From assembly GCA_003164035.1 (NCBI GenBank), contig PLRS01000045.1, forward strand, positions 1 to 64,000: a DNA stretch of 64,000 nucleotides, given 5' to 3'. Origin of the DNA: Bryobacterales bacterium. GTDB taxonomy: Bacteria > Acidobacteriota > Terriglobia > Bryobacterales > Bryobacteraceae. The notes below the pieces were generated by a model. It was given only the letters and a program-made list of their open reading frames with translations, did no database searches and was not told the origin of the DNA. This document shows, one piece after another, positions 1-64,000 of the stretch. How positions within the stretch are numbered: position 1 is the first letter of the stretch; each line of letters begins with the position of its first letter. A program made the position numbers and the translations under genes.

Positions 1-967
1 TGATCTTGTCTTCGTCGTTCTTGATCTCGCTCAGGGCGGCGTACAGCGTGGTGGTCTTGCCCGAGCCGGTCGGGCCGGTCACCAGCACCATCCCGTACGG
101 CTCGGTGATGTAGCGGCGAAACTTTACCAGGTCGCTCTCGGCGAAGCCCACCACGTCGAGCGAGAGATTGGAGAATTTCTCGCTCATGGATTCCTTGTCG
201 AGCACGCGCAGCACCGCGTCTTCGCCGTGGATGGTCGGCATGATGGACACGCGGAAATCGATCAGCCGGTTCTTGTAGCGCACCCGGAAGCGGCCGTCCT
301 GGGGCACCCGCCGTTCGGCGATATCGAGCTCGCTCATCACCTTGATGCGCGAAATGATGGTCGACTGCCAATCCTTGGCGATCGGCGGCATGGCGTAGTG
401 CAGCACCCCGTCGATGCGGTACTTGATGGCCACTTCCTGGTCGCGCGATTCGATGTGAATGTCGCTGGCGCGGCGTTCGAGAGCGTTGAAAATCGTGGTG
501 TCGACCAGCTTGATGACCGGCGCGATATCGTTGTCGACGGCGGTAAGCTTATCGATCGAAAGGGTTTCGTCCTGGTCGCCGTCCTCCACCACCACGTCCA
601 GGGTGAAGCCTTCCGTGACTTCCTCCAGCACGCGCTGCGACTGCTCGGTTTTCTTGAGCAGCTCGGCGATCTGCGAAAGCGTGGCGACCTTGATCCGCAG
701 CTTGCGGCCGAGCAGCAGCGTCAGCTCGTCGATCTGCGCCAGGCTCTGCGGATTGGAAAGGGCGATTTCGAGCGTCCCGTCGTGCACCGCGATGGGGACG
801 AAGTTGTAGCGGAACATCAGATCGACCGGGATGGTGCGGAACAGGTCGTGGTCGATGGCGGTCTCGCGGAGATCGATGAACTCGCAGCGGTAGCGGGCCG
901 CGGCGGCGCGCGCCTGGTTGGCTTCCGCCGTCGTATCCACCAGCCGAATTTTATCCAGTGCCGCCAT
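1..967 (-). CDS. pilB: Type IV pilus assembly / type II secretion ATPase PilB (GspE family), partial
   Basis: The minus strand reads open from an ATG at 967 to the left edge, giving the first 322 residues of a secretion ATPase. The family hydrolyses ATP in the cytoplasm to drive pilin polymerisation or type II export. Visible features are an N-terminal GspE domain of about 150 residues, the central segment with motifs RASDIHIE and RVPQDGRFRVR, and a Walker A loop GPTGSGKTTT near positions 50-90. The Walker B and tetracysteine regions lie beyond the edge. The start is 6 bases from the pilC stop, so the two are co-transcribed. PilB is preferred over GspE because of the pilC neighbour, but a type II system cannot be excluded. 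Confidence 0.93.
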   Translation of the reverse strand, partial: MAALDKIRLVDTTAEANQARAAAARYRCEFIDLRETAIDHDLFRTIPVDLMFRYNFVPIAVHDGTLEIALSNPQSLAQIDELTLLLGRKLRIKVATLSQIAELLKKTEQSQRVLEEVTEGFTLDVVVEDGDQDETLSIDKLTAVDNDIAPVIKLVDTTIFNALERRASDIHIESRDQEVAIKYRIDGVLHYAMPPIAKDWQSTIISRIKVMSELDIAERRVPQDGRFRVRYKNRLIDFRVSIMPTIHGEDAVLRVLDKESMSEKFSNLSLDVVGFAESDLVKFRRYITEPYGMVLVTGPTGSGKTTTLYAALSEIKNDEDKI

Positions 968-973
968 AGCCCC

Positions 974-2179
974 TCAGCGAATGCTGTCCGCCAAAGAAAA
1001 GATCGGCAGATACAGCGCCACCAACACGAATGCCACAAAAGATCCCATGACCAGCATAATGGCGGGCTCGATCAGCGAGAGCGTCGCCGTCATGCGGGTA
1101 TTTACGTCTTCCTCGAAGAATTCGGCCACGCTGCTGAGCATGGCCGGCAGAGCCCCGGTGGATTCACCCACCTCGATCATATCGATGGAGAGGGCCGGGA
1201 AAAACTTCGAAGCCTGCAGTGAAGCCGACAGCGGCTGGCCTTCGCGCACGCTCTTGCCGGCGGCCTCCACCGACCGCTGCAGCAGCGGAGACGACATCGA
1301 ATCGGCCGCCGTCTCCATCCCCTGCACCAGCGGGATGCCGCCCGAAAGCAGGGTGCTGAGAATGCGGGCGAGCTGCGCCACCTGGTACTTCAGCCAGATA
1401 TCCCCGAATATCGGCATCTTCATCTTGACCCGGTCCAGGCGCTCGCGCGCGCCCGGACGCCGCGACCACCAGCGAAAGCCCGCGATCGCCACCACCAGGC
1501 CCCCGGCGAACTCCAGAATGTACTTGCGCGCGGTGGTGCCGATGGCGATCAGAATTACCGTCATCTCCGGCAACTGCGCCTGCATGGTGCTGTAAAGGGT
1601 GGCGAAGGTGGGCACCACGTAAGTCACCAGAAATACCATCAGCCCGATCGTCAACACCAACAAAACGCAGGGATAAAGCAGCGAGACGATGACTTTCTTA
1701 CGGACCGCCAGAGCCAGCTTCTGGTAGGCGATGTAACGATCCAGTACCTCGGTCAGGCTGCCGCTTTTTTCGCCGGCCATGACCGAAGAAACGTAGATTT
1801 TGGGGAAGATCCCCTGTGCGCGAAACGCTTCCGACAGCAGCGTGCCGCCTTTGACCTCGTCCCGGACCGCGCGAACGTGCGGCCCCAGCTTGACATCGGT
1901 CAGCCGGTCGGCCAGCAAATCCAACCCTTTCAGAATCGGCAGCCCGGCCCGGATCAGGGTGACGAACTGCTGATTGAAGATCAGGAACCGCTCCATGTTG
2001 AGCTTCTTCGACCCGAGACGGCCGGTAGCGGCCGCAACCCCCGATCTTGCCTGCACGGAGTAGACCAGAAAACCCTGCTGCGTGTAGCGGTCGCGCAGCT
2101 CTTTTTCCGAACCTCCCGCCACCACCTGACGGTGGATCTGGCCCCGGTCATCGGCATACTTGAGGACAAAATCGGCCAT
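974..2179 (-). CDS. pilC: Type IV pilus / type II secretion inner membrane platform protein PilC (GspF family)
   Basis: This 401-residue protein has the usual PilC/GspF length and architecture: a basic N-terminal segment, then two homologous T2SSF domains (about 65-190 and 270-395). Each domain is followed by hydrophobic helices, such as the stretch LLVLTIGLMVFLVTYVVPTF and the C-terminal MLVMGSFVAFVLVALYLPIF. The family motif GEKSGSL in the first domain is mirrored by GESTGALP in the second. It sits in the inner membrane and couples the PilB ATPase to the growing pilus. It lies between the lolA-like gene (3-base gap) and pilB (6-base gap), so the three form one operon. Confidence 0.94.
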   Translation of the reverse strand: MADFVLKYADDRGQIHRQVVAGGSEKELRDRYTQQGFLVYSVQARSGVAAATGRLGSKKLNMERFLIFNQQFVTLIRAGLPILKGLDLLADRLTDVKLGPHVRAVRDEVKGGTLLSEAFRAQGIFPKIYVSSVMAGEKSGSLTEVLDRYIAYQKLALAVRKKVIVSLLYPCVLLVLTIGLMVFLVTYVVPTFATLYSTMQAQLPEMTVILIAIGTTARKYILEFAGGLVVAIAGFRWWSRRPGARERLDRVKMKMPIFGDIWLKYQVAQLARILSTLLSGGIPLVQGMETAADSMSSPLLQRSVEAAGKSVREGQPLSASLQASKFFPALSIDMIEVGESTGALPAMLSSVAEFFEEDVNTRMTATLSLIEPAIMLVMGSFVAFVLVALYLPIFSLADSIR

Positions 2180-2182
2180 GGC

Positions 2183-2815
2183 TTACTGTCCACCCTCGGT
2201 CAATTGCGCCCCTGGCGGAAGCTGAAAGCGGAACAGGCTGTCGGCGAGGGGAGGGTCCACTTTTTCCTCGGTGAACGTGTAGTCCAGAACCGAACGGTCG
2301 AACGAGGTCACCTTCACCTCTTGGATCCGTCCCTCGGGCGTGACCAGGAATTCCACCGCGGAGTAGGGGAGATTGTCGCTCCGGGGCTCGGCGGCAATGC
2401 ACGTACCGGTTCCTTCCGGGCGCCCCTGAATGTTCTTGAACTCCTTTTGAAAGTGCAGCTTACCAAGCAGGAAGGCGAGCGGCGCGCGAAGGTCTTCGGT
2501 ATCCTGCATCTTGAAACGCTGGGCTTGATTCTGTTCCGGGTCGTAAAGGTAGAGGAACTTCCCGTCGGAGACGGCCAGCTTGCCTGCCGGTTTGCGGTAA
2601 TCCCACCGCATGCGCCCGGGCTTGCGCAGCTCGAGCGTCCCGCTTTCTATCTTCTGGCCCACCCCGGGCCGCAGATATTGTTCATTAAAAAGGACTTGAA
2701 GCGTGCGAGCGCGGTTGTAGCGGGTTTCGACGCGGTTCAAAAGGGCGTCCAGATTGGCATCGGCCCCCAGCGCCGACACCGCTACTAATCCGACCAATAG
2801 CCGAAAAGGGCTCAC
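2183..2815 (-). CDS. LolA-like outer membrane lipoprotein carrier protein
   Basis: This 210-residue protein starts with a short hydrophobic signal segment (MSPFRLLVGLVAVSALGADA). It then shows the LolA pattern: a helix LDALLNRVETRYNRARTLQV, an early strand with F-x-E-x-Y, and a core containing G-x-L-x-L-R-K-P-G-R-M-R-W, the W-D-Y box and F-L-Y-L-Y-D-P. LolA shuttles lipoproteins across the periplasm in half of a beta-barrel. It is the first gene of the lolA-pilC-pilB run, separated from pilC by three bases. A periplasmic lipid-binding role serving pilus or secretin lipoproteins is an inference from that context. Length and motifs fit the family; the true ligand is unknown. Confidence 0.82.
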   Translation of the reverse strand: MSPFRLLVGLVAVSALGADANLDALLNRVETRYNRARTLQVLFNEQYLRPGVGQKIESGTLELRKPGRMRWDYRKPAGKLAVSDGKFLYLYDPEQNQAQRFKMQDTEDLRAPLAFLLGKLHFQKEFKNIQGRPEGTGTCIAAEPRSDNLPYSAVEFLVTPEGRIQEVKVTSFDRSVLDYTFTEEKVDPPLADSLFRFQLPPGAQLTEGGQ

Positions 2816-2874
2816 AGAAAGTCAGACGCGCGGGAGAGCAAAAACGTGCAAGTAAACCACCTGGCTGCCAGCTT

Positions 2875-2962
2875 TTGAAAAATCAAATTCCGAGGTCTTG
2901 AAAAATCAAATCTCAGCCGCCGATGAACACCGGTAAACGCAGATATGGCGTTCACCGGCGGC
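2875..2962 (-). terminator. Terminator-like hairpin with flanking direct repeat (family D)
   Basis: Reading minus, just after the stop codon of the 1253-residue gene, 13-base arms at 2950-2962 and 2916-2928 pair with one mismatch. Beyond them lies a T-rich stretch. The 14-base word TTGAAAAATCAAAT occurs twice, at 2875-2888 and 2898-2911. The hairpin word CCGCCGATGAAC recurs at 51200-51211 next to the same GAAAAATCAAA word, so this is also a repeat family. A terminator role is inferred from position only. Confidence 0.5.
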
Positions 2963-2972
2963 TTCTATTTTC

Positions 2973-5900
2973 TTACTGCACCGAAACCGTAACCCCGCTC
3001 TGGCTGGGGTTCCCTCCGACGGAAACTACCAGCGAGTCGGTTCCCGACGAAGCGGCCGCCGGAACGATGACGTTGACTTGCATGACTCCGGCCACCAGGC
3101 CGGGGGCTTCGCCGTAGAAGCTCACCGTGGCGGGCTGGCCGCCGATGGTGACGGCCACCAGTAAGAGCGGTTGCGGGGTCAGCGGTCCGCTGCCCGAGGT
3201 ATTGACCGCGGTCACCGAACCGGTCACGCCGGTGGGTTGGGTCTGGCCTTCACCCGTCATATAAATGACGATCGTGCTGCCTTTGGCGGCCGGGTTGCCC
3301 GAGCCGTTGACCGTAGCATTGCTGTTGAGAACGGCGCCCGGTCCGGACCCTTGGCCGTTCTGGGTGAAGATGCCCGGAGCGGCGGCCACCGCGCCCGGTG
3401 AATAGGCGTTCGAGCTCTGGCCGGCGTAGGTCACGATCACGGACGGGCTGACCAGTTGGGCCACTTCATAAGGCACTACGCAATTGATCTGCGTGGCGCC
3501 GGCATAGGTAAGCGGAGCGGGGTAGCCGCCGAAGGACACCGATACCGTGCCCAACGTAGTCGACACCTTGCCCGCCGACGTGAGCGTCGTACCCAGCGCG
3601 TTCGCCGGCCCCAGGTTCGTCCCGTAGATGCTGACCACTTCGCCCGGCGCGATCTTGCCGCTGGCGGAACTGGCCGCGTTCAGCACCCCGGTAATCGTGG
3701 GCAAGGGTGCCGTCACCGTCAAAGTGACCGCGATCGTGGTGCTGCCGCCGGCCGAGCCGGTGCCGGCCACCGTGATGGTACCGCTATAGCTGCCGGCCGT
3801 CAGGTTGGAGGGCGCAACCGTTACCGACAGGCTGGCCGGGGTATTGCCGGAGGTGGGTGTCACCGCCAGCCAACTGCCGGTGCTGGACGCGCTGGCGGTA
3901 AACGCCAGTGCCGCATTGCCCGCGCCGGTGGTCGAAATGGACTGCGCGCCCGGAGCGTTGGCGCCAACCTGGTAACTGAAGCTGAGCGACGCCGGCGAGG
4001 CTGAAACCGTGGACCCGTTGGTCACCGTCAACGTCACCGGGACGGAAAACGCAGTTCCGCTGGTAGGCGTCAGGGTGATGGTACCGCTGTAGGTGCCGGC
4101 CGACAGGCCGGTGGGGTTGACGCTCACAACGAGCGAGAAGCCGGTAGTTTCCGTGGTGCCGCTGGCGATGTTGTTCCCCGCCGTGGTCGTGAGGATCAGC
4201 CAGCTCCCGCCACTGGTCGTGCTATCGGCGATGGTGAAGCTGATGGGCGTCGAACCCGATGCGGTAACTACAACCGTCTGGCCGGTGGGTGCCGTTGCTC
4301 CCGTGGTGTAGCTGAATGTCAGCGGCGTGGGCGAAGCGGTCAGCGTGGATGTAGAGGTGACGTTCAGGGTCACGGTGACGGTTTGCGTGCCGCTCGAAGT
4401 GGTCAGGTAGATGTAACCGGTGTAGGTCCCGACAGCAAGAGTCGATTGGTTCACCGAAACCGTGAGCGCCTGGCTGGTGGACAGGCTGCCGGATGGCGAG
4501 ATGCTCAGCCAGTTGACACCGCTGGAAGATCCCGATGCCGACGCGGAAAAGGTGATGGTGGAACTGGCGCTCACGCTGAGCGTCTGATTGGCGGGAGCGT
4601 TACCGCCGTAAACCGCGTTGAACGTCAAGTTCGAAGCGCTCAGCGTCAGCACGCCCGTACTGGTCGTGGAGGATCCGCTAACGTCGACCTCCACCGGAAC
4701 CGTGGTTGTGCCGAAGCTTCCGGAAAACGTGATGTAGCCGCTGTTGACTCCATTGGGCAGCCCGGACGGATTGATCGTCGCGGCGAGGCTGGCGGGGGTG
4801 GTGCCGGCGGTGAGGTTCAGGGTAATCCAACTGGCCGACGGCGTGGCCGTAAACGCCTGCGCCGAACCGTCGCTGGCGGATAAATACACGGCCTGTGCCG
4901 CCGGGTTCGCCGAACCGCCCGTATAGGTGAGATTGATCGATCCGGCATCGGTGGTCTGCACATTCAGCACGGGGGCCCCGCTCGTGGTTACATTGACGTT
5001 CACCGTTACCTGCACGACGCTGGTGTAGCCGGCAATGGTCGTGGTGACGTTGAAATACGCGGAACTGGTGCCTACCGGCAGGGAGCCGGGGCTCACATCG
5101 ACCGTTACGACCGCCGGCGCCGATCCCGACGAAGAGCTGGTTTGGAGCCAGTTTTGGCTCCAACCGGAAATCGTGTAGTTATCCGACCCACCCGGGGTGC
5201 CGTGGATGCTCAGCGACTGCGGCTCGATCGTGTTGGTTCCCTTCTCGTAGTTGTACGTAAAGGTGGATGGCCCCACGGTGGCGCCGCTGGTGGGGGTGGT
5301 GGTGCTGCCCGAAATCGTGAAGGTAGCCGGGACCGTGAGTTGGCTGGTTGTGCCCAAAGTCGGGGCAAGCACCAGGGTAAGATTTCCGCTATAAGTGGTG
5401 GCCGGGAGCGAACTCGGAATGCCGTATATGGTCAACGCAACCGGCGTGCCGACCGTGATGGATTGAGACGTGGGGGCGACCGTCAGACCTTCCGTACCGA
5501 TCGACGCTTGAAGCGTTCCCGCCACGGTGCTGGTGACATAGACAAGGGTCGTCACCTCGCTTCCCAGGTAAGTGCCGTTGAGCGCGATCGGGTTTTGTGA
5601 AACGGAGAGGACGCCACTCGAAGCGCTGCCGTTTACCGTCAGTTGTACCGTCAACTGTGCGCTGCGCCCGTTGCTATCGGTGACAGTAACGTATTCGTCA
5701 TAGGTTCCGGTGGCGAGCCCCGATATGGCCGAGCCGATGGGCGCCAACGTGATGGGATTTTCACTAATCGGGAAGGCGGAGGCCGCGGTGTTGGACGAGT
5801 ACCCGTTGGCGGTCAGAAACGCCACCGGGTAGGCGGCAAAGGTCAGGCCATAGGTAGAGGCCGTGGAGTTCTCGATGGACACCTGCGAGTAACCGGGCAG

Positions 5901-6734
5901 GGCGCCCGAGGTGACGTAGCTCCAGGGAACTGTGGATTGCGAAAGGGTGAGTGTTCCCGTCCCGCCGCCGCCGACGTTAAATGTCACGCTAATTGGCAAC
6001 GACGAACCGCCGCCGTTGTAATAGACCGTGATCGTGCTGAAAAGGGTTTGCGCACTGGAGTAGCTTGCGGCGTTGAAGTTGAGTTGCAGGCTCGCGGGCG
6101 AAGCGAACGACACCGAGCCGGTGTAATTGGACACGGTCAACCATGAAGCTGGATTAGGGCTGGTGGAGTAGCTGAGGCTGGTTTGGCTGGTAGTGGACAA
6201 CGTAACGATGGCGGAGGTGGAGCCGCCCACAGTGGCACTCGCGCTGACGCAGCCGCTCCCGCAACTGCTGCTGTAGGCTGTGAGCGTGCCCGTGCCCCCG
6301 TTTCCGGAGCCCGCCACGTAGGTCACCATAATCGTCGCCGTGTCGGTGGAGGTGTTGACGTCCTTCAGGGTAACGGTGGCCGTGTGCGATCCGGTCTGGA
6401 GTTGGCCCGAGAGGCAGGCGTCGTTGAGCGAGATCGCGTAGGGGGTGGTGAGTTGAGTGGGAGAAGCACTGCACGAACCATTCACCAACAGCCAGGCAGG
6501 GTCGCCATTGGAATAGGCAATTGACGACACGGTGAAAGTGATGTGAACGGCGGGGTTGCTGTTATCTTCGCCGCTGGTGACGTTCACCGACGATCCGCCG
6601 GCCGCCGGTAAGGTAACCGCGGAAGCGCTCACTGACAACGTCTGTGCCTGGGCGCTCCAGGGTAAGGCGATCCCTAGCGCTAGCGTCAAAAAGATGATTG
6701 CAATTCGATTTAGGTGGGTTTTCGTGGCGTCCAT
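2973..6734 (-). CDS. Large secreted BACON-like repeat protein with TIGR03437-type C-terminal domain
   Basis: This protein of 1253 residues has an N-terminal signal peptide ending near A-Q-A-Q. A Ser/Thr/Gly-rich body of roughly 85-95-residue beta repeats follows. Each later repeat carries a version of W-L-x(2)-T-P-x-x-G followed by L-x-x-G-T-Y-x-G-x-I-x-L, the pattern of BACON-like immunoglobulin-fold domains. Residues from about 1017 form the conserved C-terminal domain known mainly from Solibacter (TIGR03437), with NAAS, GEVVSIYGTNLGP, YAGATQINCVVP and YMTGEGQT. It is expected outside the cytoplasm; adhesion or polysaccharide binding is typical guesswork for such proteins. Cysteine is nearly absent. 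It stands alone, with no tight operon partner. Confidence 0.85.
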   Translation of the reverse strand: MDATKTHLNRIAIIFLTLALGIALPWSAQAQTLSVSASAVTLPAAGGSSVNVTSGEDNSNPAVHITFTVSSIAYSNGDPAWLLVNGSCSASPTQLTTPYAISLNDACLSGQLQTGSHTATVTLKDVNTSTDTATIMVTYVAGSGNGGTGTLTAYSSSCGSGCVSASATVGGSTSAIVTLSTTSQTSLSYSTSPNPASWLTVSNYTGSVSFASPASLQLNFNAASYSSAQTLFSTITVYYNGGGSSLPISVTFNVGGGGTGTLTLSQSTVPWSYVTSGALPGYSQVSIENSTASTYGLTFAAYPVAFLTANGYSSNTAASAFPISENPITLAPIGSAISGLATGTYDEYVTVTDSNGRSAQLTVQLTVNGSASSGVLSVSQNPIALNGTYLGSEVTTLVYVTSTVAGTLQASIGTEGLTVAPTSQSITVGTPVALTIYGIPSSLPATTYSGNLTLVLAPTLGTTSQLTVPATFTISGSTTTPTSGATVGPSTFTYNYEKGTNTIEPQSLSIHGTPGGSDNYTISGWSQNWLQTSSSSGSAPAVVTVDVSPGSLPVGTSSAYFNVTTTIAGYTSVVQVTVNVNVTTSGAPVLNVQTTDAGSINLTYTGGSANPAAQAVYLSASDGSAQAFTATPSASWITLNLTAGTTPASLAATINPSGLPNGVNSGYITFSGSFGTTTVPVEVDVSGSSTTSTGVLTLSASNLTFNAVYGGNAPANQTLSVSASSTITFSASASGSSSGVNWLSISPSGSLSTSQALTVSVNQSTLAVGTYTGYIYLTTSSGTQTVTVTLNVTSTSTLTASPTPLTFSYTTGATAPTGQTVVVTASGSTPISFTIADSTTSGGSWLILTTTAGNNIASGTTETTGFSLVVSVNPTGLSAGTYSGTITLTPTSGTAFSVPVTLTVTNGSTVSASPASLSFSYQVGANAPGAQSISTTGAGNAALAFTASASSTGSWLAVTPTSGNTPASLSVTVAPSNLTAGSYSGTITVAGTGSAGGSTTIAVTLTVTAPLPTITGVLNAASSASGKIAPGEVVSIYGTNLGPANALGTTLTSAGKVSTTLGTVSVSFGGYPAPLTYAGATQINCVVPYEVAQLVSPSVIVTYAGQSSNAYSPGAVAAAPGIFTQNGQGSGPGAVLNSNATVNGSGNPAAKGSTIVIYMTGEGQTQPTGVTGSVTAVNTSGSGPLTPQPLLLVAVTIGGQPATVSFYGEAPGLVAGVMQVNVIVPAAASSGTDSLVVSVGGNPSQSGVTVSVQ

Positions 6735-6840
6735 TGTTGACCTCAGCCAGTTTGATGATATAACACAGCCCGGTGGAAAGCGGACTGCAGCCTCTCATTT
6801 TCTCTTAATGAGGGGGGACGCGGCGCCTTTAATTGTACAG

Positions 6841-8886
6841 CTATTTCAAGATCCGGAAAAGGTTACTGTAATCGTCGGTCCAGAGGCGCACTGTTCGAGC
6901 CGGTCGAATTTCGCTGGAATTTTTCAGAATATCGCTGTCGAAGCCCGCGGCGGGCATGGTCACCAGCACCCAGGTAGCGCCGAAAACGTCCTCGGTATCG
7001 TCGTCTTCGGTGTCCACCACGCGTGCCACCCGGCCGGTGGCGCTGGTTTCCCCGGCGAGCACCGGCTCCAGATCCAGATAGCGGTTGGAAATATGGACCG
7101 CCAGGATCCCATTGGGCCGAAGATGATGAAAATACAGGTCCATCGCCTGGCGGGTCAGGAGGTGAACGGGAATCGCGTCGCCCGAAAAGGCGTCCACCGC
7201 CAGTACATCGAAGTTCTCCGGCGATTCCCGTTCCAGCGACAGGCGGGCATCGCCCATGGCCACTTCCACCTCCCCTTTGCAATCGGCCAGGAAGGTGAAC
7301 TGGGTGTGCGCAATGCCCAATACCAGCGGATTGATTTCGTAGTAGCGGTAGTAGTCGCCGGGGTGGGCATAGGACGCGATGGTGCCGGTTCCCAGGCCGA
7401 TCACGCCCACGCGGATGGCGTTGGACTTCCCTTTGGACCGGATGGTGACGCCGATACCGGTGTTTTTCCCGTAATACGTGGTCGGCAGGCGCCGCCGGGC
7501 CGGATTCAGGTACTGTTCGCCATGATTGATGGTGCCGTGGGTGAGGCTGCGGACCGCATCGAGATCGGTGGCCGGGCCGCTATCCTTCACCGTCAGCTCG
7601 CCGTAGAAGTTGCGCACGCGCAGGCGGACGTCCACCAGGGAGTTGTGGATCTGCAATCCGACGAATACCGCCAACCCGAGCGTGAGCGCCACGGCAATCA
7701 GCGGCGCCGGCTGCCACCATTTGCGAAACCAGGCGAGGTTCGAATCCAGCTTGAGCACGATCACGATCAGCACGGCGTTGAAGACCAGACCCACCGGCAG
7801 CTCATAATAGCCGTCGAGCAGCCGGGGCGCCACCAGGCCGACCAGGATGCCCCCTAGCGCGCCGCCGGCCGAGATCATGAGGTAGTAGTGGGTAAGGTAG
7901 CGCGGGTGCGGTTTCATCTCCGCCAGCTCCCCGTGGCACACCATGCAGCAGGTAAAAAGGCCGAGCGAAAACAGCGTTACCAGAACCTTAATATTCAGGT
8001 TCCCGCCCAGGTCCGCGCCGATGGCGTAGGCCATGCTGCCCAGGGCCACAGCCAGAAGCTGCAGGTAGGGATTGCGTCGGTACCACCCGCTGCTTTCAAA
8101 ACACAGAATGAACGAGAGCAGATAGAGGCTGAGGGGCAGGACCCAGAGAAAGGGGATGGCAGCGACGTTTTGGGAAAGATGGTTGGTGATGGCCAGCAGC
8201 AGCACCGAGGCGCAGGCGGGCAGCGCCACCCATTGCGCGTAGAGGCGCAAGCCGGGGCGGGGAACCACCGCGCCGGCGTCTGTCGAGGCCGAAGCCGGTT
8301 CGGCGGCGCGGGTGCCCGAACGCAAAGCCGCCGCGATACACACGGCCATGAACCCGGCATAAGCCCAGGACCACATGGATGCCTGCTGCCGGGTGGTCAG
8401 CATCGGTTCCACCAGCACCGGGTAGGTGAGCAGAGCGAGCATCGATCCGGCGTTGGACAGCGCATACAAGCGATACGGCACGGCGCCCTGAAAGCGGCGG
8501 GCATACCAGGCCTGCACCAGCGGGGCGGTGGTGGAGAGCAGAAAAAACGTCAGCCCGACGGTAACCGTCAGGAGGCGCAGAATCCCAAAGGTGGGGTCGT
8601 CGCCCGGCCCCGGCTTCCACGCCTCTCGCGGATAGATGGGCAACGCCAGCAGGCTCACCGCAAGCAGCACCACGTGAAGCGCGATTTGCACGCGCGGCTT
8701 CAGGTAGCGCACGCTGGCGTGGGCATAGAGATAACCCCCCAGCAGGGCAAGCTGAAAGAAGAGCAGGCTGACGGTCCAGACCGCCGCCGAGCCGCCGAAC
8801 CAGGGAAGAATGATCTTGGCGATAATCGGCTCGACCTGAAACAGCAGGAAGGCGCTCGCCAGGATTGTGAGTGCGTATAAAAGCAT
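6841..8886 (-). CDS. Membrane-fused spermidine synthase-like protein
   Basis: The protein has 681 residues. About 425 N-terminal residues form a polytopic membrane domain starting FLLFQVEPIIAKIILPWFGG, a motif typical of fused MFS/spermidine-synthase-like proteins. The C-terminal third is a Rossmann-type aminopropyltransferase domain: GVIGLGTGTIASY (S-adenosyl binding loop), YYEINPLV, a GDARLSL acidic motif and D-A-F-S-G-D-A-I-P-V-H-L. Soluble spermidine synthases are about 290 residues, so the fusion doubles the size. The substrate is unknown; polyamine synthesis is not proved, since this fused family often lacks decarboxylase partners and none is seen here. It is monocistronic in appearance. 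Confidence 0.85.
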   Translation of the reverse strand: MLLYALTILASAFLLFQVEPIIAKIILPWFGGSAAVWTVSLLFFQLALLGGYLYAHASVRYLKPRVQIALHVVLLAVSLLALPIYPREAWKPGPGDDPTFGILRLLTVTVGLTFFLLSTTAPLVQAWYARRFQGAVPYRLYALSNAGSMLALLTYPVLVEPMLTTRQQASMWSWAYAGFMAVCIAAALRSGTRAAEPASASTDAGAVVPRPGLRLYAQWVALPACASVLLLAITNHLSQNVAAIPFLWVLPLSLYLLSFILCFESSGWYRRNPYLQLLAVALGSMAYAIGADLGGNLNIKVLVTLFSLGLFTCCMVCHGELAEMKPHPRYLTHYYLMISAGGALGGILVGLVAPRLLDGYYELPVGLVFNAVLIVIVLKLDSNLAWFRKWWQPAPLIAVALTLGLAVFVGLQIHNSLVDVRLRVRNFYGELTVKDSGPATDLDAVRSLTHGTINHGEQYLNPARRRLPTTYYGKNTGIGVTIRSKGKSNAIRVGVIGLGTGTIASYAHPGDYYRYYEINPLVLGIAHTQFTFLADCKGEVEVAMGDARLSLERESPENFDVLAVDAFSGDAIPVHLLTRQAMDLYFHHLRPNGILAVHISNRYLDLEPVLAGETSATGRVARVVDTEDDDTEDVFGATWVLVTMPAAGFDSDILKNSSEIRPARTVRLWTDDYSNLFRILK

Positions 8887-8947
8887 TGGTTTATCTAAAA
8901 TACCTTGTGGGCGCCGCAGGCTGATTAGGCTGAAGCCCGCGCGCCCA

Positions 8948-10114
8948 TCACCGGTACGCCGCCACCCCCGTCACTTTTTCGCCGATGATCAGGGCGTGGA
9001 TGTGATCGGTGCCTTCGTAGGTCTTGACGGTTTCCAGGTTGCAAAGATGACGCATCACCGGGTATTCGTCGGTGATGCCGTTGGCGCCCAGCAAGTCGCG
9101 GCTGAGCCGGGCGCACTCGAGCGCCATCGCCACGTTATTGCGTTTGAGCATGGAAATCTGCGCCGGTTCCACCCGGCCCCGATCCTTCAAACGCCCGGCC
9201 TGCACAGCCAGGAGCTGCCCCTTGGTGATTTCCGTGATCATCCAGGCCAGCTTTTCCTGCACCAACTGGTGGGAGGCAATCGGGCGGCCGTCGAACTGCT
9301 TGCGCAAAATGGTGTACTCGCGCGCGGTTTCGTAGCAATCCATGGCCGCGCCCAGCACCCCCCAACCGATGCCGTAACGGGCTTGCGAAAGGCACGAAAG
9401 TGGAGCCTTCAACCCGCCGGCGCCGGCCAGGCGCGCGCTGTCCGGCACGCGGCAATCGGCCATCGACAGGCTGGAAGTCACCGACGCGCGCATGGACCAT
9501 TTGCCGTGGATATCGGAAGTGGAATAGCCTTCGGTGCCGCGCTCGATCAGGAAGCCGACAATTCCCTCTTCGGCCCGCGCCCAGACCACGGCGACGTCGG
9601 CCACGCTGCCGTTGGTGATCCAGGTCTTTTCGCCGTTGAGGATCCAGTCGCCGCCGTCCCGCCGCGCGGTGGTACGCATGCCGGCCGGATTAGAGCCGAA
9701 ATCTGGTTCGGTGAGCCCGAAACAACCCACCGCGCGCCCGCTTTGGAGCAGCGGCAGCCAGTGGTCCTTCTGCCGGTCCGAGCCATATCGCCAGATCGGG
9801 TACATCACCAGCGCGCCCTGCACGCTGATGAAGCTGCGCAGCCCGCTATCGGCGCGCTCGATCTCCTGCATGATGAGGCCGTATTCCACGTTGCTCATGC
9901 CGGCGCAGCCGTAGCCCTCGAGATTTGCGCCCAGAAAACCCAGCTCGGCAAATTCCCCGATCAGCTCGGAAGGGAAGCGCGCCTCGCGGTAGCAATCGCG
10001 CACCAGCGGCACGATTCGCTCTTCGGCAAACCGGCGCGCGGTCTGCCGTACCAGCAGTTCCTCATCGCTGAAAAGCGAGTCCACCCCAAAATAATCGACA
10101 CCCCGAAACGGCAT
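8948..10114 (-). CDS. gcdH: Glutaryl-CoA dehydrogenase-type acyl-CoA dehydrogenase
   Basis: This 388-residue flavoenzyme has the three acyl-CoA dehydrogenase domains. FAD and substrate motifs include CFGLTEPDFGSNPAGM and W-I-L-N-G-E-K-T-W-I-T-N-G. The probable catalytic base is Glu367 in TYEGTDHIHALIIG, the arrangement seen in glutaryl-CoA dehydrogenases, which oxidise and decarboxylate glutaryl-CoA to crotonyl-CoA in lysine/tryptophan and aromatic catabolism. The length is that of a bacterial enzyme without a targeting peptide. No other gene of the pathway is adjacent, so the assignment rests on the protein alone; another short-chain acyl-CoA dehydrogenase remains possible. Confidence 0.88.
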   Translation of the reverse strand: MPFRGVDYFGVDSLFSDEELLVRQTARRFAEERIVPLVRDCYREARFPSELIGEFAELGFLGANLEGYGCAGMSNVEYGLIMQEIERADSGLRSFISVQGALVMYPIWRYGSDRQKDHWLPLLQSGRAVGCFGLTEPDFGSNPAGMRTTARRDGGDWILNGEKTWITNGSVADVAVVWARAEEGIVGFLIERGTEGYSTSDIHGKWSMRASVTSSLSMADCRVPDSARLAGAGGLKAPLSCLSQARYGIGWGVLGAAMDCYETAREYTILRKQFDGRPIASHQLVQEKLAWMITEITKGQLLAVQAGRLKDRGRVEPAQISMLKRNNVAMALECARLSRDLLGANGITDEYPVMRHLCNLETVKTYEGTDHIHALIIGEKVTGVAAYR

Positions 10115-10199
10115 AGAGAGTCACTATTTGAACACGGAACGGGCAGCCGCGTGGCCCAGGGCTGTGACGCCGGGTGCTTTACCGATTTGGGAGTTGGTT

Positions 10200-10295
10200 C
10201 CCGGCAACCGCTCCCTTACGGTCGCGGCTCGGCAAGTGACTGCAAACACGCGGTGTCCCTAACCGAGCCGCGACCGTAAGGGAGCGGTTGCCGGG
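10200..10295. repeat. Palindromic intergenic repeat family A, copy A1
   Basis: Two perfectly complementary 33-base arms (10200-10232 and 10263-10295) flank a 30-base spacer. The core word is CCGCTCCCTTACGGTCGCGG. Paired copies recur at 28398-28472, 51275-51345 and 62641-62710, and a single arm at 50040-50067. The copy lies between the convergent-spaced ends of two minus-strand genes and could fold as a long hairpin in RNA or DNA. Confidence 0.9.
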
Positions 10296-10344
10296 CCTCC
10301 ACTGCGAAATCCCCTGTCAGGCCCTCACCAGGCTGTAACAGGCT

Positions 10345-10372
10345 GACAGACGACAAAAAACGATCGTCTGTC
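10345..10372 (-). terminator. Hairpin just after the hydrolase stop
   Basis: A perfect 9-base stem (GACAGACGA with TCGTCTGTC) encloses a 10-base loop that contains the T run on the minus strand. It begins six bases past the stop of the alpha/beta hydrolase. The T run is in the loop rather than after the stem, so termination is possible but not typical. Confidence 0.4.
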
Positions 10373-10377
10373 CCACC

Positions 10378-11124
10378 CTATTTCTGTTTCTCCAGGAATT
10401 CCAGCAGCAGGCGGTTGAATTCCTCGGGCTTGTCCATCATGATGAAGTGCCCGGAGCCGGAGACCTGGTGGTAATCCAGCAGGGGAAACAGGCGGCTCAT
10501 GTAGGCGCTTTCAGGGTTGGTGAAGATGCCCAGCGCCGGCACTCGCAGCGCGTAGTCGTCGGTTGCGGCAGGCTCCAGCATGACATGCATGGCCCCCACG
10601 GCGGTGGCTTCCGGCGCGGCCATCATCATGGTGAGGATATGACGCTTCTCTTCGGGGGTGGTGGCGCTGGAGAACATGGTCTGAATCACCTGCTCGCGGT
10701 ACCTTCGCCCGTCGGGGCCCCCCATGCGCTGGGCGAAGCCGGCGCGGCTAGCGGCTTCGGCCTCGGTCAGGAGGGCGCCGTCCACCAATACCAGCGCCAC
10801 CGTGCGGGCGGGGAACAGGCGGGCGTAGTGGCGCACCACCCCAACGCCCATGCTGTGGCCCACCAGCACGACGCGGTCCGCCTTGGCCTCTTCGCGTACG
10901 GCCTCGATGGCGCGGGCAAACAGGTCGAGGGTGAAGCGGCCGTCCGCGGGCGGATCGCTCCTGCCGTGGCCGGGCAGGTCTAGCGTGATCGCGCGGTAAA
11001 CCTTCGAGACCACGGGCACCTGGTTCTGCCAGGAGGTTTCATCGCAGGTCCAGCCGTGCACGAAAACGACAGCGAGCCGGTGGGCGTCTCCGGCCGAGGT
11101 CCAATGCACTTTGGCGCCATCCAC
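10378..11124 (-). CDS. Alpha/beta hydrolase, start uncertain
   Basis: The readable protein is about 248 residues from a GTG at 11124 and belongs to the alpha/beta hydrolase fold. It has an oxyanion/N-terminal motif VFVHGWTCDETSW, L-D-L-P-G-H-G-R-S-D, the nucleophile elbow GHSMGVG and a late catalytic His in SGSGHFIMMDKPEEF. The catalytic acid is not obvious. In frame before the GTG lies a hydrophobic stretch resembling a signal peptide (VLLALCLALPLAGA), but it has no ATG, GTG or TTG start. An ATG appears only deep inside the next gene. A decayed family A repeat occupies the place where the start would be. The substrate is unknown. The start chosen is the first standard codon and probably cuts off an export signal. 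Confidence 0.7.
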   Translation of the reverse strand: MDGAKVHWTSAGDAHRLAVVFVHGWTCDETSWQNQVPVVSKVYRAITLDLPGHGRSDPPADGRFTLDLFARAIEAVREEAKADRVVLVGHSMGVGVVRHYARLFPARTVALVLVDGALLTEAEAASRAGFAQRMGGPDGRRYREQVIQTMFSSATTPEEKRHILTMMMAAPEATAVGAMHVMLEPAATDDYALRVPALGIFTNPESAYMSRLFPLLDYHQVSGSGHFIMMDKPEEFNRLLLEFLEKQK

Positions 11125-11184
11125 GGCCGCGCCCGCTAGCGGTAGTGCCAGGCACAGAGCCAGAAGAACCCGGGCGCGGAGATA

Positions 11185-11212
11185 GGCTCCTCCTTCGCAG
11201 TCGCGGCTCTGG
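11185..11212 (-). repeat. Decayed family A repeat arm at the hydrolase 5' end
   Basis: On the minus strand AGAGCCGCGACTGCGAAGGA resembles the right arm of family A with several mismatches. It includes a purine-rich GAAGGAGGAG that would serve as a ribosome binding site for the hydrolase. No second arm is seen. Confidence 0.45.
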
Positions 11213-11228
11213 CTCGCGGTTAACCTGC

Positions 11229-12551
11229 TCAAACCTCCAGCTTCCAGGGGCTGCGGTAGCGTTCGGCAAGGTCGGGCTTGGCGGCGTCCTGCTCCACCGT
11301 CCAATCTGTCTCGTTCCAGTCCAGGCGCGTGCGGTAGCGCATCGACAGGTTGGCCAGCAGGCAGGCGGTGGACGAACGCACGCAGGTTTCGATATCGCTG
11401 GTGGGTTTCTGGCGGGTGCGGATGCACTCGATCCAGTTCTTCCAGTGGGGCACGTTCATCTCGCCCATTTCCTTGTCGTTCTCCCAGGCCGCCGCCTTCA
11501 GCTTCGACTTCGGATTGGGAATCACCCAGCAGCCGCCGCGGCTGACGAAGATGGTGCCCTCGGTGCCGTGGATCGTAGTGCCGGCGCCTTGATCGCGGCC
11601 GAACAGCGGCAGCGGATTGCAGGTGCGGCTTTCGTAGGTCACCAGAAACTTCGGGTAGTAGAACGTCGCCTGCATGGTATCGGGGGTTTGGGTATTGTCG
11701 CGGACGTAGAACTTGTCGCCCAGAGCCACCACCGCGGTGGGCATCGCTTCCCCGAAGCACTGGTGAAGGGGATCGATCAGGTGTACGCCCCAATCGGTCA
11801 TGGGGCCGCCGGCGTAATCCCAAAAGTAGCGGAAGGTGGGGAAGGTCGCGGCCTTCACGCCCCAGCGGTTAAGGTTGAAAGGCCGCTCGGGCGCGGGCCC
11901 GAGCCACATATCCCAATCGAGGTCGCTGGGCGGGTCGCCGTCGGGCGGATTGCCGAAACCCTCGCGCTTGGTTGTGCCGCTTTGAAAGGCGTGGCAGAAG
12001 GTGACGTCGCCCACCGTACCGGCAGCCACCAGCTCGGCGGCCTTGCGGAAGTAGCCGCCCGAGCGCTGCATGGTGCCGGCCTGCACCACCCGGTTGTACT
12101 TGCGCGCGGCCTCCACCATCTTGCGGCCCTCGTCCACGTACGTGCAGGAAGGCTTTTCGACGTAGACGTCCTTGCCCGCCTTGCAAGCCTCCACCTCCAT
12201 ATAGGCGTGCCAGTGGTCGGGGGTCGAGATACAAACCGCGTCGATGGATTTGTCGGCCAGGATCTCGCGGAAGTCCTTCACCGCCTTCACCTGGAAGCCG
12301 CCTTTCTTGGCGGCGGCGACGGCGCGCTCCAGGTGCGGCCCATAGATGTCGCAAACCGCGACGGGCTGGACCTCGGGCACTTTCATGGCGTAGCCCAGGT
12401 TGCCGGAGCCCATCGCGCCCAGGCCGATAAAGGCCACCGAAATGCGGTCGTTGGCGCCTTTCACCTTGCCCGTAAACAAGGAAGCGGTCAGAGCGGTGGC
12501 AGCCCCAACCAACAGATCGCGGCGCGGGATGGTGTTCTGCGTGGATTCCAT
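11229..12551 (-). CDS. Exported Gfo/Idh/MocA family oxidoreductase
   Basis: This 440-residue protein has a twin-arginine leader (PRRDLLVGAATALTASLF), so it is probably exported folded with its nicotinamide cofactor. The Rossmann motif is V-A-F-I-G-L-G-A-M-G-S-G. The family signature EKP appears in KDVYVEKPSCTY, and STPDHWH precedes it. The C-terminal half carries the D-W-D-M-W-L-G-P and D-W-G-V-H-L-I-D-P motifs of the exported subfamily abundant in Acidobacteria, Planctomycetes and Bacteroidetes. These enzymes oxidise or reduce sugars or cyclitols; the substrate here is unknown. A related exported paralogue lies at 51379-52782. Either might be considered for the missing inositol dehydrogenase step, but export argues against it. 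Confidence 0.9.
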   Translation of the reverse strand: MESTQNTIPRRDLLVGAATALTASLFTGKVKGANDRISVAFIGLGAMGSGNLGYAMKVPEVQPVAVCDIYGPHLERAVAAAKKGGFQVKAVKDFREILADKSIDAVCISTPDHWHAYMEVEACKAGKDVYVEKPSCTYVDEGRKMVEAARKYNRVVQAGTMQRSGGYFRKAAELVAAGTVGDVTFCHAFQSGTTKREGFGNPPDGDPPSDLDWDMWLGPAPERPFNLNRWGVKAATFPTFRYFWDYAGGPMTDWGVHLIDPLHQCFGEAMPTAVVALGDKFYVRDNTQTPDTMQATFYYPKFLVTYESRTCNPLPLFGRDQGAGTTIHGTEGTIFVSRGGCWVIPNPKSKLKAAAWENDKEMGEMNVPHWKNWIECIRTRQKPTSDIETCVRSSTACLLANLSMRYRTRLDWNETDWTVEQDAAKPDLAERYRSPWKLEV

Positions 12552-12604
12552 AGCTGACTGCTACGATACCCGATCTCTCCGGCGCGCGCCAGCCTAGCCA
12601 CCGA

Positions 12605-12681
12605 GTGGGACAGGCCTCCTGGCCTGTCGCCGGCTGGAAGAGCCGCGTCGCGGCTACGACAGGCCGGGAGGCCTGTCCCAC
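12605..12681. repeat. Palindromic intergenic repeat family B, copy B1
   Basis: A 77-base element has 25-base arms (12605-12629 and 12657-12681, one mismatch) around an inner hairpin AGCCGCGTCGCGGCT. The 46617-46693 copy has the same length and differs at about five positions by eye. It lies between the oxidoreductase start and the tag stop. Confidence 0.9.
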
Positions 12682-12689
12682 GCGAGCAC

Positions 12690-13262
12690 TTAGCCGCCGA
12701 GCTCCCGGTAACGGAAGCAAGTGACCAGGTGGTCGTTCACCATGCCGGTGGCTTGCATGAAGGCGTAGCAGATGGTGGATCCGACGAAGGTGAATCCGCG
12801 GCGCGCCAGGTCTTTACTCATGGCATCGGATTCGGCGGTTCTGGCGGGCACTTCCTTGGGACTCTGCCAGCGGTTGCACTTGGGGCTGCCGCCGACGAAC
12901 TGCCAGACGTAGCGGTCGAAGCTGCCGAATTCCTTCCGCACGGCCAGAAATGCGCCGGCATTGCGGACGGCGCCGCGGATCTTGAGCCGGTTGCGAACGA
13001 TTCCGGGGTTGGCCAGGAGAAGCTGGATGCGGGCTTCGTCGTAGCGGGCGACCTTGCGGGGATCGAAGCGGTCGAAGGCGGCGCGATAGGCCTTGCGCTT
13101 ATTCAAAATGGTGGACCAGCTCAAGCCGGCCTGGGCGCCCTCCAGGATCAGGAACTCGAACAGCTTGCGGTCGTCGTGGAGAGGCACGCCCCATTCGCGG
13201 TCGTGATACTCCGTCATGGCGGCGCCCGACGACCAGGAGCAGCGGCTCGGTTCGGTAGTCAT
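12690..13262 (-). CDS. tag: DNA-3-methyladenine glycosylase I
   Basis: This 190-residue protein matches Tag, the cytoplasmic base-excision enzyme that removes 3-methyladenine. Key residues are present: Cys8 and His20 at the N-terminus with His and Cys in N-D-H-L-V-T-C for the zinc snap, the YHDREWG motif, Glu41 in LEGAQAGLSW, and GFTFVGSTICYAFMQATG. The length equals the family norm. Its ATG overlaps the stop of the upstream permease as ATGA, so it is translationally coupled to that transporter. This is an unusual pairing with no obvious functional link. Confidence 0.95.
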   Translation of the reverse strand: MTTEPSRCSWSSGAAMTEYHDREWGVPLHDDRKLFEFLILEGAQAGLSWSTILNKRKAYRAAFDRFDPRKVARYDEARIQLLLANPGIVRNRLKIRGAVRNAGAFLAVRKEFGSFDRYVWQFVGGSPKCNRWQSPKEVPARTAESDAMSKDLARRGFTFVGSTICYAFMQATGMVNDHLVTCFRYRELGG

Positions 13263-14680
13263 TTTTTCAAGCGATCTCCGAGGCCGGCTCGGACGATTCG
13301 GACGCTGCCGCGCATAAGCGCGAGATAGATTACACCGGCGACGCCGAAGCCGACGAACCAGGCGTAATCGTAGAGTAAGCGAAGGGCGGGCACGATTAGG
13401 CCGAGCAGAGCGACAACCACGCCGGCCGCGAGCGCGGCGATGGCGCGCCAGTTGACTCCGCTATCGTATTCATAGACGCCGTGGCGGCGATAAAGGTCGC
13501 CCACGCGGAGGCGCGACCGGCGCAGCAGGAAGTAGTCGGCGATCATGACGCCGGCGATGGGCCCGAGCAGGCCGGAATAGCCCACCAGCCAGCCGAAGAT
13601 GTAGGAGCTGAAATCGCTCACGAGTTTCCAGGGCATCATGAGCACGCCCACCACGCCGGTGATCAGGCCGCCGGTGCGGAAGGAAATCAGGCGCGGGTTG
13701 AGGTTGGAAAAATCGTTGGAGGGCGAAACCACGTTGGCCGCGACATTGGTATTCAAAGTCGCCACCAGCAGGGCGACGAGGGCGATGAAGGCGACCACGG
13801 GCTGGTGGAAGCGGCCCAGCAGCTCGACCGGGTCCCAGATGGGGTGGCCGAAGAGCACGGCGGACGCGGAGGTGACGGCCACGCCGATGAACGAGTAGAT
13901 GGTCATGGCGGCGGGCAGCCCGAGCGCCTGGCCCAGCGCTTGCGCCTTTTGCGACTTGGCGTAGCGGGTAAAATCGGGAATGTTGAGCGCCACGGTGGCC
14001 CAGAATCCGACCATGCCGGTGAGCGAGGGAATAAAGAAACGGAGAAACGCCGCACCCGTGTGGAACTTACTGGGGGCGCTCAGGACCGGGCCGAAACCGC
14101 CCGCCTTGCCGGTAATCCACCACAGCAGCAGCAGGCCGATGGCGAGCATGAACGGCGCGCCGACGCCTTCCAGGAATTTGATGGTTTCGATGCCGCGCAA
14201 AATCACCAGGATGTTCAAAGCCCAGAAAGCGAAAAAACAAATCCAGATTCCACCGGGAAAGCGGGCCGCCGCCGGCCATATGATCCGCAGCATGGAATAA
14301 ATGGCCTGGCCGCCGATCCAGGTTTGAATGCCGAACCATCCGCATGCCACCAAGGCGCGCAGCACGGCCGGAACGTTGGCGCCCCTCACGCCGAACGAAG
14401 CGCGCACGAACACTGGAAACGGAATGCCATACTTGGCCCCGGCGTGGGCGTTGAGCAGCATGGGAACAAGCACGATCAGGTTGCCGAGCAGGATCGTTGA
14501 AATCGCCTGCCGCCAGCTCATGCCGCCGGCGATGAGCCCGGATGCCAGCATGTAGGTCGGGATGCAGACCGACATGGCGACCCACAGCGAGGCGTAATTA
14601 TAGGTTCCCCAGGTTCGCCGCGAGAGCGGAATCGGAGCCAGGTCTTCGTTATAAAGAGAGGGGTCGCAGCCGCGAATCAC
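13259..14680 (-). CDS. NCS1 family permease (hydantoin/allantoin/pyrimidine type)
   Basis: This 473-residue polytopic protein opens with S-L-Y-N-E-D-L-A-P-I-P and W-G-T-Y-N-Y-A-S-L-W, hallmarks of the nucleobase-cation-symport-1 family. About 12 hydrophobic helices follow, with GWFGIQTWIGGQAIY in helix 3 and NIPDFTRYAKS before the middle loop. Homologues import hydantoins, allantoin, uracil or cytosine with Na+ or H+. The tag gene overlaps its end by four bases. An M20 amidohydrolase of the carbamoyl/ureido type at 27160-28428 could act on a substrate imported here, but the two genes are about 12 kb apart. The exact substrate cannot be read from sequence. Confidence 0.88.
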   Translation of the reverse strand: MIRGCDPSLYNEDLAPIPLSRRTWGTYNYASLWVAMSVCIPTYMLASGLIAGGMSWRQAISTILLGNLIVLVPMLLNAHAGAKYGIPFPVFVRASFGVRGANVPAVLRALVACGWFGIQTWIGGQAIYSMLRIIWPAAARFPGGIWICFFAFWALNILVILRGIETIKFLEGVGAPFMLAIGLLLLWWITGKAGGFGPVLSAPSKFHTGAAFLRFFIPSLTGMVGFWATVALNIPDFTRYAKSQKAQALGQALGLPAAMTIYSFIGVAVTSASAVLFGHPIWDPVELLGRFHQPVVAFIALVALLVATLNTNVAANVVSPSNDFSNLNPRLISFRTGGLITGVVGVLMMPWKLVSDFSSYIFGWLVGYSGLLGPIAGVMIADYFLLRRSRLRVGDLYRRHGVYEYDSGVNWRAIAALAAGVVVALLGLIVPALRLLYDYAWFVGFGVAGVIYLALMRGSVRIVRAGLGDRLKK

Positions 14681-14890
14681 CTAAAAGGCTCCTGGGGTTG
14701 TCTGCCGGCGCAAAGGCTCCGCCCTTCGTACTACCCTAACATGCAAGGCTCTCGTAGCGCCGGTGTTCTTCGGTCGCCGCTGCTCTTCAGAACGCTCCTC
14801 CAATCGCCGGGTACAGGCTGGCGGAAAAGACGGGCGGTCGCCCACCGGCACGTTCCGGTGATTTCTAGTACTGGCCAGTCAAATCCGATG

Positions 14891-14930
14891 GTGAAAGGAA
14901 TTGAATTCCCAATTTCACTTATGATATACA
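14891..14930 (+). promoter_or_regulatory. Promoter and overlapping palindromic operator of the three-gene cassette
   Basis: A sigma70-like promoter TTGAAT (14901-14906), 18 bases, TATACA (14925-14930) precedes the 320-residue gene. Its -35 box lies inside a two-layer palindrome: GGAATTGAATTCC (14897-14909) flanked by GTGAAA (14891-14896) and TTTCAC (14913-14918). Overlap of the palindrome with the -35 box suggests repression. The low-GC composition differs sharply from the surroundings. Confidence 0.55.
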
Positions 14931-14945
14931 AGCAAGCACTGAGGT

Positions 14946-15908
14946 ATGAATTGGAATTCAGTGCGCGGGATCCTTCAGGAAAGGCTTTGCTCCAGGACGG
15001 AGGGTGGTAAACGCCTCCCAAAGACCCGCCTTAAGCAGTGGTTGGACGAGCTTTACCCGCTGGATTATAGGATCGGCGAGCGTCTGGCCATCTGCCTTTG
15101 CATCGACTTGGTTGCCGGCGCCCTGACCCCCGATCAGGTGGTGCCCGTGATAAAAAGGTCGACGTCTCGCGCGCCTGGGGCCGAACACCCTCTCGAGGCG
15201 TTTGCAGCCGCGGTCGAAGATCTTGGATGCCTCTGCAATCATACGCATATTGCTCATTCCTCGTATGCCCGTGTGCTGAACCTGCGCACTTACAGCAGCT
15301 TCTATCACGAACCTTCCATTCCGGGCGCGTTTGGCGATGAGCTCGAATTAAGGCTGCTAAAGGAAAAGCTGGATGCCGGCCAGGAAGAGGGCGCTCCCAT
15401 GGATGCCATCGACCGAACCTGGAGCGGACGCAGACCGATTGTGTGGGTCACACAATGGACGTTCGTGAGCGAGCTTCGAAAGCGGCTGGGCGAAGAGACC
15501 GCCTCTGAACTGAACGACGTGATGGGACTGGGCTTCGAGGGTGAGCCCTGCAAGCGAACATTCTATGCCATCCGCTACCCGGCCGAGTTCCCGATTGTGT
15601 GCAGGCAGCCAACCACCTTCGATGCGGCGTGGAAGGGACTAACATATTACCTTTCTTATAAGAAGCACGACACCTGGGGTCTGACGCATGCCTGTTCGGG
15701 CCGGCCGTGCGTTTGTTCGCGAACGGCGCCTGCCGCTCCTGAGCGCGTGCATCCGGCGTTTGAGGCGCACTTGAAATTCTTCCGCTGTTTCCCGCTCGGT
15801 ACGGCGCAGCCCGCCTCCGACGACGTAGACGGTCTGCTCGCCGCGGCATATGAAAGGTTGGACGGAGCGCTACGCGCGGCGGTGACGGAGACCGGGCAGA
15901 CGGCCTGA
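14946..15908 (+). CDS. Unknown 320-residue protein, first gene of a novel cassette
   Basis: I do not recognise this protein. It has no signal peptide or membrane segment. The first 60 residues contain a helical segment (KTRLKQWLDELYPLDYRIGE), then a mixed region with FYHEPSIPGAFGDELELRLL and RRPIVWVTQWTFVSELRKRL. A cysteine-containing part (HACSGRPCVC) follows, with a helical tail. The start is uncertain: GAGG lies only one base before the ATG at 14946, and the predicted transcript would begin about 10 bases upstream. The next gene starts 28 bases after the stop on the same strand, so the three genes to 19326 form an operon. Flanking genes are on the opposite strand. Confidence 0.7.
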   Translation: MNWNSVRGILQERLCSRTEGGKRLPKTRLKQWLDELYPLDYRIGERLAICLCIDLVAGALTPDQVVPVIKRSTSRAPGAEHPLEAFAAAVEDLGCLCNHTHIAHSSYARVLNLRTYSSFYHEPSIPGAFGDELELRLLKEKLDAGQEEGAPMDAIDRTWSGRRPIVWVTQWTFVSELRKRLGEETASELNDVMGLGFEGEPCKRTFYAIRYPAEFPIVCRQPTTFDAAWKGLTYYLSYKKHDTWGLTHACSGRPCVCSRTAPAAPERVHPAFEAHLKFFRCFPLGTAQPASDDVDGLLAAAYERLDGALRAAVTETGQTA

Positions 15909-15936
15909 ACGCAAGCCTGGAATACCCGAGGCAGCC

Positions 15937-17040
15937 ATGAGACCGGAGGTTCTGAAAAAGTATTCCGAATTCTCAGCGGAGGATTGGCGCGAGTGGATCG
16001 TGGGCGCGATCCGCCGCCAGCCGGTTTCTCCCCCTCTGTTTCTTGCCAGGGACGAGGATGTCCAACATGGGATCCAGGATGCCTATGCTTCTCTGCCCTC
16101 GGACAAGATGCGCGATGCGCTGAGATCCGGTCTGACTCAGGCGCTCACGAGCACTCCAGTTCTTCCCCACGACGAACAGACCCGCATCCAATTCGCGTAT
16201 TTGTTTCGAATCGCGGCGATATTGAAGCCGCCCGACGCGCGCAACTTTCTTCGCGGGCTGCTGAAGACCGAGGTATTCTCCGGCGTCGAAGCGGCGGGAG
16301 CCGATCTGCACTGCCTGCTGGTGGGCGTCTGCGCCAAGTACGGTATCGATTCGCAGTTCATCCGGGATCTGCACGCCGCGATCCCGCGCATTGGCGGCTG
16401 GCAGTATCCGCTGGCATGCTTCCGCTCGGTGGCGCTCGGCAGCGCCGACGGAGAGGAGGCCTGCCGGTTCCTCGATTATCTGGTGCCCGCGCTGGCGGAT
16501 GGCGCGATCGCGGCGAAGTTGGAAGACGCCATGGAGGTCTGTATGCGGATGCACGGGCTGGAGTCGATCTCCAGGTGGTATCAAACCCACGAGAACTCCA
16601 CCATTCGGGAGCATCCCAGGCAACTGGCGCTATTGGAGGCGCGGCTGAACCAACTCTTAGCCAAAGCGCGGACGCGCGATCTCTTGCATGCGCTGGCTTT
16701 GCCGAAAGTGCTTTTCCAGAAGTACGGACCGGAGGCGATGCTCGAGTTTGTGACCGGGCACCGCCGCGAGCGCGACGCGTGCGTGGAGACACTCGGGAAA
16801 CTCCATGAGCTCGGTCTGAACTGGAAACTAAACGATCCGCATTCGCTGGTGCTGTTTGAGCGCCAGTACCGGCCCGACGCTCCGATCACTTTGAGCCTGA
16901 ACGGCCACGATATCCCGCTCGATCTGGAAGTTCACGAGCAAGAGTACTGGATATTCAATGAAGCCATGCGGTATACGGAGATGACCCCGGCGACTCTGAC
17001 ACTCATGCGACAAAACTACGGAATGACGTACATTGTTTAG
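15937..17040 (+). CDS. Unknown 367-residue helical protein, second gene of the cassette
   Basis: This protein is not recognised. The sequence is predicted mostly helical, without a signal peptide or membrane span. It starts MRPEVLKKYSEFSAEDWREW, contains regularly spaced Leu/Ala helices through about residue 300, and ends with a beta-like segment ITLSLNGHDIPLDLEVHEQE followed by Y-W-I-F-N-E-A-M-R-Y. The start has a purine-rich GAGGCAG box seven bases upstream. It is separated by 28 bases from the preceding gene and 9 from the following one. An adaptor or scaffold role beside the nuclease-like third protein is a guess from context. Confidence 0.7.
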   Translation: MRPEVLKKYSEFSAEDWREWIVGAIRRQPVSPPLFLARDEDVQHGIQDAYASLPSDKMRDALRSGLTQALTSTPVLPHDEQTRIQFAYLFRIAAILKPPDARNFLRGLLKTEVFSGVEAAGADLHCLLVGVCAKYGIDSQFIRDLHAAIPRIGGWQYPLACFRSVALGSADGEEACRFLDYLVPALADGAIAAKLEDAMEVCMRMHGLESISRWYQTHENSTIREHPRQLALLEARLNQLLAKARTRDLLHALALPKVLFQKYGPEAMLEFVTGHRRERDACVETLGKLHELGLNWKLNDPHSLVLFERQYRPDAPITLSLNGHDIPLDLEVHEQEYWIFNEAMRYTEMTPATLTLMRQNYGMTYIV

Positions 17041-17049
17041 AAGGCGCCA

Positions 17050-19326
17050 ATGCCAGGCCCCAGAATTGCAGCCGCGTTTCGCGTAACGCCGGAACAGGTC
17101 GACTCGCTGACACGCGACCTGCGCATGATCGAGCAAGGAGCGGTCGTGCTCGCCTGCTTCGATCCGTACGAAATCATCAACTACTGTTTTCCCGTCACGC
17201 CGGGCGTGCAGTACGTAGACGCGACGATCGACGAGATCGCCGACGATCAGGCGGCGTTGGAGTTCGGGCTGTTCAGCGAAGATTTCTTGCCGGTCCTCAT
17301 CGACGAGTACGCGGCGGAGTTGCGGCGGTACCTAAGCCATCTGACGTTTGAGGCGAATCGCGCGTACGACAAGGCGGCGCTGGTCCGGGAACTGGAAATG
17401 ACCGCGGGCGTAGCGGAAGGCGATCCGGAAAAGGCGCGCCAATTCGTGGAACTGGAAGAGGTGAAGGCGGATTTTAACGTCTCGCTGGCCGTGACTCTTG
17501 GGAAGATCTCCATTGGCGTGCAACGCCTCCGGGAAGTGGTGCAGAGATGCAACCGGCGGACGGACTATGACGCGAGGATTCGGGAAGCGCTGGCGGGCTA
17601 TAAGCCCGGCCCGGTATCGCAGACGATCTACGACGCGCTGGGAGCCGAAATTCAGCGCCAGGAACCCGATCCGACCAGCCGCCGGCGAAAGCTGCGCAAC
17701 GCGCTGGTGGATGCAACCGCGATCGAGCGGATTCTGCACGCGAACCGCGCCCTGGCGGCGGACAGTACAAGCCCGCGGCTGATCCTGCTGTACGTATCGT
17801 CCGCCGGCAGAAACTGGACGATTTTCTCGATTCCGGATGTGGAAGCGGCGCAGCCAATCATCGACGGAAAACCCTACCCGATCTGGAGAACAAGAGAACA
17901 GTTGTTTGTGGCATTGCTGCACAAGGGCACCGAGAACGAGCCGGTTTCCCACTGGATCGGCCGGCTGAGCAGTTGGAAAGACCAGTACTCCCGGATACGG
18001 TACTTGCACGGCAAGATTGGTCAACAACCGGGGGAGGAATGCATCCCTTCGGATTGCCTGCAGGTCGGTGGGACACCTGCCGACTCGTGCAAATGGCTGG
18101 AACTTTGCCGGGCTCTGGACTCGGACGTTCAGATCAAAGCCAAGCGGGCGGAGATCAAGAACCTCGGCCTGATCGCGGCAATCGCGACGTACACGCGCGT
18201 GCTGAAAAGCCTGCAGCAGCTCCAACAGGACCCGGCGGCGCGGGTGAAGGCGGTAGTGGCGGCTCTGGTGTCGGCTCCGATGCGCGATCTGGCGATGGAA
18301 AAAATGTTCGTGGAGAATTCGATGCTGCTGCTCCAGGACGACCTGCGCCTGGCAGTTGCCGACCGTAAACTCGAGACGGGGGGCGAAAGCGAGGGGGCGG
18401 CAAGCGACGGCGTCACCAACGTGGTGCAATCGCTGCCCCGGCGTCCCAGGTTGATCACTCCCGAATACAGGGATCTGGCCGACCGCTTGATCCAGTATTA
18501 CGACCAGCCGCGCGTCGCCATGATGGACGCTGCCAGGTTCGTGGAGAGTGTCAACCCCGAGTTCGCACTGCTGGCCTCGCGCGTACCGGAGGGAAACGGC
18601 GAATTGGAGCTGCTGCGGTGTCTTCTGCACCTTGCGTATCCGCTTCGTTCCGGAGACGCCCGCGTGGTGAACTCCACCGATGAGAATTGCAGAAAGTATC
18701 CGGACCAGCAGGCGGAGTTCCTCTACGTAGGGTGCTGGGCGGCGCGGCGGATGAAGCGATACGCGGAATCGATCCTGTTCGCCGACCGGGGCGTTGCGTT
18801 GAATCGGCAGGACCCCCGCTTCTATCACGGCCGTGCACTAAGCATCTACTGTTGGATCGCCTCGGGTACCGCCGGATGCTCCAAGGTGATGCAGGACGCC
18901 ATTGACGACACAGTCCGCGCCATCGAGTTGTTCGAGCTCGATCCCGAAGCCGGTCGCGACCGGGAGATGTTGAGCGCCTGCTACAACAATGCGGCGTATT
19001 TTTCTCTTGTACCCGATTTGTCGGCCCCCGACGGTCCAAGCAAAGCTTCGGAGTTCTTCGACAAGCTCCTGCAGGTGCTGCCGCGTTCCCAATGGACGCC
19101 GAAATATCCGGAGTACTACCATACCGAATCGCTGTTGCTGTACAGCCGGTACTTGGTCCAGAAGCAGGGGGGAGCTAAAGAAGGGACGGCGAGGCCTCAC
19201 CTGGTCCGCGCTATGGGACAGTTGCGGACGGCGGTTCAGCTCGACCCCTGTCAGGAGTACAAGGAACTGTACGACACAATGCAACGGGCGTTGGGGGCTC
19301 CGGCGAAGGCCAGGAGCACTCCCTGA
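17050..19326 (+). CDS. Unknown 758-residue protein with PIN-like N-terminus and TPR-like C-terminus
   Basis: The N-terminal 260 residues show the spacing of an enlarged PIN ribonuclease fold: V-V-L-A-C-F-D-P-Y-E with Asp38, LPVLIDEYAAEL with Glu86, and NALVDATAIERI with Asp221. The last is followed by a hydrophobic strand LILLYVSSAG where PIN domains usually carry T-S-D; the final acidic residue is therefore missing or displaced. The middle (about 360-430) is helical or coiled-coil-like. Residues about 570-740 resemble degenerate TPR helices with CYNNAAYF and A-V-Q-L-D-P. No signal peptide is seen. It is the last gene of the three-gene operon, 9 bases after the second. PIN assignment is an inference from motif order, not a database match. 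Confidence 0.68.
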   Translation: MPGPRIAAAFRVTPEQVDSLTRDLRMIEQGAVVLACFDPYEIINYCFPVTPGVQYVDATIDEIADDQAALEFGLFSEDFLPVLIDEYAAELRRYLSHLTFEANRAYDKAALVRELEMTAGVAEGDPEKARQFVELEEVKADFNVSLAVTLGKISIGVQRLREVVQRCNRRTDYDARIREALAGYKPGPVSQTIYDALGAEIQRQEPDPTSRRRKLRNALVDATAIERILHANRALAADSTSPRLILLYVSSAGRNWTIFSIPDVEAAQPIIDGKPYPIWRTREQLFVALLHKGTENEPVSHWIGRLSSWKDQYSRIRYLHGKIGQQPGEECIPSDCLQVGGTPADSCKWLELCRALDSDVQIKAKRAEIKNLGLIAAIATYTRVLKSLQQLQQDPAARVKAVVAALVSAPMRDLAMEKMFVENSMLLLQDDLRLAVADRKLETGGESEGAASDGVTNVVQSLPRRPRLITPEYRDLADRLIQYYDQPRVAMMDAARFVESVNPEFALLASRVPEGNGELELLRCLLHLAYPLRSGDARVVNSTDENCRKYPDQQAEFLYVGCWAARRMKRYAESILFADRGVALNRQDPRFYHGRALSIYCWIASGTAGCSKVMQDAIDDTVRAIELFELDPEAGRDREMLSACYNNAAYFSLVPDLSAPDGPSKASEFFDKLLQVLPRSQWTPKYPEYYHTESLLLYSRYLVQKQGGAKEGTARPHLVRAMGQLRTAVQLDPCQEYKELYDTMQRALGAPAKARSTP

Positions 19327-19411
19327 AAACAGCGGCCTCCCGGACCGGCGCGGGCAGCGCCAATTTCGGCATCCGCACATCCAGCACGCGAAAGGCGAAT
19401 ATTCCCACCCC

Positions 19412-20347
19412 TCACTCAAAGCACTGTTCGATCGATCTCAGATACTGGCGATTGCGCAGCGCACTCTCTCGCGGCGTGCCCATGCCGGGGAGAATATCCT
19501 GCTCCACCAGCACATAGCCCGAATAGCGTTTCGATTTAAGCCAGGCGAGCACGGCGGGGAAGTCCACCGAGCCATGGCCCAGCTCGCAGAAAACGCCGCG
19601 GCCGAGGGCGGTGAAATAATCCCAACCCTCGGCGCGGGCGCGCTCGGCCGCCTCGGGCGCGCAATCCTTGAAATGCACGTACCAGACGCGGTCGCCGAAA
19701 CGCGCAAGGCCCGCCATGGCATCGCCGTCACCCGCGCCGTAGACGTAGTGGCCGGTGTCGAAGACCAGGCCGACGTGGCGCGGGTCGGTCAGTTCCAGAA
19801 AGCGGGCAATTTCGTCGGGCGTCTCCACGTAGCCGCCGCAATGGTGATGAAAAACGGTGCGCAAGCCGGTTTCGTCCGCCACGGCCTTGGCGATGTGGTC
19901 GGCGCCGGCGGCGAAAGTACGCCAGTCGTCGGCGGTCAAGCCCATGGAAGGGGCGATACGGCCGGCGTTGTGTGTGCGCTCCGGAACGGTACCATTTTCA
20001 TCGGCGAGCACCAGGAACGGCGCCGGGCTGGTGGCGACGGCGGCCAGCAGACGCGCCGTGCGGATGGCGGCTGCGCAACCGGCGGCGTGAGCCGATTGGT
20101 TTTTGAGCGCCACGGGAACGAAGGCGCCCAGCATGGCCAGGCCGCGCCGCGACAGTTCCGCGCCCAGCGCCGAAGGGTCGGTGGGCATGTAGCCCCAATC
20201 GCCCAACTCGGTCCCGGTATAACCGGTAGCGGCCAGTTCGTCGAGCATGCGGTCGAACGGAATAGTCTCTCCGGGTACCCCGTCGAATTCGAGCGATCCC
20301 CAGGAGCACGGGGCATTACCTACGCGTAACGCGGACATGGTTTTCAT
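19412..20347 (-). CDS. iolE: IolE-like 2-keto-myo-inositol dehydratase (TIM-barrel isomerase superfamily)
   Basis: This 311-residue protein belongs to the AP-endonuclease-2/xylose-isomerase-like TIM barrels. It opens V-G-N-A-P-C-S-W-G and continues [11 protein letters not shown]. Metal-binding residues typical of IolE lie in [18 protein letters not shown] and WYVHFKD. IolE dehydrates 2-keto-myo-inositol to the trihydroxycyclohexanedione that IolD opens, and iolD is the next gene upstream on the same strand. IolH or an epimerase is the alternative. It is the last gene of the minus-strand iol run and is separated from iolD by 138 bases holding two hairpins. No clear ribosome binding site precedes the ATG. 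Confidence 0.8.
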
Positions 20348-20411
20348 GGGCTTTGGAAGGCACCTGTTAAGCCGAGCTTCTCACGGCGCCCGAAAGTGGC
20401 CTGGATAAAGA

Positions 20412-20453
20412 CGTGTCGAGAAGAATCTCGACACGGCACGCAAAAGTGCGTGC
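20412..20453. other. Two adjacent perfect hairpins in the iolD-iolE spacer
   Basis: A 10-base stem with a 4-base loop (20412-20435) is followed directly by a 7-base stem with a 4-base loop (20436-20453). Neither is followed by a T run. Their position between two co-directional catabolic genes suggests transcript processing or differential stability rather than termination. Confidence 0.6.
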
Positions 20454-20485
20454 GCCACGTTGGCGATCGAACCGTGAGATAGGGG

Positions 20486-22359
<1,874 letters not shown>

Positions 22360-22363
<4 letters not shown>

Positions 22364-23370
22364 GAGCGACTCTCCTGGGACTGGGTGGACGACAGGGCCG
22401 CCAGTGCCTCGGCCACGCTCCACCCCTGGTGAATGATGCGGCCGGCAGCTTCGGCGACCGGCAGCGGATCGGCCGCGCCGGGATAAAGGACCGTGCGGCC
22501 CACCAGGGCGCCGCGCACGGTGGGCGAGCAGGCCAGCCCTTGGGCCAGTTCGCTAAGAAACTTCGGGGGATCTCCCGCCGATTCCCCGCCCAACAAGAGG
22601 ATGGGGAGGGTAGTGGCGCGGGTCACCGTCTGGAAGCCTTCGCAATAGGGCAGCTTGAGCCAGAGGCGGCGGCTGCTGTCGCCCAAAGCGGAAGCTACGC
22701 CGGCGATGCGCGCCAGCGCTTCTTTGGTTTTCACGATGGCCCAGGAGCCGGGGATGTGCTCCATCGGCAGCGGTTCGAGGAACGTGGGCAGGCCTAGCGC
22801 GTTGGCTTCGGTGATGGCACGGGAGGTGGCCAGCAGGGTTTTGAGCGATCCGGCATCCTGGTCGGCGATGCGCAGCATCAGATTGGCGCCATCCAGACTC
22901 CACTGGGCGCAGGTGGCCGGCGTGGCGCCGCTGATGGGGTCGTCCAATTCCCAGGACGCACCCGCCAGACCGCCCCGATTCAGGCTGGCGATTAGCACTT
23001 TGCCATCCAGCAGCGGCGCGGAAGGAGCCATTTTGCCAAAAGCGTCGAGTGCCAGCAGATCTTCCAGAACGTCCATGGTGGCCATCACGCCATCCACCAG
23101 GGGGCATTCGAGGACGCGCAGAATGCGGGCCAGGTAATCGCGGCGGTCGGCCATGCCCAGAGGATCGCGTCCGGACTTGGTGACGCGCCGGGCGGGATGG
23201 TCGGCCGCCAGAATGTTCAGCCTGCCGGTGGGCGCGAGATTCGGGCGGCGCACTCGCGCGCCCGCGGCCCGCAGGGAAAATTCGGGATCGGCGATGCGCG
23301 TTTCGACCAGCCGGGCGATGACTGCTTCGGGTAGGTATTGTTGGCTTGAAAACATGATTAATTGTGTCAC
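22360..23370 (-). CDS. Cgl0158-type TIM-barrel aldolase of the inositol cluster
   Basis: This 336-residue protein carries N-I-L-A-A-D-H-P-A-R-R near residue 55, then GDGM-like barrel motifs VDGVMATMDVLEDLL, LIASLNRGGLAG and TFLEPLPMEHIPG. This is the pattern of the (beta/alpha)8 barrel known as Cgl0158 in Corynebacterium inositol clusters and related to the LacD/DeoC aldolases and the DUF2090 part of some IolC proteins. It could cleave 6-phospho-5-dehydro-2-deoxygluconate, the IolJ step. The GTG at 23370 gives this length; an ATG five codons inside is an alternative. The stop overlaps the iolD start by four bases. Confidence 0.75.
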
Positions 23371-23384
23371 TTTGCCGGTGCGGT

Positions 23385-24218
23385 CTATTTCACCAGAGGT
23401 AGCCGGGGGTCGGGATCGCGCCAGGTTTGCCGCACCCAGGCGTAGTCCGGATCGTCGGACGCCGCCATGGAGCGCGCCGAACCCGCTAACGCATTCAGGT
23501 AATACACGTCGTAGCCGTGCGCCGCCACCACCGGGTGGTAGCCTTCCGGCACCAGCACCAGTTCGCCGTCGCGCACGGTGATGGTTTCGTCGATACGCCC
23601 ATCCTTGGTATAGACCTTTTGAATGGCGTAGCCGAGGGGATCGCTCATCCGGTAATAGTAAATTTCTTCGAGATCCACTTCGCCGGGCGGCCGATCGACA
23701 TCGTGCTTGTGCGGCGGATAGCTGGACCAGTTACCGCTGGGCGTATAGACCTCGCACATCAACAGGCGGTGAGCCGGAAACTCCGGGCCCAGAAAGTGAT
23801 TGATCTGGCGGGTGGCGTTGCCGCCGCCGCGGATTTCCACCCGCGAGTCTTCGGGCCGGATGACGCGCGCGGGATGCGGTTCGGTGGCGCGGCAGTAGCA
23901 CAGCGCCAGGTCGCAATCCGTGTCGGCGGCGATGGTAAAGGAAGTTTCCAGCGGCAGGTAAAGCGCCCAGGGCATGCCGTCGAACACCGTCTTGCGGCCG
24001 CCGATGCGGCTCCAGTCGCCTCGTGTCGAGGCTACGCTGAAGACGCCGCCAAGGGCGACGATGGCCAGCTCGCGAGGCCCCGTGGAAGCGGTATGGCTTT
24101 GGCCGGCGGGCAGTTTGAGCACCTGGAATTGCAGGTATTGAAAGCCCATATCCTCGGGCGCCAGGTCGACCGGGACCGGGCCTTCTGGTTTGGGGCGAAC
24201 GATTAAGGGCGACGTCAT
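23385..24218 (-). CDS. iolB: 5-deoxy-glucuronate isomerase
   Basis: This cupin-family protein of about 277 residues carries the IolB metal-binding pattern YPPHKHDVDRPPGE with LEEIYYYR, and later VLVPEGYHPV. It isomerises 5-deoxy-glucuronate to 2-deoxy-5-keto-gluconate. The ATG at 24218 is preferred because GAGG lies nine bases upstream. A GTG at 24233 overlaps the regulator stop as GTGA but has no good ribosome binding site. Length and motifs fit the family. It lies 14 bases before the aldolase and just after the LacI-type gene, in the same operon. Confidence 0.93.
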   Translation of the reverse strand: MTSPLIVRPKPEGPVPVDLAPEDMGFQYLQFQVLKLPAGQSHTASTGPRELAIVALGGVFSVASTRGDWSRIGGRKTVFDGMPWALYLPLETSFTIAADTDCDLALCYCRATEPHPARVIRPEDSRVEIRGGGNATRQINHFLGPEFPAHRLLMCEVYTPSGNWSSYPPHKHDVDRPPGEVDLEEIYYYRMSDPLGYAIQKVYTKDGRIDETITVRDGELVLVPEGYHPVVAAHGYDVYYLNALAGSARSMAASDDPDYAWVRQTWRDPDPRLPLVK

Positions 24219-24229
24219 ATGGTGTATCC

Positions 24230-25270
24230 TCACTTGCCACGGTCGGGCGGCGGTGCGGTGGATTCGCGTACCACCAGTTCGGCCGGCACGCGCACGGTGG
24301 CGCCGGCGGAGCGGTGCGCCAGCAGGGACAGGAGCGTCTCGATGGCCAGCCGGCCCATCTGCCGCATGGGTTGGCGCACGGTGGTGAGCGGCGGAGTGAA
24401 AAAGCTGGCGATGGCCAGATCGTCGAAGCCGGCCACGGAAAGATGGCCGGGAACCCGCACGCCGCGGCGGTGGGCGGCGCGAAGGGCGCCCATGGCGGTC
24501 ATGTCGTTGTAGCAGACGATGGCGGTAGGCGGCTCGGCGCGCGAGAGCAACTCTTCCGCCCCAGCCAGGCCGCCTTCGGCTTTGCCGTCGCCCTCGACGA
24601 AAAGCTCGGGAAGGAACGGCAGACCGTGGCGGTCGAGCGCCTCCCGATATCCGGCGAAACGCTCGGTGTCGGATTGATAGCCGAAGCGGTCGCCCAGATA
24701 GCCGATTTTGCGGTGGCCCAGGCCGATCAGGTAGTCGGTCACCAGCCTGCTTCCCACCAGGTTGTCGATAATCACCGAGTGCACAAACTCGCCGGGATGT
24801 TGGTTGTTCACCAGCACGATGGGCACGCCCATTTCCTCCAACAGCGGCGTGTAGAGGGCGCCCACGCGGGAGGCGGTAACCACGATCCCGTCGACGCGGC
24901 GTTCGGCGAACGAGCGCACCACGCCGGTTTCGCGCTCCGCGTCGGCTCCGGATTCGGCCAGGTAAACGGAGTAGCCGCTACGGCAGGCCATATCCTCGAT
25001 CCCACCCACCACTTCGCTGATGAAAGGGTCGGAAACCGTGGTCACTACCACGCCGATCATCATGGTGTGGCGGGTTACCAGGCCGCGGGCGACCGCGCTG
25101 GGACGGTAGCCGACTTCACGGGCGATGCGTTTCACCCGATCGGCGGTTTCGGGGTTGATCAGCGGGCTGTCCTTGAGGGCGCGCGAAACGGTGGAATGGG
25201 ACACGTTGGCCAGACGCGCGATATCTTTGATGGAGGTTGGCCGGGATGACGGGACCCGCAGTTTTTCCAT
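24230..25270 (-). CDS. LacI family transcriptional regulator of the iol operon
   Basis: The start is set at the ATG at 25270, giving MEKLRVPSSRPTSIKDIARL and 346 residues. An upstream ATG would add 31 residues before the helix-turn-helix with no family support. The LacI DNA-binding motif VSHSTVSRALKDSPLINPET is complete, including the hinge YRPSAVARGL. A periplasmic-binding-protein-like sensor domain follows, with VVVTTVSDPF and VAGFDDLAIA. It heads the minus-strand iol operon, 11 bases before iolB. A perfect 14-base palindrome directly before the ATG suggests autoregulation. The effector is probably a pathway intermediate but is not shown by the sequence. Confidence 0.92.
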   Translation of the reverse strand: MEKLRVPSSRPTSIKDIARLANVSHSTVSRALKDSPLINPETADRVKRIAREVGYRPSAVARGLVTRHTMMIGVVVTTVSDPFISEVVGGIEDMACRSGYSVYLAESGADAERETGVVRSFAERRVDGIVVTASRVGALYTPLLEEMGVPIVLVNNQHPGEFVHSVIIDNLVGSRLVTDYLIGLGHRKIGYLGDRFGYQSDTERFAGYREALDRHGLPFLPELFVEGDGKAEGGLAGAEELLSRAEPPTAIVCYNDMTAMGALRAAHRRGVRVPGHLSVAGFDDLAIASFFTPPLTTVRQPMRQMGRLAIETLLSLLAHRSAGATVRVPAELVVRESTAPPPDRGK

Positions 25271-25272
25271 GT

Positions 25273-25286
25273 CGCACACGTGTGCG
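25273..25286. promoter_or_regulatory. Perfect palindrome CGCACACGTGTGCG, putative LacI operator
   Basis: A 14-base perfect palindrome with central CG, as in LacI-family operators, ends two bases before the regulator ATG. It occupies the place of the ribosome binding site, and no other Shine-Dalgarno is seen. Binding there would block transcription or translation of the whole operon. Confidence 0.6.
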
Positions 25287-25486
25287 CAACCAGTATGGCG
25301 CGGTCGACGAGCCGCCGTCAAGGGGAGGGGTAGCGCTAATGCCCTAACGCCCGCTCCGTCCAAAGGTCACTCCGGCAACGCCCACGATGGAAGCGACCAC
25401 GTCTTCGGCGGTGCGTCTGGGGGGACCTGCTTGCGGCACCAGGATTGCGCGACTCACCTCCCGGCGTGTGATAACGTAATGGTCAG

Positions 25487-25756
25487 ATGCCACTATTTCT
25501 CGTGGTTGCGCTGCAGAATTCCGGACCGGCTATTGATGAGGCAGTCGCATCTGAATTCCCCGATACGTCATACCAGATCGAACCTGGCAAATGGGCAGTC
25601 AACGCCGACGTCCCGACATCCAAAGCGATTTCCAACAAACTGGGTATTCGCGAAACCCAGTCCCACATCATCGTGCCCATTCGGGGATACACTGGGCGGG
25701 CAAAACCGGATCTGTGGGAGTGGCTCTCAGCCCAATCGGCGAAAGTAGATGCCTGA
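25487..25756 (+). CDS. Small 89-residue protein, possible SinR/Cas2-like ferredoxin fold
   Basis: No family is certain. The order of elements suggests a beta-alpha-beta-beta-alpha-beta fold: strand PLFLVVAL, helix AIDEAVASEF, paired strands SYQIEPG and KWAVNADV, helix TSKAISNKLGI, strand HIIVPIRGY, then DLWEWLSAQ. This order and the W-A-V-N-x-D spacing recall SinR-family and VapD/Cas2-like small proteins, some of which are ribonucleases; that is an inference. The stop overlaps the next gene by eight bases, so the two are coupled. It lies in the divergent gap between the regulator and the plus-strand catabolic genes. Confidence 0.65.
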   Translation: MPLFLVVALQNSGPAIDEAVASEFPDTSYQIEPGKWAVNADVPTSKAISNKLGIRETQSHIIVPIRGYTGRAKPDLWEWLSAQSAKVDA

Positions 25757-26090
25757 GAAGGAACCGGGCAAGTCCCAGCGCAGCTCCCGGCCCGCGTCAG
25801 GGCCGGCGTCGTCGGACGACTTTCCCGTCACCTCATCCTATACCGGACATCATCCCGGCGACCTTGGCTATGTCGAGCTGGTAGCGGATATTCAGAACCG
25901 GCTGGGAAGATTGACTGAGGCTGTGGAAACGCTCAAGGAGCAGTCCAAGGAGCACGGCACAGAGTTGAGGGGCATAGGCAAGGATCTCCACGCCGCGAAA
26001 ATGGTGGGGGGATTGTTGGTGCTTGCGGCCAGTGCGGTCGGCTGGGTGATCCACGAAGTAGTACAGTACCTCTCAGCCCACGCCAAGTAG
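25749..26090 (+). CDS. Small 113-residue coiled-coil, single-span membrane protein
   Basis: The N-terminal 40 residues are Pro/Ser-rich and probably disordered. Residues about 42-80 form an amphipathic or coiled-coil helix (VADIQNRLGRLTEAVETLKE), and about 84-103 form one membrane span (MVGGLLVLAASAVGWVIHEV). The layout resembles XhlA-type or membrane-anchored effector proteins, but no family is assigned. It overlaps the 89-residue gene by eight bases and is followed by a 151-base gap before the kinase. A small soluble protein coupled to a small membrane protein is the layout of several toxin-antitoxin or abortive systems. Confidence 0.65.
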   Translation: MPEKEPGKSQRSSRPASGPASSDDFPVTSSYTGHHPGDLGYVELVADIQNRLGRLTEAVETLKEQSKEHGTELRGIGKDLHAAKMVGGLLVLAASAVGWVIHEVVQYLSAHAK

Positions 26091-26241
26091 GTAGCTCCTC
26101 GAAGGAGAACTTTGTAATTCGGGACCGACCCATCTTTAGGACTCTACCAGGGTGTGAACCGGGAATTGCGGGCATCTCGCCATTTCTCCATGCCGTCGGC
26201 GATATACTCTTGGCTGTCGGCCTCACCGGCCAGGATTACTC

Positions 26242-27126
26242 ATGCGCGCACTTTCTATCGGCGAAATTCTTTGGGACCTTCTTCCGGACGGCAAGCACCT
26301 GGGTGGCGCGCCGTTCAATTTCGGCGTGAACCTGCGCCGCTGCGGCCACCAGGTGCTGTTTGCCACGGCGGTTGGCGACGATCCCCTGGGATGCGAGGCC
26401 CGCGAGAAGATGCTGGCTACGGGAATCGACATGCGCCTGGTGGAAACCACCAGCCGCTACCCGACCGGCACGGTGGACGTCGCCATCGACGCCGCCGGCG
26501 AACCGCGATACCGGATCCACCGGCCGGCCGCTTACGACGATTGGGTTTGCGACCGGAAGGCGGGCGAGGTTCTGGCCGACTTCGAGCCGCGCTGGATCTA
26601 CTTCGGAACGCTGTTGGCTCACTCGGCGGAAGGGCGGCGCGCGGTGGAAGCGGTGCTGGACGCCTGCTTCCGCGCGTCCCGCTTCTTCGATGTCAACTTG
26701 CGCCGGAATTCCTATTCGCGCGAGCTGGTGGAACGCTTGCTGCGGTTGGCCCACGTGGTGAAGATGAACGACCGGGAACTGGAGCCGATCTGCACCTGGC
26801 TGGGCATCGAAGAAGGCGGCGATGCCGGGCGGGCGGCGCGGCTGGGCGCGGCGATGGGGTGGCGCGCGCTGGCGGTCACGCGCGGCGAAAACGGTTGCCT
26901 GGTCTGGACCGCGGATGGCGCGGCCGAACACCCGGGCTTTCGCGTGCCGATCCAGGATACAGTGGGCGCGGGCGACGCCTTTGCCGCCGGCTTCCTGCAT
27001 GGGCTCGAGCTGGGCTGGCCGCTCGCGCGCGTGGCCGAATTCGCCAATCGGCTGGGCGCCGCCATCGCGGCCCACTCCGGCGCGACGCCCGAATGGAGCA
27101 TGGAAGAGCTGGAACTGCTCAGATGA
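26242..27126 (+). CDS. PfkB family sugar kinase (fructokinase-like)
   Basis: This 294-residue ribokinase-fold protein starts RALSIGEILWDLLPDGKHLGG and has the ATP/anion-hole motif DTVGAGDAFAAGFLHG with the catalytic Asp. The motif GGAPFNFGVNLRRCG near the N-terminus is typical of fructokinases. AGGA lies nine bases before the ATG. In this context it could supply the IolC step, phosphorylating 2-deoxy-5-keto-gluconate, or it may simply phosphorylate a hexose. It leads a plus-strand run with the amidohydrolase and mmsA. Confidence 0.85.
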   Translation: MRALSIGEILWDLLPDGKHLGGAPFNFGVNLRRCGHQVLFATAVGDDPLGCEAREKMLATGIDMRLVETTSRYPTGTVDVAIDAAGEPRYRIHRPAAYDDWVCDRKAGEVLADFEPRWIYFGTLLAHSAEGRRAVEAVLDACFRASRFFDVNLRRNSYSRELVERLLRLAHVVKMNDRELEPICTWLGIEEGGDAGRAARLGAAMGWRALAVTRGENGCLVWTADGAAEHPGFRVPIQDTVGAGDAFAAGFLHGLELGWPLARVAEFANRLGAAIAAHSGATPEWSMEELELLR

Positions 27127-27159
27127 CGGGGCGCTACTCTATATCGCGAAAGGAGACCT

Positions 27160-28428
27160 ATGGGGCTCGATCCCACCCGAACGGTGGCGGAGTTGAAAGA
27201 GTTGCGGGCGCTGACGGGCGATGCCAACGGTTCCCAGCGGGTGGCCTGGACCGGCACATGGCTCAAGGCGCGCGAATGGTTCGCCGATAAGCTGGACGGG
27301 CTTCCCGTTGAACACCATCCGGATGCGGCCGGCAACAATTGGGTAACGCTCGCCGGCGAGTCGGAAAAGGCCCTCCTCATCGGCGGCCACCTGGATTCGG
27401 TGCCCAATGGCGGGTGGCTGGACGGCTGCCTGAACGTGCTGGCCGGCCTGGAAGTGTTGCGCCGCATCGCGGACCAATACCGCGGCCGTCCGCCCGTAAC
27501 CATCCGCCTGGTGGACTGGGCGGATGAAGAAGGCGCCCGTTTCGGCCGCAGCCTGCTGGGCTCCTCGGCCTTTGCCGGAACCCACAGCATCGCCGCCGAC
27601 CGCGCGCGTACGGACCGCGAGGGCATTCGCCTGGAAGACGCGCTCGGCCGCTGCGGCGTCTCGATCGACCGCTTCCCCGAAGCCGCCGCCGAACAAAAGC
27701 ACGCCGCCGCCTATATCGAGCTGCACATCGAGCAGGGGCCGGTGCTCGAAACTCTCGGGCTCCCGCTGGGCGTGGTGCTGGGGACCAAGGGCGTGGAGCG
27801 GCACGCCATCGCCTTTCACGGACAGGAAGCGCATTCCGGCTCCACGCCGATGAACGCCCGGAAGGACGCGCTGGCTGCCGCGGCCAAGCTGGTTCTGGAA
27901 ATCCGCCCCATCGCCCGCAGGCATCCCGACGCCGTTTGCACCATGGGCAGCCTCAAGACCTTCCCCGGCATTGTCACCGCCGTGGTGGGCCGATGCGAGG
28001 CTACGCTCGACCAGCGCGACCTCGATGCCGCCGTGTTGGCGCAAATGTTCCGCGAGGCGCGGGAGGCAAGTTACCGCTTCGCCGCCGAAGAGCGTTGCAC
28101 CGTGGAATGGTCGCGCATCTGGAGCATAGAGCCGATCGCGTTTCACCCCGAACTGCTCGACCTGTGCGAAGCGGCCATCCGCGAGGTGGCCGGAACTTCG
28201 CACCGGCTGCCTTCCGGTCCGCTGCACGACGCCGCCGAGGTTTCCCGCGCCGGAATTCCCACCGTGATGATGTTTGTCCAATCCCTCGGCGGCATCAGCC
28301 ACAATAAAATAGAAGATACGCGGGAAGAGCATTTGGAATTGTCCGTGGCGGCATTCGACCGGCTGGCGGACAAAGCGATGAGTTGGATCGGCCGGCAACC
28401 GCTCCCTCACGGTCGCGGCTCCGACTAG
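27160..28428 (+). CDS. M20 family amidohydrolase (allantoate/N-carbamoyl-amino-acid hydrolase type)
   Basis: This 422-residue cytoplasmic metalloenzyme of the hydantoinase/carbamoylase family has the two-metal ligands in order: GGHLDSVPNGGWLDG, W-A-D-E-E-G-A-R-F-G, HIEQGPVLE and GPLHDAAEVSRAG. A C-terminal His lies in GGISHNKIE. Such enzymes hydrolyse allantoate, ureidoglycine or N-carbamoyl amino acids; the NCS1 permease at 13259-14680 may import a related substrate. AAGGAGA precedes the ATG. The last 10 codons (QPLPHGRGSD) come from a family A repeat inserted at the gene end, so the original C-terminus has been altered. mmsA follows 69 bases later. Confidence 0.85.
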   Translation: MGLDPTRTVAELKELRALTGDANGSQRVAWTGTWLKAREWFADKLDGLPVEHHPDAAGNNWVTLAGESEKALLIGGHLDSVPNGGWLDGCLNVLAGLEVLRRIADQYRGRPPVTIRLVDWADEEGARFGRSLLGSSAFAGTHSIAADRARTDREGIRLEDALGRCGVSIDRFPEAAAEQKHAAAYIELHIEQGPVLETLGLPLGVVLGTKGVERHAIAFHGQEAHSGSTPMNARKDALAAAAKLVLEIRPIARRHPDAVCTMGSLKTFPGIVTAVVGRCEATLDQRDLDAAVLAQMFREAREASYRFAAEERCTVEWSRIWSIEPIAFHPELLDLCEAAIREVAGTSHRLPSGPLHDAAEVSRAGIPTVMMFVQSLGGISHNKIEDTREEHLELSVAAFDRLADKAMSWIGRQPLPHGRGSD

Positions 28429-28472
28429 CGGCGTGACCGCTCGAGTCCGAGCCGCGACCGTAAGGGAGCGGT
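28398..28472. repeat. Palindromic repeat family A, copy A2, overlapping a gene end
   Basis: Arms at 28398-28426 and 28444-28472 pair with two mismatches. The left arm is inside the amidohydrolase frame and encodes its C-terminal residues. The right arm is in the gap before mmsA, where it could form a hairpin between co-directional genes. Confidence 0.88.
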
Positions 28473-28497
28473 CCTCGCCACGGAACGAAGAGGAGAC

Positions 28498-30015
28498 ATG
28501 ATGACAGTGGAATCGGCAGTAGGAATTCGGACGGTCAATCATTGGATCGGCGGGAAACTGGCGCCCTCGCGCTCGGGGCGTTCCGGGGTGGTCTACAACC
28601 CGGCCACCGGTGAAGCCGCGGCCAGCGTGGATTTCGCCAGCGCGGCGGAAGTGGATGAAGCCGTCGCGGTGGCGGTCGAGGCTTTCGCCGCGTGGCGGGC
28701 CAGCGCGCTCTCGCGGCGGGCGGAATGCATGTTCAAACTGCGCGACCTGGTGGACCAGAATCGCCGCCGGATTGCCGAATTGGCGACGCTGGAACACGGC
28801 AAGACCGTGGCGGACGCGCTGGGCGAGGTCGGCCGCGGCCTCGAGAACCTCGAGTTTGCCTGCGGCATTCCCAATCTGCTCAAGGGCGGCTATTCCGAAC
28901 AGGCCAGCCGCGGCGTGGATGTCTACCAGATTCGCCAGCCGCTGGGCGTGGTGGCCGGCATCACCCCGTTCAACTTTCCCGCCATGGTGCCATTGTGGAT
29001 GTTCCCCAACGCCATCGCCTGCGGCAACGCGTTCATCCTGAAGCCATCGGAAAAAGATCCCTCGGTAAGCCTGCTGCTGGCCGATCTGGTGCGCCAGGCC
29101 GGCGTTCCCGACGGCGTCTTCAACGTGGTTCAGGGCGATAAGGTGGCCGTCGACCGGCTGCTGGAGCACCCCGACGTGAAGGCCGTCAGCTTCGTGGGCT
29201 CGACTCCCGTGGCCAGGGCGATTTATGAGCGCGCCACGCGCAACAGCAAGCGGGTGCAGGCGCTGGGCGGGGCCAAGAATCACATGCTGGTGCTGCCCGA
29301 TGCCGATCTCGAAATGGCGGCAGACGCCGCTGTCTCCGCCGCCTTCGGCTCGGCCGGCGAACGGTGCATGGCGATCTCGGTCGTGTTGGCGGTGGGAGCC
29401 GTGGCCGACCCGCTGATCGAAGCCATTCGCGAACGCATGAGCAGGATCCGCGTCGGGCCGGGCATGGAAGAGGGCAACGAGATGGGCCCCCTGATTACGC
29501 GCGAACACCGCGACCGCGTGGCCTCCTTCCTCGAAGCCGCCCCGCGCGAAGGCGCCGAGGTGGTGGTGGATGGCCGCGAGGCTCCGGCCGCCAAACACTC
29601 CGGGTTCTTCCTGGGAGCGTCCCTGCTGGACAACGTGAAGCCGGGAATGCGCTGCTACGAAGAAGAAATCTTCGGCCCCGTGCTCGGCGTGGTGCGGGTG
29701 AACTCCTACGCCGACGCGCTACGCCTGATCAACGACAACCCTTACGGCAACGGCACCGCCATTTTCACCCGCGACGGCGGCGCCGCGCGGCGCTTCCAGT
29801 TCGACGTGGAAGTCGGCATGGTGGGCGTCAATGTGCCTGTCCCCGTGCCGGTCTCCTATTACAGCTTCGGAGGCTGGAAGGCGTCGCTATTCGGCGATTT
29901 GCACATGTACGGTCCGGAAGGCGTGCAGTTTTACACGCGCGCCAAACTGGTCACCAGCCGCTGGCCCGACCCCGGCACCAGCAAAGTGGACCTGGGCTTC
30001 CCGCAAGTGCGGTAA
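28498..30015 (+). CDS. mmsA: Methylmalonate-semialdehyde dehydrogenase (CoA-acylating)
   Basis: This 505-residue aldehyde dehydrogenase has the probable active-site Cys290 in GSAGERCMAISV and VVAGITPFNFPAMVP in the cofactor region. The motif Y-S-F-G-G-W-K-A-S-L-F-G-D and the length are those of MmsA/IolA, which convert malonate or methylmalonate semialdehyde to acetyl- or propionyl-CoA. This would be the last step of the inositol pathway encoded around it, and it would equally finish beta-alanine breakdown. GGAGA lies just before the ATG. The symbol iolA would be equally apt. A palindromic repeat separates it from the amidohydrolase. Confidence 0.93.
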   Translation: MMTVESAVGIRTVNHWIGGKLAPSRSGRSGVVYNPATGEAAASVDFASAAEVDEAVAVAVEAFAAWRASALSRRAECMFKLRDLVDQNRRRIAELATLEHGKTVADALGEVGRGLENLEFACGIPNLLKGGYSEQASRGVDVYQIRQPLGVVAGITPFNFPAMVPLWMFPNAIACGNAFILKPSEKDPSVSLLLADLVRQAGVPDGVFNVVQGDKVAVDRLLEHPDVKAVSFVGSTPVARAIYERATRNSKRVQALGGAKNHMLVLPDADLEMAADAAVSAAFGSAGERCMAISVVLAVGAVADPLIEAIRERMSRIRVGPGMEEGNEMGPLITREHRDRVASFLEAAPREGAEVVVDGREAPAAKHSGFFLGASLLDNVKPGMRCYEEEIFGPVLGVVRVNSYADALRLINDNPYGNGTAIFTRDGGAARRFQFDVEVGMVGVNVPVPVPVSYYSFGGWKASLFGDLHMYGPEGVQFYTRAKLVTSRWPDPGTSKVDLGFPQVR

Positions 30016-30019
30016 AGCC

Positions 30020-30106
30020 CGTTGTGCATTTTTGTGCATCGGAGCCCATGCCCGCACGAGGGTCAGCCGCATCTCCCGCGGGGCGTCGTTGTGCATTCTT
30101 GTGCAT
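30020..30106. repeat. Direct repeat TTGTGCAT in two tandem pairs
   Basis: Twenty-base units at 30020-30039 and 30087-30106 differ at one position. Each is itself a tandem of TTGTGCAT separated by two pyrimidines. A partial third copy, CGTTGTGCA, is at 30211-30219. They fill the spacer after mmsA, with no gene between 30016 and 30234. Confidence 0.7.
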
Positions 30107-30234
30107 GCCGGGGTGATTTGGAAAAGCGGAACGGCCCCGTCCGGATTGGCTTAAGTGGTTCTAATTGAAAGAGTTGTTGTTTTTTAAAACCGGACCAACC
30201 AGGCTGCCGCCGTTGTGCACGGCGCGCTCCACCC

Positions 30235-30744
30235 CTACTCCGCGAAGATCTCGCTGCGCGACAGCTCCACCGAACCATCCGCGGTCGCAATGCCCCCGCC
30301 TTCGATCTCGATGAGCGTAGGCGGACGGTACATGCATATCAACTGCAGACGTGGATCGATCAACCAGATGTTCTGTACGCCCTTGCCGGCGTATTCCTTG
30401 AGTTTTTCGATGACCACGCTCATCACGTCGCCTTCGGAGAGGATTTCCACCACCAGAAAGGCCGCGTCCATCAGGTATTTGGTCTTCGGCGCAGCCAGCA
30501 GAACACACACGTCGGGCAAGCGATAACGCGTGCCGGTAACGCTGGAACGCAGCTCAGCCACCACCTTCAGGTGCGGGTACTTCCGCCGCAGAGCGAAAAG
30601 AACGTTGCTCTGAACCAGTGAATGCAGCCAGTCGCCCACGTTGCGCTCCACCAGAACGCCGTCCACGAATTCCACATCCGGGTCATAGGCGCTGTTCAAG
30701 TAATCTTCGACCGTTACCAGGGGCGTGCTCGGCAAGGCGGCCAT
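30235..30744 (-). CDS. Uma2 family (DUF820) endonuclease-like protein
   Basis: This 169-residue protein has the PD-(D/E)XK-like core of the Uma2 family: FVDGVLVERNVGDW, YRLPDVCVLLA, FLVVEILSEGD and EKLKEYAGKGVQNIWLIDP. Members are common in cyanobacteria, Acidobacteria and other soil bacteria, often in many copies; their biological role is unclear. Length and motifs are complete. It stands alone, opposite in strand to mmsA and the EamA gene. Confidence 0.9.
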   Translation of the reverse strand: MAALPSTPLVTVEDYLNSAYDPDVEFVDGVLVERNVGDWLHSLVQSNVLFALRRKYPHLKVVAELRSSVTGTRYRLPDVCVLLAAPKTKYLMDAAFLVVEILSEGDVMSVVIEKLKEYAGKGVQNIWLIDPRLQLICMYRPPTLIEIEGGGIATADGSVELSRSEIFAE

Positions 30745-30854
30745 GCTCTAAGTTTACTGCATGGTCCAACGTTCCCGACGCCGTGGAGCGCGCGCGACTC
30801 GATCGGCCACTTGGCGTTACAGAAACAGCTCAACCAGAATGCTATCTTGAACCG

Positions 30855-31274
30855 ATGACATGGCTCACGTGGTCCCTTCTTTCTGCTTTGTTCGCCGCCG
30901 TCACCGCTATTTTGGCGAAGATAGGTGTCGCCGGGATTGACGCCAACCTTGCGACTGCTGTCAGGACCTCGGTGGTCGTGGTGTTTACGTGGCTCCTCGC
31001 ATTCATGGCCCGACCGCAGGCGGGGTTTCAAACGTTGTCGAAAAACTCATGGATCGTCCTGGTTCTTTCCGGTCTCGCCACCGGCCTGTCCTGGCTCTGT
31101 TATTTCCACGCTCTCCAGATCGGTCCAGCTTCGCGAGTTGCCCCAATCGACAAGCTGAGTGTGGCGCTCGTGATTGTGTTCGGCGCTTTGTTTTTGGGTG
31201 AGGGCCTGACGGTTGGCAAAACCGTCGGTGGACTGCTGATCGTGGCCGGGGCGATTACGATAGCGGTGGAGTAG
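30855..31274 (+). CDS. Half-size EamA/DMT family membrane transporter
   Basis: This protein has 139 residues with four or five hydrophobic helices: WSLLSALFAAVTAILAKIGV at the start, a central pair, and VGGLLIVAGAITIAV at the end. This is one EamA domain; typical transporters carry two (about 300 residues), so this is a small single-domain type likely to dimerise. The start is set at MTWLTW, 30855, because the upstream in-frame extension is shared with the opposite Uma2 gene and is not protein-like. The substrate is unknown. Confidence 0.8.
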   Translation: MTWLTWSLLSALFAAVTAILAKIGVAGIDANLATAVRTSVVVVFTWLLAFMARPQAGFQTLSKNSWIVLVLSGLATGLSWLCYFHALQIGPASRVAPIDKLSVALVIVFGALFLGEGLTVGKTVGGLLIVAGAITIAVE

Positions 31275-31323
31275 CAGTCCGTTCCGTGGTGCCTCAGTCC
31301 AGTCCTGTAACTTATTGATCTTA

Positions 31324-31400
31324 TGGGGTGGGCGGTGGGATTCGAACCCACGACATCCAGAACCACAATCTGGCGCACTACCAACTGTGCTACGCCCACC
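31324..31400 (-). tRNA. tRNA-His (GTG)
   Basis: Read on minus, the 77-base gene starts GGTGGGCGTAGCACAGTTGG and has an eight-pair acceptor with the extra 5' G characteristic of tRNA-His. The anticodon loop is TTGTGGT with anticodon GTG. The T-arm reads GGGTTCGAATCCC, and an encoded CCA follows. Confidence 0.96.
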
Positions 31401-31464
31401 GTGAGGGACTCTTCAATCTTATCAAGGTGTTGCGGGTCGTAGCAAATTTCGCGGCGCCGTCGGC

Positions 31465-32907
31465 TTATAGCCCCGCCCGCTTCCACAGTTCGTCCACGCG
31501 GCGCTTCACGTCTTCCGACATGGCGATCACGCCGGGCCACGGGCGGGTGAAACCCTCCTCTGGCCATTTCCGGGTGGCGTCGATGCCGACTTTGGAGCCG
31601 TAGTTGGCGAGGCGGCTGGAGTGGTCGAGCGAATCCACCGGGCCCTTGACGAATTCCAGGTCGCGCTCCGGGTCGATATTGTTGAGCGCCTTCCACAGCA
31701 CCTCGCTGTAATTCTGCACGTCCACGTCTTCATCCACCACTACGACGACCTTGGAAAACATCGCCTGGCCGGTGCCCCAGATGGCATGCATGACTTTGCG
31801 CGCATGGCCGGGGTACGACTTGCGGATCTTCACCAGAATCAGGTTATGGAACACGCCCTCGGCCGGCATGGCGATGTCGCGGACTTCGGGCAGTTGCAGC
31901 CGCATGAGGGGAAGAAAGATGCGCTCGATGGCCTTACCCATGTAGTAATCCTCCATGGGCGGCGGGCCGACGATGGTGGTGGCATAGATCGGGTCTTTGC
32001 GCTGGGTCACGCAGGTGACGTGGAAGACCGGGTATTCGTCGGCGAGGGAATAAAAGCCGGTGTGGTCGCCGAAGGGGCCCTCGGTGCGCAGTTCCCCTAT
32101 TTCCACGTAGCCTTCCAGCACGATTTCGGCGTTGGCGGGCACATCCAGGTCGTTGGTGCGGCACTTGACCATTTCCACCGGGCTCTGGCGCAGGAAACCG
32201 GCGATCATCATCTCGTCCAGATCCGGAGGCAGCGGCAGGATGGCGGAATACATGGTAGCGGGGTCGGCGCCAATGGCCACGGCGATGTCCATGCGCCGGG
32301 CGGCCTGCTGCCGGTTGCGGCGATAGTGCTCGGCGCCTTGTTTATGAGTCTGCCAGTGCATTCCGGTGGTGCGCTCGTCGAACACCTGCAGGCGGTACAT
32401 GCCGCAGTTGCGTTTGCCGGTGTCGGGATTGCGGGAAAACACCAGCGGGAGAGTGATAAAGCGGCCGCCATCTTCGGGCCAGCATTTCAGAATGGGGTAA
32501 TCGAACAGCGAAAACTCGGTACGCACCACCTCCTGGCAGGGGGCCTTCGAGACGGTTTTGGGAAAAAACGCGCCCATTTCGGCCAGCTTCGGCAGCATTT
32601 TGAGTTTGCCGACGATGCCTTCGGGCATGCGCATTTCGAGAAACTCGACGATGCGTGCGGCGACTTCCTCCACCGAACTCACCTCGAGCGCCAACTCCAT
32701 TCTGCGCATCGAGGCGAAGGCGTTGATCAGAACCGGCGTGCCATATCCTTTGGGTTTCTCGAACAACAGCGCCGGGCCGCCCCGCTTCACGGCTCGGTCG
32801 GCGAATTCGGTGATTTCCAGAATGGGGTCGACTTCGCCTCCCACGCGCCTCAACTCACCGTTTGTTTCCAGTGCCCGGATGAAGTCCCGCAGATCCCGAT
32901 AAGCCAT
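31465..32907 (-). CDS. ubiD: UbiD family prenylated-FMN decarboxylase
   Basis: This 480-residue protein has the UbiD length and motifs: an N-terminal GELRRVGGEVDPILEITEFA, the flavin/metal region Q-Q-A-A-R-R-M-D-I-A-V-A-I-G, and EGPFGDHTGFYS with the catalytic Glu region. KVVVVVDEDVDVQNYSEVLW near the C-terminus supports the menaquinone/ubiquinone-type group. UbiD enzymes reversibly decarboxylate aromatic or alpha,beta-unsaturated acids using prenylated FMN made by UbiX; no ubiX is in the window. The substrate could be a quinone precursor. It is a single gene next to tRNA-His. Confidence 0.88.
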   Translation of the reverse strand: MAYRDLRDFIRALETNGELRRVGGEVDPILEITEFADRAVKRGGPALLFEKPKGYGTPVLINAFASMRRMELALEVSSVEEVAARIVEFLEMRMPEGIVGKLKMLPKLAEMGAFFPKTVSKAPCQEVVRTEFSLFDYPILKCWPEDGGRFITLPLVFSRNPDTGKRNCGMYRLQVFDERTTGMHWQTHKQGAEHYRRNRQQAARRMDIAVAIGADPATMYSAILPLPPDLDEMMIAGFLRQSPVEMVKCRTNDLDVPANAEIVLEGYVEIGELRTEGPFGDHTGFYSLADEYPVFHVTCVTQRKDPIYATTIVGPPPMEDYYMGKAIERIFLPLMRLQLPEVRDIAMPAEGVFHNLILVKIRKSYPGHARKVMHAIWGTGQAMFSKVVVVVDEDVDVQNYSEVLWKALNNIDPERDLEFVKGPVDSLDHSSRLANYGSKVGIDATRKWPEEGFTRPWPGVIAMSEDVKRRVDELWKRAGL

Positions 32908-32975
32908 AAGTTATGAGTATGGCACCAACTCGCAACCTGTTGATTCCATGTGGTGCCTGGGGAGTTGCCTCCGCT

Positions 32976-33077
32976 TCAGCGCAGTTTCACGGCTCTGCCG
33001 GTGCGCACCGATTCCTTGACAGCTTCCACGATCTCCACCACACCCAGGTTGATATCGAGCTTTTCGCATAGCCCTCA
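32976..33077 (-). pseudogene. Remnant of a Gfo/Idh/MocA-like C-terminus
   Basis: Minus strand encodes LDINLGVVEIVEAVKESVRT then GRAVKLR and a stop. This resembles the last 30 residues of Gfo/Idh/MocA oxidoreductases, where a helix with E-x-V-x-S-x-R-x-G-R-x-V is typical. A TGA stop lies in frame immediately upstream, and no start or Rossmann domain exists, so only the end survives. The identification is by eye. Confidence 0.4.
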
Positions 33078-33133
33078 TGCTAACAAAGGCGCTCGCGGCG
33101 ATGGGCGGCGCCGGTCCATGGCGACGGCCGGCG

Positions 33134-33607
33134 TCAGATGTCATACATGGTCGGCTCGGAGTCGCCGCGCTGGCGGCGGCAGGCATCCACCTGTTGGAGC
33201 AGATCGGCCAGCGTGGTCCGGTCCAAAACGCCGCAGATGGCATCGCGCACCTGCCGCATGATGATGCGGGTACCGCACACCTCCACGTCTTCGCATTCCT
33301 TGCACGGGCGGTAGGCGGTTTCACTGGCGCAGGGAAGCGGCGCCAGCGGGCCCTCCAGAATGCGGACCAGCGAGCCGATGTTGATGGTCGAAGGCGGGCG
33401 GCTCAGACGATACCCTCCCTTGCGGCCCAGCTTGCTCTCCAGCACGCCATGGCTTTTCAAGTCGAGGAGGATGGCTTCCAGGAATTTCAGCGGAATCGAT
33501 TCCTCCTTTGCCAAGGCACTGATGAGGATCGGTCCTTCCCGGTACCGCCGGGCCAGGCCTTGAATGGCCTTCAATCCGTATTGGGTCCGTTTCGAAATGG
33601 TGCGCAT
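33134..33607 (-). CDS. Rrf2 family transcriptional regulator with cysteine cluster
   Basis: This 157-residue winged-helix protein opens MRTISKRTQYGLKAIQGLA, the Rrf2 signature. The recognition region I-P-L-K-F-L-E-A-I-L-L-D-L-K-S follows, then L-G-R-K-G-G-Y-R-L-S in the wing. Cysteines in C-A-S-E-T-A-Y-R-P-C-K-E-C and E-V-C form the cluster-binding region of IscR/NsrR-type sensors, so an iron-sulfur cofactor is likely. The target is unknown: no cysteine or iron-sulfur operon is adjacent, but metY lies 2.4 kb away. It reads divergently from the histidine kinase. Confidence 0.88.
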   Translation of the reverse strand: MRTISKRTQYGLKAIQGLARRYREGPILISALAKEESIPLKFLEAILLDLKSHGVLESKLGRKGGYRLSRPPSTINIGSLVRILEGPLAPLPCASETAYRPCKECEDVEVCGTRIIMRQVRDAICGVLDRTTLADLLQQVDACRRQRGDSEPTMYDI

Positions 33608-33710
33608 GCCTGCCTCCAGAGTACTTCAGGAGGGTGGTCTTGAGGCCAGAGGTGGGGCGATTCGACCACCGACTACAGTTTCAGACTCAATTATCCGATG
33701 AATACAAGCA

Positions 33711-35861
33711 GTGGGCTACGCGACCGCGGGACAACTCGGACCAAGACGGGCAACGTTTGCGATCCTGCTGGCGGTGGGGTTTGCGGCTCTGGCGCCGGTG
33801 GTAAGCCGACTGCCCTGGCAGGGGAACGGCGAGTTCCACACCCTGCTGGAGGTAATTTCGACGCAACTCGCGCTCACCACGGGTGTGATCGCGCTGGTGC
33901 GTTACTATGCAAAGCCCAGCGGCATGTACCTGCTGGTGGGCGCGGCGTTCCTGGGAACCGGGCTTCTGGATGCCTATCACGCGCTATTCACCTCGTCGCT
34001 TATGGTGCGGCACACCCCTTCGGCTCTTTCGGCGCTGACCCAATGGGGTGGCACGATTTCGCGGCTATACCTTTCGGTGGTTCTGGCCGCCAGTCTCCAA
34101 TTGTGGAAAAAGCGTCCCATTTCGGGCCGGGCGGAGGAGCGGCTGGTTTATTCTGTGGTGGGAGCCTGGTGCCTGGCGGTTTTCCTGTTCTTCTTGTTGG
34201 TTCCACCGCCCCCGGGGTATTTTCCAAATCTGGTGGTCCACTATCCGGCCGAGCTGGTACCGGCCGTGTTTTTCGCGCTGGCGGCCGCGGGGTACTACAA
34301 AAAGGGTGCCTGGAGGTGGGACTATTTCGAATACTCGATCCTGCTTTCACTGATCGCCGCGACCATCAGTCAGACCGTCTACCTCCCCGTATGCGACAGG
34401 ATAGGCGACAGCATGCATATCGCCGGGCACATGCTGAAGATCGTGGCGTACGGATTTGCGCTGAGCGGTCTTCTAGCCAGTGTGTTCTCGGCGTTCAAAC
34501 GCGAAGCGGAACATGCCACGCACCTGCAGCGAGCCAATGACTCCCTGGCGGTGGAAGTCGGAGAGCGCGAGAAAGCGGAAGCCGAACTGCGGCAGGCGCG
34601 CGACAAACTGGAGCAAAGGGTCAAGGCGCGCACGGCGGATCTGGCGGAAGCCAACCTGGCGCTGCAGCGGGAAGTGGAGGATCGCCGCCGCGCCGAGCTT
34701 GCCGCGGCCGCGGCGAACCGGTCGAAGAGCGAGTTCCTGGCCACCATGAGCCACGAGATCCGCACGCCGATGAACGGCATCATCGGCATGACGGAACTGG
34801 CGCTCGACACGCCACTGAGCGAGGAGCAGAGGGAGTTTCTGGGAACGGTTAAAAACTTGGCCGAATCCCTGCTGGGGCTGCTCAACGACATTCTGGATTT
34901 TTCGAGGATCGAGGCCGGAAAGTTGAATTTCGAGGTCATCGACTTCGAGTTGCGCGCCTTGCTGGACGAAATGGAGCGCGGGCTGCTTGTCCGCGCGCGC
35001 CAAAAAGGGCTGACGCTATCCTGCCACGCGGCGCCGGATGTGCCCGGCTGTGTGCGGGGCGATCCCACGCGATTGCGCCAGGTGTTGGTGAACCTGGTGG
35101 GAAATGCCATCAAATTCACGTCTCGGGGCGAGGTGGCCGTCCGCGTCGAACTGGACGATGAGACGGCCGATTCCGTCGCTCTCCATTTCGCCGTAATGGA
35201 CACGGGAATCGGGATGTCCCCGGACAAGCAAGAGGTGATCTTCGAAGCCTTCACCCAAGGCGATAGCTCCATGGCCCGGAAATATGGTGGAACGGGGCTG
35301 GGGCTCACCATATCGCTGCGGCTGGTGGAGATGATGCACGGGCGCATCTGGGTGGAAAGCGAAGCCGGCAAGGGCAGCACGTTCCACTTCACCGCGCGTT
35401 TCGAAATGCGGAGCGGTGCATTGACCGCGCCGGTGCCGGACGGTCCCGTCCGTAGCGATGTCTCGCGATCCAACCCGCGACATTTCCGCGTCCTGCTGGC
35501 GGAAGACAACGCCGTGAATCAAAAGCTGGCGGCTGTCCTGCTGGCGAAGCGCGGATACACAGTGGCGATGGCACAGAACGGCAAACAGGTCCTGGATATG
35601 CTGGAAGCTCAGCAATTCGACCTGATCCTGATGGACGTTCAGATGCCGGAGATGGACGGGCTGGAGACGACCGCCGCGATACGGCAGCGGGAAGAGGGCA
35701 GCGGACGCCATATCCCCATCATCGCCATGACCGCTCACACCATGGTTGGGGACCGGGAGCGGTGCCTCACTAGCGGCATGGACGGCTACGTTTCGAAGCC
35801 GCTACGCAAGGACGAACTGTACAGGGCGGTGGAGGACAGCATGAAGGTCGCCGCAGCTTGA
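33711..35861 (+). CDS. Hybrid histidine kinase with MASE3-type membrane sensor
   Basis: The protein has 716 residues. The N-terminal 260 residues hold about seven membrane helices with [20 protein letters not shown], typical of the MASE3 sensor. A coiled coil (about 265-340) leads to the HisKA domain with phosphoacceptor His348 in [15 protein letters not shown]. The ATPase domain has N-A-I-K-F-T, DTGIGM and GGTGLGL. A receiver domain ends the protein with Asp642 in [11 protein letters not shown]. The signal is unknown. No dedicated response regulator adjoins it; the nearest one is at 55652. Confidence 0.93.
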
Positions 35862-35885
35862 CACTCGTCTCTCGATCTGTATAAA
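35858..35885 (+). promoter_or_regulatory. Sigma70-type promoter for metY
   Basis: TTGACA (35858-35863), 16 bases, TATAAA (35880-35885). The -35 box overlaps the stop codon of the histidine kinase, leaving an 80-base leader before metY. A similar ATAAACTCTA word occurs at 55583-55592 before the response regulator. Confidence 0.6.
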
Positions 35886-35965
35886 CTCTATTGACAACCA
35901 GTACATAATGAAAGTCTAGCGGGCTCATACCATTATCGCTATCCTAGATTTCGTCAGGACAATTC

Positions 35966-37279
<1,314 letters not shown>

Positions 37280-37352
37280 CGGCGAGTTGCCGAAGGCCGA
37301 CGCCAGGGTGTGTTCTCCCGCGCTAGCATGGCATAGAGGGGACACCACTTTC

Positions 37353-38927
37353 ATGTTCGCCACCGAAGAAAACTCGATCCGGATCGGCGCTCCACTGACG
37401 GGAGCGCAGCAATCCATTCTCAGCCCGGAAGCCGTCCGCTTTCTGGGAAAGCTGGCGCGGGCCTTCGAACCCCGCCGCCGCGAGCTGGTCGCCGCCAGAC
37501 GCCTGCGCCAGCGGGAAATCGACGCCGGAGCCATGCCGGAGTTCTTGCCCTCCACGGCGCAGATCCGCGCCGGCGACTGGCAGGTGGCGCCTATCCCGGC
37601 GGACCTTCTCGACCGCCGCGTCGAAATCACCGGTCCGGTCGAGCGCAAGATGATTATCAACGCGCTCAATTCCGGAGCCAAGGTCTTCATGGCCGATTTC
37701 GAGGATTCCAACTCGCCCACGTGGAGCAACGCGATGGAAGGGCAGGTCAACCTGCGCGACGCCGTACGCGGCACCATCGCCTACACCAGTCCGGAAGGCA
37801 AACGCTATGAGGTGGGCCCAACACCGGCGGTGTTGATGGTCCGCCCGCGCGGCTGGCACCTGGTGGAAAAGCACTTTCTGATCGATGGCGAGCCCATCTC
37901 GGCATCGCTATTCGATTTCGGCCTGTTCTTCTTCCACAATGCCAGCGCCCTGATCGCCAAGGGCACGGGCCCGTATTTCTACCTGCCCAAGCTCGAAAGC
38001 CATCTGGAAGCGCGGCTGTGGAACGACGTTTTCCTCGCGGCGCAGAGCGAGCTGGGTATTCCGCGCGGCACCATCCGCGCCACCGTGCTCATCGAAACCA
38101 TCCTCGCCGCCTTCGAGATGGACGAAATCCTCTGGGAGCTGCGGGAACACTCGGCGGGGCTGAATTGCGGGCGCTGGGACTACATTTTCAGCTTCATCAA
38201 GAAGTTTCGCAACCGGCCGGATTTCCTGCTGCCGGACCGCGCCCAGGTGACCATGGACCGCGATTTTCTGCGGGCGTACGTGGACCTGCTGATCCAGACG
38301 TGCCACCGGCGCGGCGTGCACGCCATGGGCGGGATGGCGGCGCAGATTCCCATCAAGAACGACGCCGAAGCCAATCGCGTCGCACTCGAGAAAGTGCGCC
38401 AGGACAAACTGCGCGAGGTGCGTGCCGGCCACGACGGCACCTGGGTGGCACACCCCGGGCTGGTATCGATTGCCCGCGAAGTCTTCGACAGCTTCATGCC
38501 GTCCCCCAACCAGATCGAAAAGAAGACCACCGCCGAAATCGGCGCCGCGGATCTGTTGCGCGTTCCCAAAGGCGAAATTACCCGGGAGGGGCTGAACCGC
38601 AATATCGACGTAGGGCTGCAGTATCTGGCCACCTGGCTTTGCGGCAACGGCTGCGTGCCGATCTACAACCTGATGGAAGATGCCGCCACGGCCGAAATCT
38701 CGCGGGCGCAAATCTGGCAATGGATCAAGTACGCGGCGCGCCTGGAAGACGGACAAACGGTCACACCGACCATGGTGCGCGAAACGCTGGAGCAACAGCG
38801 CGAGCGGCTCAGCCGGCAACTGCCGGCGCGGGAACTGTCGCTCGCCTGCGGCTTGTTCGAACGAATGATGACCAGCCCGGAGTTCCCCGAATTCCTGACG
38901 TTGAGCGCCTACGAGTCGCTCGACTAG
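37353..38927 (+). CDS. aceB: Malate synthase A
   Basis: This protein of about 524 residues condenses glyoxylate and acetyl-CoA to malate. It has [17 protein letters not shown] and [13 protein letters not shown], and the C-terminal [17 protein letters not shown] carries the catalytic region. The length is that of the A (non-G) isoform. The start is the ATG at 37353, with AGGGG upstream; an earlier in-frame codon at 37287 adds 22 unsupported residues. No isocitrate lyase is in the window, so the other half of the glyoxylate shunt must be elsewhere. Confidence 0.94.
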
Positions 38928-38961
38928 TCGATTGTGGTATTAGCGCCAAACCGGAGCGTCG

Positions 38962-39663
38962 ATGAAAGAACTCGCACTGCTGTTTGGGTTGACCGCCGCC
39001 ATTATGGCGCAGGAGTTTGAAGTTGCGTCGATCCATCGGGCGGTGGAAGATTTCGGCGCCAACATCCACGGCGATAAGGGGCATTATCGGGTTCACAATT
39101 TCACGCTGAAGAGGCTCATTGCGATGGCATGGGGTGTCGACGGTAGTGAGGTAATCGGAGGTCCGAACTGGGTCGGTTCGGACCACTGGGACATCACCGC
39201 GAAGATGCCGGCGGAGTATGCCACGCGTCCGCAGGATCAATTCCTGAAGAAGATGATTCAGAACCTGCTAGCCGACCGCTTCCGGCTGACAATTCATCGC
39301 GAAACGCGCCAAGTGTCTGGCTTTGCTTTGGTTGTGGCGAAGAACGGACCTAAGATGGCCGTGGCGACGCCGCACGAGGAGAACCAGCTCCAAGGGGATA
39401 ACAGGTATCTCAAAGCTACCGATTTTACGATGGAGGAGCTTGCGCACATTCTTTCGGTTGATGGAAGGCTTGTCGTCGACAAGACCGGCTTGACGGGTGG
39501 ATACGATTTCGAGATCCATTGCGCGATGGACAATGACTCATCGAGTGACCAGCCATCCATCTTCACCGCGCTTCAGGAACAGCTTGGTTTGAAGCTCGAA
39601 TCCGCCAAGATTCCGATTCAGGCAGTCGTTATCGACCGTGCGGACAAGCCGAAGGAGAACTGA
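38962..39663 (+). CDS. TIGR03435-type secreted soil protein
   Basis: This 233-residue protein has a short N-terminal hydrophobic segment (LALLFGLTAAIMAQ). It is followed by F-E-V-A-S-I-H-R, then N-F-T-L-K-R-L-I-A-M-A-W, and WDITAKMPAE. The middle has L-L-A-D-R-F-R-L-T-I-H-R-E-T, and the end V-D-K-T-G-L-T-G-G-Y-D-F. These are the marks of TIGR03435, a family expanded in Solibacter and relatives and rare elsewhere. It is probably exported; the function is unknown. Confidence 0.9.
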   Translation: MKELALLFGLTAAIMAQEFEVASIHRAVEDFGANIHGDKGHYRVHNFTLKRLIAMAWGVDGSEVIGGPNWVGSDHWDITAKMPAEYATRPQDQFLKKMIQNLLADRFRLTIHRETRQVSGFALVVAKNGPKMAVATPHEENQLQGDNRYLKATDFTMEELAHILSVDGRLVVDKTGLTGGYDFEIHCAMDNDSSSDQPSIFTALQEQLGLKLESAKIPIQAVVIDRADKPKEN

Positions 39664-39981
39664 TATGGAGCGACCTTGTCAACCCTTCAGGGACCAGGTT
39701 TTGAGTTTTCTGGTTTCGAGTAAGAACCTGTCCTGTTCCCGCCGGAGTTGCCCGTCGCGGTAGCTACCTGGCCGGAACGGCGCGCAGCCGTCAAGGGCGC
39801 GCCGCTGTTTAGCGCGGCGTAGTGCAGCGCATTCGGTCCCTCTACTTCTGGAAAGGTCGATTGTGAGCCAATCCGATTGATGTTGTAATAAGAGCGTCCG
39901 GTCCGAAAATTCCGAATAAGCCTGCTGGGCGCCGCGTACGGTTCAGCGCGGCACGGGTGAGCGAGGCATGTCTGAAAAAGT
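39664..39981 (+). promoter_or_regulatory. Spacer with leuA promoter and tandem-duplicated start region
   Basis: No convincing gene is seen in these 318 bases. A promoter TTGTGA (39861-39866), 17 bases, TGTAAT (39884-39889) points to leuA. The sequence ATGTCTGAAAAAGT occurs twice in tandem at 39968-39981 and 39982-39995. The first copy opens a nine-codon reading frame (MSEKVCLKK, 39968-39997) that overlaps the leuA start in another frame. Confidence 0.55.
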
Positions 39982-41547
39982 ATGTCTGAAAAAGTAGCCG
40001 TATTCGACACCACGTTGAGAGACGGAGAACAGGCGGCTGGAACGCGCCTGGGAAGCCGCGAGAAGCTCATCATCGCCAGGCAACTGGCGCAATTGAACGT
40101 CGACGTGATCGAAGCCGGGTATCCGGCCTCTTCACCCGAGGATTTCGAGGCCGTGCAACTGATTGGGCGCCAGATCCAAGGGCCCTCCATCTGCGCGCTC
40201 TCCCGTGCCGTGGCCAGCGACATCGAGGCCTGCGGCAAGGCGCTGGCCCAAGCGAAACGGCCCCGCATCCACACCGGCATCGGTGCCTCCGATATCCACA
40301 TCGCCGGCAAGTTCCAGGACGAGCGCTACGGCAAGACGCTGGCCGACAAGAAGGGGAAGATCCTCGAAATGGCGGTCGATGCCGTCAAGCTGGCGCGGCA
40401 GTTCGCCGACGACGTCGAGTTCTACGCCGAAGACGCCGGCCGCGCGGATCCGGATTACCTGTTCACCATGATTGCGGCCGCCATCGACGCCGGAGCCACC
40501 GTGGTCAATATTCCCGACACCACCGGCTACACCGTGCCGGAGCAATACGGATCTCTGATTCGGGGCATCCGGGAAAACGTGGCCGGGATCGAGCGCGCCG
40601 TCATCAGCGTTCACTGCCATGACGACCTGGGTATGGCGGTGGCCAACACGCTCTATGGGGTGATCAACGGCGCGCGCCAGGTGGAATGCACCATCAACGG
40701 GCTTGGCGAAAGGGCCGGCAACGCGGCGCTGGAAGAGATTGTGATGGCGCTGCGCACGCGGGTGGACTACTTCGGCGTCGATACCGGCGTCGATGCCCGC
40801 GAACTCTATCGAACCAGCCGCCTGGTTTCCGACCTGCTCGGCATGAAGGTGCCGCCCAACAAGGCTGTGATTGGCGCCAATGCATTTTCTCACAGTTCGG
40901 GCATCCATGTCGACGGATTCCTCAAACAGCGGGAGACCTATGAAATCATGCGGCCCGAGGATGTGGGCATGATGGAGAGCCGGGTGGTGCTCACCGCCCG
41001 GACGGGGCGTCATGGGCTCGGCGATCGGCTCACGAAGTTGGGTTACCCGCTCTCCGAACAGGAACTGGACCAGGCGTACCGGAGATTTCTGACGGTGGCC
41101 GACAAGAAGCAGGAAGTGTTCGACGAGGATCTCCTGGCCATCCTGTATGACGAAATCCACCCGGCGCCGGCGACCTTTGAACTGCAGTACCTGCATATCT
41201 ATAGCGGCACGTCGGCCATTCCGACGGCGACCGTGAGGCTGCGCGTCGGGGACGCCACCGAGGAAGGCGCGGCCATCGGAGACGGTCCCGTGGACGCGGT
41301 CTGCCGGGCGATCGCGCACGTGACCCACACCTCCGCCGAGCTGAAAAGATATGAAATTCGCGGCGTAACCAGCGGCACCGAAGCCATGGGAGAGGTCTCC
41401 GTGCAACTCGAGCAGGGAGGCCGCAAGGTGGTCGGGCGCGGCTCATCCACCGATATCATCGAAGCCAGCGCCAAGGCATATATCGACGGTCTGAACAAGC
41501 TCGCGAGCCTGGCCGCGGCCCTCCCCCGCGCAGCCCTCGCGGAGTAA
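39982..41547 (+). CDS. leuA: 2-isopropylmalate synthase
   Basis: This 521-residue enzyme of leucine biosynthesis condenses acetyl-CoA with 2-ketoisovalerate. The catalytic domain has F-D-T-T-L-R-D-G-E-Q, EAGYPASSPEDFEAV, the metal motif SVHCHDDLGMAVANTL and NGLGERAGNAALEE. The HSSGIHVDGF motif precedes the C-terminal LeuA regulatory domain (about 400-510) for leucine feedback. The length is that of the short LeuA type. The start is the second of two duplicated ATG copies, which alone keeps the frame. Confidence 0.94.
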   Translation: MSEKVAVFDTTLRDGEQAAGTRLGSREKLIIARQLAQLNVDVIEAGYPASSPEDFEAVQLIGRQIQGPSICALSRAVASDIEACGKALAQAKRPRIHTGIGASDIHIAGKFQDERYGKTLADKKGKILEMAVDAVKLARQFADDVEFYAEDAGRADPDYLFTMIAAAIDAGATVVNIPDTTGYTVPEQYGSLIRGIRENVAGIERAVISVHCHDDLGMAVANTLYGVINGARQVECTINGLGERAGNAALEEIVMALRTRVDYFGVDTGVDARELYRTSRLVSDLLGMKVPPNKAVIGANAFSHSSGIHVDGFLKQRETYEIMRPEDVGMMESRVVLTARTGRHGLGDRLTKLGYPLSEQELDQAYRRFLTVADKKQEVFDEDLLAILYDEIHPAPATFELQYLHIYSGTSAIPTATVRLRVGDATEEGAAIGDGPVDAVCRAIAHVTHTSAELKRYEIRGVTSGTEAMGEVSVQLEQGGRKVVGRGSSTDIIEASAKAYIDGLNKLASLAAALPRAALAE

Positions 41548-41612
41548 GTACGCGGTTTCGCAATTACGATTGCGGACTTTGGAGCCGTGTGCGCAGCCGC
41601 TGGGCGCTGGGG

Positions 41613-41657
41613 CGCCGGTTACCAACCGGCGGGCAGGCGGAACCGCCTGCTCCACCA
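41613..41657. repeat. Hairpin plus half copy of palindromic family C (C3)
   Basis: A perfect 8-base stem with a 3-base loop (41613-41631) runs directly into CAGGCGGAACCGCCTG (41634-41649), the self-complementary arm of family C, followed by the family word CTCCACCA. The second arm is missing. It lies in the leuA-to-transporter spacer. Confidence 0.75.
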
Positions 41658-41715
41658 CCGGAGGCAAATCCCGCCGATAATCGGCCGCGTCACTGCATTA
41701 TGATGGAGGACTGCC

Positions 41716-43044
41716 ATGAAGCTGAATTCCTTTCTACTCCGCAGTACCATCGTGGCCGCTCTAGGCGGTCTGCTGTTCGGTTTCGATACGGCTGTGATCA
41801 GCGGCGCGACGCACGCGCTGACCGCGGTCTTCGGTCTGTCGCCGGCCATGCTCGGGATCACGGTATCGGTCGCGCTGTGGGGTACGGTGGTGGGATCGAT
41901 GTTCGCCGGTGTGCCGGGGGACCGCATCGGCCGCCGCGACAGCCTGCGCTGGCTGGCGGTCTGCTACCTGGTTTCGGCGCTGGGCTGCGCCTTTGCCTGG
42001 GACTGGTCGTCGCTGGTGGTGTTCCGCTTCATCGGCGGTCTGGGAATCGGCGGATCTTCCGTGCTCGGTCCCATGTATATCGCCGAAATCGCGCCGGCCA
42101 AATGGCGGGGCCGGCTGGTGGGTTTCTTTCAATTCAATGTGGTGGCCGGCATTCTGGTGGCGTATCTTTCCAATTACGCGCTGGGCGTGGCCGGTCTGGG
42201 CGGCGCCGAGTGGCGCTGGAAACTCGGCGTTGCGGCCCTGCCGGCGCTGTTCTTTTTCCTGATGCTGTTCGGTATCCCGCGTAGCCCGCGCTGGCTGGCC
42301 CAGAAGCGGCGCGAAACCGAAGCGCTCCAGGTGCTGAAAATCGTTGGGGAAGAGGATCCCGACCGCGCGCTGGCCGAAATCGTCGCTTCCATCGACGCCG
42401 AGCACGGCCACGGCGAAGAACCGCTGTTTTCCGCCAAGTATCGGTTGCCGATCCTGCTGGCCGTTTCCCTGGCCATGTTCAACCAGTTCTCCGGCATCAA
42501 CGCTGTTCTCTATTACCTGAACGATATCTTCGCCAAGGCCGGCTTCAGTAAGGTGTCCGGAGACCTGCAGGCCGTAGCGGTCGGCGCCACCAACCTGCTT
42601 TTCACCATCATGGCCATGTCCGTAATCGACCGGATCGGGCGCAGGACTCTGCTCTTAATCGGGTCCGTCGGCACCGCCCTGGCGCAAGCCGGCGTGGCGT
42701 ACGTTTTCTTCACCGCGCATCACGAAGGGCTGCTGGTGTGGTGTCTGGTCACCTTTGTGGGCTTTTTCGGCTTTTCGCAGGGCGCGGTGATCTGGGTCTA
42801 CCTCAGCGAAATCTTCCCCAACCGTGTGCGAGCCAAAGGCCAGAGCCTGGGCAGCGCCACGCACTGGGTCATGAACGCGGTGATTTCGGCCGTGTTCCCC
42901 TTGCTCGCCGCCAAGAGCGGGGGCGCGCCGTTCGCCTTCTTCGCCACCATGATCGTGGTGCAGTTCTTCGTGGTGTTGTTCTTTTTTCCCGAAACCAAGG
43001 GCACCTCGCTGGAACAGATGCAGAAGCGGCTGGGAATTGCATAA
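41716..43044 (+). CDS. MFS sugar porter family transporter
   Basis: This 442-residue, 12-helix transporter has the sugar porter marks: GGLLFGFDTAVISGA in helix 1, D-R-I-G-R-R-D between helices 2 and 3, S-P-R-W-L at the end of helix 6, Q-F-S-G-I-N-A-V-L-Y-Y in helix 7, D-R-I-G-R-R-T, and P-E-T-K-G-T at the C-terminus. It would import a hexose, pentose or inositol with H+; the IolT/XylE branch is the closest by eye. GGAGGA lies before the ATG. It precedes the paired outer membrane receptors, which may serve the same sugar. Confidence 0.93.
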   Translation: MKLNSFLLRSTIVAALGGLLFGFDTAVISGATHALTAVFGLSPAMLGITVSVALWGTVVGSMFAGVPGDRIGRRDSLRWLAVCYLVSALGCAFAWDWSSLVVFRFIGGLGIGGSSVLGPMYIAEIAPAKWRGRLVGFFQFNVVAGILVAYLSNYALGVAGLGGAEWRWKLGVAALPALFFFLMLFGIPRSPRWLAQKRRETEALQVLKIVGEEDPDRALAEIVASIDAEHGHGEEPLFSAKYRLPILLAVSLAMFNQFSGINAVLYYLNDIFAKAGFSKVSGDLQAVAVGATNLLFTIMAMSVIDRIGRRTLLLIGSVGTALAQAGVAYVFFTAHHEGLLVWCLVTFVGFFGFSQGAVIWVYLSEIFPNRVRAKGQSLGSATHWVMNAVISAVFPLLAAKSGGAPFAFFATMIVVQFFVVLFFFPETKGTSLEQMQKRLGIA

Positions 43045-43155
43045 GGCTTTCAGCCATCGGCGATCGGCTTTCGCCTAAGCGCTCACTTTCGGAATTACGG
43101 TGACGTGTTCGGGCGCGGCAACCGCTCCCTGGAAACCTGTGAAAAAATCACAAAT

Positions 43156-43228
43156 CGCAGGCGGAACCGCCTGCGCCACCAAAGCAGGTGCATTGTTTTC
43201 AATGGTGGAGCAGGCGGTTCCGCCTGTC
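43156..43228. repeat. Palindromic repeat family C, copy C1
   Basis: In this 73-base element each end (CAGGCGGAACCGCCTG and CAGGCGGTTCCGCCTG) is self-complementary and complementary to the other end. The copy at 60366-60438 is the same length in the opposite orientation and differs at about six positions by eye. It lies in the 425-base spacer 43045-43469, which holds no gene. A family A fragment is at about 43115-43128. Confidence 0.9.
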
Positions 43229-43283
43229 CAGCGCGGTTCGGTCTGATGCCCCTTCAGGTTGTACACGAACCGGGATTTACTCT

Positions 43284-43302
43284 TTAACAGTTCTTAACCG
43301 TT
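43284..43302 (+). promoter_or_regulatory. Direct repeat TTAACAGTT / TTAACCGTT upstream of the first receptor
   Basis: Two nine-base words start 10 bases apart (43284 and 43294), about 168 bases before the receptor start. Direct repeats at one helical turn are the form bound by OmpR/PhoB-type response regulators; the TTAACA word also resembles Gram-positive PhoP boxes. The factor is unknown. Confidence 0.35.
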
Positions 43303-43469
43303 ACATCGGTATCCGTTCTTACCGGGGGAGACGCCTTTAGGAGTATGAGCGGCTACAAGAGCGGTCCGATCGGTTCGAGCCTTCCTGTGCCGCCACTCTA
43401 GGAAATCGATCAAGTCAAAAACACCGGGGACGCCACGGGTGCGCACCCGGAAAAGAACGGAGGACGATT

Positions 43470-46400
43470 GTGTCTGCACGAAGGATTCTGCTATGGCTGG
43501 TTGCGGTGAGCGCGCTGGTTGCCTGCGCCGCGGCACAGCAGGTGTCGAACGGAACGGTGAAGGGAGTCCTGATGGACGATTCGGGTGCGGTGATTCCGGC
43601 CGTAAACGTGACTCTATCCGGCAACGGGGTTTCCAGGACTGGACAAACGCAGACGGACGGCAGCTACTCGTTTGCGGGCCTGGCGCCGGGGCAATATAAC
43701 GTCTCGGTAAGCGTCGCCGGTTTTGCGCCCTTCTCCAAAGCGGTCGCGGTGGCGGGCGGCAGCGCCGTCCAGGTTCCTATCCAACTTTCCATTCGGGCGC
43801 AAAAGCAGGAAGTGACGGTACAAGGCGAAACCGCCGCGCAGGTGAGCGTCGAACCGGATAACAACGCTACGGCCCTGGTGGTGAAGGGCTCCGACCTGGA
43901 AGCGCTGCCGGACGACCCGGACGATCTATCCGATGCGCTGCAGGCCCTGGCCGGGCCAGGCGCCGGGCCCAATGGCGGCCAGATCTATATCGATGGTTTC
44001 AGCGGCGGCCAGTTGCCGCCCAAAGAATCCATCCGCGAGATCCGGATCAACCAGAATCCTTTTTCCGCCGAGTACGACCGGCTCGGTTTCGGCCGCATCG
44101 AAATTCTGACCAAGCCCGGCACCGACAAACTGCGCGGCGCGCTGTCGTTGATGGATAGCGACGGGGTGTTCAATTCCCGCAACCCCTTTTCCAACATCAA
44201 GCCGGATTTCTCCAATCGCATGGAAGCGGCTTACCTGGGCGGCTCGCTCAGCAAGAAAGCGTCTTTCTTCGTGGATTTCAACCGCCGCGACGTCGAGAAC
44301 AACTCGATCGTGGTGGCTCAATATTTCAACGCTGCCACGCTGACCCAGTCGGGCATCAATACCGCGGTTCTGGCGCCTTCCACTTTCATGATTATTGCGC
44401 CGCGCCTCGATTACCAACTCACCACCAACAACACGCTTACGGTGCGCGTGGACGAACGGCTGAATTCGGCGGATAACAGCGGCGTGGGCGGCACCAGGCT
44501 GCCGGCGCCGTACTCCAGCCTGGGCTATAACAACACCGGCAACGGGCAGAACATCATGGTGACCGAGAGCGCGATACTGGGTCCCAAGGTGGTCAATGAG
44601 ACGCGCTTCCAGTTCTTCCGCAACTGGTCGGCGAGCGCCGGCAACCTGATTCCGCAGATCGACGTGGCCGGCTCCTTCGTGGCCGGGGGCAACGGCCTGG
44701 GCAACACCCATGACCTCAGCCGCCACCTCGAACTGCAGAACATCACTTCGGTGTCGCATGGCGTCCACACGCTCCGTTTCGGCGCGCGCGTGCGGCGCGA
44801 CGGCGATCAGAGCAATCAGCCCAACGGATTCAACGGCACGTTCAACTTCCTGGGAGGGGTGGAGCCGGAACTTAATTCGGCCAACCAGATTGTCTACGAT
44901 TCCAGCGGCAACCCGGTCACCGAGACGCTCACCTCGCTCCAGCAGTACGAGCGGAACGTGCTGCTCACCCAAGCCGGATTCAGCCAAACCGCGATTCAGG
45001 CGCTTGGCGGCGGTCCTTCGATGTTCACCATTCAGGCCGGCCAATCGTATATCGGCCGCTACCGCTACGACGGGTCTCCTTTTTTCCAGGACGATTGGAG
45101 GGTGCGGCCCAACCTCACGCTCAGTCTGGGCCTGCGCTACGAGGTGCAAACCCTGGTAAGCGATCATCGCGACTGGGCGCCGCGCCTCGGTTTTGCCTGG
45201 GCGCCCGGCAGCGCGCGCAACGGCAAACAGAAGACCGTGATCCGCGGCGGCTTCGGATTCTTTTACGACCGCATCGGGACTTCCCTGTTTGAAACCGCCG
45301 CCCTCGACAACGGCGTCAACCAATTGCAGTATACGGTCTATAATCCGACTTTTTACCCCAATATTCCGGCACTTTCCTCGCTGAGCGCGGGGCAGAACAC
45401 GAGATACATCGTCGATCCCAAGCTGCGCGCCGATTACAGCATGCAGGCGGCTCTCGGGGTGGAACGCCAGTTGCCGCGCAACACCACCGTGTCGCTGACG
45501 TATTCCTTCAATCGCTCCGTACACCTGGCGCAGACCGTGCCCATCAACACGCCGCTGCCCGGCAGCTTCGATCCGTCTCAGTCTCTCAGCGCAACCAACG
45601 GCGTTTTTCCGTACGGCTACTCCGCGGGCACGATTTTCGAAGACGAATCCGGCGGTTACATGCGGCAGCATTTGTTGATGGCCAATTTCAATACGCGTTT
45701 CAGCAGCCGCGTGTCGCTGTTCGGAAATTATACCCTGGGCTACGCCGACGACATTCCCTCCACGCCGACCGATCCTTACGACTTCCGTCTGGATTGGGGA
45801 ACCTCCAGTTTTAATCGCCGCCAGAATTTCATGTTGATGGGCAACGTAGTGGGACCCAAGAATATTCGCCTGGCTCCGTTCGTGGCTTTGCGTTCCGGTC
45901 AGCCTTACGACGTTCTGGCGGGTGAAGATCTGTACGGAGACACGGAGACGAACGCGCGGGCGGCCTTCGTTTCGCGCGCCACCTGCTCCAGCGTGACGGC
46001 TTCCGGCGATAACGTCTGTTCGCCCTACGGCACGTTCACGAGCAGCTACGCGGTCTCGAGCACCGGCAGCGTGGTACCGCGCAACTATCTGACCATGCCG
46101 GGACTGATATCCATCAACCTGCGCGTCTATCGGACCTGGGGATTCGGCGGGAACAAGAAGGTCAAGGCGAGCACGCAGGCGGAAAGCGGGCCTCCGGGCA
46201 GCCCCGGCGTGATGGCAATGGCTGGCCGAGGCGGTCCCGGCGGTGGCGGCCCGCCTCCCGGCGGCGGTCCGGGCGGACCAGGCGGCGGACCAGGCGGTCC
46301 CGGTGGACCCATGGGCGGCGGCTCCAGCGAGCATCCCTACAACGTGACCCTCTCGCTGAACGTCGAAAACCTGTTCAACCATTTCAACCCGTCCGGCTAC

Positions 46401-46541
46401 CAGGGCGTGATCACCAGCCCGTACTTTTTGGAAGCGACCTCGGTGAATACGGGCTTCGGCGGCGGCGGTCCCGGCGGCGGGCAAAGCGGCAGCGTGGCCA
46501 ACAACCGACGCATCCAGTTGGGTCTGAGATTCACGTTTTAG
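43470..46541 (+). CDS. TonB-dependent receptor-like outer membrane protein, first tandem paralogue
   Basis: The protein has 1023 residues starting at GTG with GGAGG just upstream. A signal peptide ends in A-A-A-Q-Q. Residues about 25-110 are a carboxypeptidase-regulatory-like (CarboxypepD_reg) domain with GTVKGVLMDDSGAVIPAVNV and G-S-Y-S-F-A-G-L-A-P-G-Q-Y. A plug-like region follows, with FSGGQLPPKESIREIRINQN and L-T-K-P-G-T-D-K-L-R-G. The rest is a beta-barrel ending in R-R-I-Q-L-G-L-R-F-T-F. A Gly/Pro-rich run at about 905-945 breaks the barrel. Such proteins import glycans or other large substrates in Acidobacteria. A close paralogue follows at 46952. Confidence 0.9.
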   Translation: MSARRILLWLVAVSALVACAAAQQVSNGTVKGVLMDDSGAVIPAVNVTLSGNGVSRTGQTQTDGSYSFAGLAPGQYNVSVSVAGFAPFSKAVAVAGGSAVQVPIQLSIRAQKQEVTVQGETAAQVSVEPDNNATALVVKGSDLEALPDDPDDLSDALQALAGPGAGPNGGQIYIDGFSGGQLPPKESIREIRINQNPFSAEYDRLGFGRIEILTKPGTDKLRGALSLMDSDGVFNSRNPFSNIKPDFSNRMEAAYLGGSLSKKASFFVDFNRRDVENNSIVVAQYFNAATLTQSGINTAVLAPSTFMIIAPRLDYQLTTNNTLTVRVDERLNSADNSGVGGTRLPAPYSSLGYNNTGNGQNIMVTESAILGPKVVNETRFQFFRNWSASAGNLIPQIDVAGSFVAGGNGLGNTHDLSRHLELQNITSVSHGVHTLRFGARVRRDGDQSNQPNGFNGTFNFLGGVEPELNSANQIVYDSSGNPVTETLTSLQQYERNVLLTQAGFSQTAIQALGGGPSMFTIQAGQSYIGRYRYDGSPFFQDDWRVRPNLTLSLGLRYEVQTLVSDHRDWAPRLGFAWAPGSARNGKQKTVIRGGFGFFYDRIGTSLFETAALDNGVNQLQYTVYNPTFYPNIPALSSLSAGQNTRYIVDPKLRADYSMQAALGVERQLPRNTTVSLTYSFNRSVHLAQTVPINTPLPGSFDPSQSLSATNGVFPYGYSAGTIFEDESGGYMRQHLLMANFNTRFSSRVSLFGNYTLGYADDIPSTPTDPYDFRLDWGTSSFNRRQNFMLMGNVVGPKNIRLAPFVALRSGQPYDVLAGEDLYGDTETNARAAFVSRATCSSVTASGDNVCSPYGTFTSSYAVSSTGSVVPRNYLTMPGLISINLRVYRTWGFGGNKKVKASTQAESGPPGSPGVMAMAGRGGPGGGGPPPGGGPGGPGGGPGGPGGPMGGGSSEHPYNVTLSLNVENLFNHFNPSGYQGVITSPYFLEATSVNTGFGGGGPGGGQSGSVANNRRIQLGLRFTF

Positions 46542-46559
46542 CGGCGGCCGTGCAACGCC

Positions 46560-46693
46560 GACCGGTCGCCCCTCGGTAAGTGGCTGCAAACACGGGGTAC
46601 TTGTGGCCGAGCCGAGGTGGGACAGGCCTCCTGGCCTGTCGGCAGTTGGAAGAGCCGCTTCGCGGCTACGACAGGCCAGGAGGCCTGTCCCAC
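46560..46693. repeat. Partial family A element followed by family B copy B2
   Basis: 46560-46614 matches the inner part of copy A1, including its spacer word GCAAACACG. 46617-46693 is a 77-base family B element with 25-base arms and an inner hairpin. Together they fill part of the 410-base spacer between the two receptors (46542-46951), which contains no gene. Confidence 0.85.
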
Positions 46694-46751
46694 CAAATAC
46701 GCCACACTAAGGTCCCAAACCTCAGATCTGGGTTCAACGGGACCGATTCTT

Positions 46752-46768
46752 TACAGTTATTTACTGTA
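46752..46768. promoter_or_regulatory. Inverted repeat TACAGT-N5-ACTGTA before the second receptor
   Basis: A 6-base inverted repeat in an A/T-rich patch about 185 bases before the GTG start of the second receptor. It may be an operator or hairpin. The final 50 bases before both receptor starts are visibly related to each other, so leader and gene were duplicated together. Confidence 0.35.
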
Positions 46769-46951
46769 CCTCGCGGTTCTTCTTCGTACTATAGGTAACC
46801 GTGGCTGTAGGGGAACCCGTCTTGAAGAATAAGTGGCAGTGTGGCCGGGCCGATTGGCCAGGCTGCGTGGCTACAAATCCGGACCTTGATTTAAGCCGAA
46901 AGCACCGGACACGGCACAGGTTGCGTACCCGGATCGAAACGGGGGACGACC

Positions 46952-49900
46952 GTGTTCATACGTAGGATTGCGCTTTGGCTGCTTCTGGCGGCCGCGCTGG
47001 CCGGCGGCGCCGCGGCGCAGCAGGTGTCGACCGGAACGGTGAAGGGCGTCCTGATGGACGATTCAGGCGCGGTGATTCCGGCCGCAAGCGTGTCTCTATC
47101 GGGTAACGGGATTTCCAGAACCGCACAATCGCAGGCGGACGGCACCTACTCGTTCGCGGGTCTGGCGCCGGGGCAATATAATGTGTCGGTCAACTTCACC
47201 GGTTTTGCGCCCTTCTCCAAAATGGTCGCGGTGACGGCCGGCAGCGCCGTGCAATTGCCGCTCCAGCTTACCATCAAGGCCGAAACGCAGGAAGTGATGG
47301 TGCAAGCCGAGGGGGGTGCGCAGATCAGCGTGGAACCGGATAACAACGCCACCGCGCTGGTGGTGAAATCCACCGACCTGGAAGCCCTGCCGGACGATCC
47401 CGACGACCTCGCCGACGCACTGCAGGCGCTGGCCGGGCCAGGCGCCGGACCCAATGGCGGCACGATCTACATCGATGGCTTCAGCGGCGGCCAGTTGCCG
47501 CCCAAGGAATCCATCCGCGAGATTCGCATCAACCAGAACCCTTTTTCCGCCGAGTATAGCTGGCTCGGTTTCGGCGGCATCCAGATTCTGACCAAGCCGG
47601 GTACCGACAAGCTGCGGGGCGCGGTGTCGTTGATGGATAGCGACGGGGTTTTCAATTCCCGCAACCCGTTTTCCAATATCAAGCCGGACTTCTCGAACCG
47701 CATGGAGGCCGCGAACCTGGCTGGCTCTCCCAGCAAGAAGGCCTCCTTCTTCGTGGATTTCAATCGGCGCGACGTGCAGAATAACTCGATCGTGGTGGCT
47801 CAATATTTCAACGCCGCCACGCTGACCCAGTCCAATATCAATACTTCGGTGTTGACGCCTTCCACTTTCATGATCGTGGCGCCGCGCGTCGATTACCAGC
47901 TCACGACTAATAACACGCTGACGGTACGCGTGGAAGAACGGGTGAATTCGGCGGATAACGCCGGGGTGGGCGCGACCAGGCTGCCGGCGCCTTACTCCAA
48001 CCTGGGTTATAACAACACCAGCGACGGGCAGAACGTCATGGTGACGGAGAGCGCGGTGCTAAGCCCCAAGGTGGTCAACGAGACCCGCTTCCAGTTCTAT
48101 CGCAGTTGGTCGGCCAACGCCGGCAACCTGATTCCCCAGATCAACGTGGCCGGTTCGTTCGTGGCCGGCGGCAACGGCTTGGGCGACAACCACGATCAGT
48201 ACCGCCATTTCGAGATCCAGAACAATACCTCGGTGTCGCGCGGCTCCCATACCGTCCGCTTCGGCGTGAAGGCGCGGCGCGATGCCGACCAGAGCAATCA
48301 GCCCAACGGATTCAACGGCACGTTCAGCTTCCTGGGGGGCGTGGAGCCGGAACTGGATTCGGCCAACCAGATCGTCACCGATTCCAGCGGCAATCCGGTC
48401 ACCGAAACGCTCACATCGCTACAGCAGTACGAGCGCACCGCGCTGCTCACTCAGGCCGGATTTAGCGAAGCGCAGATTCAGGCGCTGGGCGGCGGCCCTT
48501 CGCAGTTCCGCATCCAGGCCGGCCAATCGTATATCAGCGCCCACCGCTACGACGCAGCTCCGTTTGTGCAGGACGATTGGAAGCTGCTGCCGAACTTCAC
48601 CCTCAGCCTCGGCCTGCGCTACGAGGTGCAAACCCTGGTGAGCGACCATCGCGACTGGGCGCCGCGGCTGGGTTTTGCCTGGTCGCCGGGCAGCGCGCGC
48701 AACGGCGGACAGAAGACCGTGATTCGCGGCGGCTTTGGGTTCTTTTACGACCGCGTCTGGTATTCCATGTTTGAAAACGCCGCCCTCGACAACGGCGTCA
48801 ACCAGTTGCAGTACGTGGTCTATAATCCGACTTTTTACCCCAATATCCCACCGCTTTCGTCGCTGAGCATGGGACAGAACACGACCTACGTGGTCGATCC
48901 CAAGCTGCGCGCCGATTACAGCATGCAGGGGGCTCTCGGGGTGGAACGCCAGTTGCCGCGCAACACCACGGTGGCGCTGACGTATTCGTTCAATCGCGCC
49001 GTCCACCTGGCACAGACCGTGCCCATCAACACCCCTCTGCCCGGGACTTTCGATCCATCTCAGTCTCTCAGCGCAACCAACGGCGTTTTCCCGTACGGCT
49101 ACCAGGCGGGCACGATTTTCGAGTACGAATCCGGCGGCTACATGCGCCAGCAGTTGCTGATGGCCAATTTCAACACGCGTTTCAGCAGCCGCGTATCGCT
49201 GTTCGGCAATTACACGCTGGGCTACGCTCACGACATACCCGGGACGCCGACCGATCCCTACGATTTTCGTCTCGATTACGGGACGTCCGGTTTTAATCGC
49301 CGCCACAATTTCATGGTGATGGGCAACGTGCTGCTGCCTTGGGCCGTTCACCTGGCTCCGTTCGTGGCCCTGGCTTCCGGGCAGCCTTACGACGTTCTGG
49401 CGGGCCAGGACATGTTTGGCGACACGCTGGCCAACGCTCGCGCCGCGTTCGTCTCCCACACGGCCTGCTCCAGCCTGGTGTATTCCGGCGACGACGTCTG
49501 CTCGCCCTACGGCACCTTCACTACCGATTACCAAGTCACCAGCACCGGCAGCGTGGTCCCGCGCAACTACCTGACCATGCCCGGGCTGGTGTCCATCAAT
49601 ATGCGCGTCTATCGCACCTGGGGATTTGGCGCCATCAAAAACGCCCGGCCGAATCAAGCGAACGGTATGCCGGGGCCCCCTTCCGGCATGATGGCACTTG
49701 GCGGCCGCGGCGGTCCGCCTCCTGGAGGTCCGGGGGGAGGCGGCTTCATGGGTAGCACCACCGAGCACCCTTACAACCTGACCCTTTCGTTGAACGTCGA
49801 AAACGTCTTCAACCATTTCAACCCGTCCGGGTACCAGGGCGTCGTCACCAGCCCGTACTTTTTGCAAGCGACCTCGGTGAATACCGGCTTCGGCGGCGGC

Positions 49901-49975
49901 GGTCCCGGCGGCGGGCAAAGCGGCAACGTGGCCAACAACCGCCGCATCCAGTTGGGTCTGCGATTCACGTTTTAG
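46952..49975 (+). CDS. TonB-dependent receptor-like outer membrane protein, second tandem paralogue
   Basis: This 1007-residue protein starts at GTG after GGGGGA and has a signal peptide ending A-A-A-Q-Q. Domain order is the same as in the gene upstream: CarboxypepD_reg domain, plug-like region with FSGGQLPPKESIREIRINQN, a barrel of about 750 residues and the terminal strand L-G-L-R-F-T-F. It is near identical to the 43470 protein over long stretches. Differences cluster in short barrel segments, and its Gly/Pro run before the last strands is shorter. The pair is a tandem duplication; the divergent loops suggest related but different ligands. Confidence 0.9.
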   Translation: MFIRRIALWLLLAAALAGGAAAQQVSTGTVKGVLMDDSGAVIPAASVSLSGNGISRTAQSQADGTYSFAGLAPGQYNVSVNFTGFAPFSKMVAVTAGSAVQLPLQLTIKAETQEVMVQAEGGAQISVEPDNNATALVVKSTDLEALPDDPDDLADALQALAGPGAGPNGGTIYIDGFSGGQLPPKESIREIRINQNPFSAEYSWLGFGGIQILTKPGTDKLRGAVSLMDSDGVFNSRNPFSNIKPDFSNRMEAANLAGSPSKKASFFVDFNRRDVQNNSIVVAQYFNAATLTQSNINTSVLTPSTFMIVAPRVDYQLTTNNTLTVRVEERVNSADNAGVGATRLPAPYSNLGYNNTSDGQNVMVTESAVLSPKVVNETRFQFYRSWSANAGNLIPQINVAGSFVAGGNGLGDNHDQYRHFEIQNNTSVSRGSHTVRFGVKARRDADQSNQPNGFNGTFSFLGGVEPELDSANQIVTDSSGNPVTETLTSLQQYERTALLTQAGFSEAQIQALGGGPSQFRIQAGQSYISAHRYDAAPFVQDDWKLLPNFTLSLGLRYEVQTLVSDHRDWAPRLGFAWSPGSARNGGQKTVIRGGFGFFYDRVWYSMFENAALDNGVNQLQYVVYNPTFYPNIPPLSSLSMGQNTTYVVDPKLRADYSMQGALGVERQLPRNTTVALTYSFNRAVHLAQTVPINTPLPGTFDPSQSLSATNGVFPYGYQAGTIFEYESGGYMRQQLLMANFNTRFSSRVSLFGNYTLGYAHDIPGTPTDPYDFRLDYGTSGFNRRHNFMVMGNVLLPWAVHLAPFVALASGQPYDVLAGQDMFGDTLANARAAFVSHTACSSLVYSGDDVCSPYGTFTTDYQVTSTGSVVPRNYLTMPGLVSINMRVYRTWGFGAIKNARPNQANGMPGPPSGMMALGGRGGPPPGGPGGGGFMGSTTEHPYNLTLSLNVENVFNHFNPSGYQGVVTSPYFLQATSVNTGFGGGGPGGGQSGNVANNRRIQLGLRFTF

Positions 49976-50039
49976 CGGCTGTGGGGTTTAATCAGGCCGC
50001 GGCTTCGCAATTACGATTGAGGCCTTTCGATACGTGTGT

Positions 50040-50067
50040 GCAACCGCTCCCTAACGGTCGCGGCTCG
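50040..50067. repeat. Single family A arm, copy A5
   Basis: One arm (GCAACCGCTCCCTAACGGTC and following bases) is present without its partner. It lies 12 bases beyond the stop of the exported mannonate-dehydratase-like gene. The word TTCGCAATTACGATTG just upstream (about 50004-50019) also occurs after leuA. Confidence 0.75.
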
Positions 50068-50078
50068 TTTGACGGAGG

Positions 50079-51143
50079 CTATCCCACTTCGTCGTTGGCC
50101 CGGCGCAACAGGGCTCGCATGTAGGCAATGCAATAGGCGGTGCCCGCGCGCAGCAAGCCGCTGTCGCCGGCCAGCCGCGGCACATGGTCCGGCTCCACAG
50201 GTCCGTTGAAACGCACCTGCCGCAGCGCTTTCATCACCCGGTACATATCCATATAGCCGTCGTCGGGAAAGGTCTCGACGAAATGCGGCAAAGGGCCGGT
50301 CACGTTGCGGAAATGCACTTCGAAGATTTTGCCGCGCCCGCCGAAGTCGCGGATCATCTCGAAGACGTCCTTGCCCATCCGGTCTCCGCCCTCCGACCAC
50401 GTGCCCACGCAGAAGGTGAGGCCCCAGTTGGGGCTGTTGCCGGCGATTTCTTCCGCGCGCCGGTAGCCGTCGTAATGGGTGAACAGCTTGGCCACGCCGT
50501 TCATTTTCGCCACCGGCGGATCGTCGGGATGGAGCGCCAGCTTCACTCCGGCTTCTTCGGCCACGGGCAGCACGGCTTTCAGAAAGTATGTATAGTTGGC
50601 CCACATGTCGTCGGCCGAATACTCGCGGTCGAATTGGCGCCGCTCGACCCGGGTGCGGAAATCGTCGAGATCGAATTCCCGCGCCGTGTACCCGCGGTGC
50701 TCCACCATTTTCGTGGTATAAGTGTTGGCCGGATGGAAATCGTACGAGGCGACGGGAATCCCGAGCTTCCCCAGGTCGCGCAGGAACCGGCGGTAGGTCT
50801 CGATATCCCGATCCCGCCCCGGTTGCCCCAACTGGATCCTGGCCGACCGGTAGGCATAGTGGACGCCCGAGTAGATCCGCATGCCGAACTGAGCAAACCG
50901 CTGCTGCGCCGCCCGTAGCGTATCGAGCGTAACCTCGCCGTCGCCAAATTCCAGCCTGACCCACTCAAGGCCGATCTGCCGAAGAAATCGCAGATCGTCG
51001 TCGGTGATGGCGTTGGCGTCCAGACGGTGACAGAGCTTGGCGTTGCGGGGATCCGATTCGTCTATCCTGGCGGCCGGCTGCTGCGCCAACAGAGGAACGG
51101 CGGGCGCCGCCAGCGCGGAGCGGAGAAACAGGCGGCGTAGCAT
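50079..51143 (-). CDS. Exported UxuA-like mannonate dehydratase family protein
   Basis: This 354-residue TIM-barrel protein starts MLRRLFLRSALAAPAVPLLA, a signal peptide that may use Sec or Tat. The core has L-A-L-H-P-D-D-P-P-V, the mannonate dehydratase signature, F-E-V-H-F-R-N-V-T-G with a metal ligand, and D-G-Y-M-D-M-Y-R-V-M-K-A-L. The segment P-D-H-V-P-R-L near the end matches the UxuA C-terminal motif. UxuA dehydrates D-mannonate to KDG; an exported version is unusual, so the substrate may be another sugar acid. KDPG aldolase at 59381 could act downstream. Confidence 0.8.
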   Translation of the reverse strand: MLRRLFLRSALAAPAVPLLAQQPAARIDESDPRNAKLCHRLDANAITDDDLRFLRQIGLEWVRLEFGDGEVTLDTLRAAQQRFAQFGMRIYSGVHYAYRSARIQLGQPGRDRDIETYRRFLRDLGKLGIPVASYDFHPANTYTTKMVEHRGYTAREFDLDDFRTRVERRQFDREYSADDMWANYTYFLKAVLPVAEEAGVKLALHPDDPPVAKMNGVAKLFTHYDGYRRAEEIAGNSPNWGLTFCVGTWSEGGDRMGKDVFEMIRDFGGRGKIFEVHFRNVTGPLPHFVETFPDDGYMDMYRVMKALRQVRFNGPVEPDHVPRLAGDSGLLRAGTAYCIAYMRALLRRANDEVG

Positions 51144-51183
51144 AGATCTACATTATTGCAGCTGGGCGGAGGCGTCAAGCCGT

Positions 51184-51226
51184 GAAAAATCAAAATTCGA
51201 ACCGCCGATGAACGCAGATAAACGCC
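51184..51226. repeat. Family D repeat copy D2
   Basis: GAAAAATCAAA followed by CCGCCGATGAACGCAGATAA repeats the words at 2875-2962. It lies in the spacer upstream of the UxuA-like gene. Confidence 0.6.
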
Positions 51227-51274
51227 AAAGACGTTGATGAACGAAGGAAGTAAAGTTCGGTAACGTACTCAAGG

Positions 51275-51345
51275 GCAACCGCTCCCTTTACGGTCGCGGC
51301 TCGGACTCGGGCATTTCCGAGCCGCGACCGTAAGGGAGCGGTTGC
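51275..51345. repeat. Palindromic repeat family A, copy A3
   Basis: Arms at 51275-51305 and 51316-51345 pair over their whole length except for one extra T in the left arm. The spacer is only 10 bases. The copy lies just after the stop of the exported oxidoreductase and may act as a transcript end. Confidence 0.88.
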
Positions 51346-51378
51346 AGGATGCGTGACCGTAACTGCGAAGCCGAGTAC

Positions 51379-52782
51379 CTACACCTTCACCAGGCTCTTG
51401 AGGACGCCATCCCAAGGGGCGCGATACGGTTTGTAGCACATGGCGGCGGCTTCTTTGTCGCCGATCACCTGCTCTTTTTCGGGATCCCATTTGATGGCGC
51501 GGCCGAGGCGCAGGGAATTGTTTGCCAGGTGGCAGGCGACTGCTACCCGGTGGCCGTCTTCCACTTCGCACAGGGGCCGTTTGCGCGATCGCATGCAACT
51601 CAGCCAATCGCGTTCGTTCATGGCCATGGTATCTTCGCCGCCGGTGCCGTAGCGGGCGTCGGACTGCACGCCGCCCTTGGAGGGTTGAATCCACGGCGTC
51701 GGTTTCACGTCGGTATAGACCGGACCGCCGATGGGCTGTCCCATGAAACGCGGAATGTCGTTGACCGGATCGATCTTGTTTTCCGGGATGACTTCGTAGT
51801 TGCCGGCCAGCACCATGCTGCCCTTGGTCCCCAGGTAGACCTGCCCGCGCGCGGCGCTGTCTCCGCGCATGGCGTTGGCTTCGCGAATGGCGTAATTCAC
51901 CGTGAAGTTGCCCGGGAATTGCCATATGGCGTCCTGGGTATCCGGCGTCTCGCCGTCGTCTTCGAGCGCGAACCGGCCGCCGGTGGACATCACCATCGTC
52001 GGGCCCTTCACGTTCATGCACCACAACACCTGATCGATGGTATGAGCGCCGAGGTTGGTCATCTGGCCGCCGGAATAATTCCAGAACCAGCGGAAGTGGT
52101 ACAGCGCGCGGTGGTTCTGGTAGGGTGTTTTGGGCGACGGACCCAGCCACATGTCGTAGTCGATCTCCGGCGGCGGATCTTCGATGGGAGTCTTGCCGAA
52201 TCCGGGATAAATATTGCGGTAGGAGGCGATCCGGATGGAGGAGATTTTCCCCAGCAGGCCGCTTTCGATGACTTTCTTGGCCTCCGCCACACCGGAGCCA
52301 TGGCGCCGCTGCGTGCCTACCACCACGATGCGGTTGTATTTGCGCGCCGCCTGGATCATCCACTTGCCTTCGTCGATGAACACGGTCATCGGCTTTTCCA
52401 CGTACACGTCCTTACCCGCCGCGCAGGCCATGATGGTGAGCATCGCGTGCCAGTGGTCGGGCGTGGCTACCACGACCCCCTGGATGTCTTTGTTCTCGTA
52501 CATCTTGCGGAAATCGCTGTACCCTTTGGCATTGGGATTTCCGGTATATTTGAGACCTTCCTCGAGGCGCGGCTTGTAGACTTCGCTCAGACCCACCAGG
52601 TCGACGTCGTCGAACTTCTTGAAATCGGTAATGTGTTGTTTGCCGATCAACCCGAAGCCGACAAACCCAATGCCAATACGGTCATTGGCGCCCAGAACCC
52701 GTTTGTACTGCGCGGCCGTCAAGGCAGCCGCGCCCAGGAACCCTCGCCGGGTGGCCTGGGCCGTTTCCAGTTTATTTAGCAT
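51379..52782 (-). CDS. Exported Gfo/Idh/MocA family oxidoreductase
   Basis: This 467-residue protein has a Tat leader (A-T-R-R-G-F-L-G-A-A-A). Its Rossmann motif is I-G-F-V-G-F-G-L-I-G, then ATPDHWH and KDVYVEKPMTVF with the catalytic Lys region. The C-terminal half has D-Y-D-M-W-L-G-P and N-L-G-A-H-T-I-D. It is an exported sugar or cyclitol dehydrogenase type. It is divergent from the heme/TPR gene and reads in the same direction as the UxuA-like gene, 235 bases away. Together with the tandem receptors it suggests periplasmic processing of imported sugars. The substrate is unknown. Confidence 0.9.
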   Translation of the reverse strand: MLNKLETAQATRRGFLGAAALTAAQYKRVLGANDRIGIGFVGFGLIGKQHITDFKKFDDVDLVGLSEVYKPRLEEGLKYTGNPNAKGYSDFRKMYENKDIQGVVVATPDHWHAMLTIMACAAGKDVYVEKPMTVFIDEGKWMIQAARKYNRIVVVGTQRRHGSGVAEAKKVIESGLLGKISSIRIASYRNIYPGFGKTPIEDPPPEIDYDMWLGPSPKTPYQNHRALYHFRWFWNYSGGQMTNLGAHTIDQVLWCMNVKGPTMVMSTGGRFALEDDGETPDTQDAIWQFPGNFTVNYAIREANAMRGDSAARGQVYLGTKGSMVLAGNYEVIPENKIDPVNDIPRFMGQPIGGPVYTDVKPTPWIQPSKGGVQSDARYGTGGEDTMAMNERDWLSCMRSRKRPLCEVEDGHRVAVACHLANNSLRLGRAIKWDPEKEQVIGDKEAAAMCYKPYRAPWDGVLKSLVKV

Positions 52783-52920
52783 TTGCTGCTCCCTTTGTCT
52801 CAGGATACTACGCGACTGCGATTATATCGGATGTCACTCCCCGCCGCAGGAACCCATGGCAGGCGCGTCCCCGAGATACCGTGCGGGCCTGTAAGCTGGT
52901 GTTGTGGTGGAACGCTAACG

Positions 52921-55524
52921 ATGGCCGGGCTGGCGCCGAAGGCGATGCTTCTGCCGGGCCTTCTGCTGGCGCTGGCCGTCGAGCCATCGGGCGGCGGCGA
53001 AGCGGCGGCGGCGATCTCGATCGATTATCCGGAAGACGGATCGATTTTCCCGCCTGAAATCACGCCTCCAACCTTCCTTTGGACCGATCGCGGCAAAGGG
53101 GTGAGCTTCTGGCGGATCGAGATTCGGTTCGGCGATGGCGCGCCGGCCATTCATGCCACATCCAGGGGCGAGCGTCCACGCCTGGGCAGGATCGATCCGG
53201 ATTGCGTTGCCGCCACCAACGAGCCTCCCAAGCTGGCGCCGCGTCTGGCGACGGCGCATTCCTGGGCGCCAGACGTTATAACCTGGGAAGCCATCAAGCG
53301 GCATTCGGCCGCGAGCGTGGCCACGGTGGCCATCACCGGCTTTCGCGATGGCTTCCCGGACCGGCCTGTCTCTCGCGGAAAGGCCGCCATTCGCACTTCG
53401 AAGGACCGGGTGGGCGCGCCGATCTTCTATCGCGACGTGCCGCTGATGCCTTCGGAGCTGGAAAAAGGAGTGATCAAACCGCTGGCCGCGGAGGCGATTC
53501 CGCTGGTCGCCTGGCGCGTGCGCAACGTGGGGGAAGCCCGCAGCCGGCTGGTGATGGAAAACCTGCCTCTGTGCGCCAACTGCCATTCGTTTTCCGCCGA
53601 CGGCAAGACCATGGGAATGGATATGGATGGTCTCGGGGGCAACCGGGGGATGTACATTCTGGCGCCGGTCGCGCCCGCGATGGCGATCCGCAAGGAGGAC
53701 GTGATTCAGTGGAGCTCGGCGGAAGGCAAGCTGAAGGGGAACGTACGCATCGGCTTTATGTCGCAGGTTTCCCCGGATGGGCGGTACGTGGCGACCACCA
53801 TCAACCCCGCCTCTCTGGCTGCCGGCTCCGGCCAGCCGCCCAGCAACTATTACGTCGCCAATTTCAAAGACTACCGTTATCTTCAGGTATTTTATCCGGC
53901 GCGCGGGATTTTGAGCTGGTACAGCCGCCAAAGCGGGGTGCTGCAGCCGCTTGCTGGCGCCGACGATCGGCGGTTTGTGCAGATGGGCGCCGTCTGGAGC
54001 CCGGACGGAGAGTACCTGGTATTTGCACGCGCCGAAGCCACCGATCCCAATCCGCCCGGCGTGCCTCTGGCCAAATTCGCCAACGATCCGAACGAGCTGC
54101 AGCTCCAATACGACCTCTACCGGGTTCCATTCCACAACGGCCGGGGAGGCGTGCCGGAGCCGGTCGCCGGCGCGTCACACAACGGCAGGAGCAATACCTT
54201 TCCCAAGGTTTCGCCCGACGGGCGGTGGATCGTGTTCGTCGAATGCCGTAACGGGGAGCTGATGCGTCCCGACAGCCAGTTGTACATTGTTCCCGCCACG
54301 GGCGGCGAGCCGCGGCGGATGCACTGCAACACGCCGGAAATGAACTCCTGGCACAGCTTTTCACCCAACGGCCGCTGGCTGGCGTTTTCGTCCAAAAGCA
54401 GGTCGCCTTACACCCAGATGTATCTCACCCACATCGACGCGGACGGCAACGACAGCCCGGCCATCCTGATTGAGAACGCCACGGCGGCCAACCGGGCGGT
54501 GAACATTCCGGAGTTTGTCAACGTGCCGCCGGATGGGTTGCGGCAAATCGGCGGCCCGGTGATCGACTATTACCGGCTGGTTGACAGCGCCATGTATCTG
54601 CGGAAGAGAGGCGCGTACGAGGCATCCGCCACGAAATGGCGGGAAGTGGTGGCGCTGAACCCCGACGACGAAATGGCGCACCGCAGCCTGGGGAGCCTGC
54701 TGTTGATGACCGGCCACCGGGAGGAGGCCGCGGTTCATTTCAGGAAAGCGTCGGAGATGAAGCTCCGTGCGGCGATCGAGGCCGATCCCGCGTCGCCTCG
54801 GGGGTACAACGATCTCGGCGCGATGCTGGTCGAGACCGGGCGGGTGGAGGATGCGGTGGCGCAATTCGAGAAAGCCATCGCGCTGAAACCGGAATACGCC
54901 GCCGCGCGCGCGAACCTGGGCGCCGCGCTGGCAAAGCTGGGAAGGCCGGACGAAGCGCTGGTTCAACTGACGAAGGCCGTGGCCTCCGACGCCACGTATG
55001 CGCCCGCGCACTACAATCTGGGACTGGTTTTGAGCCAGCACGGGGATGCGCCGGGAGCCATCCGGGAATGGCGGCGCGCGCTGGAGCTGGACCCGAAATA
55101 CGCCGAGGCCCATGATCGGCTGGGCGACGCGCTCGAGGCGCAAGGGCAGACCTCGGAGGCCCTGGCCCACTGGCGCGAGAGTATCGAACTGCAGCCGAGC
55201 AACGCACCCACGCTGCGGCGGGTTGCGTGGGCGCTGGCGACCTCACCGGTGACGGCCATCCGCAATGGCGACGACGCGCTTCGGTTCGCGGTACGGGCGA
55301 TTGAAGTGTCCGGCGGAAACGACGCGCGCCTGCTGGACACGCTCGCGGCGGCGTACGCCGAGAAGGGGCAATTCGCCGACGCGGCGCTGACCGCGCGCCG
55401 GGCTCTGGCACGGGCCAAACAGGAGAACCAGCCCGCGCTGGCGGCCGCGATCGGGGCCAGGATCGCTTTGTACGATGCGGGCCGGGCGTTTCGCGACCCC
55501 ATCCCGGCGCCGATCGCCCCGTGA
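52921..55524 (+). CDS. Exported fusion of c-heme motif, PD40 beta-propeller and TPR repeats
   Basis: This protein of about 867 residues has a start at MAGLAPKAMLLPGLLLALAV and a signal peptide; an in-frame codon at 52783 would add 46 unsupported residues. Residues 218-222 are CANCH, a covalent c-type heme site, followed by S-F-S-A-D-G-K. A PD40/TolB-like propeller follows (about 265-510), with repeated S-P-D-G-R/E motifs such as VSPDGRYVATT, WSPDGEYLVFA and F-S-P-N-G-R-W-L-A-F-S. From about 550, TPR helices repeat with A-L-N-P-D-D and A-L-K-P-E-Y-A-A-A. It is probably periplasmic. The electron-transfer partner is unknown. It is a single gene, divergent from the oxidoreductase. Confidence 0.82.
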   Translation: MAGLAPKAMLLPGLLLALAVEPSGGGEAAAAISIDYPEDGSIFPPEITPPTFLWTDRGKGVSFWRIEIRFGDGAPAIHATSRGERPRLGRIDPDCVAATNEPPKLAPRLATAHSWAPDVITWEAIKRHSAASVATVAITGFRDGFPDRPVSRGKAAIRTSKDRVGAPIFYRDVPLMPSELEKGVIKPLAAEAIPLVAWRVRNVGEARSRLVMENLPLCANCHSFSADGKTMGMDMDGLGGNRGMYILAPVAPAMAIRKEDVIQWSSAEGKLKGNVRIGFMSQVSPDGRYVATTINPASLAAGSGQPPSNYYVANFKDYRYLQVFYPARGILSWYSRQSGVLQPLAGADDRRFVQMGAVWSPDGEYLVFARAEATDPNPPGVPLAKFANDPNELQLQYDLYRVPFHNGRGGVPEPVAGASHNGRSNTFPKVSPDGRWIVFVECRNGELMRPDSQLYIVPATGGEPRRMHCNTPEMNSWHSFSPNGRWLAFSSKSRSPYTQMYLTHIDADGNDSPAILIENATAANRAVNIPEFVNVPPDGLRQIGGPVIDYYRLVDSAMYLRKRGAYEASATKWREVVALNPDDEMAHRSLGSLLLMTGHREEAAVHFRKASEMKLRAAIEADPASPRGYNDLGAMLVETGRVEDAVAQFEKAIALKPEYAAARANLGAALAKLGRPDEALVQLTKAVASDATYAPAHYNLGLVLSQHGDAPGAIREWRRALELDPKYAEAHDRLGDALEAQGQTSEALAHWRESIELQPSNAPTLRRVAWALATSPVTAIRNGDDALRFAVRAIEVSGGNDARLLDTLAAAYAEKGQFADAALTARRALARAKQENQPALAAAIGARIALYDAGRAFRDPIPAPIAP

Positions 55525-55651
55525 GCCGGCATTGCCTACGGGAAATATGGTACTGCAGAAGATCAAGAACTGGCGGCTTGTGATAAACTCTACCGAAATC
55601 GTCAGATAAAATGGAAGCTCTAGTAAGACACGAAAGGATTTGCAGCGAGTA

Positions 55652-56302
55652 ATGGCACCCGCCACCGCCAAAGCGCAACCCGTGCTGTCGGTCCTCGTCA
55701 TCGACGACTCTCTGCTGATCCGCATGGCACTGAAGCAACTGATTGCCGAGGAGTACCGGGGGGCGGCTTTCGGGGAGGCGCGTACCGGCGAGGAGGCTTT
55801 GGCCCTGCTCCCGAAACAGCATTGGAGTCTGGTGATCCTCGATATCAGTCTCCCGGATCAAGATGCGTTCTCGCTGTTAGAGAAGATTTGCAACAGCCAT
55901 GCCGGGACCGAGTCCCGCGTGCTCATGTTGGGAACGCATGGCGACGACCTTTGGGCCGCGCGCGCCATGCAGCTTGGGGCGGCGGGCTATGTCTCCACGA
56001 GTTTGGGCCGCCGGGATCTGCTGCAGGCATTCAAGAACGTGCTGGTGGGCAAGAAGTTCTTCCACGAACCGTTGTCCCGAGACGTGGCGCCGAAACGGGA
56101 TGCTTTGCGCGCCAATCTTTCGGCACGGGAGTACGAGGTCTTGCTGGCGTTTGCCCGCGGGAAGCAGACCGGCGAGATTGCGGTGGATCTGAATCTGAAC
56201 AGCCGGACAATCAGTACGTTCAAGCGGCGCATGTTGAATAAGCTGCAACTGAACTCGACCGCCGACCTGGTGCGCTACGCGATCGATCATAAGCTCGCCT
56301 GA
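55652..56302 (+). CDS. NarL/FixJ family response regulator
   Basis: This regulator of 216 residues starts at the ATG at 55652; a TTG 12 bases earlier is less likely. The receiver domain has V-L-V-I-D-D-S and phosphoacceptor Asp64 in L-V-I-L-D-I-S-L-P. The LuxR-type helix-turn-helix at the end reads L-S-A-R-E-Y-E-V-L-L-A-F-A-R-G, then E-I-A-V-D-L-N-L-N-S-R-T-I-S-T-F. No kinase is adjacent. The hybrid kinase at 33711 is a possible but unproved partner. An ATAAACTCTA word upstream is shared with the metY promoter. Confidence 0.92.
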   Translation: MAPATAKAQPVLSVLVIDDSLLIRMALKQLIAEEYRGAAFGEARTGEEALALLPKQHWSLVILDISLPDQDAFSLLEKICNSHAGTESRVLMLGTHGDDLWAARAMQLGAAGYVSTSLGRRDLLQAFKNVLVGKKFFHEPLSRDVAPKRDALRANLSAREYEVLLAFARGKQTGEIAVDLNLNSRTISTFKRRMLNKLQLNSTADLVRYAIDHKLA

Positions 56303-56313
56303 TCGGGCTTCCG

Positions 56314-57228
56314 CTACTTCCCCAGCATATTTTGGATGAAGGACCGCTCGAGGGGCCAGTAGCCATCGACGCGCTTTCCTTCGGGGCGAAAGGATCCGGA
56401 GGTCAGCACGCCGCTCAGGTCGGAAGGGTTGGGCTTCTGGTTCTCGCGGGTGATCATGTCGCGCAGAAGCCGGGTGACGCGGGTGAGTTCCAGCGCGACA
56501 TCCGCCGCGTCGGTTTCCTTGCGGCAGGTTACCGTCATGCGGGCGGCGAAGCGATTTCCATCCGGCGCCAGCGTGAGAGTGAGGTTTTGCGCCTGTCCGA
56601 GGCCGCTGGCGAACATGCGCGTTCCTTCGGGAAGATCCGTGCCGGACTTGAGGATGCCGACCGGCACGGAGAGCCAGAGCGGGGCATTCGGCGCCTCCGG
56701 TCCCTTGCCGATGGCGACATTCTGCAGGCGCAACGCGGCCGTGCTGTCCGGGCTGATCGCCATCCCCATCAGATTGCGCTGGAGCGGGAAAAAGGAGATC
56801 TGGCGATCCTCCGCGCTGCCTTTCATGCTGCAAAAAGCGTTGTAGCAATCCCCGCCCTGGTGGGACACGTAGGATTGCAGACTCTTCCAGTCGAATCGGC
56901 CGCGCACCAGCAGATACTTGGCGGTAGGGGTGAAAGCCAGAATGGCGCCATCCAGATCCTGCCTCCAATCGAAATCGGTCTGGTGGACAAACGCCTGGTA
57001 CTCGGGTTCTTCGGCGACTTTCGAATCCTCCAGCGCCTGCAAGATCCCGGAGTTGCGCAGGGCCGCGAAATCGATTCCGACCACCAGCGAATCCGCCACC
57101 GGGAGGCGCCGCAGCAGGGTGGAATTGGAAAGGTCGCGGTCGTGATACCACAGCACGCCGCCGATCACACCGCCGCAAACCGCCGCTACGGCAAACAACA
57201 GGAACCAAGCCCTGGTATTCGGATTCAC
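56314..57228 (-). CDS. Membrane-anchored protein of unknown function
   Basis: This 304-residue protein starts at GTG with one N-terminal membrane helix (AWFLLFAVAAVCGGVIGGVL), followed by a soluble domain outside the cytoplasm. The motif L-R-R-L-P-V-A-D-S-L-V-V-G-I-D-F-A-A-L-R resembles proteins of the DUF3352 kind found in Acidobacteria, but this is not certain. Two cysteines (C-Y-N-A-F-C) are close together. It lies 11 bases upstream of the DAHP synthase stop on the same strand, so it follows a different operon head or is co-read. Confidence 0.65.
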   Translation of the reverse strand: MNPNTRAWFLLFAVAAVCGGVIGGVLWYHDRDLSNSTLLRRLPVADSLVVGIDFAALRNSGILQALEDSKVAEEPEYQAFVHQTDFDWRQDLDGAILAFTPTAKYLLVRGRFDWKSLQSYVSHQGGDCYNAFCSMKGSAEDRQISFFPLQRNLMGMAISPDSTAALRLQNVAIGKGPEAPNAPLWLSVPVGILKSGTDLPEGTRMFASGLGQAQNLTLTLAPDGNRFAARMTVTCRKETDAADVALELTRVTRLLRDMITRENQKPNPSDLSGVLTSGSFRPEGKRVDGYWPLERSFIQNMLGK

Positions 57229-57238
57229 GAATCGAGTA

Positions 57239-58294
57239 TCACACAGCCACGGCTTCGCGGGCGAGCGCGGTTTCGGCGGCGCGCGCCGTCTTCCACAGCC
57301 GAAGATAAGGATCGAGCTGGCGCATCATGGTTTGGAACCCGGCCAGTGTCAACGATTGCGCGCCATCGCTGATCGCCTTTTCCGGCCAGGGGTGAACTTC
57401 CACGATCAACCCGTCGGCACCGACGGCGACGCCCGCCCGCGCGAGGGCGGGGATCAGGCTGCGCTTGCCGGCGGCGTGGCTGGGATCGAGGATCACGGGA
57501 AGGTGCGTCAGTTCATTCAGCACCGGCACGGCGGAGATGTCGCAAGTGTTGCGGGTCGCGGTTTCGAAGGTGCGGATGCCCCGTTCGCACAGAATCACGT
57601 TGGGGTTGCCGTGAGCCACAATGTATTCGGCCGACATGAGCAGTTCCTTGATGGTGGAGCTCATGCCCCGCTTCAGCAGCACCGGACGGCGGCAGGCGCC
57701 CAACAGCTTGAGCAGAGAAAAATTCTGCATGTTGCGCGCGCCCACCTGCATGCAATCGGCATATTCCGCCACCAGATCCACATCGCGGTCGCTCATGACT
57801 TCGGTCACGATCGCGAGACCGGTGGCTTGCTTGGCTTTGCGCAGAAGCTTGAGCCCTTCGGCTTCGAGGCCCTGAAAATCGTAGGGCGAGGTGCGCGGCT
57901 TGAACGCGCCGCCGCGCAGCACGCGCGCGCCGGCGGCAGCTACCGCTTCGGCCGTCGCCATGATCTGCTTTTCGCTCTCCACCGAACAGGGGCCGGCCAT
58001 CACCACAAACTCGTCGCCGCCAATCTCCAGCCCGTTCAGGCGGATGGCCGAGCGCTCCTTGCGGAATTCCCTGCTGACGAACTTGTAGGGCGCCGAAATC
58101 CGCACCGCGCTCTCGACACCGGGCGCGGCTTCGAGCGATTCCAGGCAGGCGGTCACATCCCCCATGCCCACCACTCCGATTACGACGCGCTCCTCGCCGA
58201 CGATGGAATGGACCTTGTAGCCGAACTCGGCGATGCGTTCGCAGACGTGGTCGATTTCCTCCTTAGTAGCATGGAGGCGCATGGAAATAATCAT
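57239..58294 (-). CDS. aroF: 3-deoxy-7-phosphoheptulonate synthase
   Basis: The start is at [20 protein letters not shown], 58294, giving 351 residues. A longer in-frame ORF upstream overlaps the lipoprotein gene and is unsupported. The N-terminal 65 residues are a ferredoxin-like regulatory domain. The barrel has [27 protein letters not shown] and D-P-S-H-A-A-G-K-R. This is the single-domain-plus-ACT-like DAHP synthase of the AroAI-beta type, the first step of aromatic amino acid synthesis. It has its own promoter very close to the ATG. Confidence 0.93.
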
Positions 58295-58300
58295 GGATCC

Positions 58301-58330
58301 AGTATACACATTAAGGCGATCAAAACACAA
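58301..58330 (-). promoter_or_regulatory. DAHP synthase promoter close enough for a leaderless mRNA
   Basis: Read on minus: TTGTGT (58325-58330), 18 bases, TATACT (58301-58306), then only six bases to the ATG at 58294. Transcription would start at or next to the start codon, so no room exists for a ribosome binding site. Confidence 0.6.
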
Positions 58331-58379
58331 GTTAAGACCATTTAATTCATTTACTTGTATGCACCACCAAGAGGCGGTG

Positions 58380-59384
58380 TTATTGAATCGTCGCCGAGGC
58401 CGTTTGCGAAGGTTGGCTGGTCTTGCCGTTGGAGCCCACGGCGACCACCTGGTAGCGATAAGCGACCCCGCGCCGCACGGCGCGATCCGAGTACGAGGGA
58501 ACGCCCTCGACGTCGCCGATTTTGGCGAACGGACCGTCGCCCTCGGCGCGCTCGACGCGGTAGGCGGCGATATCGGCGTCAGGATTGGCATCCCAGGAAA
58601 GCTCGATCGACTGCGGGGTGGGAACCGCTCGCAAGCCTTGCGGGGCCGGTGGGGCGGGCGCCTCGGGAATGATCCGGAACGCACCCGAAAGCTCGCCTTG
58701 GGCTTCTTTGCCGTTCGAGAGCGGCTCGAAGGTCTGCACGAGGTAACTGTAGGGCGTACCGAATTCCACGTGCGGATCGAGCCATTCGGGCGCGGTGACG
58801 GTAGCTACGATGTCGTAGGAGGGAGGGTTTGCGCTGGAGCGCAGCACGCGGAAATGGCCGCCGCGGGCCTGCCAGGCGAGGCGAACCCCGCCATCCGCGG
58901 TTTCGGCCTTCAGGTTTTCCGGTTTATCCAGCGGCGCCACCACCTGGACCACCTCCAGGTTGGACCACCCCACGTCTTTTCCATTGGCGCCAATCACGCG
59001 CACGCCGAGGATGACTTCCTTACCGGTCCAATCCGCGCAGGGAAACTCGTAACTGGCCAAGCCATTGTGTTGAACCGGCGGACCGATCCGGCGCGCATGG
59101 GCAGCCCAAACCGCCATGTCGAAGGGATTGCTCCCCTCGCCCGCGCGGAAATCGAGGGTCACGGAGGACTGGATGGCGACGCCCTCGGTGGTCAGTTGCG
59201 GAATCGAAAAGTGAGCCACGATCTTCGTCCCGCGCTGAATGGCCGCCAGGTCGTGCACGCGGGCGGGGATATTGGCGAGCGGCGGAACCGGTCCGGCGAT
59301 GTATCCGCATCCGGAGGCCAGAAAGGCGGACAGCAAGAGCGGGAAGTAACGGTATGTGCCGGGCACTCCGTGGGGCGCCTTCAC
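58380..59384 (-). CDS. Fibronectin type III lipoprotein
   Basis: This 334-residue protein has a lipoprotein signal ending in the lipobox L-A-S-G-C near residue 26. The mature part contains two fibronectin type III-like domains: about 155-240, with [13 protein letters not shown], and about 245-334, with [20 protein letters not shown] and Y-R-Y-Q-V-V-A-V-G. It is expected on the outer membrane or cell surface; the function is unknown. Its GTG start overlaps the KDPG aldolase stop as GTGA, so the two are translationally coupled, an odd pairing. Confidence 0.82.
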
Positions 59385-60043
59385 CAGTGATTCGCCTTTT
59401 GCTCGCGAGCGGCGCGGACCATGCCGAGGAACCGGCGCGCCAGTTCACGAATGCGATCGGGGTGGCGGTTTTCGATCGCCTCGCGCGGCACGAGCGCCCC
59501 GCCCACGCCCAGGGCGACCGCCCCGGCCAGAATGAATTCGACGGCGGTCTGTTGATTGACGCCGCCCGAGGCGATCAGCGGAATTTGCGGAAATGGCGCC
59601 TTGAGGGCGCGGATGTACCCGGCGCCGCCGACTTGCGCACAGGGGAACACCTTGACCAAGTCGCCGCCGGCGCGCCATGCGGCCATCACTTCACCCGGCG
59701 TCAGCACGCCCGGAATCGACAGCACGTCCTCGCGCTTGGCCACGGCGATGATTTCCAGGTCCAAACCGGTAGTGGTAAGGAAACGGGCGCCGCTTTGAAT
59801 GCAGCGGTGCGCGACGTCGGTTTCCATAAGAGTGCCGGCGCCGACGATCACATCCGGATGCTTGCGCGCCAATGCCGCGATGACGTCGATGGCGCCGGGC
59901 ACGGTCATGGTGATTTCGACAATAGGAATGCCGCAGGCTGCCACCGTCTCAGCCGCAAACGAAGCCTCCTCCGCACTCGACACACGCAAGGCGGGGATCA
60001 GGCCGATCTCCTCGATCCGGCGGCGGATCTGTTCTTTGGTCAT
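59381..60043 (-). CDS. eda: KDPG/KHG aldolase
   Basis: This 220-residue class I aldolase cleaves 2-keto-3-deoxy-6-phosphogluconate to pyruvate and glyceraldehyde 3-phosphate. The motif I-V-E-I-T-M-T carries Glu43. The Schiff-base Lys131 lies in D-L-V-K-V-F-P-C. The pattern G-A-G-T-L-M-E-T precedes it. The length is the family norm. No Entner-Doudoroff dehydratase adjoins it. It is coupled to the lipoprotein by a four-base overlap. The exported UxuA-like protein may feed the same pathway. Confidence 0.93.
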   Translation of the reverse strand: MTKEQIRRRIEEIGLIPALRVSSAEEASFAAETVAACGIPIVEITMTVPGAIDVIAALARKHPDVIVGAGTLMETDVAHRCIQSGARFLTTTGLDLEIIAVAKREDVLSIPGVLTPGEVMAAWRAGGDLVKVFPCAQVGGAGYIRALKAPFPQIPLIASGGVNQQTAVEFILAGAVALGVGGALVPREAIENRHPDRIRELARRFLGMVRAAREQKANHW

Positions 60044-60226
60044 TGCGTCTACGGGTCCATCGCCAGTGTAGCGCGGTGCGGGCGGGAATCGTGGGAGCGG
60101 CCCGGTCCGTTCAACGGCCGGGGCACCATCCGCCGGCAGGCTTCAAGGGCTTCGATCACGTTAGACGCGCGGACTAGCTCGCTGGGCCAACGTCCACACA
60201 GGTGGGCTTTTTCGTCAGCGTCAGCT

Positions 60227-60307
60227 TTAATACCACCGGCCACGGCCATAATAACCGCCGCCGCCGAATAACAACACAAGCAATACGATAATTAGCAAAA
60301 GGTACAT
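60227..60307 (-). CDS. 26-residue hydrophobic Gly/Tyr peptide
   Basis: A short frame with a clear ribosome binding site (AGGAAG, seven bases before ATG) encodes a hydrophobic segment of about 13 residues (M-Y-L-L-L-I-I-V-L-L-V-L-L-F), then GGGG-YYGRGRWY and a stop. The composition and layout match small single-span membrane proteins annotated in many Acidobacteria and Proteobacteria. It follows the WXXGXW gene on the same strand with a family C repeat between. The function is unknown. Confidence 0.65.
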   Translation of the reverse strand: MYLLLIIVLLVLLFGGGGYYGRGRWY

Positions 60308-60365
60308 ATGCCGTCTTCCTATTCTCTGTCACATTGATCGGCGCCAACGGAATCCAGCCGATTAG

Positions 60366-60438
60366 GGCAGGCGGAACCGCCTGCCCCACCATGGGAAACA
60401 ATGCACTTGCTTCGGTGGCGCAGGCGGTTCCGCCTGCG
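60366..60438. repeat. Palindromic repeat family C, copy C2
   Basis: This 73-base element is inverted relative to copy C1 at 43156-43228 and is nearly the same sequence. Both ends are self-complementary and mutually complementary. A family A fragment (TGACGGTCGCGG, about 60464-60475) lies beside it. Confidence 0.9.
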
Positions 60439-60480
60439 ATTTCTAATTTCTTCACAACTCCTGACGGTCGCGGTTAGACG

Positions 60481-60768
60481 CTAGCGCCAGTGGCCCTCTA
60501 CTAAGACCCAGCCGTCCCTACGGTGAGTCCAGCGGTGCGCTACCCAGTGCGCATGGCGGCGTGGAGGCTGTTGCCACATTCCCGGGGTCCAGGCGTAAGC
60601 GTTGCCATCCCAACGGTGGTATCCGGAGATCCACACATAGTCACGGCTGGGCGGCGGCGCCCGTTTCTCGGTCACAACATGAGGCGGCCTGATGTGGACC
60701 ACCACTTCGGCCGTAGCGCTGAAGAACAGCGCACTCGCAAAAACTAATCCGATCAATCGCTTAATCAT
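60481..60768 (-). CDS. WXXGXW (YXWGXW) repeat envelope protein
   Basis: This 95-residue protein has a signal peptide (LIGLVFASALFFSATA). The mature part contains repeats of the form W-x-x-G-x-x-x-W: W-I-S-G-Y-H-R-W-D-G, W-T-P-G-M-W and W-V-L-V-E-G-H-W. These aromatic-rich secreted proteins are common in Proteobacteria and Acidobacteria; the function is not known, though cell-wall or stress roles are suggested. It lies between two other small envelope genes on minus. Confidence 0.78.
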   Translation of the reverse strand: MIKRLIGLVFASALFFSATAEVVVHIRPPHVVTEKRAPPPSRDYVWISGYHRWDGNAYAWTPGMWQQPPRRHAHWVAHRWTHRRDGWVLVEGHWR

Positions 60769-60822
60769 AATGTGCTTTTCTTTCTTAGGGTCAACGTCCG
60801 AACTGCTCCGAAGATAGACCCA

Positions 60823-61080
60823 CTACCAGGCGCTTCTCCGCCGGAGGCCGTGATAGAGAACCAGCAAAGCGACTGAGCCGATCACGGCCACAAAGAGACT
60901 GTAAAGGTTGAGTCCGCTGACGCCAGAAGCTCCAAATATGTGGAACAGCCAGCCACCAGCAAAAGCTCCGACAACTCCCAACAGAATGTCGACGAGGATT
61001 CCCTCGCCTCTTCTGTTCACAAGCTTGCTGGCGATGAACCCTGCGATCAGGCCGAGAATCAGCCAGGCTAAAAACGACAT
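60823..61080 (-). CDS. GlsB/YeaQ/YmgE family membrane stress protein
   Basis: This 85-residue protein starts at MSFLAWLILGLIAGFIASKL, with GGGGAGAG seven bases upstream. The G-x-x-x-D-I-L-L-G-V-V-G-A-F-A-G-G-W-L and three membrane spans fit the transglycosylase-associated family, small inner membrane proteins induced by stress. A long in-frame upstream ORF is the shadow of the plus-strand gene at 61396 and is rejected. Confidence 0.88.
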   Translation of the reverse strand: MSFLAWLILGLIAGFIASKLVNRRGEGILVDILLGVVGAFAGGWLFHIFGASGVSGLNLYSLFVAVIGSVALLVLYHGLRRRSAW

Positions 61081-61267
61081 AGTCTCTCCCCTCTGTCCCG
61101 TCAAGGAACGGAACGAAGAAGCGGACCGGCCGTAGGCGCCAACTATCGACGAAGAATAGAGCACCATCGCCAGTAAGGCACGATGTGTCTGTCCCGGTTG
61201 GATCATACTGTCACACCTTCCGAGCTTCACCAATGCACGTGCGTGGCCGCATACAAATACGCCACAC

Positions 61268-61316
61268 GCCGATAAAGCGTTTACGCGGGTATCGGCAAAA
61301 ACTGCACTTGAGTGCA
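61268..61316. promoter_or_regulatory. Clustered inverted repeats in a divergent spacer
   Basis: The 315 bases between the stress protein and the 61396 gene contain no gene. They hold an inverted repeat GCCGATA/TATCGGC (61268-61274 with 61290-61296) that encloses GCGTTTACGC, and the palindrome TGCACT-TG-AGTGCA (61303-61316). They are possible operators for one or both divergent genes. Confidence 0.4.
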
Positions 61317-61395
61317 TTACTTCGTATCGCGGCAAGCCGCAATCTCTCCGTGGCCTCCTTTTCGTTCGCGGACCCACAAGTGCTAGGTAAAGGGT

Positions 61396-62100
61396 GTGCC
61401 TTGCGTTCGAATTTGCGCAGTATGTGTGGTGTGCTCTCTTGCCGGGGCGGCGTATGGTCAGGATAAAACTTCTCCAGCAGATGCGAATCCGCTCGATACG
61501 GCCCCTAAGCGCATCTTCGGCATCATTCCCAATTACCGCACCGCGCCGAGTTTGGCTCATTACCAGCCGCTCACGCGAATGGAAAAGTTCGGCATCGCGT
61601 ACGCGGACTCCTCCGACCGCGGCGCCTTCGTTATGGCCGCGGCCTTCGCTGGCGATGAACAGCTCACCAAGGCCATGCCGTCGTACGGTCGAGGAGTAGC
61701 CGGCTACTCGCGGTATTTGGGCGCAGCCTATGGGGACCTGGCGATCGGAAACTTCATGACGGAAGCGATCTACCCCAGTCTTCTGCACCAGGATCCGCGT
61801 TATTTCCGGCACGGCGCGGGCAGCGGGTGGTCGCGCCTGTTCTACGCCGTGGGCCGGATCTTCTGGACCCAGACCGACCGCGGAGGCTCGCAGTTCAATT
61901 TCTCCGAACTGATCGGCAATTCCACTGCGGTGGCGATTTCCAACGCGTATTCTCCCGACCATCGCACCGCGGCCAATGCCGTCTCCAAACTGGGAGTGCA
62001 ATTGGGGCTCGACACTGCCGGCAACGTCATGAAGGAGTTCTGGCCCGATCTGAACCGCAAACTCAGCCGCAAGCATCGTGAGGCGGCATTACCCAAGTAG
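61396..62100 (+). CDS. Conserved acidobacterial secreted protein of unknown function
   Basis: This 234-residue protein starts at GTG after AAAGG and has a signal peptide of about 20 residues (V-C-S-L-A-G-A-A-Y-G-Q). The mature part opens P-K-R-I-F-G-I-I-P-N-Y-R-T, then Y-Q-P-L-T-R-M-E-K-F-G-I-A. It has a central M-T-E-A-I-Y-P-S-L-L-H-Q-D-P-R-Y-F-R and ends V-M-K-E-F-W-P-D-L-N-R-K. I recall proteins of this pattern repeated in Acidobacteria genomes without assigned function. No membrane span besides the signal is seen. Confidence 0.75.
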   Translation: MPCVRICAVCVVCSLAGAAYGQDKTSPADANPLDTAPKRIFGIIPNYRTAPSLAHYQPLTRMEKFGIAYADSSDRGAFVMAAAFAGDEQLTKAMPSYGRGVAGYSRYLGAAYGDLAIGNFMTEAIYPSLLHQDPRYFRHGAGSGWSRLFYAVGRIFWTQTDRGGSQFNFSELIGNSTAVAISNAYSPDHRTAANAVSKLGVQLGLDTAGNVMKEFWPDLNRKLSRKHREAALPK

Positions 62101-62134
62101 ACCGCGACGGCATCCCGGGGCGGGTGGCGGTGCT

Positions 62135-62590
62135 CTATTTGCGCTGGAAGACGAGAGTGATTGGTTTCGAATCCGGCCCGGCAACGCGGACCGTCATGGT
62201 GCCATCCGAGGCAAGGGCGTAGCTTTCTAGCGTAATCGCACCGGATCGTGTGGTCGTCACTTTCAGGACATTGTGGTCCCACCTGGTCTTGCTCTTGATG
62301 TCTTTGCCGGTGTGAATGGTGGCGTTGTTCTCGGCGTCGGTGAGGTCGCGATAGAAGAAGGTATCGGTGGCACCTTCATACACGAAGTTGCGCGAGACGA
62401 TGATGACGCCCTCTTTATCGTCGATGGTCACGGTGCCGGTTTGAACGACGGATTGGCCGGCAAAATCGCTCCTGGCGGGCACCAATGTCCAAGTGCCGTT
62501 CAGGGCGCTGTGGTCGCGCGCGACGGCGTAAAACGCGAAGAGCAGGGTCGTCAAGACGGCTCCGGCGATTATAGTTGAATATGTCCTCAT
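62135..62590 (-). CDS. Small secreted protein of unknown function
   Basis: This protein of about 151 residues starts at MRTYSTIIAGAVLTTLLFAF (62590, AAGGAAAT upstream); an earlier in-frame codon at 62623 adds 11 residues and is less likely. The mature part begins H-S-A-L-N-G-T-W-T-L-V-P-A-R-S-D-F and continues as a beta-rich domain. The opening N-G-T-W-x-L-x-x-x-x-S resembles lipocalin-like small secreted domains in Acidobacteria. The function is unknown. Confidence 0.7.
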   Translation of the reverse strand: MRTYSTIIAGAVLTTLLFAFYAVARDHSALNGTWTLVPARSDFAGQSVVQTGTVTIDDKEGVIIVSRNFVYEGATDTFFYRDLTDAENNATIHTGKDIKSKTRWDHNVLKVTTTRSGAITLESYALASDGTMTVRVAGPDSKPITLVFQRK

Positions 62591-62640
62591 GATTTCCTTC
62601 CAGTGACCAACCTGCTTTTGCAATTACAGACTCATATCCG

Positions 62641-62710
62641 GCAACCGCTCCCTGACGGTCGCGGCTCGGTTTCGCGCGTTTCCGAGCCGCGACCGTGAGG
62701 GAGCGGTTGC
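62641..62710. repeat. Palindromic repeat family A, copy A4
   Basis: Arms at 62641-62669 and 62682-62710 (29 bases) pair with one mismatch around a 12-base spacer. The element lies between the starts and ends of two minus-strand genes. Confidence 0.9.
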
Positions 62711-62751
62711 ACACAAATAGGGTAGCGAACTGCCAAAAGCAGTGTACCGAG

Positions 62752-63552
62752 TTAAACGCCGCTGATGGAATAAGCAGCTCTGTGTTGCTCTTCCTGGAGC
62801 CAATATGGAGGCCGGCCGTAATGAAAGTAGAGCCGGTTTTCATACTCTCGAGTGATCGGTGAAGACTCGACGTACTCCGGGGCGCCCTGAATGGCTTCCC
62901 GGGAGAGGCCGACGTAGACCTTGGAATCCGTCCAACTCACCCGTTCGATCCATGCCGGGGAGACCAGCACCTTCCTGCCCGGCCACCAATTCCGCGTAGC
63001 GACTTCGATATAGCGGATCGCCCAGGCTTCATCGTCAACCACAAACCCATCCACATGGCCGATTTCACCATCAGCCGACTCAATGCGATAACCAGTGACG
63101 GCCTCGCTGCTGCGCAGATGGGAATCCGGGGACTCTCTGAGAATCCTCTCCGCCCTCGCTTCCGCCGAGGCACTGGTTGTATTCGCCAAGCCGGCCGGGT
63201 AGAACGCCGGTCCCCAAAGATAAGGACCACCCCAATAATAGGGATAACCGTAATAGCCGAGGTATGCGACCTCGTGCTGCCGGGACACGGGCTGGTGCGT
63301 GTCGATATCAGGACTGCGCTCAACCTGCTTTTTCGTAAGTGCCACATCCAGTCGTCCGGCCAGCAGGTCCGCCTGAATGACGGAGAATGGCGAGATGAGC
63401 ACGCGGCGGCCGGAAAGCCACCCGCCAGTGTCTACCAAGAGATAGCGGATGGCCCATGTATCGTCGTCGAAATAAAACTGTTCTACAGTTCCAAGCTCGC
63501 CATCCGTCGCTCGGATCGCTAGACCTTTCAGATGCGATGCGTTCGTTAACAT
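62752..63552 (-). CDS. PRC-barrel domain protein
   Basis: This protein of about 266 residues starts at MLTNASHLKGLAIRATDGEL (63552, GGAGGG upstream). It has two PRC-barrel domains: residues 8-80 with G-T-V-E-Q-F-Y-F-D-D-D-T-W-A-I-R-Y and 140-220 with G-H-V-D-G-F-V-V-D-D-E-A-W-A-I-R-Y. Each ends with a V-L-(I/V)-S-P strand. A Tyr/Gly/Pro-rich linker (Y-L-G-Y-Y-G-Y-P-Y-Y-W-G-G-P-Y) joins them. PRC barrels occur in RNA-processing and photosynthetic proteins and in many soil bacteria as stress-related singletons. It has no signal peptide. Confidence 0.85.
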   Translation of the reverse strand: MLTNASHLKGLAIRATDGELGTVEQFYFDDDTWAIRYLLVDTGGWLSGRRVLISPFSVIQADLLAGRLDVALTKKQVERSPDIDTHQPVSRQHEVAYLGYYGYPYYWGGPYLWGPAFYPAGLANTTSASAEARAERILRESPDSHLRSSEAVTGYRIESADGEIGHVDGFVVDDEAWAIRYIEVATRNWWPGRKVLVSPAWIERVSWTDSKVYVGLSREAIQGAPEYVESSPITREYENRLYFHYGRPPYWLQEEQHRAAYSISGV

Positions 63553-64000
63553 TATCTTCGCCCTCCCAGGCAATCGATTGTCGAGTGCATTTTCGCTGCC
63601 ACCGGCCCACACACAGGGGCGCCAACTCACGCGCACAATCAGGCCGCGTCCACTCGGGCTACGCCCGCTGCGGCGCTCAAGGCACGCTCGAAATCGCGGC
63701 ACAGCAAGCAGTGCACGCGCAGCGCCAACCGCCAGGCGGGAAGGACGCCGTGGTGCCGCCGGTTCAACAGATGCAGAATCTGCCGTGGCGAGTGCAAAGT
63801 CCGCACCAGGGAGCCTCATCGTTAGAGCCGCATGCGAGAATCCCAGCCGGTATTGACGTGGGGCTTTGTCGCCTTAAATCGGCCGTCGGATTGCGTACTC
63901 GTCAAGATATTCCGGCGTTCCAGTCCCTTTTCGGGGATATTTCCGACTTCCGAAAGAGATTGGTCTGCCTCGTGCATGTAAGACGAAGAGTAGCCTACGC
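63553..64000. other. Terminal segment without a convincing gene
   Basis: Nothing clear is seen in these 448 bases. A minus-strand frame of 51 codons (63822-63977, starting M-H-E-A-D-Q-S-L-S-E-V) has no good ribosome binding site and unremarkable codon use. The arginine-rich plus-strand frame here is probably not coding. Confidence 0.4.

Follow-up and report, generated by a model that had tools for sequence, protein, structure and literature searches.

The question raised by this locus is what a compact run of three genes with no credible match among known families does for its host, and in particular whether its large third product is an RNA-cleaving PIN-type effector assisted by two accessory proteins, as a first-pass annotation of the window (the whole stretch of 64,000 nucleotides analysed) had supposed. 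The genes are referred to below as g1, g2, and g3 and their products as proteins 1, 2, and 3.

Organization and genomic context of the locus

The three co-directional plus-strand genes, separated by gaps of 28 and then 9 bases and enclosed by minus-strand genes, lie exactly as first described in both coordinates and strands (Table 1), and all three frames are open across 4.4 kb. Pfam assigned eight of the nine neighbouring proteins to metabolic, transport, repair, or regulatory families and one to no family. The third-position G+C of g1, g2, and g3 (0.69, 0.74, and 0.77) falls below the 0.81 and 0.78 of the flanking genes; since other open reading frames of the window reach the same values (0.73-0.77), composition is a weak sign for the trio. 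Rfam models matched nothing in 14400-19700, and the single tRNA of the window lies at 31324. Elsewhere in the window, tandem plus-strand genes at 43470-46541 and 46952-49975 encode proteins of ~1000 aa each with very similar N-termini and are probably paralogues.

Table 1. Features of the three-gene locus and its immediate flanks, in window positions.
Feature	Position	Strand	Description
Permease gene, cytosine/purine-type (PF02133)	13259..14680	-	Flank, outside the system; Pfam
Two-layer inverted repeat, 28 bases	14891..14918		Upstream of g1; possible operator, not above chance
g1 (gene 1)	14946..15908	+	320 aa; orphan; residues 1-69 with a relative in G206
g2 (gene 2)	15937..17040	+	367 aa; orphan; residues 133-241 related to the gene adjoining the g3 relative in G103
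g3 (gene 3)	17050..19326	+	758 aa; D38, E90, D221 (N-terminal region) and C331, C336, C347, C353 conserved in the G103 relative; TPR-like C-terminal part
TIM-barrel gene (PF01261)	19412..20347	-	Flank, outside the system; TPP-enzyme gene next, KduI/IolB gene further on; Pfam

A regulated operon had been proposed from a low-GC promoter overlapping the two-layer palindrome upstream of g1. The palindrome and the A+T-rich stretch (65% A+T at bases 14881-14960) are present; no plus-strand promoter emerged from a sigma-70 scan. The two layers of the palindrome have no common centre, and a single-centre test of 14681-14960 gave its top score (8/14) at another place, a value equalled by 496 of 500 shuffles. 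In a two-layer test, whose definition was written after the element had been seen, the palindrome was the sole element of its type in the window against 0.35 expected per 64 kb (40 simulated sequences), and 27 of 200 shuffles folded as well as its RNA (z -1.19). By these measures the palindrome does not rise above chance and lends no support beyond it to the proposed regulation. A perfect 12-base palindrome of different sequence occupies a roughly similar position (L012 7930-7941) upstream of a g1 remnant in another genome of the class (G206, see below).

Searches for known families and mobile carriers

No credible match was obtained for any of the three window proteins in Pfam, PADLOC, NCBIfam, PHROGs (hmmscan), or PDB sequences, which bears out the initial impression that none was recognisable. 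The PADLOC and NCBIfam scans covered these three proteins only, PADLOC-DB 2.0.0 returning 0 families for them at E<=10, and neither a nuclease nor an ATPase domain was detected in the trio. Several weak candidates were set aside: a YscX match to g2 (E 0.0022; 18.3 bits against a cut-off of 30), sorting nexin and SIR2-like chain matches to g3 (E 0.024 and 0.028), and a HEPN-like RxxxxH motif in protein 2, rejected as missing from its relative in a second genome of the same order (G103). A mobile carrier was not seen, since tblastn of g1, g2, and g3 against plasmids and phages, tblastn of the G103 relative of g3 against plasmids, and scans of viral contigs with g1 and the g2 and g3 alignments were all without a match. 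The trio was also not described in the literature searched, as judged by titles and abstract openings.

Distribution and co-occurrence of the three genes

The trio is rare. A full-length relative of g3 (~31% identity, a strong divergence) was found in G103 only, that is in 2 of 151 genomes with the own genome included. When 257 genomes of the order were searched with alignments of g3 and of g2, each search gave the same two genomes, namely the own genome and G103, whose sequences are themselves members of both profiles. Among 399 genomes of the class, g3 was detected in three including the own, one of them (G206) with a C-terminal fragment only, and g1 as a single query matched the own genome only. 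Among 396 genomes of the phylum, the g3 search gave nine rows at E<=0.05, the eight besides the own genome (E 0.0026-0.049) being short stretches that were not counted as relatives. The profiles were built from two or three sequences, which very distant relatives can escape.

The first-pass annotation had tied its proposal to homologues of the three genes co-occurring, and two of the three were found in company in each of two genomes: relatives of g2 and g3 in G103, and pieces of g1 and g3 in G206. The G103 contig corresponds to JAQBUE010000078.1 of Acidobacteria bacterium isolate casp150-mb.136 (13,246 locus bases identical in a genome-collection scan). The gene directly upstream of its g3 relative resembles g2 over 109 residues (BLASTP E 1e-6), with a local score of 83 compared to a mean of 33.6 (sd 4.7, maximum 53) in 500 shuffles; the likeness is confined to residues 133-241 of g2. 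The contig ends just upstream of this gene, before the place of g1, and a g1 search of the whole G103 genome at E<=10 gave nothing. The neighbours of the pair look metabolic by eye.

In G206, a genome of the same class, the start of g1 and the end of g3 survive on two contigs. The last part of g3 lies at the end of contig C83, and near the end of contig C68 there is a weak match to residues 2-69 of g1 (E 0.029), with a local score of 77 compared to a mean of 28.4 (sd 4.4, maximum 48) in 300 shuffles. The end of C68 enters a repeated element, to which G206 has 18 near-full matches, counting C68 itself, and one short match. At the end of C83 its 12 terminal bases recur in inverted orientation, with 17 of the first 24 identical. 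This is the picture expected if the two contig ends were opposite ends of a single kind of insertion sequence. The bases beside them form no shared target duplication by eye, and the two ends demonstrate neither one clean insertion nor the adjacency of C68 and C83. The insertion-sequence-like repeat occupies L012 8211-8348, and 12 of its 18 near-full matches stand at contig ends, by the lengths seen. At 2-2.5 kb ahead of the g1 remnant, past a sigma factor gene and a zf-HC2 zinc-finger gene, there are HicA, HicB-like, and HNH genes.

The apparent disruption by an insertion sequence in G206 would suit a decaying selfish or phage-derived block devoid of present function; we regard this as very improbable given the three frames open in the window, the residues conserved in the g3 relative, and the phage and viral searches without a match. 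The flanking TIM-barrel gene provided a further view of the site: the stretches around seven of its orthologues (69-75% identity) held no match to the permease or the trio, all seven being adjoined by a dehydrogenase-like match instead, and an empty site could not be shown from these loci.

Architecture of protein 3 and the PIN question

TPR-like helices had been noted in protein 3, and a TPR-like C-terminal part is weakly to moderately supported. An AlphaFold model from three sequences had a mean pLDDT of 49.1, its best part beyond residue 470, and in VIA-align residues 469-758 matched TPR structures. The best of these was 4hot_A (Z 10.8, rmsd 2.9, 130 aligned), with values that chance alone can produce for helical models. 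The whole protein has no Pfam family, and TPR_2 matched in pieces of it below the cut-off (E 0.058).

The same annotation had taken Asp38, Glu86, and Asp221 for PIN-like acidic positions. All three residues are present in protein 3; the G103 relative shares D38 and D221, and E86 is not conserved. Also kept, among others, are D61, D65, D66, E90, YVSSA at 248-252, and four cysteines (C331, C336, C347, and C353) that form a cluster among the 6 of 14 cysteines conserved. Over positions 1-300, identity to G103 extends to 19 of the 45 acidic residues, compared to 95 of the 282 aligned residues of all kinds, and conservation of D38, E90, and D221 is therefore not specific.

The proposed PIN ribonuclease core found no support in profile comparisons. 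Pfam scans up to E 10 placed no PIN family in protein 3, PF01850 included. A reference set of PIN domains from 13 genomes was drawn from 30 loci listed among many more matches, of which 28 sequences were used (one locus lacked an open strand and one had been read on the wrong strand). In hhalign, the joined core of the two-sequence protein 3 alignment scored 8.6 against these 28, below the mean of 60 column-shuffled controls (10.6, maximum 16.9), while all 12 positive controls, PIN pairs against the rest, were clear (42-153). On this ground, protein 3 cannot be recognised as belonging to the PIN family. An hhalign run with 29 PIN sequences and the uncut protein 3 alignment likewise gave no match. 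Cropping to residues 1-300 yielded a model no better than the whole (mean pLDDT 46.2), for which Foldseek returned nothing at E<=0.001; the absence of a PIN structure among the 50 Foldseek matches listed for this poor model shows nothing. Neither AlphaFold model is good enough to decide for or against a PIN fold.

Protein 3 may have a PIN-like fold that has diverged strongly. The original proposal, in the form of a divergent ribonuclease of PIN type that contains a long helical insertion and is under the control of proteins 1 and 2, would draw on D38, E90, and D221 being kept and on an order of predicted elements that is compatible by eye. The unspecific acidic pattern, the profile and hhalign results, and the low confidence of both models count against it, and we consider it improbable. 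The own genome (G000) carries 36 PF01850 PIN matches at E<=1e-8 on many contigs, one of them on the contig of the window (C17:144091-144450), and a PIN_8 (PF18476) search of this genome gave one match, elsewhere and below the cut-off.

Proposed role of the operon

The explanation that best accommodates these results, advanced tentatively, is a rare accessory operon whose three genes keep company, have probably moved horizontally, and encode products acting together, most likely used as a conflict module. Movement of an accessory module between lineages is suggested because the compactness, the shared company, the rarity, and the divergence fit it. Protein 3 would be the core and main actor: its N-terminal region would be an effector that depends on metal, zinc may be held by the four cysteines, and the TPR-like part would bind either of the partner proteins or a target. 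Proteins 1 and 2 may sense or restrain protein 3 in an anti-phage or similar conflict module, and it is in this sense that we infer a defence role for the trio.

Short of an even chance, the conflict reading draws on the adjacent g2 and g3 relatives, their restriction to the same 2 of 257 genomes, the remnants in G206, the cysteine cluster, and the HicA, HicB-like, and HNH genes near the g1 remnant. It is opposed by the absence of PADLOC families, nuclease or ATPase domains, and a mobile carrier, by the metabolic neighbours, and by there being one full-length g3 relative. TPR proteins have many roles, and the main rival, which we judge somewhat unlikely, is an operon particular to the lineage that serves regulation or stress and plays no part in conflict, the TPR-like protein 3 being a scaffold for proteins 1 and 2. 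The metabolic neighbours and the missing PADLOC families suit this rival, whereas detection in no more than 2 of the 257 genomes searched in the order is unlike a core regulator and the strong divergence of g3 also argues against it.

A more ambitious form of the conflict reading, which we rate as unlikely, is that the trio constitutes a new three-component conflict system of Acidobacteriota, made of three families lacking known relatives, in which protein 3 would unite TPR repeats with a four-cysteine site and an effector domain of a new kind. If the trio is a conflict system, it was missed entirely by the libraries searched, its three families lying outside known domains and being recognisable by synteny alone; if it is not, the locus still shows cleanly how the genes of a rare orphan operon keep company, and it offers testable residues.

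Comparison with known systems

VapBC toxin-antitoxin systems are small operons with a PIN nuclease, VapC being a short single PIN domain. The trio resembles them as a small operon for which the first annotation had proposed a PIN nuclease, and differs in the 758 aa of protein 3, unmatched by PF01850, compared to the short VapC. DS-5 is described as a two-gene defence system with a recognised PIN domain whose PIN effector needs a partner protein (PMC13092281). Compared by description, DS-5 differs from the trio in having two genes and a recognised PIN domain, and is alike in pairing a PIN effector, as proposed for protein 3, with a partner. The TPR/GreA-B-C/PIN conflict proteins are rapidly evolving, carry the PIN domain C-terminally after GreA/B-C, and are encoded by genes that mostly stand alone (PMC8195603). 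Protein 3 departs from this arrangement in its N-terminal candidate region, in that Pfam detected no GreA/B-C domain in it, and in its two partner genes. It resembles these proteins as a single, rapidly evolving product with TPR-like repeats for which a PIN domain has been proposed.
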